Shown piece by piece: positions 1 to 38,967 of a stretch of 38,967 nucleotides of DNA. Under the pieces are notes generated by a model. The model did no database searches and was not told the DNA's origin. It was given only the letters and a program-made list of their open reading frames with translations. Origin of the DNA: an uncultured Pelagibacteraceae bacterium (GTDB lineage Bacteria > Pseudomonadota > Alphaproteobacteria > Pelagibacterales > Pelagibacteraceae); contig CACEFF010000008.1 in assembly GCA_902558815.1 (NCBI GenBank), positions 1 through 38,967 of the forward strand. The letters run 5' to 3'. Numbering within the stretch: the stretch's first letter is position 1; every line of letters starts with the position of its first letter. The position numbers and the translations under genes were made by a program.

Positions 1-1
1 C

Positions 2-130
2 GGAGACCATATTTGGTGGATATCAGATAACTCTGAATTTAAAAAAGATTATCCAAACTGGAAAATTAAAATTAAATTAAAAAAATCTCTTGAAAAAATG
101 ATAAGTCATGAATTTCAAAATCGTAAATGA
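2..130 (+). CDS. C-terminal end of a nucleotide-sugar epimerase (CDP-paratose 2-epimerase-like), partial
   Basis: An open frame enters from the left edge and stops with TGA at 128-130, giving the last 42 residues of a protein. The segment GDHIWWISDNSEF followed by YPNWK resembles the C-terminal end of extended-SDR CDP-paratose 2-epimerase-like enzymes, which act on nucleotide sugars; this is recognition from a short tail only. Its stop overlaps the next start (ATGA), so the two genes are probably co-transcribed, an odd pairing of sugar-nucleotide and methylamine metabolism. The Rossmann part lies outside the window, so the assignment is moderate. Confidence 0.55.
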   Translation, partial: GDHIWWISDNSEFKKDYPNWKIKIKLKKSLEKMISHEFQNRK

Positions 131-2571
131 CTAAAGTTTTACCAAAATCTGTAAAAACAATCGTTATAGGTGGTGGGGTTGTTGGATGTTCAGTGGCTTA
201 TCATTTAGCAAAACTTGGTTGGAAAGATACAATTCTCTTAGAAAGAGATCAGTTAACATCAGGAACAACATGGCATGCCGCAGGGTTGGTTAGTCAATTA
301 GGTCCAACTGCAGCAATAACTAAAATAAGAAAATATACTTTAGATTTATATAAAAAACTTGAGAAAGAAATTGATCATTCTGCAGGGTTAAGATTAAACG
401 GCGCACTTTCTATTGCACAAAATAAAGGGAGATGGCAAGAACTTCTAAGACAGGCAACAACGGCACAACTTTATGATGTTGATGTGAGAATTTTAAATAA
501 AGATCAAATCAAAAAAGATTATCCAATTATTAATACCGATGAAGTCATTGGTGGAATTTTAATGCCTGGTGATGGTGCTGCTGATCCATCAGGCGTTACT
601 CATATGTTAGCTAAAGCTGCAAGAAAAGAGGGAGCAAAAATTTTTGAAAAATCTCCTGTGGATGAAATTTTAACTAAGAATGGAAAAATCTCAGGAGTAA
701 AAGTTAATGGCCAAGAAATTGAATGTGAGTATATTGTTTTAGCATCTGGAATGTGGTCAAGACAAATTGGAGAAAAAGCTGGAGTAAGTATCCCACTTTA
801 TCCCGCTGAACACTTTTATATTATTACTGAACCAATAGAAAATTTGTCTAAAACATTACCTGTAATTAGGGACTTTGATAATCGAACTTATATTAAAGAG
901 GATGCGGGCAAAATATTAGTTGGTATTTTTGAAGGAAATTCTATTCCTGCTTGGGACAAGACAAACAAAGTACCTGAAGATTTTTCTTTCGGTGAATTTC
1001 AAGAAAATTTTGAGCATTTTGAACCTTATTTAGCCTCTGCTATTAAAAGATTTCCAGTTTTAGAGTCAGCTGGTATTAGAAAATTTTTTTCAGGACCAGA
1101 GTCTTTTACACCTGATACAAATACATTATTAGGAGAAGTTCCCGAAGTTAAAAACTTTTTTGTTTGCTGTGGATTAAATAGTATTGGAATAGGGAGTGGA
1201 GGAGGTGTTGGTAAAGTTACTGCAGAATGGTTAATAACTGGCCATATCAATGAGGATATTTTTAGTTACGATATAAAAAGATTTCAAAAATTTCATTCAG
1301 AATTAGGATTTATAAAAAAAAGGATTACAGAGACCTTAGGAGATTTGTATGGAATGCATTGGCCATTTAAACAACATAAAACCTCTAGAAATATTAAAAC
1401 CTTACCTCATCACGATAATCTAAAAAGTTTTGGTGCATGTTTTGGTGTTTCAGGTGGTTATGAAAGACCTATGTGGTTTGCTCTAGATGGAGAAAAAGCT
1501 GAGTACGAATATAGTTATAATTATCAAAGCTGGTATCCATCTGCTGAATATGAAACAAATAATACAGTTAAGAATGTTGGTTTATTTGACTTAACTCCAT
1601 TTTCTAAGTTTGAAATAAAATCAGATAAAGCACATCAAGAACTGCAGAAAATTTGTACTGCAAACATTAAAAATGAGCCTGGTAAATGTGTTTATACGCA
1701 TATGTTAAATTCTGATGGTGGAATAGAGACTGATTTAACAGTTGTATGTGTTGATAAAAATCATTTTAGAATAATCAGTTCTGCAGCAACAAGAGAGAGA
1801 GATAAATTTCATATTAACAAACATCTTTCAAAAAATATTGAGTTAAAAGATATAACAGATGATTTATGTGTGTTTGGTTTGTTTGGTCCAAAAAGCAGAG
1901 ATTTACTTAAAACTTTAAGCGAAGATAATTTTGAAAATGATCAATTTAAATTTGGATTTGCAAAGTTTATTAGAATTGATGGGGTTAAAATCTGGACACA
2001 AAGATTATCTTATGTAGGTGAATTAGGCTACGAGCTATATGTAGATCTTAAAAACGCAAAAAAAATATACGAACTACTTATAGAAAAAGGTAAAGATTTT
2101 AATCTTTCTAATTGTGGTATGCATGCAATGGATATTATGCGAATGGAAAGTGGTTTTTTACATTGGGGACATGATATTTCCCCTGAAGAAAATCAGTATC
2201 AAGCAGGTTTAGCTTTTACTATTAGCAATAAAAAAGATGTAGATTTTATAGGCAAACAAGCTCTTGAAAAAATTAAACAAAACAAAGTTAAAACTAGATT
2301 TTCAATGTTTACTTTAAAAGAAAGTGAACCAGGAAAACCATTATTACTCCATGATGAACCTATCTATATTGATGATAAAATTATAGGAAGATCAACATCT
2401 GGAAACTATTCATTTAATTTTAAAAAGAATTTAGTATTTGGTTATATTAAAAATGATTTATCTAATGAAGAACTACAATTTAAAAATTTATTTATTGAAG
2501 TAGAAAAACAAAAATATCCTATCTCTATTATATCTGAGCCACTAAAACGAACAGATTTTAAAAATCTTTAA
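127..2571 (+). CDS. Dimethylglycine/sarcosine dehydrogenase-like flavoprotein with GcvT domains
   Basis: This 814-residue protein has an N-terminal FAD-binding oxidase fold (GGGVVG at residues 15-20), then a long linker domain and C-terminal GcvT-type folate-binding domains (about 430-810, with GMHAMDIMRMESG and later GYIKN). The segment SGTTWHAAGL contains His50, which matches the histidine that carries covalent FAD in mammalian dimethylglycine dehydrogenase. The family oxidatively demethylates dimethylglycine or sarcosine and passes the one-carbon unit to tetrahydrofolate. Length (about 800-850) and domain order are normal. It starts on an ATG overlapping the upstream stop. It likely serves glycine-betaine or related methylated-amine catabolism, but the exact substrate cannot be read from sequence. 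Confidence 0.88.
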   Translation: MTKVLPKSVKTIVIGGGVVGCSVAYHLAKLGWKDTILLERDQLTSGTTWHAAGLVSQLGPTAAITKIRKYTLDLYKKLEKEIDHSAGLRLNGALSIAQNKGRWQELLRQATTAQLYDVDVRILNKDQIKKDYPIINTDEVIGGILMPGDGAADPSGVTHMLAKAARKEGAKIFEKSPVDEILTKNGKISGVKVNGQEIECEYIVLASGMWSRQIGEKAGVSIPLYPAEHFYIITEPIENLSKTLPVIRDFDNRTYIKEDAGKILVGIFEGNSIPAWDKTNKVPEDFSFGEFQENFEHFEPYLASAIKRFPVLESAGIRKFFSGPESFTPDTNTLLGEVPEVKNFFVCCGLNSIGIGSGGGVGKVTAEWLITGHINEDIFSYDIKRFQKFHSELGFIKKRITETLGDLYGMHWPFKQHKTSRNIKTLPHHDNLKSFGACFGVSGGYERPMWFALDGEKAEYEYSYNYQSWYPSAEYETNNTVKNVGLFDLTPFSKFEIKSDKAHQELQKICTANIKNEPGKCVYTHMLNSDGGIETDLTVVCVDKNHFRIISSAATRERDKFHINKHLSKNIELKDITDDLCVFGLFGPKSRDLLKTLSEDNFENDQFKFGFAKFIRIDGVKIWTQRLSYVGELGYELYVDLKNAKKIYELLIEKGKDFNLSNCGMHAMDIMRMESGFLHWGHDISPEENQYQAGLAFTISNKKDVDFIGKQALEKIKQNKVKTRFSMFTLKESEPGKPLLLHDEPIYIDDKIIGRSTSGNYSFNFKKNLVFGYIKNDLSNEELQFKNLFIEVEKQKYPISIISEPLKRTDFKNL

Positions 2572-3423
2572 TCAAGTTTGTCTTCTTAAAATAAAAACAA
2601 AAATTACTGAAGTTGCCATCATGATTAATGCATAAGCAGCAGTTGGAACCATATATATCATATCATTACCAAATAATTGCATTCCCACAAATACTGCCAA
2701 AGTTCCATTTTGGAGACCAGCCTCTAAAGATATGCATCTTCTTTGAGCAACACCAGTTGCAAAAAATTTAGCAATATAAAAAGCTACAATCATCATTGTA
2801 ATATTTAAAGTAAAAGCAATCATTCCAGCTTTTTCTATAAACATAACTATGCTATCCCATTCCTCGATATAGATAGCAATAAAAACAATGCAGAATAAAC
2901 CAATGGATATTTTATTGATAATTTTCATATTGTTTACAATAAAATTATCTGCAAGTTTTCTAATAATCATTCCAATCAATACTGGAACAGTTACAACCAA
3001 AAACATTTTTAAAGATATACTGAGCATAGATACCTCTTTTTTGACGTATGTAATGTCAAATAATTCTATTGATAAAAAAACTACATAAGGAACAGACACT
3101 ATACTAATTAAACTAGTAATTGCTGTTAAAGATATGGAAAGTGCAACATCTCCATTAGCAAATTTTGTAAGTACATTTGAGGTTACACCACCTGGTGCTG
3201 CAGCTATTAACATTACACCTAATGCTAACTCAATTGGAGTTTTTAAAATAATTATTAAAAAATATGCAATAACAGGAAGCAATACCAACTGACAAATTAA
3301 TCCAATAAAAAATTCTTTAGGATTTTGAACCACTCTAGTAAAATCTTGAACTGTTAAAGACGCACCTAGTCCCAGCATTATTAATGCTAATGCTATTGGC
3401 GCTATTGTTGTTACTATTCCCAT
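2572..3423 (-). CDS. Bile acid:sodium symporter (BASS/SBF) family transporter
   Basis: A 283-residue, almost wholly hydrophobic protein with about nine to ten membrane segments. The motifs APGGVTSNVLTKFANGDVAL (about residues 75-95) and LEAGLQNGTLAVFVG near the C-terminus are characteristic of the BASS/SBF fold, including the crossing-helix region that binds sodium. Family members carry bile acids in animals and organic anions such as pyruvate, pantothenate or 2-keto acids in bacteria and plastids; the substrate here is unknown. The ATG is preceded by a good ribosome site (AGAGGGA). Its stop abuts that of the dehydrogenase on the other strand. Confidence 0.85.
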   Translation of the reverse strand: MGIVTTIAPIALALIMLGLGASLTVQDFTRVVQNPKEFFIGLICQLVLLPVIAYFLIIILKTPIELALGVMLIAAAPGGVTSNVLTKFANGDVALSISLTAITSLISIVSVPYVVFLSIELFDITYVKKEVSMLSISLKMFLVVTVPVLIGMIIRKLADNFIVNNMKIINKISIGLFCIVFIAIYIEEWDSIVMFIEKAGMIAFTLNITMMIVAFYIAKFFATGVAQRRCISLEAGLQNGTLAVFVGMQLFGNDMIYMVPTAAYALIMMATSVIFVFILRRQT

Positions 3424-3487
3424 TTCCCTCTTAATGAAATTAATAATTAATTAACAGTACATTAAAAATTTTTTAAAAAAAAGTTTT

Positions 3488-4507
3488 TTATGAAATAGTT
3501 AAAAGATTAAGAACTTTTCTTATAAATTTAGCTTTATTTTTGAAAATTAATCTTTGATATGGAATAACTCTTTGAACGTTAAAACCAGTTAAGATATATT
3601 GTTTTTTTTCGTTTAATCTTAAGTAATCATTTTTTATCAAGAACTTACATTTCCTAATAACTGTTGCTCGAGGTATTCCTGTCATATCAGAAACAGACAT
3701 TGCACTAACACCATTACTTCTAGCTTTAATACCTCTTACTAATTCTTCGTTAAATGAATTATAGTCACCCTTAACCATTTCTCTTTGATAATCTATATAA
3801 TTTTTAGCTTGATTGTGACCGTTCTTTTGTTCTAGAGATGCACCATAATTAAAAGCTTGATTCATACAAACTGTGCCCCAAACGTGAAATGTTGTTAAGT
3901 CCTCAAACATATCATGATATCCAATAATCATTGGAATTTGCATCCTATAAAACCATCTCCAACAAATAGAGAAATTTTTCTTTAGCACATTTTCAATCAT
4001 TTTTACTTCAAGTTTTTTGGAGTAAAGTTTTTCTTTAGTAAGTATTTCTGAAATTTTTAAAATATAGCCAGCTGTATATTTCATTTGTCTTTCAGGTTTG
4101 ATAAAAGAAAATGACCTTCGATCAATTATAATTTGTTTTTTCTGTCTTTTAAGAACTCCTAATTTTTCAAGTTCTAAAACTTTTCTTCTAACAGTTTCTT
4201 TTGGTAGTTGAAGTTTTTCACATAACTCTGTGATACTAAATTTATCTATTTGGAGAAAATTTTTTGAATAATATTGCTCATACGATAATTTAATATTCAT
4301 CTGATCATAAAATTGTAAAGTTTTTTCAACCAGTGAAATGATAATCATATATTTATAATGATCCTTGAAAGCTCGATAAACTGCATTCATCCATCTCCAT
4401 TGGTGATTAATCCAATCTTTTCCTAGTTGATCATAGTGAGCCATGATATGATCGTAAACTTGTTCATCGTTTAGAACTTTTGAAAAATCTATTTGATGTA
4501 AACTCAT
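3488..4507 (-). CDS. Putative transcriptional regulator with two winged-helix domains
   Basis: I do not recognise a named family. From the chosen start the protein has 339 residues. Two helix-turn-helix segments are visible, SITELCEKLQLPKETVRRK (91-109) and SVSDMTGIPRATVIRKC (271-287), each followed by a wing-like basic/hydrophobic strand (KRQKKQIIID and NEKKQYIL), suggesting an internal duplication. A tryptophan motif WRW occurs before each (37-39 and 183-185). An in-frame ATG at 4582 exists, but a promoter with a perfect TTGACA box lies at 4551-4523, between the two candidate starts, so 4507 is preferred. Divergent to the two small membrane-protein genes. Confidence 0.7.
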   Translation of the reverse strand: MSLHQIDFSKVLNDEQVYDHIMAHYDQLGKDWINHQWRWMNAVYRAFKDHYKYMIIISLVEKTLQFYDQMNIKLSYEQYYSKNFLQIDKFSITELCEKLQLPKETVRRKVLELEKLGVLKRQKKQIIIDRRSFSFIKPERQMKYTAGYILKISEILTKEKLYSKKLEVKMIENVLKKNFSICWRWFYRMQIPMIIGYHDMFEDLTTFHVWGTVCMNQAFNYGASLEQKNGHNQAKNYIDYQREMVKGDYNSFNEELVRGIKARSNGVSAMSVSDMTGIPRATVIRKCKFLIKNDYLRLNEKKQYILTGFNVQRVIPYQRLIFKNKAKFIRKVLNLLTIS

Positions 4508-4522
4508 AATTGTAAAAAAGAG

Positions 4523-4551
4523 ATTTGAAACCCAAAATGAACATGTGTCAA
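4523..4551 (-). promoter_or_regulatory. Probable sigma70-type promoter of the double-HTH regulator
   Basis: On the minus strand TTGACA (4551-4546, perfect -35) is followed after 17 bases by TCAAAT (4528-4523, four of six matches to TATAAT). Transcription would begin near 4516, nine bases before the ATG at 4507, which supports that start over the longer frame. Confidence 0.5.
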
Positions 4552-4577
4552 CCTTATTATGACCCAGTATGAACTTT

Positions 4578-4605
4578 AACAAAATTGTTTAGTATCTATT
4601 TTGTT
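4578..4605. promoter_or_regulatory. Inverted repeat, possible operator in divergent intergenic region
   Basis: AACAAAAT (4578-4585) and ATTTTGTT (4598-4605) form a perfect 8-base inverted repeat with a 12-base centre, lying between the regulator gene and the plus-strand small genes. Its centre-to-centre spacing of 20 bases is compatible with a dimeric helix-turn-helix protein, perhaps the adjacent regulator; this is inference in very AT-rich DNA. Confidence 0.3.
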
Positions 4606-4619
4606 GGTTAAATGTAATT

Positions 4620-4847
4620 ATGAGTGATAAAGGCTTTGCGGATAATCAAACTAGTATCGAGACCCCAAATGATATTGGAGTTGCTGAAAAGCCTTTATCA
4701 AATCAAACTGCTTCCGGAAGAGTAGATATTAACGTCCTTAAGTCAAAACTCCAAGAGAGTGAGGACAAAGAATTCAGAAAGAATATTACTATTCTATTTA
4801 CCCTTATTTTAGGTTTAAGTGTTCTGGGTGTTTATCTTTCTTTCTAA
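4620..4847 (+). CDS. Small single-pass membrane protein, DINVL motif (paralogue 1)
   Basis: A 75-residue protein of no recognised family. The first 50 residues are polar; a DINVL motif at 36-40 leads into a charged stretch and one membrane segment at about 55-74, ending almost at the C-terminus, so it is likely tail-anchored with the N-terminus in the cytoplasm. Residues from 36 onward align without gaps to residues from 43 of the next protein (DINVL, RK, I, GL, LG shared). Its stop overlaps the next ATG (TAATG), so the pair is translationally coupled. Function unknown. Confidence 0.7.
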   Translation: MSDKGFADNQTSIETPNDIGVAEKPLSNQTASGRVDINVLKSKLQESEDKEFRKNITILFTLILGLSVLGVYLSF

Positions 4848-5092
4848 TGTTTGCAAATTTTAAAAATTCGTGGTCTACTAGAATTATGAAAAATTTGGGA
4901 TTTAGTGTTAAAGAGAAACTAGTTGCTAAATATTTAGAAAAAGATCACAAAAACATTCAACCTAAAAGCAACGATATTAATGTTCTTTTAAACAGAATTA
5001 AATTGAATAAAAAAAGTGAAAAGAGAAAAAAAATTTTTTTTTCTGCTGCAGCTTCGAGTGGTTTACTTTTGTTTGGTTTAATTATCTTTTAG
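4847..5092 (+). CDS. Small single-pass membrane protein, DINVL motif (paralogue 2)
   Basis: An 81-residue basic protein of no recognised family. An amphipathic N-terminal half is followed by DINVL at 43-47, a lysine-rich stretch (about 49-62) and a C-terminal membrane segment (about 63-81). The C-terminal 39 residues match those of the preceding small protein in register, pointing to gene duplication. The positive charges directly before the membrane segment predict a cytoplasmic N-terminal part. It overlaps the previous stop by one base. A tRNA gene follows about 95 bases downstream. Function unknown. Confidence 0.68.
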   Translation: MFANFKNSWSTRIMKNLGFSVKEKLVAKYLEKDHKNIQPKSNDINVLLNRIKLNKKSEKRKKIFFSAAASSGLLLFGLIIF

Positions 5093-5144
5093 TTAAATTA
5101 AGTAAATTAACTTAAAATTACAATATTTGTGGTGTTTATTAACA

Positions 5145-5172
5145 TTGAATCAATTAATTAAACTATTATAAA
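5145..5172 (+). promoter_or_regulatory. Probable promoter of the tRNA gene
   Basis: TTGAAT (5145-5150) and TATAAA (5167-5172) are separated by 16 bases and end 14 bases before the mature tRNA 5' end, which fits a short-leader tRNA transcript. Confidence 0.45.
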
Positions 5173-5186
5173 TCAATTCATAACAT

Positions 5187-5262
5187 GGCGGGGTAGCTCA
5201 GTTGGTTAGAGCGCGGGACTCATAAGCCCGAGGTCAGTGGTTCGATCCCACTTCCCGCTACC
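5187..5262 (+). tRNA. tRNA with anticodon CAT (elongator Met or Ile2)
   Basis: The sequence folds into a full cloverleaf: acceptor GGCGGGG/TCCCGCT with two G-T pairs at the ends, D stem GCTC/GAGC, anticodon loop CTCATAA, variable loop AGGTC, T stem AGTGG/CCACT with loop TTCGATC, and discriminator A at 5260. The 3' CCA is not encoded (ACCG). The D-stem pair at 11-24 is C-G, not the A-T typical of bacterial initiator tRNA, so it is not fMet. Whether C34 is left as C (Met) or converted to lysidine (Ile2) cannot be settled. Position 31-39 is an A-G mismatch. Confidence 0.93.
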
Positions 5263-5296
5263 GTAATAGTATTTTGAAATTATAAAAATTAAATGA

Positions 5297-6145
5297 ATGA
5301 GTATATTAATTAAATCTTTTAATAAATCTCCAAAATATTCCATAAAATGGAATAATTATTTTAAAGTCTATGAAGAAATATTGAACAAATACAAAAATAA
5401 AAAGATAAAATTTGTTGAAATTGGTATAGGCGATGGAGGTTCACTTTTTATGTGGAAATCTTTTTTTAAAAATAAAATTGAAATAATTGGTATAGATCTC
5501 AATCCAGAAGCAAAAAAATTAGAAAAATTTGGATTTAAAATTGCAATTGGAGATCAAGCAGATCCAAATTTTTGGAAAAGCTTCTATAAAAAATATGGAA
5601 AAATTGATGTACTTTTAGATGACGGTGGACATAAAAATATACAACAAATTACAACTCTAATGGAATCTATTGATTTTATTAAACCAGATGGAATGATTAT
5701 TATTGAAGATACTCATACAAGTTTTATGAAAAAGAAAGGTTTTAAAAATCCTTCAAAATATTCGGTGGTAAATTTTTCAAACTTGATCATTGAAAATATA
5801 CACAGACAAAATCCATCAATTAATAAAAAACCTAATTTTATTTCAAGAAAAATAGAGTCTATTTCATTTTATGATTCAATGATTTGTTTTAATTTTTTTA
5901 AAAAAGAAAAGAAAGTTTATTCAAAGTTGATTGAAAATAATAAGAAGTTAAGAAATTACTTCACTGATTATAGACATGATGGTGATTTTATTAGAATTAA
6001 AAAAAAATTTGAAGGTAAAATTGGAAAGATTAAAAAAAATACTTTAGCTTACAGCTTAGTTAGAAAAATATTTCATAGAAACTTTTATCTGTCTTTAAAG
6101 GAAAAATTAAGAATCATTAAGTATAAAAATCTACTAAAAAAATAA
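5297..6145 (+). CDS. Class I SAM-dependent methyltransferase (macrocin O-methyltransferase-like)
   Basis: A 282-residue protein with an N-terminal Rossmann methyltransferase fold: motif I EIGIGDGGS (41-49), an acidic turn GIDLNPEA (65-72), GDQADPNFW, LLDDGGH (107-112) and EDTHTS (137-142). The GDQ...DDGGH...EDTH pattern belongs to the group of macrocin/tylosin-type sugar O-methyltransferases and cephalosporin-hydroxylase-like proteins, where D/H residues bind the metal or substrate. The C-terminal 130 residues are lysine-rich and unrecognised. It lies just downstream of the tRNA and converges on the minus-strand sugar operon, so a role in methylating a surface sugar is likely. Confidence 0.7.
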   Translation: MSILIKSFNKSPKYSIKWNNYFKVYEEILNKYKNKKIKFVEIGIGDGGSLFMWKSFFKNKIEIIGIDLNPEAKKLEKFGFKIAIGDQADPNFWKSFYKKYGKIDVLLDDGGHKNIQQITTLMESIDFIKPDGMIIIEDTHTSFMKKKGFKNPSKYSVVNFSNLIIENIHRQNPSINKKPNFISRKIESISFYDSMICFNFFKKEKKVYSKLIENNKKLRNYFTDYRHDGDFIRIKKKFEGKIGKIKKNTLAYSLVRKIFHRNFYLSLKEKLRIIKYKNLLKK

Positions 6146-6149
6146 ACTT

Positions 6150-7229
6150 TTATTTTACCTTATATCCTAAAGCTATTTGATTTGATGGAAAAACTAATTT
6201 TTTTTTAAATGTTTTTTTCCATTTTTCAGGAATTAAATAATCACCCTTATTAAAGTCTAATCTTTCAGTTTTTTTTAAAAAGCTTTTAGAATCCCAATTT
6301 TTAGTTTTTTGCCATATTGAAAAATAAAAATATTTAGAGTTTTTTGAAATTGAGTTGAAATAACTATTAATAGTTTTTTTATCCATTTCATGCAAACAAT
6401 CAATAGCTAAAGAGATGTCAAAGTAAAAATCTTTTATTAAATCTAATTGGTGTGGCAAGATAAAAGATATGTCATTATTTTTTAAATTTTTAACTAGTTT
6501 TTCTTGATTATTTTCATCTATAAGTAATTTTATTTTTTTTTTAGGAAATGATTTTTTTAATCTTTTATATGATATAAATATTGATGGAGGTATATCGCAA
6601 ATAGTATATTTAAGTTTATTATTAATGGACAATAAACATTCAGCAACTCTACCTGCTCCAGCTCCAATCTCCATAACTTTTAATTTTTTTTTTAAGCTTT
6701 TGAAATTATTAATATATTCATAATCAAACAGTGAAACTATCTTATCTGTTGTAATATTATGATTTTCAATTCTGATAAATGGATACTCTGAGTCTAAAAA
6801 AGTATTGTCTTTCAACAACTTTAATTTATTAAAAACCTTACTTTTTTTAAGTTTTTCAAATAGTAGTAAACATAAGATATTATAATTAATACTATATTTG
6901 TAATTAAATTCTTTTTGTTTTTTAAATATATTGGAATTTAATTTAATTTTTTTTTGGTCAAATTTTTTAGATAATAAGTTTTCTAAATGTTCATCTTGAA
7001 ATTCAGCAAAAGTAAAGTAATGAGTTGATATTTTTGAGCCATACTTTGTTAAGCCATGTTCTTTAATAGTCTTGTAATCGTTTATATTTAGCTTTTGCCA
7101 CTGTTTTGATACAAAATCATACGAACTTGATTTGATAAAAACCTCCGTAATAAACTTTAAATCTTTATCAAAATTTTTTGAGCTTTTGTTTTTTTTCCAA
7201 AATTTTTTGAAATTATCTGTAAAAAACAT
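6150..7229 (-). CDS. Putative sugar O-methyltransferase
   Basis: A 359-residue protein with a C-terminal SAM-binding domain: EIGAGAGR (187-194), then CDIPPSIFIS, and DISLAIDCLHEMD later, which fit the putative sugar O-methyltransferase family found in polysaccharide clusters. The N-terminal 180 residues are helical, lysine-rich and specific to this family. It is the last gene of the ten-gene minus-strand operon, two bases after the aminotransferase stop. It may methylate a hydroxyl on the dTDP-sugar or on the finished glycan; which one is not decided by sequence. Confidence 0.68.
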   Translation of the reverse strand: MFFTDNFKKFWKKNKSSKNFDKDLKFITEVFIKSSSYDFVSKQWQKLNINDYKTIKEHGLTKYGSKISTHYFTFAEFQDEHLENLLSKKFDQKKIKLNSNIFKKQKEFNYKYSINYNILCLLLFEKLKKSKVFNKLKLLKDNTFLDSEYPFIRIENHNITTDKIVSLFDYEYINNFKSLKKKLKVMEIGAGAGRVAECLLSINNKLKYTICDIPPSIFISYKRLKKSFPKKKIKLLIDENNQEKLVKNLKNNDISFILPHQLDLIKDFYFDISLAIDCLHEMDKKTINSYFNSISKNSKYFYFSIWQKTKNWDSKSFLKKTERLDFNKGDYLIPEKWKKTFKKKLVFPSNQIALGYKVK

Positions 7230-7231
7230 TC

Positions 7232-8356
7232 CTAAATACTTTTAATACAATTTTTTAAATTTTTGCAAATTTTAAGAACATCTTTTAACTTTAATTCAGG
7301 ATATAGTGGAATGCTAAAAATACCTTTAGAAAATTTTTCAGTATTGCTTAAGTCTTTAACCTTTTTAATCTTCTCATAACCTTTCATTTTTTGAATTGGA
7401 TAAGGATAAATTATTCTTGATTGGATGTTATTATTTTTTAAATAATTCATAATATATTTTCTTTTTTTATGGTATAAAGTGAAAGTATTATACACATGAA
7501 AGCACTTTGTATTTTGTTCTGGTAAAATTATTTTTAAATTTTTAAGATTTTTAATATATATAGAAGCAATTTTTCTTCTTTTATAAATCAAATTATCTAC
7601 ATTTTTAAATTTTAAGTTTAAAATTGAAGATTGAATTTCATCTAATCTTGAGTTTATTCCGTTTTCATAAGCGTAATATTCGTTAAAAAATTTTTTTTTA
7701 TGATTATTAGTCTCAATTCCATAAAATCTAATTCTTTTTATCTTTTCAAAAAATTTAAAATCATTTGTGAGTATAAATCCTCCATCACCGTATGTTCCCA
7801 GTATTTTAGTTGGATAAAAGGAGAAACATCCTGATAAACCAAAAGTTCCTACAAATTTATTTTTATATTTTGCTCCCTGAGCTTGCGCACAATCTTCTAT
7901 GACTTTGATTTTATTTTTATTAGCAAATTTCATAATTTCTTCCATTTGGCAAGATTGTCCATAGAGATGAACTGGAATTATTACTTTGGTATTTTTGTTA
8001 GTTGCTTTTTTAATTTTTGAAACACTTGTTAAGTAATCATCTTCTATATCAATTAATCTTGGTTTTCCTCCAGCATTAACAATAGCTGATACTGTTGGTA
8101 TTGCAGTATTTGCAGGCACAATCACTTCATCATCTTTTTTTAAATTTAAAGCTAATAATGAAATTAAAATTGCGTCAGTACCGCTTCCCACTGCTATTCC
8201 ATATTTGCTTTTGTATTTTTTGATAAATCTTTTTTCAAAAATATTTAACTGCTTCCCAAAAAAAATATTACCTTTAATCAAAGTTTTATTAATATTACTA
8301 AGAAATCTATTTTTATTCTTTTTATATTCCTCAAGGAAGGACCAGTATTTTATCAT
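7232..8356 (-). CDS. DegT/DnrJ/EryC1/StrS-family sugar aminotransferase (FdtB/QdtB-like)
   Basis: A 374-residue PLP enzyme. Visible motifs are GSGTDAI (57-63, phosphate binding), EDCAQAQGA (154-162, with Asp155 facing the pyridine nitrogen) and SFYPTKILGTYGDGG (179-193), in which Lys184 should be the Schiff-base lysine. Enzymes of this subgroup transfer an amino group to a keto-sugar nucleotide, usually dTDP-3-keto-6-deoxyhexose. The fdtA-like isomerase gene in the same operon supplies such a 3-keto sugar, so the product is probably a dTDP-3-amino-3,6-dideoxyhexose. Its ATG overlaps the upstream RmlD-like stop by four bases. No matching N-acetyl or N-formyl transferase is in the window. Confidence 0.85.
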   Translation of the reverse strand: MIKYWSFLEEYKKNKNRFLSNINKTLIKGNIFFGKQLNIFEKRFIKKYKSKYGIAVGSGTDAILISLLALNLKKDDEVIVPANTAIPTVSAIVNAGGKPRLIDIEDDYLTSVSKIKKATNKNTKVIIPVHLYGQSCQMEEIMKFANKNKIKVIEDCAQAQGAKYKNKFVGTFGLSGCFSFYPTKILGTYGDGGFILTNDFKFFEKIKRIRFYGIETNNHKKKFFNEYYAYENGINSRLDEIQSSILNLKFKNVDNLIYKRRKIASIYIKNLKNLKIILPEQNTKCFHVYNTFTLYHKKRKYIMNYLKNNNIQSRIIYPYPIQKMKGYEKIKKVKDLSNTEKFSKGIFSIPLYPELKLKDVLKICKNLKNCIKSI

Positions 8357-9057
8357 TTCAAAACTTTTTTTAGTTTTATTAAGTTCATAGAGTGTTTAAG
8401 TGGAATTCCATTTTTTAATGTTTTCTTTGCACTAGTACTTAACACTTTTTTATTATATTTTTTTGCAAATTTATAAGCAGAAGCAGTTTTACCACCTACA
8501 TTTATAATTCCTCTTTGTTTAATTAATTTTGGAAACATTTCGACAATATCTTCGTGAAAAATAAAATTAGTAATGAGATCCTTGAAAGCAAATTTATGAA
8601 TGAAAGGTTTTTCTGTCATGCATATTCTTAATATTAGAGAGTTTTTATACATTTGTACTGCACATTCTCCACCTAATTTAGACCATGCATAGTTATTATA
8701 AGGAAGCAAAGAGTCATATTCTTTATAATTACCTTTTTTCCCTGGATAAACATAATTAGTTGATAGATAAATCAATTTTATATTAAAATTTTCACAAACT
8801 TTTACTAAATTACAAGTTCCTATGATATTTTTGTTAATACTTAGAGCAATATTTTTTTCATGGATATCCATTGGTCTAGAAAGGCCTGCAGAATGAATTA
8901 AAACTTTTGCTTTTTTTTTTGATAGATATTTCTTTATTGATTTTGGATCTAAAATATTAAATTCTTTTTTTGAAGGAAATTCAACATTTTTGAGTTTAGA
9001 TTTGCTTTTAAATACTTTTCCAAATCTTCCTGATCCACCTGTAAAAATTATTTTCAT
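8353..9057 (-). CDS. RmlD-like NAD(P)-dependent sugar-nucleotide reductase
   Basis: A 234-residue short SDR with a TGGSGRFGK nucleotide-binding turn (6-14), LSTNYVYPG (98-106) and the catalytic YAWSK (Tyr123, Lys127). These match dTDP-4-dehydrorhamnose reductase-like proteins, but the protein is about 50 residues shorter than typical RmlD, with the shortfall in the C-terminal substrate domain. It likely reduces the 4-keto group of a dTDP-6-deoxy sugar after epimerisation or methylation. A run of ten A on the coding strand (8911-8920) falls in a Lys-Lys-Lys stretch. It sits between the C-methyltransferase and aminotransferase genes with no gaps. Confidence 0.7.
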   Translation of the reverse strand: MKIIFTGGSGRFGKVFKSKSKLKNVEFPSKKEFNILDPKSIKKYLSKKKAKVLIHSAGLSRPMDIHEKNIALSINKNIIGTCNLVKVCENFNIKLIYLSTNYVYPGKKGNYKEYDSLLPYNNYAWSKLGGECAVQMYKNSLILRICMTEKPFIHKFAFKDLITNFIFHEDIVEMFPKLIKQRGIINVGGKTASAYKFAKKYNKKVLSTSAKKTLKNGIPLKHSMNLIKLKKVLK

Positions 9058-10254
9058 CTAAATACTAATATGAGCAAACCATTTGCCTTTTTTTTTAAAT
9101 TTTTTTTCTTTTTTAAAAATTTCATTTTTGTGATTCCAAGCAAACAAAAAAGCTCTATCAGGTAGATTTTTTTGAAAATGTTTCATAGAAACTATAGGTA
9201 TATGCATCCCTGGCGAAAATTTACCTATTTTTTCTTTAGTTGTATCGCTTATAAAATCGATAAAATCGGTCCCAATATTACAGTAGTTAAGAATAGTAGT
9301 GCTTTTTGAAGTAGCTGCGTAACCAGCAATCTTATAATTTTTTTTCTTAAAATTCTCTAGTTTCTGAATTAATTTTTTTTTAGAAATTTCACATTTTTTC
9401 TTAAATTGTAAACAACTTTTAATATTATCTATATTCTTCTTTTTTTCTTTTCTAAGAATTTTTTTTAAACTAATTTTTGGCTTGTATGATCCTTTTCTGC
9501 AAATAACATACCTCATTGATCCACCATGTGTTTTTTGTGGAATAGCATTAATTAATTCAAAGTTAAAAAGATCAAATATCTTTTTAATTGAGCTAGCAGA
9601 AAACATAAAAATATGTTCGTCATATATCTGATCATATGATGCTTTTGTGAACATAGATCCTAAATATGGTTCCTCAAAAATGAATAACCCGTCATCAGCT
9701 AATAAAAAATCAATACCTCTGATTAAATCTTTTAAGTTTGGAATATGACAAATTGCATTAGCGGCAGTAATGATATTTATCTTTCTTTTTAAATTTTTTA
9801 ATTTTTTAACATTTTTATAATTAAAAAATTTATTAATTGTTTTAATACCTCTCTTACTTGAAATTTGTGCTACATTTTTTGAGGGCTCAAAACCAATTAG
9901 GTTTATTTTTTTTTTATTGAAGTTCTTTAAAAAAGTTCCATCATTAGAGCCAATTTCTATTAAATTTTTCAAATCTTTTTTATAATTTTTTTTGACCCAT
10001 TCAGAATATTTTTTGAAATGATTAACCATTCCCTTCGAACTACTCGTAAAAAAAGGATAATTTTTATTAAACATTTGATGGGGTTTTGGATGTTCGTTTA
10101 ATTGAAATAAGGAAATTTTTTTTGAAAAACCCACTTCCATTTTAAAAAAAAATTCTTTTTTAAAATCTTTTTTTGTAATGAAGCCATTAGCAATTGGCAT
10201 TTTTCCAAAAGACATAAAAGGTTTAATTTTTTTATTTGTAATTTTACAAATCAT
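9058..10254 (-). CDS. Sugar C-methyltransferase (NovU/TylCIII-type)
   Basis: A 398-residue protein with the three-part layout of deoxysugar C-methyltransferases: an N-terminal domain (FGKMPIANGF at 16-25), a SAM-binding core with IEIGSNDGTFL (99-109), EEPYLG and a YDEHIFMFS segment, and a C-terminal domain beginning near GYAATSKSTT. The family adds a methyl carbon to C3 or C5 of a dTDP-4-keto-6-deoxyhexose. Most relatives have four zinc-binding cysteines in the N-terminal domain; only Cys3 is seen here and the second pair reads GFSKKISLFQL, so the zinc site appears lost. A ten-A run lies at 9906-9915. It shares one base with the upstream gene. Confidence 0.8.
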   Translation of the reverse strand: MICKITNKKIKPFMSFGKMPIANGFITKKDFKKEFFFKMEVGFSKKISLFQLNEHPKPHQMFNKNYPFFTSSSKGMVNHFKKYSEWVKKNYKKDLKNLIEIGSNDGTFLKNFNKKKINLIGFEPSKNVAQISSKRGIKTINKFFNYKNVKKLKNLKRKINIITAANAICHIPNLKDLIRGIDFLLADDGLFIFEEPYLGSMFTKASYDQIYDEHIFMFSASSIKKIFDLFNFELINAIPQKTHGGSMRYVICRKGSYKPKISLKKILRKEKKKNIDNIKSCLQFKKKCEISKKKLIQKLENFKKKNYKIAGYAATSKSTTILNYCNIGTDFIDFISDTTKEKIGKFSPGMHIPIVSMKHFQKNLPDRAFLFAWNHKNEIFKKEKKFKKKGKWFAHISI

Positions 10255-11177
10255 TAAATATTACCCAAAAGTTTAAGTGTATCTTTAATATCATTTTCAA
10301 TATTTTGGTTTAAAATTAATCCCTCTTTTTCAATTTTTTTTTTGCTCACATGATATGAAAGTTGATTCATAATTTCTGTTTTAACTAATTTTATCTTAAT
10401 ATTTTTTTTATACTTTTTAATTTTTTTCAAAATTTGACCAACAGTAAAGTTTCCTGATAAAATATTATATATATCATTATTAAAAAAATTATTTTCTATA
10501 CAGAACCTAAAAGTTTTAAATGCATCTTTTAAAGACAAATATGGCCTATATTGATTTACTGCCGTTTTATAAACATAAATATCCTCATTTATTGCAGCGT
10601 TTAAACAAAATTTATTTACAGCTGTATGAAATCTAATTCCTTTTGAAACTCCAGATATAGTCCCAAATCTAAAGGTATTATATTTAAGATCTTTGGAATT
10701 TTTTTTTAATATTTTTTCTTCAATTAATTTAATGTCAGCATATGGGGACTGCGGTTTTAAATATTTTTTTTCACAGTTTTCGTCTACTAAGTCTGTTTGT
10801 TTTCCATACACGCTAGTTGAAGATAAATGGATTAATTTTGCCTTATTTCTTTTACAGAAATTAATTACTGTTTTTAAACAGTCAAGATTATTTTTATACA
10901 TTTGATTTTCTTTACCAAAACTTTTTTCTGCATTAGTCATTGATGCACAATGGATTACATAATCAATTTTTTTAAAATCATTTAAACTATTTAGTTTTTC
11001 AACATCTCTTAAATAAAATTTAAGATTAGATTTTTTCTTTAAATTAAATAAAGAACAAAACCTATTTGATTTGATATTATCAACTAATATAGTTTTTTTA
11101 ATTTTCTTAATTTTGTGAATATTTTCTGCAACATATGATCCAATGTGACCACAACAACCTGTTATTAATAAGTTCAT
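10254..11177 (-). CDS. NAD-dependent epimerase/dehydratase (extended SDR)
   Basis: A 307-residue extended SDR: TGCCGHIGSYV (6-16) binds NAD(P), STSVYGKQ (120-127) supplies the catalytic Ser/Thr, and SPYADIK gives Tyr146 and Lys150. Such enzymes epimerise, dehydrate or reduce nucleotide sugars; the substrate is not evident. The gene lies between the fdtA-like isomerase and the C-methyltransferase and overlaps the former by four bases, so it likely acts on the same dTDP-sugar, for example as a 4-ketoreductase or 4-epimerase. RmlB in the same operon makes it unlikely to be a 4,6-dehydratase. Confidence 0.75.
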   Translation of the reverse strand: MNLLITGCCGHIGSYVAENIHKIKKIKKTILVDNIKSNRFCSLFNLKKKSNLKFYLRDVEKLNSLNDFKKIDYVIHCASMTNAEKSFGKENQMYKNNLDCLKTVINFCKRNKAKLIHLSSTSVYGKQTDLVDENCEKKYLKPQSPYADIKLIEEKILKKNSKDLKYNTFRFGTISGVSKGIRFHTAVNKFCLNAAINEDIYVYKTAVNQYRPYLSLKDAFKTFRFCIENNFFNNDIYNILSGNFTVGQILKKIKKYKKNIKIKLVKTEIMNQLSYHVSKKKIEKEGLILNQNIENDIKDTLKLLGNI

Positions 11178-11572
11178 TTTATTTTACCAACAATTCTTTG
11201 GAAATCTTTATATTTTTCAATATAGTCTTTATATTCATATTCTCTATCACAAAAAACCATCAAAATAGATTGGTTTGTAAGGAACCTTATTTTGCACCAA
11301 GTCTTTGGCTTTAAAAGAAGACCTTGTTTTTTTTTATAATTTATTTTTTTTAAATTTTTCGATTTTCTATCTTCAAAATTGATTTCCATTGATCCAAAGA
11401 TTGGTACTAAAAATTGTGAGCATTTGTAGTGAGCATGGTTTCCTCTTATAAAATCTTTATTTCCATAAATAATAAACATTCTTTTTGTTTTGAATGGAAT
11501 ATCTTTTTTAAGTGAGAAAGGTACTAACGTTCCACTTTTTTTTTTATATTTTTTAAATTTATATTTTGTCAT
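11174..11572 (-). CDS. fdtA: dTDP-4-keto-6-deoxyhexose 3,4-ketoisomerase (FdtA/QdtA-like cupin)
   Basis: A 132-residue single-domain cupin. RGNHAH (43-48) followed by a Gln-rich strand, GSMEINF and PKTWCKIRF match the FdtA/QdtA family, in which the two histidines form the active site that moves the keto group from C4 to C3 of dTDP-4-keto-6-deoxyglucose. The galacto (FdtA) or gluco (QdtA) outcome cannot be told. The DegT aminotransferase in the operon would act on the product. It overlaps the upstream glycosyltransferase-like gene by 14 bases. A ten-A run (11536-11545) lies close to its start. Confidence 0.78.
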   Translation of the reverse strand: MTKYKFKKYKKKSGTLVPFSLKKDIPFKTKRMFIIYGNKDFIRGNHAHYKCSQFLVPIFGSMEINFEDRKSKNLKKINYKKKQGLLLKPKTWCKIRFLTNQSILMVFCDREYEYKDYIEKYKDFQRIVGKIK

Positions 11573-12374
11573 TTTTATTTATGTCATGAAATATTACTGG
11601 CCATTCTAAATAATTTGTATATTTTTGAAACCAAAAGGGTAAAAATCTTTCTGCAAGGAAAGTATACATTCTTACTTGACCATATCCCTCTAATTTAAAA
11701 CCAAAAATCTTTTCACATTTATTAAGCCAATCAAATATATACTCAAAATAATCATTAATTATCTTTGATGATTTTGTTATAAACATGTTTCCTCTAGAAA
11801 AAGAATTTTTAGTTCTTGTAAATAATCTGAACTCCTCTCTATCTTTATCAGGTAACAAATCGATAGCTAAATCCAAATTTTTTATTCCATGAAACATTTC
11901 AAATTGCCATCTAATTGTTCGACCTTTTTTAGAAAATATTGCTCGAGGGTTTCTGAGTAATGCCATTTTACCGTATTTTAAAACTTTTGAAACTTTAGTT
12001 CCACCTACAAATATTGGTTTTCCTATAATGCTGTCATACTTAGACCAAGACTGATCGTAATCTTTTAAAACTAGATCGTTTAGTTTTTTACTATTAATAT
12101 CTTTATTATTACCCCAGTATTCTCGATAGCTACAAAAGCCAACCCACTCATTATCTTTTTTATTTTTTAATAAATTTTTCCAATACCAATAATAAAATGT
12201 ATATTCGCCATAATAAGAATTTTTATCTGAAATATTATCTCCTGTATTATCTCTTAACCACTCTTTAGAAAAATTTCCTTTATTAAGACCCACTGGTGTA
12301 TAACCTAAATTTTTAATCATATTTAAATGATCATTATTTAACGATAAACAAAAAATTGTAATATGGTCCATCAA
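11559..12374 (-). CDS. DUF4422-like putative glycosyltransferase
   Basis: A 271-residue cytoplasmic protein. The segments YYGEYTFYYWYWKN (54-67), VGFCSYREYW (78-87) and FSRGNMFI, plus a C-terminal YTFLAERFLPFWF, follow the pattern of DUF4422 proteins found in capsule and LPS loci and thought to be glycosyltransferases. It would transfer one of the locally made sugars, but donor and acceptor are unknown. The first two codons are both Met; the upstream one overlaps the rmlC stop by four bases. This and the GT2 at 14.8 kb are the only transferases in the sugar island. Confidence 0.6.
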   Translation of the reverse strand: MMDHITIFCLSLNNDHLNMIKNLGYTPVGLNKGNFSKEWLRDNTGDNISDKNSYYGEYTFYYWYWKNLLKNKKDNEWVGFCSYREYWGNNKDINSKKLNDLVLKDYDQSWSKYDSIIGKPIFVGGTKVSKVLKYGKMALLRNPRAIFSKKGRTIRWQFEMFHGIKNLDLAIDLLPDKDREEFRLFTRTKNSFSRGNMFITKSSKIINDYFEYIFDWLNKCEKIFGFKLEGYGQVRMYTFLAERFLPFWFQKYTNYLEWPVIFHDINKNDKI

Positions 12375-12892
12375 ATATTTTGATATTCACTAAAAGTTAA
12401 ATTTATTTTATCCTTTGTAGATAAAATCGGTTTTTTTATCCCCCAATTTATTTTTAAATCTTTATCATTCCAGAGCAATCCTCTTTCTCCTTTTTGATAT
12501 CTATAATTGGTACAACTATATACAATAATATTTTCATTATCTAATCCACCAAAACCATGAGCAAAACCTTCAGGTATGAATATTGAAGTACAATTTTTAT
12601 CTGAAAGAATTATTTTGAAATGTTTTCCAAAAGTTTTAGATTTTTTTCTAAGATCAACTGCCACGTCTATAATTTTTCCTTTAATCACAGAAATAAATTT
12701 TCCTTGAGGTTTTCTAATTTGAAAATGCAAGCCTCTAATAACATTTTTTTTAGAGACAGAAACAACATTAAAACAAAAGTTTTTTTTTATTTTTTTTTCA
12801 ATTAAAAGTTCTCTAAAATATCCTCTATTATCATCAAATTTTTTATTTTTAATAATTAGTAGATCTTTAATTGGCGTTTTAAGAATTTTCAT
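12371..12892 (-). CDS. rmlC: dTDP-4-dehydrorhamnose 3,5-epimerase
   Basis: A 173-residue cupin of normal RmlC length. RGLHFQ (53-58, with the catalytic-base His56), PQGKFISVIKGKIIDVAVD, PEGFAHGF (107-114) and TNYRYQKGERGLLWND with Tyr130 are all family hallmarks. It epimerises C3 and C5 of dTDP-4-keto-6-deoxyglucose, the second branch from the same intermediate that the FdtA-like enzyme uses. It starts immediately after the rmlA stop. A nine-T run at 12790-12798 (A on the coding strand) lies near the start. Confidence 0.92.
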   Translation of the reverse strand: MKILKTPIKDLLIIKNKKFDDNRGYFRELLIEKKIKKNFCFNVVSVSKKNVIRGLHFQIRKPQGKFISVIKGKIIDVAVDLRKKSKTFGKHFKIILSDKNCTSIFIPEGFAHGFGGLDNENIIVYSCTNYRYQKGERGLLWNDKDLKINWGIKKPILSTKDKINLTFSEYQNI

Positions 12893-13759
12893 CTATAGGA
12901 ATTTTGATAAATATTTAGAATAGTCACAGTTTCCATAAAAACTAATAGAATCTCTAATATTTTTTTTTGAAATCCATCTATTATTTAAAGCTATTTCTTC
13001 TAAGCATGCAATTTTGAAACCTTGTCTATTTTCAATTGCTGAGACAAACGCTGATGTTTTATAAAAATCTTCAATTGATCCAGTATCAAGCCAAGCACCA
13101 CCTCTTCCAATCAAATCAGCAGATAATTGCTTCTTGGATTTATAAAAATTAAGAAGATCAACAATCTCAACCTCTCCTCGCTTTGAAGGTTTCAGTTTTT
13201 TTGAATATTTTACTACGTTATTATCAAAGAAGTATAGTCCAGTTATTGCAAGGTCTGACAAAAATTTTTTAGGTTTTTCTTTAATACTAATTATCTGATT
13301 TTTTTTATTGATTTTTGCTACTCCAAAAGACTCTGGTTTTTGTACTTTATAAAGAACAACTTTAGCACCTTTTTTAAGTTTAGTATTATTTAGTAATTTG
13401 CTTGTTAAATTTTGACCATAAAAAAAATTGTCTCCTAAAATCATAGCGACATTTTCTTTTCCAATAAATTTTTCTCCTATCACAAAAGCATCAGGTAGTC
13501 CTCTTGGTTTATCTTGTTCTAAATAACTGATCTTTATTCCTAAATTTTTTCCATTTGGTAAAATTTTTTTATATTGATTAAGTTGCCCTTTATTAACAAT
13601 AATCAAAATATCTTTTATTTTAGCTAGCATAAGAATAGATAATGGGTAAAAGATTAGTGGTTTATCATAAATTGGTAGCAGTTGTTTATTAACCGCTTTT
13701 GTTAAAGGGCTCATTCTTGTTCCTTTTCCTCCAGCTAAAATAATTCCTTTTTTAATCAT
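12893..13759 (-). CDS. rmlA: Glucose-1-phosphate thymidylyltransferase
   Basis: A 288-residue nucleotidyltransferase with the signature LAGGKGTRMSPLT (9-21), NKQLLPIYDKP, the ILGDNFFYG metal-binding segment and ENRQGFKIACLEEIA at the C-terminus, all as in RmlA. It couples dTTP and glucose-1-phosphate to dTDP-glucose, the first committed step, and is usually inhibited by dTDP-rhamnose. Full length for the family. Its ATG overlaps the rmlB stop by four bases, so it is the second gene of the operon. Confidence 0.95.
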   Translation of the reverse strand: MIKKGIILAGGKGTRMSPLTKAVNKQLLPIYDKPLIFYPLSILMLAKIKDILIIVNKGQLNQYKKILPNGKNLGIKISYLEQDKPRGLPDAFVIGEKFIGKENVAMILGDNFFYGQNLTSKLLNNTKLKKGAKVVLYKVQKPESFGVAKINKKNQIISIKEKPKKFLSDLAITGLYFFDNNVVKYSKKLKPSKRGEVEIVDLLNFYKSKKQLSADLIGRGGAWLDTGSIEDFYKTSAFVSAIENRQGFKIACLEEIALNNRWISKKNIRDSISFYGNCDYSKYLSKFL

Positions 13760-14769
13760 CCTTTACCCAATCTTTTAATTATGTCTTTTTTTGCAATGGA
13801 CTCATAATAAGACTTATTTTTATAATACCAATCAAAAGTTAGTTTTATACCTTCTTTAAATTTTGTTTTAGGAAACCATCCTAAAGTTTTTTTTATTTTT
13901 TTACTATTAAGTGCATATCTTACATCATGTCCAGGACGGTCTTTAATAAATAAAATTTTCACATTTTTTCCTAAATCAATACTCTTTTTTGAAACATTTA
14001 AGAGTTCTTTAGTCACTTGAAGGTTATTTAAATTTTTATTGGATCCAATATTATAAAACTCACCTATTTTTCCTTTTTTAAAAATTTTAATCAAAGCTTC
14101 ACAATGATCCTTTACGTAAATCCATTCTCTAGAATTAGTCCCTTTGCCGTAAATTGGTAAAGGTTTATTATTTATAATATTGTAAATTAATTTTGGAATT
14201 AATTTTTCTGGATGTTGTTTTGGACCATAGTTATTTGAGCAATTTGTAACTATTGCAGGAATGTTATATGTCCTAATGTAAGAACTTACTAAGTGATCAG
14301 AAGCTGCTTTACTTGCCGCATAAGGAGAACTTGGTTGATAAGGATATTTTTCAGATGATCTACCAAGTAAAACATCACCATAAACCTCATCTGTAGATAT
14401 ATGAATCAACCTACATTTATTTCTTCTTGAGTAGTTTTTGAAAATCTCAAGGAGTTTATAAACTCCTACTATGTTACTCTGAATAAAATTTTCTGGATTA
14501 TCAATAGATCTATCAACATGTGTCTCAGCCGCTAAATTAAAAATACATATTGGCTTATGTTCAAAAATGATTTTTTTTAATTTTTTGTCTGAAATATCGC
14601 ATTTTATAAATTTGTAATTCTTTATATTTTTAAATTCTTTGACATTATAAAAGTTTGAAGAATAGGTTATTTTATCAATATTTATTACTTTAAAGCCATC
14701 CTTAATAAGAAGTTCTATTAGATTGCTTCCTATAAAACCAAGTCCGCCTGTTACTATTACTTTTTTCAT
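13756..14769 (-). CDS. rmlB: dTDP-glucose 4,6-dehydratase
   Basis: A 337-residue extended SDR: TGGLGFIGSN (7-16), AAETHVDRSI (80-89), STDEVYGD (125-132, with Asp127 and Glu128 as the dehydration acid/base pair) and YAASK (Tyr150, Lys154) are the diagnostic RmlB residues. It makes dTDP-4-keto-6-deoxyglucose, the common precursor for every other enzyme of this operon. First gene of the minus-strand set; a promoter reading into it overlaps that of the divergent glycosyltransferase. A ten-T run lies at 14772-14781 just upstream of its ATG. Confidence 0.95.
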   Translation of the reverse strand: MKKVIVTGGLGFIGSNLIELLIKDGFKVINIDKITYSSNFYNVKEFKNIKNYKFIKCDISDKKLKKIIFEHKPICIFNLAAETHVDRSIDNPENFIQSNIVGVYKLLEIFKNYSRRNKCRLIHISTDEVYGDVLLGRSSEKYPYQPSSPYAASKAASDHLVSSYIRTYNIPAIVTNCSNNYGPKQHPEKLIPKLIYNIINNKPLPIYGKGTNSREWIYVKDHCEALIKIFKKGKIGEFYNIGSNKNLNNLQVTKELLNVSKKSIDLGKNVKILFIKDRPGHDVRYALNSKKIKKTLGWFPKTKFKEGIKLTFDWYYKNKSYYESIAKKDIIKRLGKG

Positions 14770-14778
14770 TATTTTTTT

Positions 14779-14830
14779 TTTACTTTGGTAAAAACTATTA
14801 GTATAGTTGAATACACTTATCGTATGTCAA
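14779..14830. promoter_or_regulatory. Overlapping divergent promoters (rmlB operon and GT2)
   Basis: Plus strand: TTTACT (14779-14784), 17-base spacer, TATAGT (14802-14807), start near 14813, leading to the ATG at 14824. Minus strand: TTGACA (14830-14825), 19-base spacer, TATACT (14805-14800), leading to rmlB. The two -10 boxes overlap in AGTATAGT, so the polymerases would compete. This reading comes from the sequence; actual starts are not known. Confidence 0.45.
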
Positions 14831-15696
14831 TATCTAGGCAAAATTTATCTGTTATAATTGTAAGTTTTAAGAGTGATAAAGTAATACATGACTGTATACG
14901 GTCCATAGACTCAGAAATTGAAATTATTGTAATTGATAATTCAAATAATAAAGATTTTAAAGAAATTATTGAAAAAAAATATGAGAATGTAAGGTGTATT
15001 TTGTCTGAACAAAATATTGGGATGGGAGCAGGAAATAATTTAGGTATTAAAAATACAAATAAAGATTTTGCTCTTATTTTAAATCCAGATGTAACACTAG
15101 AAATAAATGCTTTTGAGGAAATAATAAAAGCTTCTAATACTATAGATAATTTTGGACTTATGGCTCCAATTTCTTCAAATTTAGAATATCCAAATTACAA
15201 AGCAGATAATCCAGACACTATTAATCCTTTTAAGGTAAAAAGTATTGATGGCTATGCGATGCTTTTGAATTTAAAAAAACTTAGACAGATTAAAGACTTT
15301 AATTTTTTTGATGAAAATTTTTTTTTATATCTTGAAAATGATGACCTATGTAAAAGACTAGAAAAAAATAATCAAAATATTTATATAGTTCCTAAATCAA
15401 AAATAAACCACCTAGGAGGAGAAGCCGTAGATTCAAAATATGAAAGTGAAATTGAATTCTCAAGAAATTGGCATTGGATGTGGTCAAAATTCTATTTCAA
15501 CAAAAAACATTATGGTTTTTTTATTGCAACTATAAAAGTTTTAAACAATTTGATTTCAGCTCAGTTTAAATTTTTTTATTACTTAATTTTTTTTAATTCA
15601 TATAAAAGAAAAATTTATCAAATGAGATTATCTGGTTTATTTAATTCGATGATTGGAAAAAAATCTTTTTATAGACCTAAATTAGATGATCAATGA
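14824..15696 (+). CDS. GT2-family glycosyltransferase (rhamnosyltransferase-like)
   Basis: The GT-A fold is clear: LSVIIVSFKS (8-17 from the chosen start), IIVIDNSNN, NIGMGAGNN (64-72) and the metal-binding ALILNPDVTLE (83-93), then ENDDLCKRL near residue 200, as in WbbL-like rhamnosyl or deoxysugar transferases. It probably moves a dTDP-sugar made by the neighbouring operon. A TTG at 14785 would add 13 residues, but it sits inside the predicted promoter, so the ATG at 14824 (290 residues) is preferred. The C-terminal part has a hydrophobic stretch that may associate with the membrane. Its 3' end overlaps the convergent apt gene by seven bases. Confidence 0.83.
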   Translation: MSISRQNLSVIIVSFKSDKVIHDCIRSIDSEIEIIVIDNSNNKDFKEIIEKKYENVRCILSEQNIGMGAGNNLGIKNTNKDFALILNPDVTLEINAFEEIIKASNTIDNFGLMAPISSNLEYPNYKADNPDTINPFKVKSIDGYAMLLNLKKLRQIKDFNFFDENFFLYLENDDLCKRLEKNNQNIYIVPKSKINHLGGEAVDSKYESEIEFSRNWHWMWSKFYFNKKHYGFFIATIKVLNNLISAQFKFFYYLIFFNSYKRKIYQMRLSGLFNSMIGKKSFYRPKLDDQ

Positions 15697-16217
15697 CCTG
15701 GAAAATTAATTAGGTTCTCAACTTTATAATTTTTTTTAATTAATTTATCACATCCTTCTAAATCAAATAAATTAATCACAAAAATAAAAGCACTTACTTT
15801 ACCTCCTGAAATCTCAATTAACCTTGCTGCTGCCTCTGCTGTTCCACCTGTTGCAATTAAATCATCAATAATTAGAACTGAATCATTTTTATCAATAGAG
15901 TCTTTATGAACTTCAATAGTAGCAGTTCCATACTCTAATTCAAAATCTACAGAATGAACACTCGCTGGTAGTTTATTTTTCTTTCTCAATAAAATAAAAG
16001 GTTTTTTTAAAATATATGAAATTGCTGATGCAAAAACAAAACCCCTCGATTCTATTGCTGCTATTTTGTTAAAACTAAATTTTTTTGATCTGTCTACTAT
16101 TTGGTTTATTGTTTCAGAGAATGCTTTTTCGTCTTTAATTAATGTAGTTATATCCCTAAATAATATCCCTTTTTTTGGATAATCTGGAATAGATCTAATA
16201 AAATCTTTTAAATTCAT
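15690..16217 (-). CDS. apt: Adenine phosphoribosyltransferase
   Basis: A 175-residue type I phosphoribosyltransferase of normal length. IPDYPKKGILFRDIT (10-24) and the PRPP-binding loop LIIDDLIATGGTAEA are diagnostic of Apt. It condenses adenine with PRPP to AMP. Divergent from mtnP, whose reaction releases adenine, so the two are a natural pair. The 41-base gap to mtnP contains a 9-base inverted repeat that may hold back-to-back promoters. Confidence 0.95.
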   Translation of the reverse strand: MNLKDFIRSIPDYPKKGILFRDITTLIKDEKAFSETINQIVDRSKKFSFNKIAAIESRGFVFASAISYILKKPFILLRKKNKLPASVHSVDFELEYGTATIEVHKDSIDKNDSVLIIDDLIATGGTAEAAARLIEISGGKVSAFIFVINLFDLEGCDKLIKKNYKVENLINFPGH

Positions 16218-16222
16218 AATAC

Positions 16223-16244
16223 TTATTTATATAACTATAAATAA
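16223..16244. promoter_or_regulatory. Dyad between apt and mtnP, likely divergent -10 elements
   Basis: TTATTTATA (16223-16231) and TATAAATAA (16236-16244) are perfect inverted copies around the 4-base centre TAAC. Each strand therefore reads TATAAAT toward its own gene, which suits paired -10 boxes or a symmetric protein site. Confidence 0.4.
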
Positions 16245-16258
16245 ATTAATTTTTAAAC

Positions 16259-17131
16259 ATGACAATAAATAAATTAGCTATTATTGGTGGAAGTGGTCTT
16301 TATGATGTTGAGGAATTTAAAAATAGAGAATTACTAGATTTAAACACTCCATGGGGCAAACCTTCGGATAAAATTTTAAAAACTAGTTACAATAATAAAG
16401 AAGTTTATTTTTTACCTAGACATGGAAGAGGTCACTTCATATCTCCAACGAAAATAAACTTTAGAGCAAATATAGATGCGCTCAAACAATTAGGAGTTAC
16501 AGACATTGTATCAGTTTCAGCTGTAGGATCGTTAAAAGAGGATTTACCACCTGGAAAGTTTGTAATCATTGACCAGTTTATTGATAGAACATTTGCACGA
16601 GAGAAAACCTTTTTTGACGAAGAAATAGTTGCTCATGTATCTATGGCACATCCTACATCAAATGGTTTAATGAATGCATGTGAGGAAGCTATCAGAAAAG
16701 AAAAAATAGATTATAAAAGAAACGGAACTTATGTTGTTATGGAAGGTCCACAGTTTTCAACATTAGCAGAATCTAATTTATATAGATCATGGAAAGCTGA
16801 CGTAATTGGTATGACAAATATGCCAGAAGCAAAATTAGCTCGTGAGGCTGAAATAAGATATGCATCTGTCTCAATGGTAACTGATTATGATTGTTGGCAC
16901 CCTGATCATGAAAATGTTGATGTAGAACAAGTTATAAAAGTTCTTTTAGGTAACGCAGTTAAGGCAAAAAATATGATCAAAAATTTGATAGAAAATTTTG
17001 AAAATCATATTGATCCTAAAGATCCAACAAATAATTGTTTAGATGTGGCAATTATTACTGCTCAAGAAAAAAGAACTAAAAAAACTATTGATAAACTCAC
17101 AACCATTGCAGGTAGAGTTTTAAATAAATGA
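16259..17131 (+). CDS. mtnP: S-methyl-5'-thioadenosine phosphorylase
   Basis: A 290-residue PNP-family phosphorylase: IIGGSGLYDV (8-17), PRHGRGHFISP (53-63), VSAVGSL (86-92), MEGPQFST and GMTNMPEA match MtnP. The enzyme splits MTA (and often 5'-deoxyadenosine) with phosphate into adenine and 5-methylthioribose-1-phosphate in the cytoplasm. MTA is a by-product of polyamine synthesis by the SpeD-SpeE protein encoded 3 kb away. The stop overlaps the mtnA ATG by four bases. Confidence 0.93.
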   Translation: MTINKLAIIGGSGLYDVEEFKNRELLDLNTPWGKPSDKILKTSYNNKEVYFLPRHGRGHFISPTKINFRANIDALKQLGVTDIVSVSAVGSLKEDLPPGKFVIIDQFIDRTFAREKTFFDEEIVAHVSMAHPTSNGLMNACEEAIRKEKIDYKRNGTYVVMEGPQFSTLAESNLYRSWKADVIGMTNMPEAKLAREAEIRYASVSMVTDYDCWHPDHENVDVEQVIKVLLGNAVKAKNMIKNLIENFENHIDPKDPTNNCLDVAIITAQEKRTKKTIDKLTTIAGRVLNK

Positions 17132-18198
17132 GAATAGAAGGAAAAGAATATCGTACTATTTGGTTTGAAAACAATATTGTAAAAATTATTGATCAAACAA
17201 AACTTCCACATCAATTTATTATTAAAGATCTTAAAAAAGTTGAAGAAGCAATTAATGCAATAAAAATAATGGAAGTAAGAGGCGCACCTTTAATAGGAGC
17301 TACTGCTGCTTATGGATTAGTTTTAGCTATTATTGAAAATAATGATCAGTCTTTTCTAAAAAAATCAGCAGAAAATTTAATTAATTCAAGACCAACAGCA
17401 ATAAATTTAAAGTGGGCAGTTGATAGAATGATAAATAAATTATCAGGTGTCAATAGTGATAAAATTTTAGAAATAGCTTTAAATGAAGCAAACCAAATCT
17501 GCGAAGAAGACATTAAGTTTTGTGAAAATATTGGATTAAACGGTCTTAAGATAATTGAGGATATTCATAGTAAAAAAAAAGATACAGTTAATATATTAAC
17601 ACACTGTAATGCCGGCTGGCTGGCAACAATTAATTGGGGAACTGCAACTTCACCAATTTACCATGCACATAAAAAAGGTATTCCAATTCATATATGGGCC
17701 GATGAAACTAGACCTAGAAACCAAGGTGCTAATCTTACTTCTTATGAATTAAATGAAGAAGGAGTTAAAAATACAATCATAGCAGATAATACTGGAGGAA
17801 TTTTAATGCAAAGAGGTGAAGTTGATATGTGCATTGTTGGAACTGATAGAACTTTAGCTAACGGTGATGTTTGTAATAAAGTTGGAACTTATCTTAAAGC
17901 GTTGGCTGCTCATGATAATAATATTCCTTTTTATGTAGCATTGCCTAGTTCTACAATAGATTGGAATATTAAAGATCATAAAAAAATCCCAATTGAAGAA
18001 CGAAATTCTGACGAATTATCTCATATGGAAGGTCTAGATGAAAAAGGTAATGTAAAAAAGATACAAATATATCCTAGCAAAAGTAAGTCAATGAATTTAG
18101 CTTTTGATGTAACACCAGCAAAATATGTTACAGGATTGATTACAGAAAGAGGAGTGTGTGAAGCATCGGAAAAAGGATTAAAGAAATTATTTAAGTGA
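17128..18198 (+). CDS. mtnA: Methylthioribose-1-phosphate isomerase
   Basis: A 356-residue eIF2B-alpha-like isomerase of full length. MEVRGAPLIGATAAYGL (about 48-64), TILTHCNAG-type segment NILTHCNAGWLAT with the catalytic Cys, the DETRPRNQGANLT loop and GTDRTLANGDVCNKVGTY with the catalytic Asp are all present. It converts methylthioribose-1-phosphate to methylthioribulose-1-phosphate. The usual next genes of the Met salvage route (mtnB, mtnC/mtnW, mtnD) are absent here; instead a class II aldolase fusion gene follows seven bases away on the other strand. Confidence 0.93.
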   Translation: MRIEGKEYRTIWFENNIVKIIDQTKLPHQFIIKDLKKVEEAINAIKIMEVRGAPLIGATAAYGLVLAIIENNDQSFLKKSAENLINSRPTAINLKWAVDRMINKLSGVNSDKILEIALNEANQICEEDIKFCENIGLNGLKIIEDIHSKKKDTVNILTHCNAGWLATINWGTATSPIYHAHKKGIPIHIWADETRPRNQGANLTSYELNEEGVKNTIIADNTGGILMQRGEVDMCIVGTDRTLANGDVCNKVGTYLKALAAHDNNIPFYVALPSSTIDWNIKDHKKIPIEERNSDELSHMEGLDEKGNVKKIQIYPSKSKSMNLAFDVTPAKYVTGLITERGVCEASEKGLKKLFK

Positions 18199-18205
18199 AA
18201 CTAAT

Positions 18206-20239
18206 TTATCTTAAAGATGCAGCAATATTTCCACCATCTACAGTTAAAACTGCACCAGTGGTTTTTTTTGAAATAGCTAAATGAAAAAATGCTTTAGCAA
18301 CATCTTCTGCTTTTACCTCTTTTAAAAGCAAGTTTCCTTTCATATATTCATCAGTAGAAACTTCTCTAGCTTTTGCTCTAGTTTTAATCATTCCATCATT
18401 TAACAAACCACTTCTAATTCTATCAGCATTTACTCCATTCGATCTTATTCCAAGCGATCCATAATCAACTGCATATTGTTTACATAGACTTAACAAAGCA
18501 GTTTTTGGAAGACCATAAGGACCAAAGTTTTTTCCAGGATTTACTGATTGTTTGGAAATATTAAACAACAAGCATCCTTGAGTAGTTTGTTTTTTCATAA
18601 TTTTAATGGTTTCAGATGCGCAATTTTGATGTGAGAAAAAATTGTCCTCAAAACTCTTTCTTAAAATTTTATCATCTACTTCAGCTATTGAACCACCAAT
18701 TGCAGTTCCAGCATTTGAAATTAGAATATCTATTCCACCGTATTGCTCGCTAATTATTTTAAAAGCTTTTTTGACGCTATTTTTATTTCTTACATCGCAA
18801 TGCAAACAAAGATCTTTAATTTTTGACTGCATTTCTTTTACTTTTTTTTTGTTATAATCAAGTAAGACTATTTCGGCCCCATAACTTTTAAAAAGCTTAT
18901 AAGTTTCCAAACCAATTGCTCCAAAACCACCTGTGATTACAACAACATTTCCTTGAAGAATTTTTTTAGCTTTTTTAATTTTGGCTTGCTCCAATGACCA
19001 ATATTCAACATCGAATAAATCTTTTTCTGGTATAAACTTATATTTCGTAGTTTCTTCTACTGAAGAAATTACTCTTGCATTTGTCTCAGTTAAATCTCCT
19101 GCTATTTTAGAAGCATTTAAACTATCACCTACACTAAATAATCCAACATTTTGGACTAAAATTACTCTTGGAGAGGTATCAAGCATTGTTTTTTTGCCTT
19201 TTACTTTCCTCTTATTATTGTTGAAATATTTAATATATTTTTTTCTATAATTCTGAAAACTTTTTTTTGCTAACTTTTTAAAATCATCGATACTTGAATT
19301 TCGCTTAGGCGTAATTACTAATGGAAAAGGTTTTACTCTAATAACGTGATCTGGAGTAGCAGTCCCAATAACTGAATACCTTTTAACTTCTTTGCCATTT
19401 ATAAAATAATTTAAAGTTTTATTAGATCTGTAATTTAGAATAAATTTTTGATCCTTAGTTTCTGACAATAATCCTCTTAAAATTGGAGCAATTTCATCTG
19501 GTTTAAATTTAGTATTATAATTTTTTATTTGTTTTATTTTTTTTCTTTTAATTTTTTTTACTGCATTTTCAGCAATTGACACATATTTTATCATTAAATC
19601 ATAAGATTTTTTAGCATCATTATCAAAAGTGAAAATTCCGTGATTTAAAAGTATTAAACAATTAATTTTTGGATTTTTTGAATAAACTTCGTTAATTTTT
19701 TGGGCCAAACCAAAACCTGGCATTACATAAGGCACAATACTAACTTTTGAGCCAAAAATTTTTTTGCATAAATCTTTTCCATTTGATCTATTAGTGACAT
19801 TCATTATTGCATCTGAATGTGTATGATCAACAAACTTAAAAGGTAAGAAAGCGTGAAGAAAAGTTTCTACAGAAGGGTTTGGAGATTTTATATCTATTAA
19901 ATTTCTTTTTTGAAATGCAACCATATCATCATCACTAAGGTATTTTTTGTTTTTCAGTGATAGCAGAGGTTGTAATTTTACTGCTGGTAAACCCTCAGGT
20001 TCAATTTCAGCCATGTCCCAGCCACTACCTTTAACACAGAGAACATCGTACTTTTTTCCATCTATATCTTTAATTGATGTTTTTACGGAAGTATTTCCTC
20101 CACCATGTAAAACTAGTTCACTATTTCTTCCTAATAGCCTCGTTGTATATACACGAAGAGCCATATCTTTAGAGTACCCAAGACTTCTATATTTTTTTAT
20201 GTATTTATTTGCTTCTGTGTTTGACCAATTGTTTTTCAA
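18206..20239 (-). CDS. Class II aldolase / short-chain dehydrogenase fusion
   Basis: A 677-residue two-enzyme protein. The N-terminal class II aldolase (about 25-340) shows HGGGNTSVK (45-53), NPSVETFLH with Glu125, HTHSDA with zinc ligands His139 and His141, and NHG with His200. The C-terminal SDR (about 430-677) has TGGFGAIG (436-443), SNAG (508-511) and YGLPK (Tyr575, Lys579). The architecture equals RhaEW, which cleaves rhamnulose-1-phosphate to DHAP and lactaldehyde and oxidises the latter. Its place among apt, mtnP, mtnA and speDE suggests methylthioribulose-1-phosphate or 5-deoxyribulose-1-phosphate as substrate instead. The start is TTG, supported by an AAGGAAGG ribosome site at 20245-20252. 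Confidence 0.88.
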   Translation of the reverse strand: MKNNWSNTEANKYIKKYRSLGYSKDMALRVYTTRLLGRNSELVLHGGGNTSVKTSIKDIDGKKYDVLCVKGSGWDMAEIEPEGLPAVKLQPLLSLKNKKYLSDDDMVAFQKRNLIDIKSPNPSVETFLHAFLPFKFVDHTHSDAIMNVTNRSNGKDLCKKIFGSKVSIVPYVMPGFGLAQKINEVYSKNPKINCLILLNHGIFTFDNDAKKSYDLMIKYVSIAENAVKKIKRKKIKQIKNYNTKFKPDEIAPILRGLLSETKDQKFILNYRSNKTLNYFINGKEVKRYSVIGTATPDHVIRVKPFPLVITPKRNSSIDDFKKLAKKSFQNYRKKYIKYFNNNKRKVKGKKTMLDTSPRVILVQNVGLFSVGDSLNASKIAGDLTETNARVISSVEETTKYKFIPEKDLFDVEYWSLEQAKIKKAKKILQGNVVVITGGFGAIGLETYKLFKSYGAEIVLLDYNKKKVKEMQSKIKDLCLHCDVRNKNSVKKAFKIISEQYGGIDILISNAGTAIGGSIAEVDDKILRKSFEDNFFSHQNCASETIKIMKKQTTQGCLLFNISKQSVNPGKNFGPYGLPKTALLSLCKQYAVDYGSLGIRSNGVNADRIRSGLLNDGMIKTRAKAREVSTDEYMKGNLLLKEVKAEDVAKAFFHLAISKKTTGAVLTVDGGNIAASLR

Positions 20240-20269
20240 AATTACCTTCCTTGTGGATAAAGTTTTACA

Positions 20270-20312
20270 GTAGTTTTTTATTTGAAAGAAGTAAAAAAAT
20301 TTGTTTAACTAC
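20270..20312 (+). promoter_or_regulatory. Possible stem-loop in the leader of speDE
   Basis: GTAGTT (20270-20275) can pair with AACTAC (20307-20312), and inside it TTTTA (20276-20280) with TAAAA (from 20292). The ribosome site GGGGAG (20326-20331) lies just after it. A leader structure that controls polyamine gene expression is conceivable; it does not match a riboswitch class that I know. Confidence 0.25.
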
Positions 20313-20337
20313 AACAGAACGAGTCGGGGAGCTAAAA

Positions 20338-21381
20338 ATGGTTAAAAAAGTAGGGGAGCACATTACTTTAGATATAATTGGAACTACGAAAGAATACGAT
20401 CCTTCAGTTTTTGAAAAAGTAATTAATAAAATCGCGAAAGCAGCAGATGTAACCATATTAAATATTTCCAAATATAAATTTGAACCTCAAGGTTTTACTA
20501 TTTTAGCATTATTGGCTGAGAGCCACATTAGCTTTCATACTTTCCCAGAAAAAGGAATAATAAGTTTTGATTTTTTTACATGTGGAAAAATAAGTCCATC
20601 TATTGCAATTGATATAGTTAAAAAAGAATTTAAACACACTAGAATAGTTAAAAAAGAATTTAATAGGGATACGAAAGCTTTATACCACGATATTTATAGT
20701 TCACCTGGTTTACAAAAATCATATGTTGTTAACGATGTATTGGAAGATTTTAAATCTAAAGTAGGTCAGCATATTGAAATTTTAGATCTAGAACAATTTG
20801 GTAAATCATTATTTATAGATGGAGAAATACAAGTAGCAGCATCTGATGAACATTTATATAGCTCAACTTTTGTTGGTGCAGGTTTAAATTTAAACAAAGG
20901 TAATGAAAGAGCAGCAATAATCGGTGGAGGCGATGGGGGTGTTGCAAGAGAATGTATTTCAAAAAAATTTAACTTTATTGATTGGTATGAACTTGATCCA
21001 GAAGTTGTTGAAGTCTGCAATAAACACTTGGGGGATATAAGTAAAAAAGCAACAGAAAAAAATTCTGTAAAATGTGTTTGGGGTGACGCGTTTCAAAATA
21101 TTAAACTTGTCAAAGAAGATACCTATGATCATATATTTGTTGATCTAAATGACGATCAGTTTTGCATTGATTTAGCTGCGAAGAATATGGACTCCTTAGT
21201 TAGAATTCTTAAACCAAAAGGAGTAATTACCGCTCAAGTTGGTAGCCAAGATAAAAAACCTCTTCAAGTTGAAAACTGGCTCAATGTATTTAATCATCAC
21301 TTTGGAAACACCAATTTAGCTAGAGTTTACATACCTAGTTTTGACTGTTCTTGGAATTTTTCTTCATCAATAAATCATTAA
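20338..21381 (+). CDS. Fused S-adenosylmethionine decarboxylase / aminopropyltransferase (SpeD-SpeE)
   Basis: A 347-residue protein joining two polyamine enzymes. Residues 1-125 are a SpeD proenzyme: AESHISFHTFPEKG contains Ser62, the expected self-cleavage and pyruvoyl residue, with His67 and Cys82 (FFTCG) as partners. Residues 145-347 are an aminopropyltransferase: GGGDGGVAREC (197-206), ELDPEVVEVC (218-227) and a YDHIFVDLNDD site with Asp269 as likely catalytic acid. The usual YHE after the DE pair is YSS (174-176), and the DSSDP-like motif is DLNDDQ, so the acceptor amine may not be putrescine. A TTG frame extends upstream to 20209 but overlaps the aldolase gene; the ATG with GGGGAG seven bases before it is the start. 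Confidence 0.88.
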   Translation: MVKKVGEHITLDIIGTTKEYDPSVFEKVINKIAKAADVTILNISKYKFEPQGFTILALLAESHISFHTFPEKGIISFDFFTCGKISPSIAIDIVKKEFKHTRIVKKEFNRDTKALYHDIYSSPGLQKSYVVNDVLEDFKSKVGQHIEILDLEQFGKSLFIDGEIQVAASDEHLYSSTFVGAGLNLNKGNERAAIIGGGDGGVARECISKKFNFIDWYELDPEVVEVCNKHLGDISKKATEKNSVKCVWGDAFQNIKLVKEDTYDHIFVDLNDDQFCIDLAAKNMDSLVRILKPKGVITAQVGSQDKKPLQVENWLNVFNHHFGNTNLARVYIPSFDCSWNFSSSINH

Positions 21382-21445
21382 TTTTTTCTTTTTAAATTCT
21401 TTAATTTGTGAAATACTTAAGATTAAATTATCAAAGGAGAAAATA

Positions 21446-22273
21446 ATGAATATATTCAAAAAAACAATTTTTTCAGTTTTGCTTTCTCTATTAGTTGTTG
21501 GGAATGTTCATGCTGATAAAATAAGAATTGGTACAGAAGGTGCATACCCTCCATGGAATTCAAAAGATGAGTCTGGTAAATTAATCGGATTTGAAGTGGA
21601 GTTAGCATATACACTATGTAGATATATTGGACAACAATGTACAATAGTCGAGCAAGATTGGGATGGAATGATACCGGCATTAATCATGAGAAAGTTTGAT
21701 GCAATAATGGCAGGAATGTCAATTACCGCAGAAAGACAAAAAGCAATTAGCTTTTCTCAAGGTTATGCAGATGAAGTTGCATCTTTAGCTGTTATGAAAG
21801 GCTCAAGTCTTGAAGGTTTAGATACTCCAGCTGGAATTAATTTAACTAAGCCTAATGCAGCTGCAAAAAAAGCTTTAAAAACATTAACTAGTGCTTTAGC
21901 AGGCAAAACTGTTTGTGTTCAAACAGCTACGATTCACCAAAATTTTTTAGACTCAGGTGATGTAGGAAAAGTAAATGTTAGAACATATAAAACACAAGAT
22001 GAAGTTAACTTAGATTTAGCATCTGGAAGATGTGATGCTGCATTAGCTGCTGCGGTTGCATTTAGTGATTATGCAGAAAAATCTGGTAAGCCTGTTGTAT
22101 TAACAGGTCCAACTTTTTCAGGTGGTGCATTCGGAAATGGTGTTGGAGTTGGTATTAGAAAAGATGACACTGAACTCTTAAAAAAGTTTAACGCTGCAAT
22201 TAATAAAGCAAGACAGAACGGAGATATTAGCAGAATAGCTACTAAATGGTTCGGTTTCGACGCTTCTATGTAA
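21446..22273 (+). CDS. Amino-acid ABC transporter periplasmic binding protein (HisJ/ArgT family)
   Basis: A 275-residue family 3 solute-binding protein. Residues 1-23 form a Sec signal peptide with cleavage expected after VHA. The mature protein begins DKIRIGTEGAYPPWN, followed by GFEVELAYTLC, DWDGMIPALIMRKFDAIMAGMSIT and ERQKAISFS, as in binding proteins for basic amino acids and opines; the Arg of AERQK normally holds the ligand carboxylate. An insertion after MKGSS (about 127-151) is typical of the subgroup. A strong ribosome site AAGGAGA (21434-21440) precedes the ATG, and a hairpin follows the stop. First gene of a four-gene plus-strand set. Confidence 0.9.
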   Translation: MNIFKKTIFSVLLSLLVVGNVHADKIRIGTEGAYPPWNSKDESGKLIGFEVELAYTLCRYIGQQCTIVEQDWDGMIPALIMRKFDAIMAGMSITAERQKAISFSQGYADEVASLAVMKGSSLEGLDTPAGINLTKPNAAAKKALKTLTSALAGKTVCVQTATIHQNFLDSGDVGKVNVRTYKTQDEVNLDLASGRCDAALAAAVAFSDYAEKSGKPVVLTGPTFSGGAFGNGVGVGIRKDDTELLKKFNAAINKARQNGDISRIATKWFGFDASM

Positions 22274-22283
22274 TTAAATTTTA

Positions 22284-22315
22284 GATTTGGCGACTATAAT
22301 GTATAGTCGCCAATC
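22284..22315 (+). terminator. Intercistronic hairpin between binding protein and permease genes
   Basis: GGCGACTATA (22289-22298) and TATAGTCGCC (22302-22311) form a perfect 10-base stem with loop ATG, and GAT/ATC outside extends it. There is no T-run after it, and the permease ATG lies only three bases beyond, so it is more likely an RNA-stability or attenuation element favouring the binding protein than a full terminator. Confidence 0.7.
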
Positions 22316-22318
22316 TGT

Positions 22319-23011
22319 ATGGAACTTCTAGCATTTGGAGATACTGGTTGGGGTGATGAGTTATTTTACGCAACCTTAATGACAATAGCTGTAGCAATTA
22401 CAGCAATGTTTATCGGTTTCTTTTTCGCTTTAATATTCACTCCTCTTAAATTATCAAAAAATAAATTTTTAAATTTAATAGCAAATTCTTACACTACTGT
22501 AATTCGGGGAGTTCCAGAATTACTTGTCATCTATTTATTTTTTTTTGGTGGTAGTGCAGCAATAATGTTTGTTGCTTCTATTTTTGGATACGGTGAATAT
22601 ATAGAAATAAATGCTTTTATGACTGGCGCATTTTCAATTGGTATCATTTCAGGGGCATATTCAACAGAAGTTTTCAGAGGAGCAATACAGTCAATTGACA
22701 AAGGACAATTTGAGGCTGCAAATGTTTTAGGATTAAACAAATTTGGTAAATTTTTTAAGATTATACTCCCTCAAACTTTAAGGTTGGCTATTCCAAATTT
22801 AAGTAATGTATGGCAAATAACATTAAAAGATACTTCTTTAATTTCTGTAACTGGATTAGTTGAAATTATGAGACAATCTTATGTTGCAGCAGGTTCAACA
22901 AGAGACCCGTTGTTTTTTTATTCTTGTGCAGCAGTTTTATATTTGCTGCTCACTTTTTTAAGCATGAAATTAATTAATAGATTAGAAGTAAGATATAGTA
23001 GGGGTTATTGA
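22319..23011 (+). CDS. Amino-acid ABC transporter permease (HisQ-like)
   Basis: A 230-residue inner-membrane protein with about five membrane segments. TVIRGVPELLVIYLFFF (about 60-76) and GAYSTEVFRGAIQSIDKGQ followed by EAANVLGLNKFGKFFKIILP carry the EAA loop that contacts the ATPase in this permease family. No Shine-Dalgarno sequence is seen before the ATG, because the region is occupied by the hairpin at 22284-22315. Its stop overlaps the next ATG (TGATG). Confidence 0.88.
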   Translation: MELLAFGDTGWGDELFYATLMTIAVAITAMFIGFFFALIFTPLKLSKNKFLNLIANSYTTVIRGVPELLVIYLFFFGGSAAIMFVASIFGYGEYIEINAFMTGAFSIGIISGAYSTEVFRGAIQSIDKGQFEAANVLGLNKFGKFFKIILPQTLRLAIPNLSNVWQITLKDTSLISVTGLVEIMRQSYVAAGSTRDPLFFYSCAAVLYLLLTFLSMKLINRLEVRYSRGY

Positions 23012-23685
23012 TGGATTTTGAGTTAATGATTAATAGCTTTCCTAAGTTACTGAGTGCAGCAACAATCACTTTAAAACTTTTGTCAGTTTCTTTAATTATT
23101 GGATTATTTATTGGGTTATTATTTGCAATTTTAAGATTAAATAAGAATATTTTTCTAAATAAATTTGCATATGGATACTCTTACTTATTTAGAGGCACTC
23201 CATTACTAGTTCAAATATTCATAATTTATTTTGGACTAGGTCAAATTGAATATTTAAGAACGACGTTCTTATGGGTTATTTTAAAGGAGCCTTATTGGTG
23301 TGCAATTATTGCTTTTGCTTTAAATACTGGAGCTTATACTTCTGAAATATTAAGATCTGCATTTCAAACAATCAAGCCAGGTTTTATTGAAGCAGGTAAA
23401 AGCTTAGGGATTTCAAGTAGGATAATTTTTTATAAGATTCAAATTCCGATTGCCATTAGGCAATCTCTCCCTGCTTACGGTAATGAAATAATTTTAATGA
23501 TGAAAGGAACCTCTCTTGCAAGTACAGTTACTATTATGGATCTAACCGGTGTTGCAAAATACATTATTTCTACAACTTTTAGACCAGTTGAAGTATTTAT
23601 TGTTGCTGGTGGAATTTATCTTTTTATGACATTTGTTATTCATAATATTATTAAATATTTGGAAAAAAAATATAGTTTTACTTGA
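23011..23685 (+). CDS. Amino-acid ABC transporter permease (HisM-like)
   Basis: A 224-residue membrane protein homologous to the previous one, with YLFRGTPLLVQIFIIYFG and an EAA loop (EAGKSLGISSRIIFYKIQIP). It would pair with the HisQ-like protein to form the channel. The ATG at 23011 overlaps the upstream stop and has GGGG just before it; the TTG one codon upstream is less likely. The next gene overlaps in the same TGATG fashion and is not an ATPase, so the HisP-type subunit must come from elsewhere. Confidence 0.88.
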   Translation: MDFELMINSFPKLLSAATITLKLLSVSLIIGLFIGLLFAILRLNKNIFLNKFAYGYSYLFRGTPLLVQIFIIYFGLGQIEYLRTTFLWVILKEPYWCAIIAFALNTGAYTSEILRSAFQTIKPGFIEAGKSLGISSRIIFYKIQIPIAIRQSLPAYGNEIILMMKGTSLASTVTIMDLTGVAKYIISTTFRPVEVFIVAGGIYLFMTFVIHNIIKYLEKKYSFT

Positions 23686-24512
23686 TGTCAGGTTTAACAA
23701 CAAAACAATTAGATCATTATAATAACAAGGGATACATCTCACCTGTTAATGCCTTAAGCTTTTCTGAAGCAAAAGAAATTAGAGATGAAATAGAAAAAAT
23801 TGAAAAAGATTGGCCCGATGCACTTAAAGGAATTAACCGGAACTATATTCATTTAATCTCTCCAATATTTAATAAAGTTTGTTTACATAAAAATATTTTA
23901 GATGCTGTTGAAAGTATAATTGGTAAAAATATTCTTATTTGTGGAACTACACTTTTTATAAAAAACCCAAATGAAAAAGGTTTTGTAAGCTTTCATCAAG
24001 ATGCCAAATATATAGGGCTAGAGCCTCATAATTGGGTAACTGTTTGGTTAGCCGTTACTGATGCAAATGAACAAAATGGGTGCATGAGAATGTTGCCAGG
24101 TTCACATAAAGAAAATTTAAAGACCCATGAGCAAAAATTTGATGAAAATAATTTATTAACCCGTGGTCAAACAATAAAAAACGTCCCCTTAGATAAAACA
24201 GAACCAATAAATCTTAAAGCAGGGCAAATATCACTACATCATCCAACAATTGTTCATGGATCAGGATTAAATCAAAGTAATGATAGAAGAATAGGATTTG
24301 TTATTCAAAGTTACATAGGAACTAATGTTAATCAAATGATTGGAAAAATGTATGTTCAAAAGGCAAGAGGAGAAGATAAATTTAAATATCACGAATATTC
24401 CAATATACCACTTGAATTAATGGGAAAAAATGAAGTTATTTCACAAAATAAAGCCAATGAAGAGTTATCAAAGATTTTTTATAGTGGCTCAAAAAAAATT
24501 GGAAAATTTTAA
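23685..24512 (+). CDS. Phytanoyl-CoA dioxygenase (PhyH) family oxygenase
   Basis: A 275-residue Fe(II)/2-oxoglutarate oxygenase. The iron triad is visible as FHQDA (His104, Asp106) and IVHGSG (His191), and an Arg in NDRRIGFVIQSY (201/202) should bind 2-oxoglutarate. It is translationally coupled to the HisM-like permease (TGATG), which suggests that it hydroxylates or opens the compound that the importer brings in. It lacks the ectoine hydroxylase signature, so EctD is unlikely. The substrate is unknown. A TTG one codon upstream is a less likely start. Confidence 0.83.
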   Translation: MSGLTTKQLDHYNNKGYISPVNALSFSEAKEIRDEIEKIEKDWPDALKGINRNYIHLISPIFNKVCLHKNILDAVESIIGKNILICGTTLFIKNPNEKGFVSFHQDAKYIGLEPHNWVTVWLAVTDANEQNGCMRMLPGSHKENLKTHEQKFDENNLLTRGQTIKNVPLDKTEPINLKAGQISLHHPTIVHGSGLNQSNDRRIGFVIQSYIGTNVNQMIGKMYVQKARGEDKFKYHEYSNIPLELMGKNEVISQNKANEELSKIFYSGSKKIGKF

Positions 24513-24514
24513 TG

Positions 24515-24536
24515 ATAAGCTAATTAGATTGCTTAT
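24515..24536. terminator. Possible bidirectional terminator hairpin
   Basis: ATAAGC (24515-24520) pairs with GCTTAT (24531-24536), and AAT/ATT extend the stem across one bulged T. It lies between the convergent dioxygenase and radical SAM genes, reaching into the end of the latter. No clear T-run follows. Confidence 0.35.
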
Positions 24537-26029
24537 GTGCAAATGTTATCATTAATATTCCTTCTTGAAGCAGAGTTAATGAACTTTGTATTTTTTGAAT
24601 TTCCATAATAAATACGATTGTACCACTCGGATGGCATAAGAACCAACATAACTCTTTGAAAAAATGAATACCACTGATTCCATTTTAATGTGTAAATAAA
24701 CTTAAAAAATCTCCATCTAGAAAAATAAAATTTAAAGAAGGCTAGTCTTTGTAAATTTTCAAGTTTTTTTGGTGAGACAGCTGCCCAGTCAGCATTGAAT
24801 TGATCTAAACGAAAAGTTTTCCAGTCAATATCTTTATTCTTAGCATATTTTTCAAGCCACATATCATATAGTTCAGTTCCAGGTAGTGGTGTAGCTTTAT
24901 GAAAGGAAGCTCTTTCCAAATCTAAAGAGCATGCAAAATTAATTGTATTCATTATCTCTTCTTCAGTTTCAGTAGGCAGCCCTACCATAAAAAAACCAAC
25001 AGCATCTATTCCTGATTCTTTAACCCATCTAACAACTTTTCTAACTAAATTTTTGTCTAGACGTTTTTTAATCATATCCAAAATTCTCTGATTAGCATTT
25101 TCAATCCCTAGAGCCATATAATAGCATCCAGATTTTTTCATCATTGCAAGTAGTTCAGGATCTAATTTATCTATCCTTACTCCATTTGGTAAACTCCAAT
25201 GCACTTTAATTTTTCTTTTTATTAATTCTTCACACACTCCCATCGCATGACTTCTTCTAAGAGTAAAATTGTCATCTTCAATTTGAATTTCTTTTACACC
25301 AAAATCGTTAACAAGTTTTTCAATTTCATCTACAACTTTAACTGGATCTCTATAACGCATTTTTCTTCCTGCAGTAATTGGTGCACTACAATAAGTACAT
25401 TGATAAGGACATCCACGAGTTGTTATCACTGGAGCAAACGGTGATTCTTTGTATATAGTTCCATGAGGCATTGTTTGAGGATAACTTCTAGGATCCATGA
25501 TTTCCCAAGCTGGTTCACCAAAATCATCTACATCATTAATAAAATTTCTAGTTTGATCACCAATTTTCGTAGAGTACATTATCTTTTTTTTAAATAATTC
25601 ACTTAAATCCGGGTTTGATTTTTTTGGTTTACCATTTTCCCAATAGAATAGACCTTCAACTTTACTTGGATCCATACCTGAAGCAAGCTGAGTTATAGTT
25701 CGCTCTCCTTCACCAGCTGCAGCATAATCTGCCCCAGAGTCTATTAAGCTTTGTGCTGGATCACATATAATGTGAGCACCTCCAATAATTGTTTTTAATC
25801 CAAATGCTTTTGCTTTTTTTACTTCCAAACAAAGTTCAGAGAAATATGTAGACATTGCTGTCACACCAACTAAATCCCAATCTTCAGGATTATATTTAAT
25901 CTCTTCTCTTAAATTATCTAAAATTCTAACGTTATGACCCTCTTTTTTTAAAGCAGCAGCCAAATATCCAAGTCCAAGATGTGGAGAAAATTGTGCTCCA
26001 GTTTCTGCTCTAAGTAATAAAACGTTCAT
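24533..26029 (-). CDS. B12-binding-type radical SAM protein (BchE/Elp3-like)
   Basis: A 498-residue protein. The N-terminal 140 residues form a cobalamin-binding-like Rossmann domain (HLGLGYLAAALKKEGHNV, IIGGAH, AAAGEGERT) without the DxHxxG lower-ligand motif, as is common in this class. The radical SAM core begins with RGCPYQCTYC, giving the cluster ligands Cys207, Cys211 and Cys214, and continues with IEDDNFTL and GVRIDKL. The C-terminus past about 400 is specific to this family. Members carry out methylations, cyclisations or rearrangements; the reaction here cannot be inferred. It is on the opposite strand from the importer/dioxygenase set and shares no operon. Confidence 0.85.
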   Translation of the reverse strand: MNVLLLRAETGAQFSPHLGLGYLAAALKKEGHNVRILDNLREEIKYNPEDWDLVGVTAMSTYFSELCLEVKKAKAFGLKTIIGGAHIICDPAQSLIDSGADYAAAGEGERTITQLASGMDPSKVEGLFYWENGKPKKSNPDLSELFKKKIMYSTKIGDQTRNFINDVDDFGEPAWEIMDPRSYPQTMPHGTIYKESPFAPVITTRGCPYQCTYCSAPITAGRKMRYRDPVKVVDEIEKLVNDFGVKEIQIEDDNFTLRRSHAMGVCEELIKRKIKVHWSLPNGVRIDKLDPELLAMMKKSGCYYMALGIENANQRILDMIKKRLDKNLVRKVVRWVKESGIDAVGFFMVGLPTETEEEIMNTINFACSLDLERASFHKATPLPGTELYDMWLEKYAKNKDIDWKTFRLDQFNADWAAVSPKKLENLQRLAFFKFYFSRWRFFKFIYTLKWNQWYSFFQRVMLVLMPSEWYNRIYYGNSKNTKFINSASRRNINDNICT

Positions 26030-26147
26030 AACACACTATATGTTTCTTTAAGTGTTTTATCAATGTCGTTAAATATATATAAATCAACACTAAACTAGTT
26101 TTGTTACTTTAAATCAAGTTTTTCTATAAGGAAATTTAGTTTATGAG

Positions 26148-27299
26148 CTACAAAACTACCAAATCTAATTTATGTTTCCCCAATCTTTCATTACCAGTAT
26201 CTGTAATTAAATACGTCTCTCCAAGATTCATAGCTAACTGAGTTTTACTATCCATCAAAATCATGTGCATGAAAAAAACATTACCAGGTTTTATAACATA
26301 TGGATTTCCAGTGTATAACATTGGCCAATCCATCCAATTAGGTGAAAAAGTTGAACCTAATGAATAACCACACGCATTCATTCTCGCTTTATTATAACCA
26401 TGTTTGTCAAAAGTTTTTGCATGAATATCGAAAACTTCTCCAACTTTAATTCCTGGTTTTAATTTTTCCTCACAATTTTTTAAAGCTTCAACACACGCTT
26501 CATGCATCTTTATATGTTTAGGATCGACCTTTCCTATTGGAATAGTTCTAAACATTGCTGAGTGATAATGTTTATAAGTACCAGCCCATTCAATGCTTAA
26601 TTGATCTTGATTAGATAAAATTCTTTTTTCTGATTGATACCTACATAACAAAGCATTGTGTCCAGATCCTATAATGTATTCATTTGCAGGATAATCTCCT
26701 CCACCCTCTAAAACAACCCCTTGCATCTTTGCTAAAATTTTTGCTTCATTCGCACCAGCTTTAGTATATTTCCAAGCTTCTTCTAATGCTTTATCTGCAA
26801 GCTCAGCTGCTTTTTTAACATAAACTACTTCTTCTTGAGATTTAACAACCCTAAGCTTTGTTACTAATTCAGATTTATCTTCAATATTACAGTAATTTTC
26901 TAAAGATTTATTTAACTTCAAAGCATTACGTCCAGTCATACCGTAAGCTTCATATTCAATACCTATATTCTTTCCCTTCAAAGAAAACTCATCTAAAATT
27001 ATTTTTAAATCATTAGTTGGATTTGATCCATCTTTATCAACCCAAATTACAATATCTTCAATGTTTGAAGTATTCTGAGCTTGTCTTAAATCTGGAGCCC
27101 TAGTTAATAATTTTATATTTCCTTCTTTATCTAGAATTAATGTTTGAAAAAAAACGTAACCAAATGTGTCATATCCAGTCAACCAATACATCGATTCTTG
27201 TCTAAACATTAATAAAGCATCTAAATTTTGCTCTTTCATTGATTGAAGAACACTATTTTTTCTTTTTGAAAATTCCTCTTTTGAAAAATGGAGTGCCAT
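26148..27299 (-). CDS. M24-family hydrolase, creatinase/ectoine hydrolase (DoeA)-like
   Basis: A 383-residue pita-bread fold protein: a creatinase N-terminal domain (WLTGYDTFGYVFFQ, 39-52) and a C-terminal catalytic domain from about 155. The five metal ligands of M24 aminopeptidases are not conserved: the first Asp is Glu237 (IEWAG), the second is missing in HYHSAMF, and the GHGIG histidine is Tyr312 (GYSLG). This matches the metal-free creatinase/DoeA branch, which hydrolyses small amidines and cyclic compounds such as creatine or ectoine. It lies downstream of the DUF6165 gene on the same strand. Aminopeptidase P activity is unlikely. Confidence 0.78.
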   Translation of the reverse strand: MALHFSKEEFSKRKNSVLQSMKEQNLDALLMFRQESMYWLTGYDTFGYVFFQTLILDKEGNIKLLTRAPDLRQAQNTSNIEDIVIWVDKDGSNPTNDLKIILDEFSLKGKNIGIEYEAYGMTGRNALKLNKSLENYCNIEDKSELVTKLRVVKSQEEVVYVKKAAELADKALEEAWKYTKAGANEAKILAKMQGVVLEGGGDYPANEYIIGSGHNALLCRYQSEKRILSNQDQLSIEWAGTYKHYHSAMFRTIPIGKVDPKHIKMHEACVEALKNCEEKLKPGIKVGEVFDIHAKTFDKHGYNKARMNACGYSLGSTFSPNWMDWPMLYTGNPYVIKPGNVFFMHMILMDSKTQLAMNLGETYLITDTGNERLGKHKLDLVVL

Positions 27300-27306
27300 T
27301 AATTAT

Positions 27307-27696
27307 TTAGTAGCTGGTATACTCTTTAATTTCTTTAATTATTGAGCCAGTGTGATTGTTGATTTCTGATTTAATCTTTGCACGGTCATCATTAAGAAAA
27401 TGTACATCTCTTGAAAGTTTAATAAACTTTTCCCCAAAATCTTTATCTTTTTCACATTGTCTTTTATCATCTTCAATAACCCAAAGCTTAGCATTTATCT
27501 CTTTAAGAGATTGATAAAGATTATTGAGTTTATCTTCAGACTTAACATTCTTTTTTAATTGATTTTTTAAGATGGAATGTTCGTTATTGATAAATTTTAA
27601 TTTTTCAGGATCTTTTATTTTATCCTGTTTGATCTCTAAAATTGAAATTTTGTCTAAAAGTTCTCCAATTGAAACTTCTACGATAATTTTATTCAT
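27307..27696 (-). CDS. DUF6165-type coiled-coil protein
   Basis: A 129-residue cytoplasmic protein, rich in Lys, Glu and Asp and mostly helical. EVSIGELLDKISILEIK (7-23), INAKLWVIEDDKR and a C-terminal NNHTGSIIKEIKEY match the small DUF6165 family, of unknown function, often near glycosyltransferases. It is divergent from the GT9 gene with a 32-base gap and precedes the M24 hydrolase gene on its own strand by seven bases. Confidence 0.7.
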   Translation of the reverse strand: MNKIIVEVSIGELLDKISILEIKQDKIKDPEKLKFINNEHSILKNQLKKNVKSEDKLNNLYQSLKEINAKLWVIEDDKRQCEKDKDFGEKFIKLSRDVHFLNDDRAKIKSEINNHTGSIIKEIKEYTSY

Positions 27697-27728
27697 AAAA
27701 TTTAATACTGTGCTATCTTGTTATAAAT

Positions 27729-28670
27729 ATGTCTAATATTTTAATTATTAAACACGGATCATTAGGAGATATAGCTCAAGCAAGTGGTGCAATTCAAGAT
27801 ATATCTGAAAATCATAAAAATGATCAAATATATCTACTTACAACTAAACCTTACTTTGATTTATTTAAGAAAAATCCTTTCATTCATGAGGTTATTTTAG
27901 ATAAAAGGTTGCCAAAATATAATTTAATTTATTTATATTTTTTAATGAGAGAACTAAAGAAACATAAATTCTCAAAAGTTTTTGATCTTCAAAATTCATC
28001 AAGAACTAATTTTTACAAAAGTATTCTTTTCCCAAATGCTGATAAAATAGTTTGGTCGAGCTCAATCACAACGCTACCATTAGATCAAAATAAAGAAGAG
28101 TTTGATAAAATTTCAGTGTTAGAAAGGTTTGACCATCAGTTAAAGGAATCTGACTTAAATACCTCAAATACTTTAAAGCCAGACTTTAGCTGGGCTTCTA
28201 CAGACATCAGTGAAATTAAAAATTTTTATAAGTTTGATAAATATATTTTATTATTTCCTTTTTGTTCACCGCATTTGACAATAAAAAAATGGCCTTATTA
28301 CAATAAACTTATTGAATTGATTTCAGATAGATACAGTGATGAGTATAAAATTGTAACTGCTCCTGGCCCATCAGAAATAAATGAGGCAAAAGATATAAAT
28401 GCAATTGCTTTATTGGACAACGGAAAACCTCTAGATATTTCACAATTAACTTCTTTAATTGAAGATAGTTCTTTTGTAATTGCTAATGATACTGGACCTG
28501 CTCATATAGCAGCTCATGTTGGTGCTAAAGGTCTAACTTTATTTGGCAAGCACACAACAGCCTATAAAGTTAGTATTGAAAGAGAAGATTTCAAAGCAAT
28601 ACAGGTAAATGATTTGAATAATTTAAGTGCTGAAAAGGTTTTTGAAAGATTAACTAATTCTTTATCTTAG
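27729..28670 (+). CDS. GT9-family glycosyltransferase (heptosyltransferase-like)
   Basis: A 313-residue GT-B protein with the GT9 N-terminal motif ILIIKHGSLGDI (4-15) and the C-terminal nucleotide-sugar site NDTGPAHIAAHVGAKGLTLFG (about 257-277). LPS ADP-heptose transferases WaaC and WaaF share these motifs; other GT9 proteins add different core sugars. The 3' end overlaps the convergent AbrB-like gene by 17 bases. TATAAA lies only two bases before the ATG, so the leader may be very short or absent. Confidence 0.83.
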   Translation: MSNILIIKHGSLGDIAQASGAIQDISENHKNDQIYLLTTKPYFDLFKKNPFIHEVILDKRLPKYNLIYLYFLMRELKKHKFSKVFDLQNSSRTNFYKSILFPNADKIVWSSSITTLPLDQNKEEFDKISVLERFDHQLKESDLNTSNTLKPDFSWASTDISEIKNFYKFDKYILLFPFCSPHLTIKKWPYYNKLIELISDRYSDEYKIVTAPGPSEINEAKDINAIALLDNGKPLDISQLTSLIEDSSFVIANDTGPAHIAAHVGAKGLTLFGKHTTAYKVSIEREDFKAIQVNDLNNLSAEKVFERLTNSLS

Positions 28671-29733
28671 TTTTTTCAATTAATCTTAATATTACAGGTA
28701 CAGCAAATAATATGAATAATAATCTAATTATATGATGAAAAGCAACAAAGTCTGGCTCTAAATCAAAAGCAATCGCTATTACTGCTACTTCATAAATTCC
28801 CCCAGGACAAAATGATAAAATTAATGTTAAAAAACTATTATCTACAAAGAAAGTTGCAATAAAAGCAGCAAGCAAACCCAATAAAACTAAAAGTATTGTG
28901 GCAACTAAACCATGAAATGAATTGTTAGCTACTTCCTTAACAGTTTTGTTAGCAAATCTACACCCAACAGAAGCTCCTAATATTAATAAACAAAAATTGA
29001 TGGATGCATCAGGTAATTTATATGAAGCAATGTCAAAAATTTGCAGAATACCACTCGCAACTAGAGTACCTGATAATAATGCAGCTGGAATTTTTGCTTT
29101 ATCAAAAAAGAAAATAAAGATTATTGAAGCTATAATTAATAAAATTAATTCCCAGTGATTTTGAGCCATGTAATCAAATTCTTGAATTTCTAATGTGTCT
29201 GCAGCTGAAAGATTTACAATAATAAAAGGAAAAACAGTTATTATGATTATTAGTCTAATTAAGTGAGCTGTTGCGACTTGTGATAAATCTGATTTTTCAT
29301 ACTCAGCCAGAATCATTAAAGGACCTAAAGCTCCAGGAGCAGCAGAAAATATCGAAGTTTTTTGTTTATAACCTGAAAATTTTTGTAAATATTTTGAGAC
29401 AATTAATATGCTAACAATAATATATCCAAACATTATTATTGTAGTCCAAATCCAATTAACCATTTGATTTAGAAGGTTTTGATCTATGTAATTTCCAATG
29501 TGTAGACCTAAGACAATTAAAATTGAACTAAGAGCAAGTCTAGGCATAAAAATCTTAAGACCATTTAGAGCAGCCACAGATATCGCAATCATTGGACCAA
29601 TCATCCACGCAAGAGGAATGTTGAAAAAATCAGCAATAATTGCACTTGGTATAGATATAATAATTACTAATAAAAATTTTTTAGAAAAAAGATTTTTCAG
29701 ATTTTCTCGGTTTAAGGGAATAGCGTGCTGCAT
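28654..29733 (-). CDS. AbrB-type (duplicated) integral membrane transporter
   Basis: A 359-residue membrane protein of about ten segments, made of two similar halves. IPLAWMIGPMIAIS near the N-terminus and APGALGPLMILAE, then CPGGIYEVAVIAIAF near the C-terminus are the paired motifs of the AbrB membrane family. These proteins are often mis-labelled as ammonia monooxygenase or a transcription regulator. The family frequently accompanies tripartite tricarboxylate transporters, as here with the divergent tctCBA genes 79 bases away. Substrate unknown. Confidence 0.8.
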   Translation of the reverse strand: MQHAIPLNRENLKNLFSKKFLLVIIISIPSAIIADFFNIPLAWMIGPMIAISVAALNGLKIFMPRLALSSILIVLGLHIGNYIDQNLLNQMVNWIWTTIIMFGYIIVSILIVSKYLQKFSGYKQKTSIFSAAPGALGPLMILAEYEKSDLSQVATAHLIRLIIIITVFPFIIVNLSAADTLEIQEFDYMAQNHWELILLIIASIIFIFFFDKAKIPAALLSGTLVASGILQIFDIASYKLPDASINFCLLILGASVGCRFANKTVKEVANNSFHGLVATILLVLLGLLAAFIATFFVDNSFLTLILSFCPGGIYEVAVIAIAFDLEPDFVAFHHIIRLLFILFAVPVILRLIEKTKIKN

Positions 29734-29751
29734 ATATTCTATTAAAGGTTG

Positions 29752-29780
29752 TTGACTACTTGATTAAAAATATGTTTAAT
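29752..29780 (+). promoter_or_regulatory. Probable promoter of tctCBA
   Basis: TTGACT (29752-29757) and TTTAAT (29775-29780) match the sigma70 boxes at five of six positions each, with the optimal 17-base spacer. The start near 29787 gives a 26-base leader ending in a GAGAGGAA ribosome site. Confidence 0.6.
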
Positions 29781-29812
29781 CTGCATATTAAATATAACAA
29801 TGAGAGGAAATA

Positions 29813-30793
29813 ATGAAACTAATTAAATCTTTTTTTTCAGTTTTATTCTCAGCAGTTCTTTTACTTTCAGCAACAACAACTAGTTCAATCGCAATTGATA
29901 AAATTCATTTTGTAATTGGTGGTGGTGCTGGTGGTGGTTGGGATGGAACCGCTAGAGGTACTGGAGAAGCATTAACAAAAGCTGGATTTTTGAAAAGCGC
30001 ATCGTTTGAAAATATGTCTGGTGGGGGTGGTGGTAAAGCACTTGCCTATATGATTAATACTAAACCAGAAAATACTGTTTTAGTACAATCTACTCCATTA
30101 GTTTTAAGATCTATTACAAGGCACAAAGGTTATGTGAGTGGTAGTGGAACTTTATCTTACAAAGATGTTGTGCCAATAGCTGGAGTTATTGGTGATTATG
30201 GTGCAATTGCAGTTGCAAAAAATTCACCTTATAAAAACTTTGAAGATGTTGTGAAAGCATATAAGGCAAACCCTAGTTCAATTAAAATGGCTGGTGGTTC
30301 TGTTAGAGGAAGTATGGACCATTTAATTGGTGCTTTAGCATTTCAAGCTGCTGGAGCAAATCCAAATGATGTGGCGTATATTCCTTACGATGCAGGTGGA
30401 AAAGCATTAGCTGGACTTTTATCTGGAGAAACTCAAATTATTTCTACAGGTTTAGGTGAACTTATGGGCGCAAGAGACCAAGTAAGAATTATTGGTATTA
30501 CTGCACCTGATAGAGTTTCAGATGCACCTGATGCACCAACACTTAAAGAACAAGGATATGATGTACAATTTGTTAACTGGAGAGGATTTTTTGGACCTCC
30601 AGGAATGAGTAGCAAAGACAAAAAAGCTATTGCCAAAATGCTAGGCGATGTACAAAAAACTCCTGAATGGGAAGCAGTTAGAGCAAGAAATGCTTGGGTT
30701 AATATTTATAATCCAGACAAAAAGTTTGTAAAATTTTTAAAAACACAAACTAAAGAAATGACAGCTCTTATGAAAAAATTAGGAGTTATTTAA
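29813..30793 (+). CDS. Tripartite tricarboxylate transporter binding protein (TctC/Bug family)
   Basis: A 326-residue periplasmic protein with a signal peptide (about 1-27, cleavage near SIA). The mature part shows IGGGAGGGWDGTARGTGEAL in the ligand loop, followed by a typical Bug fold (PYKNFEDVVKAYKANP, GGSVRGSMDHL, YDAGGKALAGLLSGE). It captures a carboxylate or similar ligand for the TctAB channel; the exact ligand is unknown. A good GAGAGGAA site precedes the ATG. Two hairpins follow the gene before tctB is read, which should raise tctC expression relative to its partners. Confidence 0.9.
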   Translation: MKLIKSFFSVLFSAVLLLSATTTSSIAIDKIHFVIGGGAGGGWDGTARGTGEALTKAGFLKSASFENMSGGGGGKALAYMINTKPENTVLVQSTPLVLRSITRHKGYVSGSGTLSYKDVVPIAGVIGDYGAIAVAKNSPYKNFEDVVKAYKANPSSIKMAGGSVRGSMDHLIGALAFQAAGANPNDVAYIPYDAGGKALAGLLSGETQIISTGLGELMGARDQVRIIGITAPDRVSDAPDAPTLKEQGYDVQFVNWRGFFGPPGMSSKDKKAIAKMLGDVQKTPEWEAVRARNAWVNIYNPDKKFVKFLKTQTKEMTALMKKLGVI

Positions 30794-30806
30794 TCCTTAG
30801 GATTAA
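30790..30806 (+). terminator. Hairpin overlapping the tctC stop codon
   Basis: TTAATCC (30790-30796) and GGATTAA (30800-30806) form a perfect seven-base stem with loop TTA; the TAA stop (30791-30793) is inside the left arm. No T-run follows, so RNA 3'-end protection is more likely than termination on its own. Confidence 0.5.
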
Positions 30807-30813
30807 CTAATTT

Positions 30814-30860
30814 AAAGAGCAGTGAAAATAAATACTACTAAAATTATATCACTGCTCTTT
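30814..30860 (+). promoter_or_regulatory. 12-base inverted repeat enclosing the tctB start codon, with T-rich tail
   Basis: AAAGAGCAGTGA (30814-30825) is perfectly complementary to TCACTGCTCTTT (30849-30860), with a 23-base loop. The GTG start of tctB (30822-30824) and the likely ribosome site AAAGAG are inside the left arm, and the right arm is followed by TTTATTTT. The structure could act as an attenuator/terminator after tctC, or hide the tctB start from ribosomes. Confidence 0.65.
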
Positions 30861-31292
30861 TTTATTTTCTCAGCATTCTATTTATATACTGCATATCAAA
30901 TTCAAGTTTTTGCATTTGATGAAAACGCTCCTTTTAATGCAAGAACTTTTCCAATTTATTTAGGTTATACTGGTTTATTTTTCTCTGGGTTAAAATTAAT
31001 TTTACCAGATCCTGATACTATAAAAGTTGAACACAAAAATTTAGAATACAAAAAAACAGCAATATTAATAATAATTGCTATTATTTATGGAGCTACAATT
31101 CTAAAAATTGGTTATTTTTTAACAACATCCTTGTTTTTATTTGTTTCATATTATTTTTTAGGTGAAAGAAGATGGATACTAATGTTTGTGTTATCTTTCC
31201 CATTTGTTGCAGCATTTATGTATTTGTTACATGGAGTTCTTGATATTTATTTAAGAGATCCTTTCTTGAAATCAATTGGAGTAATGGGATGA
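30822..31292 (+). CDS. Tripartite tricarboxylate transporter small membrane subunit (TctB)
   Basis: A 156-residue membrane protein with four predicted segments (about 8-25, 42-58, 76-94 and 98-135), the usual TctB plan, and the family hallmark FPIYLGYTGLFFSG near 43-56. It starts with GTG; no Met occurs before the first membrane segment, so this start is preferred despite the hairpin over it. It overlaps tctA by four bases (ATGA). TctB is the small partner of the TctA channel. Confidence 0.82.
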   Translation: MKINTTKIISLLFFIFSAFYLYTAYQIQVFAFDENAPFNARTFPIYLGYTGLFFSGLKLILPDPDTIKVEHKNLEYKKTAILIIIAIIYGATILKIGYFLTTSLFLFVSYYFLGERRWILMFVLSFPFVAAFMYLLHGVLDIYLRDPFLKSIGVMG

Positions 31293-32794
31293 TAGAGGGA
31301 ATACTAATTGGTTTAACTACAGCTCTTACATTTCAAAATATTTTTATGGTGATGATTGGTTGTTTCTTTGGAACAATCATTGGAATGCTACCAGGTCTAG
31401 GCCCAATGACAGCAATAGCTTTGATGATACCAATTACATATGGTTTTGATCCTGCTACTGGATTAATTTTAATGGCAGGAGTTTATTATGGTGCAGTTTT
31501 TGGTGGCTCAACATCATCAATTTTATTAAATGCACCGGGCGTTCCAGGAACAGTAGCTACATCATTTGATGGATATCCAATGGCTCAACAGGGTAAAGCT
31601 GGTAAAGCTTTAGCGATTGCAGCATGGAGTTCATTTGCTGGAGGAACACTATCTGCAATTTATTTATTATTCATGGCTCCAAGTTTATCAAAAGTAAGTT
31701 TATCATTTAGATCACCTGATTATTTTGCATTGATGATTTTAGGGTTAACTGCAATCGCAGCATTTTCATCAAAAGGGCAATTTTTAAAAGCTATGATGAT
31801 GGTAGTACTAGGGCTGATGTTGGCATCAGTTGGACAAGATTCTTTGTCAGATATTACAAGATTTACTTTTAATAATATGAATTTAACAGATGGAATAAGT
31901 TTTGTTCTTGTAGTGATGGCAACTTTTGCAATGAGTGAAGCTTTAACAATTATTTTAAAAAGAAACGATCCAACGGCTGCTGCAAAACAAGTTTCGTTAA
32001 CTGAATTGGGTTCAATCAAAATTAATAAAGAAGAACGTACTAAAATGTACAAAACTATTCCAAGATCTTCAGTTATTGGTTTTTTAATTGGAGTCTTGCC
32101 TGGAGCTGGAGCAACTATTGCATCATTCTTAGCTTATGGAATGGAAAGAAATTTAGTTAAAGATGAAGAAAAACAAAAGTTTGGAAAGGGTAGTATAAAT
32201 GGATTATCTGCACCAGAGACAGCAAACAATGCAGCTTGTTCAGGTTCATTTGTACCAATGTTAACGCTTGGTATACCAGGAAGTGGAACAACAGCTGTTA
32301 TGTTAGGAGCATTATTAGGTTTTGGAATACAACCAGGTCCAAGACTTTATATGACTAATCCTGAAATTTTTTGGTCAGTAATAATGTCTATGTATGTTGG
32401 TATGGTTATTTTATTGATATTAAACTTACCTCTAATTCCATATATTGCTAGAATTCTTGCGGTCCCAAAAAATTATCTAATTCCATTAATTTTATTTTTT
32501 TCAATAACAGGAATTTATGTAATGTCATTTAATAATTTTGATATTTATTTAATGATTGGAATAGCTGTTGTTGCAACATTCTTGAGATTATATGATTTTC
32601 CAATGCCTCCATTGATATTAGCATTTGTTCTTGGTGGTTTAATGGAAGAAAATTTAAGAAGATCTTTACTTTTAAGCAATGGGTCTTGGGAATTTTTATG
32701 GGACAGAACTCTTACAGTTTGCATATTAGCAACAACAATACTTATCGTTCTTTGGCATATATATAAAACTTTAACGAAAAAAAAACTTAATTAA
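31289..32794 (+). CDS. Tripartite tricarboxylate transporter large membrane subunit (TctA)
   Basis: A 501-residue protein with about twelve membrane segments. GMLPGLGPMTAIALMIPITY (about 31-50), GSTSSILLNAPGVPGT (73-88) and the second-half copy GVLPGAGATIASFLAYGMER are conserved TctA motifs, showing the internal repeat. It uses an ion gradient to move the solute delivered by TctC. The 3' end overlaps the convergent GT4 gene by eight bases. Normal length. Confidence 0.93.
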   Translation: MIEGILIGLTTALTFQNIFMVMIGCFFGTIIGMLPGLGPMTAIALMIPITYGFDPATGLILMAGVYYGAVFGGSTSSILLNAPGVPGTVATSFDGYPMAQQGKAGKALAIAAWSSFAGGTLSAIYLLFMAPSLSKVSLSFRSPDYFALMILGLTAIAAFSSKGQFLKAMMMVVLGLMLASVGQDSLSDITRFTFNNMNLTDGISFVLVVMATFAMSEALTIILKRNDPTAAAKQVSLTELGSIKINKEERTKMYKTIPRSSVIGFLIGVLPGAGATIASFLAYGMERNLVKDEEKQKFGKGSINGLSAPETANNAACSGSFVPMLTLGIPGSGTTAVMLGALLGFGIQPGPRLYMTNPEIFWSVIMSMYVGMVILLILNLPLIPYIARILAVPKNYLIPLILFFSITGIYVMSFNNFDIYLMIGIAVVATFLRLYDFPMPPLILAFVLGGLMEENLRRSLLLSNGSWEFLWDRTLTVCILATTILIVLWHIYKTLTKKKLN

Positions 32795-33869
32795 GAATTT
32801 TTTTATATTCTTCCACTATTTTTTTCCATTGAAATTTAGAAACATATTCCTTGGCATTTTTACCAAACATATGGTATTTCTTGTTTTCAATCATTGAATT
32901 TAATGATGAATAAATATCATCTAGATTTTTTCCATCGCAAATCAACCCCGTTTTGTCATGATCTATTGCATCTGATGCACCACCATCTTTTCCTCCTAAT
33001 GAAGGAACACCGAATTGTGCAGCTTCCACATAAGCTATTCCAAATCCCTCAACAGACGTTTTATAAATTATTGAAGGCATAACAAAAATATCTGACTTAG
33101 CTATTAAAGAATTTTTTAAATCATTACTTATATCTTTAAAAAACATAACTTGAGAACCCAGATCAAGTTCTTTTACTAAATCTTTAATATTTTCCTCCTC
33201 ATCACCATAACCAACACAAATATAAACTATTTCAGGGTATAATTGTTTTAAATTTCTAAGAGCCATAACTACTTTTTCATGATTTTTTCTTTTATCAAAC
33301 CTTGAAACTGTAATTAATCTTGGTGACTTTGTTTTAAGCAAACTTTCAACTTTTTCTAGTGATTTTTTATTTAAATCTTGGGCAGGGTCAACACCAGGAT
33401 TAATTACAATTACCTTATCTTTATTAACTCCGTTATTAATTGCTAAATTTTTAGTGTATTCAGAATTAGCAATTACTTTTTCAACATTATTTAAAACTCT
33501 AATAACTCTTTTGTTTAATGAACTTCCTTTTGGATGATTAATTTCTTTCCCATGGATTAAACAATATTTCTTTTTATCAGTATTAATTAATTCTAGACTT
33601 TTCCAGTGATCAGCAATCAAACCTTGTACTTTATTTTCTTTTAAAAATTCATTTACTAATTGAGCTTTTCTAATTTTTCTAAGGAATTTAATTCCACCAA
33701 CTCTTTCAATTGAAAAATTTTCATTTTTGTCAAATTCTTTATGGTTTTCTTGATAATCTGCAAAAACCTTTATCATAAAGTTTTTAGACATCTCTTTTGT
33801 TAAACCCCACATAAGACTTTGCATACCACCCAACTCTGGTGGAAAAGCTCTAGTAACAATTAGATACAT
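32787..33869 (-). CDS. GT4-family glycosyltransferase
   Basis: A 360-residue GT-B protein. RAFPPELGGMQSLMWGL (7-23) is the acceptor-side N-terminal motif, LITVSRFDKRKNHEKV opens the donor domain, and SVEGFGIAYVEAAQFGVPSL holds the E-x7-E pair that binds the nucleotide sugar. A role in LPS or glycolipid assembly is probable but the sugars are unknown. It follows the thioredoxin-like gene on the same strand by three bases. Confidence 0.87.
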   Translation of the reverse strand: MYLIVTRAFPPELGGMQSLMWGLTKEMSKNFMIKVFADYQENHKEFDKNENFSIERVGGIKFLRKIRKAQLVNEFLKENKVQGLIADHWKSLELINTDKKKYCLIHGKEINHPKGSSLNKRVIRVLNNVEKVIANSEYTKNLAINNGVNKDKVIVINPGVDPAQDLNKKSLEKVESLLKTKSPRLITVSRFDKRKNHEKVVMALRNLKQLYPEIVYICVGYGDEEENIKDLVKELDLGSQVMFFKDISNDLKNSLIAKSDIFVMPSIIYKTSVEGFGIAYVEAAQFGVPSLGGKDGGASDAIDHDKTGLICDGKNLDDIYSSLNSMIENKKYHMFGKNAKEYVSKFQWKKIVEEYKKILN

Positions 33870-33872
33870 TAA

Positions 33873-34424
33873 TTATTGTTTCCACTTAATGCCACAACCT
33901 GCGCTTGGAGTTTGATTTTGAGGTCCATTACCAGTGTCAGCAATTTGTTTCATTGCTTTTAATAAATCACTTTCACCTTCTCTTACTGGAATTAAATTTT
34001 TAAGCTCTCTCAGTCTTCCTCTATATTGAAGTTCTAGGTTTTTATTATAACCAAAAAAGTCTGGTGTACATACGGCATCATATGTTTTAGCAATCTCTTG
34101 AGTTTCATCATTTAGATAGGGAAAAGCAAATTGATTTTTTTTAGCAAATTCAATCATGTTATCAAAAGAGTCTTCAGGATAATTCTCAGCATCATTCGCA
34201 CATATAGCAACTGAATTAATACCTATTTTTTTTAATTCATTACAATCATCAACAATATCTTTTGTAACTGCCTTAACGTATGGACAGTGGTTACAAATAA
34301 ACATAATTAAAGTTCCATTTTCACCTTTGATATCATTTAAAGATAATATTTTATTCTCTGTAGATTTAAGCTTAAAGTCATGGGCCTTTTGGCCGAAATC
34401 ACATATTGGAGTTTGTATTGGCAT
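33873..34424 (-). CDS. Thioredoxin-fold (AhpC/TSA-like) family protein
   Basis: A 183-residue protein without a signal peptide. LIMFICNHCPYVKA contains a CxxC pair (Cys44, Cys47), and the tail PSAGCGIKWK adds a conserved third cysteine typical of this bacterial thioredoxin-like group. TPDFFGYN marks the region of the cis-proline. A cytoplasmic reductase or peroxidase role is probable; the partner is unknown. It is divergent from the gamma-carbonic anhydrase-like gene with only 20 bases between the starts. Confidence 0.82.
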   Translation of the reverse strand: MPIQTPICDFGQKAHDFKLKSTENKILSLNDIKGENGTLIMFICNHCPYVKAVTKDIVDDCNELKKIGINSVAICANDAENYPEDSFDNMIEFAKKNQFAFPYLNDETQEIAKTYDAVCTPDFFGYNKNLELQYRGRLRELKNLIPVREGESDLLKAMKQIADTGNGPQNQTPSAGCGIKWKQ

Positions 34425-34444
34425 AATGTAATAATATATAAATT

Positions 34445-34957
34445 ATGTTTTACGATTTAAAAGATAAAAAACCAAAAAACTCTGGCGAAAATTGGGTGGC
34501 TCCTAATGCAACTATAATAGGTGATGTTACTTTAGAAAAGAATTCTAGTATTTGGTTTAATGCAACCTTAAGAGGAGATATTGAAAATATTCACATTGGT
34601 GAGGGTTCAAATGTACAAGATGGAAGTGTTTTACATACAGATCCAGGTTGTCCTTTAAAAGTTGGTAAAGATGTAACAGTTGGTCATTTGGTTATGCTCC
34701 ATGGATGTACGATAGGGGATAATAGTTTAATTGGTATCGGTGCAGTGATCCTAAATAAAGCTAAGATTGGAAAAAATTGCATTATAGGTGCCAAAGCTCT
34801 AATTACTGAAAATAAAGTGATTCCAGATAATTCATTAGTAGTAGGCTCACCAGGTAAAGTTGTAAGAGAAGTTACCGAAGAAGAAAAAAAAGCTGTTTGG
34901 GAAAATACTAAACACTATCAAGATAACTGGAAAAAATATTCTAAATCTATTTTTTGA
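34445..34957 (+). CDS. Gamma-carbonic anhydrase-like hexapeptide-repeat protein
   Basis: A 170-residue left-handed beta-helix protein (repeats such as NATIIGDVTLEKNSSI and HGCTIGDNSLIGIGAVI). VLHTDPG gives His64, and VGHLVMLHG gives His81 and His86, the three zinc ligands of the gamma-carbonic anhydrase family (YrdA/CaiE-like). Catalytic activity is proven only for some members. It is four bases upstream of the BtuF-like gene and probably co-transcribed. Confidence 0.87.
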   Translation: MFYDLKDKKPKNSGENWVAPNATIIGDVTLEKNSSIWFNATLRGDIENIHIGEGSNVQDGSVLHTDPGCPLKVGKDVTVGHLVMLHGCTIGDNSLIGIGAVILNKAKIGKNCIIGAKALITENKVIPDNSLVVGSPGKVVREVTEEEKKAVWENTKHYQDNWKKYSKSIF

Positions 34958-34961
34958 TTTT

Positions 34962-35885
34962 ATGGAAAAAATTGTTACATTAATACCAAGCGCTACAGAG
35001 ATCGTTGCTTTTCTTGGCAAAAAAGATTTAATTGTAGGAAGATCCCATGAGTGTGATTATCCAAAAGACTTGAACAAGATTAAGAAGCTGACTTCACCAA
35101 AAATAAATGTTGATGGAACAAGTAGAGAAATTCATGAGCAAATTACTGAAATTTTAGAAAACTCTTTATCTGTTTACAAAGTAGACGTAACTGAATTAAA
35201 GAAATTAAATCCAGATGTTGTTGTAACACAAGCACATTGTGAGGTATGTGCTGTTAGTTTTTCAGAAGTTGAGGAAATTGTTACTAATCATCTTAATAAA
35301 AATACTAAAATAATATCTCTTCAACCTAATACTTTAGATGATGTTTTTGATGATATTAAGAGAGTAGCTAAGGGTCTTAATATTGATGAAATTACAACAA
35401 AAGATTTAATTAAACCATTAAAAGAAAGAGTAGAAAATATTCAAATTAAAAGTTTAAAGAAAAAAAGGAAAACCATAGCATGCATAGAATGGATAGATCC
35501 TTTGATGGCTGCTGGTAATTGGATACCGGAAATGGTTAGAATCTCAGGCGGAGAAGATATATTTGGAAAATCAGGAAAAGATTCACATTGGGTTAAATTT
35601 GATGAAATTCAAAAATATAATCCAGAAATTGTTATTTTTTTACCCTGTGGCTATAATATTGAAAAAACAAAGCAAGAGGTCGAAAATTTATTTACCCATC
35701 AAAGTAAATGGAATGCTTTAAATGCATTTGTAAATAAAGAAATTTATATTGTTGATGGCAATCAATTTTTTAATAGACCTGGACCGAGATTGGTAGAGTC
35801 TCTTGAGATTTTTGCAGAAATTATTCATCCTGAATTGTTTAATTTTAATCATAATCAAATTGGTTGGATAAATTTTTTTAAATAA
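34962..35885 (+). CDS. BtuF-like cobalamin-binding family protein without signal peptide
   Basis: A 307-residue periplasmic-binding-like fold. IVTLIPSATEIVAFLG (4-19) at the N-terminus, ELKKLNPDVVVTQAHCEVCA and a C-terminal FNRPGPRLVESLEIFAEIIHP are typical of cobalamin-binding protein annotations. There is no signal peptide: the fold starts at residue 4. Either it is cytoplasmic, as in a known subgroup that includes plant proteins, or the start is wrong, but the gap to the upstream stop is only four bases, leaving no room. The function is uncertain. Confidence 0.75.
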   Translation: MEKIVTLIPSATEIVAFLGKKDLIVGRSHECDYPKDLNKIKKLTSPKINVDGTSREIHEQITEILENSLSVYKVDVTELKKLNPDVVVTQAHCEVCAVSFSEVEEIVTNHLNKNTKIISLQPNTLDDVFDDIKRVAKGLNIDEITTKDLIKPLKERVENIQIKSLKKKRKTIACIEWIDPLMAAGNWIPEMVRISGGEDIFGKSGKDSHWVKFDEIQKYNPEIVIFLPCGYNIEKTKQEVENLFTHQSKWNALNAFVNKEIYIVDGNQFFNRPGPRLVESLEIFAEIIHPELFNFNHNQIGWINFFK

Positions 35886-35886
35886 A

Positions 35887-36486
35887 TTAAGGAACTAACC
35901 AAGCTTTCTTATTAGTTTCCAAATCAAACTTTGCTCTCCGATGCCCTTTTGCTGCAAGATAAAGCCATTCCACAGATTTAATTTCACATTTAATAACAGT
36001 AAAGTTTTTATAACCTTCTTCACTTTGCTCCATAGTGTAATCAAAATCTTCTAATTTAGATATCATTCCAGACGTTGGATTATCTGAATTGGTTCCTGGA
36101 GGACTATCAGTTAAATAACAACGTCTGCTTATATGTTGAGTTTTTTTCCATGACTCTTCTGTTGTGGAGTTTTGATTATTTATTTCACAATTAACTTTAA
36201 CTCTCAATTGGATTTTTTCTTCTTTGTCATAAAATAGAAGTGAAGCTTTGTTATTTTTCTTAAGAATATCTACCTTTGGAGATCTTAAATCAGTATGAAA
36301 CTGTAATAGATTGTTTGCTCTATCTGATTTACGTAAAACAACAATTCTACCATCTACTTCATCTTGATGAGCACAGATAAAGACAGGAATTCTAAATGGT
36401 GAACCTCTATTGGTCACAGCATCATCTAACATAGACCAATATTTGTTTTGAATTTCTTCTAGGTTTTCATAGTATGCTGGCTGCAT
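35887..36486 (-). CDS. Pyridoxamine 5'-phosphate oxidase-family FMN-binding protein (Alr4036-like)
   Basis: A 199-residue split-barrel flavoprotein-like protein. GRIVVLRKSDRANNLLQFHT (about 47-66), DLRSPKVDILKKNNKASLLFY and the C-terminal VEWLYLAAKGHRRAKF fit the PNPOx-like family. True PdxH activity is doubtful, because the C-terminal tail motif of PdxH is absent. It follows the dehydrogenase gene on the same strand by three bases. Confidence 0.73.
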   Translation of the reverse strand: MQPAYYENLEEIQNKYWSMLDDAVTNRGSPFRIPVFICAHQDEVDGRIVVLRKSDRANNLLQFHTDLRSPKVDILKKNNKASLLFYDKEEKIQLRVKVNCEINNQNSTTEESWKKTQHISRRCYLTDSPPGTNSDNPTSGMISKLEDFDYTMEQSEEGYKNFTVIKCEIKSVEWLYLAAKGHRRAKFDLETNKKAWLVP

Positions 36487-36489
36487 ACA

Positions 36490-37359
36490 TTACTTTCTAA
36501 ATCTTTTTATTAAGCTTGAAGTATCCCAACGATTTCCACCTAAACCTTGAACTTCCCCATAAAATTTATCTACAAGTTCTGTAACAGGTAATAGTGAGCC
36601 ATTATTTTTAGCTTCATCCATTGCAATCTTTAAATCTTTTCTCATCCAATCAACCGCAAAACCAAAATCAAACTTATCATCAATCATCGTTTTATATCTA
36701 TTTTCCATTTGCCATGATTGAGCAGCACCTTTTGAAATAACCTCGATCACATCTTCCATGTTTAGCCCAGCTTTCATTCCAAAGTTAATTCCTTCAGATA
36801 ATCCTTGAACTAATCCAGCTATGCAAATTTGATTAACCATTTTTGCTAATTGTCCACACCCAGCTTTACCAAGTAGCTTCATTTTTTTGCTGTAACAATC
36901 AATTTTATCTTTTGCTTTTTCAAAATCAGCTTGATCTCCACCGATCATAACTGTTAATGCACCATTCTCAGCACCAGCTTGTCCACCTGAAACGGGTGCA
37001 TCTAAAAACCCCCAGCCATGTGCTTTGGAGCTACTATAAAGTTTTCTTGCAATTTCAGCTGATGCAGTAGTGTTATCAATATGCACAGCACCTTTTTTTA
37101 TAGTATTATAAATTCCTTCTTTTCCGATTGTAACCTCTGATAAGTCGTTGTCATTACCAACACAAGTAAAAACAAATTCAGCATCTTTAGCAGCTTCAGC
37201 TGGAGTATTAGCCATCTTACCTTTGTATTCATTAACCCATTTTTCAGCTTTGGATTTTGTTCTGTTAAAAACAGTTACATTGTGACCACCTTTTGATATA
37301 TAACCAGCCATTGGATAACCCATGACACCAAGACCTATGAAAGCAACATTACAACTCAT
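36490..37359 (-). CDS. NAD(P)-dependent beta-hydroxyacid dehydrogenase (GarR/3-hydroxyisobutyrate dehydrogenase family)
   Basis: A 289-residue two-domain enzyme: FIGLGVMGYPMAG (7-19) binds NAD(P), DAPVSGGQAGAENG (120-133) contacts substrate, and GCGQLAKMVNQ contains the catalytic Lys173. Members include tartronate semialdehyde reductase, 3-hydroxyisobutyrate dehydrogenase and succinic semialdehyde reductases; the exact acid is not clear. Its start is only eight bases from that of the divergent MFS gene, so their promoters must overlap the coding regions. Confidence 0.87.
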   Translation of the reverse strand: MSCNVAFIGLGVMGYPMAGYISKGGHNVTVFNRTKSKAEKWVNEYKGKMANTPAEAAKDAEFVFTCVGNDNDLSEVTIGKEGIYNTIKKGAVHIDNTTASAEIARKLYSSSKAHGWGFLDAPVSGGQAGAENGALTVMIGGDQADFEKAKDKIDCYSKKMKLLGKAGCGQLAKMVNQICIAGLVQGLSEGINFGMKAGLNMEDVIEVISKGAAQSWQMENRYKTMIDDKFDFGFAVDWMRKDLKIAMDEAKNNGSLLPVTELVDKFYGEVQGLGGNRWDTSSLIKRFRK

Positions 37360-37367
37360 AATTTTTT

Positions 37368-38576
37368 ATGTTTAATAGTTTAAGTTTAAAAGTAATTGTA
37401 TTTGGTTTTATTTTTACATTTTTTTCTAGCTTTGGACAGAGTTTTTTTCTTGGTTTGTTTAATTCTAGTATTAGAGAAACACTTTCTATAACTCATGGAC
37501 AATTTGGCTCAATCTATGCCTCAGCAACATTACTAAGTAGTTTTCTTCTAATTTGGGTTGGAAAAAAAATTGATGATATAAATATCTTTAAATTTGCTTT
37601 TTATGTAACTTTACTTCTATCCTTTTCATGCTTTCTCTTCTCAAAAGTTTTTTCAGTCACCTTTTTATTTATTGCAGTTTTTTTAATGAGATTTTCTGGC
37701 CAAGGTTTGATGTCTCATACTGCCACTACAACTATTGCAAGATATTTTACAAAATCTAGAGGTAAAGCATTGAGTGCTGGTTGGTTTGGTCTTTCAACAG
37801 CAGAATTTATTTTACCTGTATTAATTGTTTATTTACTAACAATAACTGCTTGGCAAAATATTTGGATATCTATATCAATTTTAATCTTAATTTTTTTACC
37901 CTTAGCATCATTTTTTTTAATAAAAAAATTAGATTTTGACACAAGGGAACAAGTAAACACGAATAATTCTGAAACAAAAGAAATTAAACAATGGAAAAGA
38001 ATTGAAGTTCTTAAAGATTACAGATTTTATATAGTTTGCTTAAATATGCTAGCAATGCCATGGATTGCAACTGGTGTATTTGTTTATCAATCATTTATTA
38101 CTGAAGCTAAAGAATGGGGTTCTTTTGTAATTGCTCAATCATTTATGGTTTATTCAATACTATCTGTAGTAACTTTATTGGGATCTGGTTTTTTAATTGA
38201 TAAATTTACTAGCAGAAAATTATTAATCTTTATGAATATACCATTATTGTTTTCTACATTCGTTTTATTTTTATTTGATAACCCAATTACTTCTTTTATT
38301 TTTCTTGGCTTAATAGGTATTTCTAATGGTCTTGCCAATGTTTTAGGTTCATCAACATGGGCTGAAATTTATGGTGTAAAATTTATTGGATCAATTAAAG
38401 CTTTAACTACTGCATTAATGGTTTTTTCAACAGCATTTGGAACAGCTTTATTTGGACTATTAATTGATAGAGGTTTTTCTATAGAGCAAATTGCTATGGT
38501 ATCGTTTATCTATATTTGCATCTCTTTGATCTTGTTATTTTTTGTCAGAAACAAGCTAAATCCACAATATATATAA
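37368..38576 (+). CDS. MFS transporter
   Basis: A 402-residue protein with twelve hydrophobic segments. The first loop VGKKIDDIN (about 64-72) fits the MFS loop 2-3 signature, and GLIDRGFS and SGFLIDKFTSRK are later copies. ARYFTKSRGKALSAGWFGLS resembles the central motif of oxalate/monocarboxylate-type carriers. Substrate unknown; the neighbouring hydroxyacid dehydrogenase hints at a carboxylate. Followed by rpoZ on the same strand. Confidence 0.87.
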   Translation: MFNSLSLKVIVFGFIFTFFSSFGQSFFLGLFNSSIRETLSITHGQFGSIYASATLLSSFLLIWVGKKIDDINIFKFAFYVTLLLSFSCFLFSKVFSVTFLFIAVFLMRFSGQGLMSHTATTTIARYFTKSRGKALSAGWFGLSTAEFILPVLIVYLLTITAWQNIWISISILILIFLPLASFFLIKKLDFDTREQVNTNNSETKEIKQWKRIEVLKDYRFYIVCLNMLAMPWIATGVFVYQSFITEAKEWGSFVIAQSFMVYSILSVVTLLGSGFLIDKFTSRKLLIFMNIPLLFSTFVLFLFDNPITSFIFLGLIGISNGLANVLGSSTWAEIYGVKFIGSIKALTTALMVFSTAFGTALFGLLIDRGFSIEQIAMVSFIYICISLILLFFVRNKLNPQYI

Positions 38577-38583
38577 AAAGCCC

Positions 38584-38612
38584 TTGATTTTTTTTTACTC
38601 AATGTGTAGATA
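38584..38612 (+). promoter_or_regulatory. Possible rpoZ promoter
   Basis: TTGATT (38584-38589) and TAGATA (38607-38612) are 17 bases apart; nine T residues fill part of the spacer. A start six or seven bases on would be at the rpoZ ATG itself, implying a leaderless message if the reading is right. Confidence 0.4.
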
Positions 38613-38618
38613 CTGCGC

Positions 38619-38967
38619 ATGGCAAGAGTCACTGTAGAAGATTGTATTGATAAAGTAGATAGCCCATATGAATTAGTTTTAGTTGCTAAAGAAAGAGCAA
38701 CTCAATTAAATTCAGGGATAGAACCAACTTTAGAAAAAGATAATGATAAAAACACAGTTATTTCATTAAGAGAAATTGCTGAGGAAAATATTAAAGTTCC
38801 AGAATTAATTGATAGTGCTGTTTATAAATTAAGAAAACACGTTGAACAAATTGACGAGGGAACAGACGATGATGAAGAAGTAGGTGATGATTTTGATACT
38901 CTTTATAAAGGTGAAATTTCTAAAAGTGGAGCACCAATTCTTCCATCTAAAAGAGCTAGAAAGACTC
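38619..38967 (+). CDS. rpoZ: RNA polymerase omega subunit, 3' end outside window
   Basis: An ATG at 38619 opens a frame that runs without a stop to the window end (116 codons). [20 protein letters not shown], then [13 protein letters not shown] and ISLREIAEE, match the conserved N-terminal half of omega, which sits against the beta' subunit and helps to assemble RNA polymerase. The following acidic stretch ([11 protein letters not shown]) and PSKRAR tail are beyond the E. coli protein length and look lineage-specific. Partial only because the window ends. Confidence 0.93.

Follow-up and report, generated by a model that had tools for sequence, protein, structure and literature searches.

The mtn locus and its fusion protein

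The window, i.e., the whole stretch of DNA analysed here (38,967 nucleotides from a member of the Pelagibacteraceae, SAR11, with a genome that is 87.9% complete), contains apt, mtnP, mtnA, a gene for a fusion of a class II aldolase with a short-chain dehydrogenase/reductase (SDR), and a speD-speE fusion as neighbours (Table 1). This five-gene neighbourhood was proposed in a preliminary description of the sequence, and all of the open reading frames were confirmed at the predicted positions with the support of curated models. The genes mtnP and mtnA overlap by 4 bp. The fusion gene is convergent with mtnA (7 bp from stop to stop) and divergent from speD-speE; being on the opposite strand, it is not co-transcribed with mtnPA and does not belong to that operon in the window. 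For speD-speE, the ATG at 20338 is a likelier start than the mechanically assigned TTG at 20209. The window also contains a gene for a B12-binding radical SAM protein (24533-26029), and a tRNA was the sole match in an Rfam scan of the window. Among 80 named loci, which overlap in part with the 147 genomes of the order described below, the contig reaches speD-speE in 76; in all 76, the fusion directly adjoins speD-speE, with a gap of 70-108 bp as measured from the alignment ends.

Table 1. Features of the apt to speD-speE region in the window
Feature	Position	Strand	Support
apt, adenine phosphoribosyltransferase (adenine recovery)	15690..16217	-	NF002634, 209 bits (cut-off 170)
mtnP, S-methyl-5'-thioadenosine phosphorylase	16259..17131	+	NF006492, 442 bits (cut-off 437); TIGR01694, 312 bits (cut-off 275)
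mtnA, methylthioribose-1-phosphate isomerase	17128..18198	+	TIGR00512, 417 bits (cut-off 279)
Aldolase-SDR fusion, 677 aa, TTG start	18206..20239	-	NF006192, 888 bits (cut-off 639)
Aldolase half of fusion, residues 1-425	18965..20239	-	Aldolase_II, residue alignment, fold match
SDR half of fusion, residues 428-677	18206..18958	-	adh_short, residue alignment, dN/dS 0.047
Divergent intergenic region, fusion / speD-speE, 98 bp	20240..20337	.	Gene ends
speD-speE fusion, adenosylmethionine decarboxylase + aminopropyltransferase	20338..21381	+	TIGR03330, 97 bits (cut-off 75.65); PF01564 (Spermine_synth), PF17284

The fusion protein matches the Pfam families Aldolase_II (residues 31-225) and adh_short (residues 431-609), and the catalytic residues of this class II aldolase-SDR layout are intact. 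In the aldolase half, the putative catalytic residue Glu125 and the putative metal ligands His139, His141, and His200 align to Glu72, His91, His93, and His154 of the stand-alone aldolase found in related genomes. The three histidines are kept in all 38 aligned fusions; position 125 is Glu in 34 of them and Asp in the four that are linked to rhamnose genes. In the SDR half, Ser562, Tyr575, Lys579, Asn509, and Asp461 are each present in 38 of 38, and Asp461 suggests NAD(H) as the cofactor. In a predicted structure (mean pLDDT 82.8, with poor values around the SDR active site at residues 563-585 and 606-613), the best fold match of the aldolase half was the class II aldolase domain 3m4r (TM 0.93 by target length), and the fits of the SDR half were loose, with TM 0.5-0.64 by target and an rmsd of 8-12. 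The median dN/dS over 512 pairs was 0.052 for the aldolase half and as given in Table 1 for the SDR half; thus, both halves are under similar constraint.

Exchange of the fusion and a stand-alone aldolase

The preliminary description proposed testing whether the fusion co-occurs with mtnA/mtnP in related genomes, and this was borne out for mtnA. In 147 genomes of the order (counts not corrected for kinship), the fusion is present in 17, all of which have mtnA and none of which has the stand-alone aldolase. The stand-alone aldolase is present in 63 genomes, 62 with mtnA and none with the fusion; in the sole genome without mtnA (G036), the aldolase lies at a contig end. Where mtnA and the aldolase are on one contig (61 genomes), they are always on the same strand, and within 300 bp of each other in 54. 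The aldolase mostly lies directly 3' of mtnA, which is the same slot as that of the fusion, and in the window's family, the fetched stretches that hold both mtnA and speD-speE have either the aldolase or the fusion in between. No match to the stand-alone SAR11 aldolase was found in the window's genome, at the completeness given above. In the sister family, mtnA is followed by the fusion on one strand in all three mtnA-bearing genomes, with apt-mtnP upstream of mtnA in two of them; the third is cut by a contig end. A nucleosidase was also seen as an occupant of the slot.

In a tree of mtnA, constructed by a quick method and with many weak branches, at least 19 changes between the aldolase and the fusion were counted. 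Since many of the branches are weak, and only three disjoint starred sets within SAR11 contain both states, we claim only that at least three exchanges occurred within SAR11. Our results show that one chromosomal slot is occupied interchangeably by the fusion or by an Ald2/FucA-like aldolase. Thus, the fusion, located where relatives have a plain aldolase, likely splits the leftover sugar phosphate.

The association extends to the class, for which 367 genomes were sampled (counts likewise not corrected for kinship) with close fusions (at least 44% identity) separated from rhamnose-like ones (at most 34%). Close fusions occur in 65 genomes, of which 61 have mtnA and four have no match to it, versus 169 of 367 genomes with mtnA overall; mtnA was found in 1 of the 11 genomes with rhamnose-like fusions alone. 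In a set of 80 mtnA loci from the class, the fusion lies 3' of mtnA on the same strand in 12 and the aldolase is present in 33 (30 after mtnA and 3 before), whereas none has both and 35 have neither; genome-wide, none of the 33 aldolase genomes has a close fusion. The fusion is next to mtnA in 26 of the 65 close-fusion genomes (the window's included) and was not found beside it in 39. Inspection of 20 of these 39 loci revealed five fusions after mtnP or mtnP-apt, one abutting a cut-off mtnA, one in a sugar-alcohol cluster of a genome without mtnA, one on a 9-kb contig without such neighbours and with no mtnA found, and 12 without mtn, apt, or sugar-alcohol neighbours. Furthermore, plasmid homologues with 45-48% identity have mtnK-mtnA in the same stretch. 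A homologue from Tistrella was matched at E 1e-40 or better by 8000 of 8000 scored candidates, which are not all necessarily of this type.

We also considered the fusion as part of an island with BKACE and TRAP genes, which lies 3' of the fusion in 22 of the 80 named loci. However, all of these 22 genomes keep mtnA (21 nearly full length, one as a fragment of 52 residues where its contig ends). Moreover, the order in G088 is fusion, island, mtnA, and in G074 the island adjoins the stand-alone aldolase instead. The island was thus rejected as a unit with the fusion.

Predicted pathway and alternative functions

The comparative support for the fusion acting in salvage of methylthioadenosine (MTA) is strong. 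The gene identities, the slot exchange, the mtnP-mtnA-fusion order in other lineages, and the conserved residues were computed; each catalytic step of the following pathway is inferred. The activity of SpeD-SpeE would release MTA, which MtnP would cleave to adenine, recovered by Apt, and methylthioribose-1-phosphate; MtnA would isomerize the latter to methylthioribulose-1-phosphate. The aldolase half of the fusion would then split this to DHAP and methylthioacetaldehyde, and the SDR half would oxidize the aldehyde with NAD+ to methylthioacetate and NADH. By way of these enzymes, 5'-deoxyadenosine could likewise yield DHAP and acetate. We consider it likely that the fusion performs these last steps of a DHAP shunt, in which it likely replaces Ald2. 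Several observations count against this: the fusion in the window is not co-transcribed with mtnPA, 12 of the 20 further loci inspected have no mtn, apt, or sugar-alcohol neighbour, four close-fusion genomes have no mtnA match, a rhizobial sub-clade with a polyol-type context is placed among the mtn-linked fusions with 30 of their 34 diagnostic residues shared, and speD-speE was not found at the cut-off in the sister family. The aldolase step, for which the preliminary description proposed the fusion and which co-occurrence with mtnA and slot exchange support, is very likely on its own; given this step, oxidation by the SDR half is probable by analogy. Among the literature matches listed, none linked an aldolase-SDR fusion to MTA salvage in its title or the start of its abstract.

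The preliminary description noted the absence of mtnD, and acireductone dioxygenase (PF03079) indeed exceeded the cut-off in none of the 147 order genomes, with one weak match below it (G007); among 14 control genomes, the same search had matches in 5 and exceeded the cut-off in 2. A full mtnBCD route elsewhere, which would speak against the proposal, was not seen, as judged by mtnD at this cut-off. The five slot aldolases that were scanned scored 64-76 bits on TIGR03328 (MtnB) against a cut-off of 137.

The direction of the last step, which the preliminary description left open, is less certain than the cleavage. After an unchanged aldolase step, the SDR half could be a reductase that releases 2-methylthioethanol (or ethanol), which is how the shunts of Rhodospirillum rubrum and of Escherichia coli proceed. 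According to PMC10986504, the shunt of E. coli ATCC 25922 ends with 2-methylthioethanol, whereas in R. rubrum this compound is an intermediate, and proteins structurally close to the SDR half act, by their listed names, on alcohols and ketones. We regard this as possible, although oxidation is preferred because of the published assay of RhaEW, a relative of the same architecture (PMC3870299): that enzyme required NAD+, was inactive when given NADH, and formed DHAP only if NAD+ was present. In addition, Asp461 fits NAD(H), the use of which in aerobic cells favours oxidation. By eye, the recurrent neighbours of aldolase-type loci include no dehydrogenase that would point to the direction of the SDR.

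As for the substrate, the sister family raises the question of whether 5-deoxyribulose-1-phosphate from 5'-deoxyadenosine, a by-product of radical SAM enzymes, is the main one and MTA is secondary. The speD-speE query had no match at the cut-off in its three mtnA-fusion genomes, two of which have a completeness of only 68% and 54%. The known shunts process both substrates, as PMC10986504 states, and the radical SAM gene of the window would fit as well. Nevertheless, this order of importance seems rather improbable to us: mtnA tracks speD-speE across the order (76 genomes with both, 59 with neither, and 8 and 4 with one), and the fusion directly adjoins speD-speE in all 76 named loci that reach it. 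It is less probable still that the fusion is an aldolase-dehydrogenase for sugar-alcohol or other ketose phosphates and owes its place beside mtnA to history. Some rhizobial relatives are encoded with glycerol-3-phosphate dehydrogenase, ugpC-type transporter genes, and an SDR, and others with an FGGY kinase, an iron alcohol dehydrogenase, and an SDR; a similar cluster occurs in G198. However, the rhizobial group with the polyol-type context is a separate, fully supported clade, the aldolase and the close fusion exclude each other genome-wide in both samples, and mtnA or mtnP directly precedes the fusion in several lineages.

A function as RhaEW, i.e., rhamnulose-1-phosphate aldolase and lactaldehyde dehydrogenase, is suggested by the identical two-domain layout and by some sources that name class relatives RhaD or rhamnulose-1-phosphate aldolase. 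Against this, the window fusion scored 442 bits on the rhamnose family TIGR02632, below the cut-off of 567.75. Full-length plasmid relatives have either at least 42.8% or at most 30.5% identity (among 60 of 316 plasmid records listed). Four annotated rhamnose-linked fusions, those with Asp in place of Glu125, fall in a separate RhaEW clade with support of 100/100. Rhamnose isomerase (TIGR02629) was found in none of the 147 order genomes, in a search that matched 3 of 14 control genomes, none over the cut-off, and no rhamnose isomerase, kinase, or transporter genes were found among the scanned neighbours in the window. The tie to rhamnose genes that the preliminary description named as a counter-indication was therefore not found, and we rejected a rhamnose function as extremely improbable.

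Significance and comparison with known systems

SAR11 bacteria rank among the most numerous cells of the ocean and are held to require external reduced sulfur; thus, what becomes of the sulfur and carbon in MTA matters both for these cells and for the sulfur compounds that they give off. If our proposal is true, the fusion fills the gap in the pathway after MtnA, a substrate can be assigned to a large protein group in which some members now bear rhamnose names, and methylthioacetate, a small acid, is predicted as a product that can be sought. With an aldolase, the fusion, or a nucleosidase as its alternative occupants, the slot is a natural experiment for substrate assignment. The most extended form of the proposal, to which we give an even chance, is an oxidative DHAP shunt in which the fusion cleaves methylthioribulose-1-phosphate and 5-deoxyribulose-1-phosphate and the aldehyde is immediately burnt to methylthioacetate or acetate with a gain of NADH. 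The fusion would swap freely with Ald2 in a mobile SAR11 slot, a large set of proteins from alphaproteobacteria that now go by the names RhaD or rhamnulose aldolase would be the same enzyme, and methylthioacetate would be an unreported sulfur product of SAR11.

The DHAP shunt of R. rubrum and E. coli consists of MtnP or MtnN/MtnK, MtnA, and Ald2, and its first genes, mtnP and mtnA, are also present here. In this shunt and in DrdK-DrdI-DrdA of Bacillus thuringiensis, a class II aldolase acts at the same place in the pathway as that proposed for the fusion, and the SAR11 slot aldolase is related to FucA (176 bits) and DrdA (PDB 6btd/6btg, 128 bits). However, reduction of the aldehyde in the known shunt falls to a separate alcohol dehydrogenase, whereas here an SDR is fused to an aldolase of another class II subfamily. 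Since no Ald2-type aldolase was matched in the window's genome and the fusion occupies its slot, the system in the window is likely a variant that works like the DHAP shunt. To our knowledge, RhaEW (PMC3870299) is the nearest architecture that has been assayed. Its domain order, metal ligands, Ser, Tyr, and Lys are identical to those of the window fusion, but it belongs to a separate clade with about 30% identity, has Asp for the putative catalytic Glu, differs in the residues beside the SDR tyrosine, and has rhamnose instead of mtn neighbours. The window protein also matches NCBIfam NF006192, the name of which, 'bifunctional aldolase/short-chain dehydrogenase', gives no substrate or pathway. 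Enzymes of methionine salvage are likewise fused to later steps in plant DEP1, which contains a class II aldolase-type domain according to PMC6079011, and in MtnBD of Tetrahymena, named in PMC5893883. These fusions run the dehydratase route to methionine, whereas the order lacks the dioxygenase at the cut-off in 147 genomes, and the fusion described here would lead instead to DHAP.

MTA salvage genes and the partner of mtnA in Pelagibacterales

In the preliminary description, apt, mtnP, mtnA, a class II aldolase-SDR fusion and speD-speE were proposed to be five neighbours, and curated models agree for every one of them; the fusion scored 888 bits against NF006192 (cut-off 639). The reading frames of mtnP and mtnA share 4 bp. 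On the strand opposite to mtnA, the fusion is separated by 7 bp from the end of that gene and stands back to back with speD-speE, with 98 bp between them. The genome containing the window is that of a member of Pelagibacteraceae (SAR11); it comprises 25 contigs totalling 1,105,900 bases and is 87.9% complete. In 71 of 80 SAR11 relatives, the start codons of the fusion gene, if the start is the aligned first residue, were GTG (39), TTG (31) and ATG (once); the rarity of ATG hints at low translation that has been kept. A few kb from the fusion there are a PhyH-type dioxygenase gene and a B12-binding radical SAM gene; the product of the latter could be a source of 5'-deoxyadenosine.

Four genes were each searched for in one set of 147 genomes of the order: mtnA was found in 80, speD-speE in 84, the stand-alone aldolase in 63 and the fusion in 17. 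The aldolase count covers strong matches only and excludes two genomes whose sole match is a weak paralogue. The presence of mtnA tracked that of speD-speE (both in 76 genomes, neither in 59, and one alone in 8 and 4). In many genomes the gap between mtnA and speD-speE is about 640-660 bp, whereas the fusion needs 2034 bp; this gap thus suggested an aldolase in the slot, which was confirmed by the fetched regions. Twenty such regions contained an aldolase (14), the fusion (3) or a nucleosidase-like gene (3), and the class II aldolase (209-221 aa) precedes speD-speE on the same strand. The 80 mtnA genomes divide into 62 with the aldolase and 17 with the fusion, none having both; the remaining one, G144, has no slot assignment because its contig ends inside a seven-gene island (see below). 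As anticipated from the preliminary description, mtnA was present in all 17 fusion genomes, and the fusion was found in no genome of the order without an mtnA match. Furthermore, mtnA and the aldolase share a contig in 61 genomes, on the same strand in all and within 300 bp in 54.

Five scanned slot aldolases scored at best 194-212 bits on L-fuculose-phosphate aldolase models and 162-180 bits on the ribulose-1-phosphate aldolase model, below cut-off in both cases. PDB relatives of one searched slot aldolase include FucA (176 bits) and Bacillus thuringiensis DrdA (128 bits; PDB codes assigned via PMC6079011). Judged from model scores, the stand-alone slot aldolase is FucA/Ald2-like and not MtnB, an assignment rejected at 64-76 bits (cut-off 137) for the five scanned proteins.

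Eight genomes of the order have speD-speE and no mtnA match. In six of these (G011, G026, G032, G064, G066 and G130), a gene of 174-178 aa lies between apt and speD-speE, and the three that were scanned gave sub-cut-off matches to MTA/SAH nucleosidase models; in the other two (G036 and G109), speD-speE is near a contig end. Thus, the slot holds an aldolase, the fusion or a nucleosidase-like gene, whose product would release adenine without recovery of the sugar. In an mtnA tree made by a quick method (75 rows), three disjoint starred SAR11 sets contain both aldolase and fusion types. If the gene tree is right, the slot partner was therefore exchanged at least three times in SAR11.

Coordinates of features in the window and at fetched loci
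Feature	Locus	Coordinates	Remark
Aldolase-SDR fusion	window	18206-20239	minus strand
PhyH-type dioxygenase gene	window	23682-24512	
B12-binding radical SAM gene	window	24533-26029	
Short nucleosidase-like gene	L132	8253-8780	
Short nucleosidase-like gene	L133	9820-10344	
Short nucleosidase-like gene	L137	7501-8031	
Short nucleosidase-like genes	L157, L159, L160		
Seven-gene island	L063	10038-17104	BKACE, FAD monooxygenase, extradiol-type dioxygenase, TRAP DctPQM, FAA hydrolase
Seven-gene island	L045, L048, L049, others		
Seven-gene island	L161 (G074), L153 (G144)		
Assorted cargo	L134	8330-10804	
Assorted cargo	L135	7143-9613	
Assorted cargo	L128	7326-9360	
Assorted cargo	L130	7033-8288	
Lone aldolase half	L250	7001-8251	Sinorhizobium meliloti

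Gene neighbourhoods of the fusion within and beyond SAR11

A scan of genome contigs gave 299 confirmed fusion loci, of which the best 80, all titled Pelagibacter, Pelagibacteraceae or Pelagibacterales, were analyzed. speD-speE was within contig reach in 76 of the 80 and lay 70-108 bp from the fusion (alignment ends) in all 76; mtnA, mtnP or apt was also inside the fetched flank in 56. The seven-gene island directly follows the fusion in 22 of the 80 loci (2 further loci end too soon), with all seven genes in reach in 18 and the first two or four in 4. All 22 island genomes keep mtnA; in 21 it is nearly full length, and in 1 a fragment is present at the end of a contig. In G088, mtnA is on the far side of the island. 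The island, which resembles a TRAP-fed aromatic ring-cleavage cassette, lies between mtnA and the fusion or aldolase in a SAR11 subset. In single genomes, this gap carries assorted cargo, by eye including tryptophan-synthase-beta-like and sugar aminotransferase-like genes. Because of this varied cargo, the slot after mtnA looks like an insertion hot spot.

In the sister family, the fusion follows mtnA on the same strand in all three mtnA genomes; two of them (G010 and G083) have the order apt-mtnP-mtnA-fusion, with the mtnA and fusion alignment ends 8 bp apart. Tistrella has the order mtnP-mtnA-fusion. From 169 mtnA genomes of the class Alphaproteobacteria, we fetched 80 mtnA regions, about one per family. 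The fusion was downstream on the same strand in 12, an aldolase was present in 33 (downstream of mtnA in 30, upstream in 3), both in none, and neither in 35, 4 of which have too short a flank. Across whole genomes, a close fusion (at least 44% identity) was found in none of the 33 with the aldolase and in 13 of the 35 with neither.

Of 367 class genomes searched for the fusion, 76 had a match, and the identities fell into two bands: 65 genomes reach at least 44%, and 11 have only matches of 34% or lower. The proposed co-occurrence with mtnA was seen in 61 of the 65; of the 11, 1 has mtnA. A same-strand fusion within 3 kb downstream of mtnA is present in 25 of the 65; the window's genome is also among the 65, with the fusion beside mtnA on the opposite strand. 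Loci were inspected for 20 of the other 39 genomes: in 5 the fusion comes directly after mtnP or mtnP-apt, in 1 it borders a cut-off mtnA, in 1 it lies in a sugar-alcohol cluster, and in 1 it is on a 9-kb contig whose genome has no mtnA match. The neighbours at the other 12 included no mtn, apt or sugar-alcohol gene; at one of these loci speD-speE is matched weakly, and another begins 237 bp from the end of its contig.

Four annotated plasmid records contain a homologue at 45-48% identity, a sugar regulator, a sugar ABC transporter and mtnK-mtnA in one stretch, and an unannotated Ensifer record has the same gene set; a RuBisCO-like gene is absent from the Shinella stretch and present in the other annotated ones. 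Rhizobial and Devosiaceae plasmid loci (L162, L163, L166 and L252) combine the fusion, mtnK-mtnA, a sugar ABC transporter, split transketolase/DXS-like genes and a RuBisCO-like gene. It is possible that the fusion and the RuBisCO-like gene represent two uses of methylthioribulose-1-phosphate side by side. In Sinorhizobium meliloti, the aldolase half occurs without the SDR half (40% identity over residues 1-418); its neighbours are lsr genes, which serve autoinducer-2 uptake.

Phylogeny and naming of the fusion

In a tree of 38 fusion proteins, 11 SAR11 fusions form one group (100/100), whose neighbour is an mtnA-linked member from the class (100/98). Four fusions from annotated rhamnose loci form a long separate branch (100/100). 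A rhizobial polyol-context group, including one unannotated Ensifer row, is a clade of its own (100/100) and falls among the mtn-linked rows, a placement with weak support. The 29 rows that belong to neither the rhamnose nor the polyol group are invariant at 34 positions at which the rhamnose group has a different invariant residue; among these are Glu125, replaced by Asp in the rhamnose group, and four positions close to the SDR tyrosine. Because 30 of the 34 residues recur in the polyol group, the set is no proof of an mtn substrate. Class-wide relatives close to the mtn-linked fusion (for example, P0125 and P0151) appear in some sources as 'rhamnose utilization protein RhaD' or 'rhamnulose-1-phosphate aldolase'; these names are likely wrong.

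Predicted function and relation to known pathways

The comparative evidence supports the earlier proposal that the fusion is the aldolase step of MTA salvage, with the catalysis being predicted from sequence. Glu125, His139, His141 and His200 of the fusion align with Glu72, His91, His93 and His154 of the stand-alone aldolase; such Glu and His residues are the expected acid and metal ligands in class II aldolases. The modelled N-terminal half resembles the solved class II aldolase domain 3m4r (TM 0.93 by the target's length), and the modelled C-terminal half gave loose SDR matches. Ser562, Tyr575, Lys579, Asn509 and Asp461 are identical in 38 of 38 fusion rows. The median dN/dS was 0.052 for the aldolase half and 0.047 for the SDR half (512 pairs at 90-98.5% identity, from 72 sequences); with such like constraint on both halves, the SDR half is no passenger.

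Oxidation of aldehydes to acids is unusual among SDRs, and thus we retain, as unlikely yet not negligible, the alternative that the SDR half acts as a reductase. However, RhaEW, the assayed relative in layout, was active with NAD+ and not with NADH, and formed no DHAP without NAD+ (PMC3870299, in part); we therefore favor oxidation. By analogy, the SDR half would oxidize methylthioacetaldehyde to methylthioacetate, and acetaldehyde to acetate.

A full-text search, judged by titles and the start of abstracts, found no paper joining the DHAP shunt with a RhaEW-type fusion among the matches listed. The term-matched passages of PMC10986504, PMC12632272, PMC6079011, PMC8102628, PMC5893883, PMC6302742 and PMC10418091 do not mention an aldolase-SDR fusion in the MTA pathway, and by term counts two SAR11 papers (PMC8437039 and PMC11698098) have MTA in the main text and not the word aldolase. 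Published DHAP shunts form 2-methylthioethanol (PMC10986504, in part), whereas an acid is proposed for the fusion. The DHAP shunt and RhaEW are each already known.
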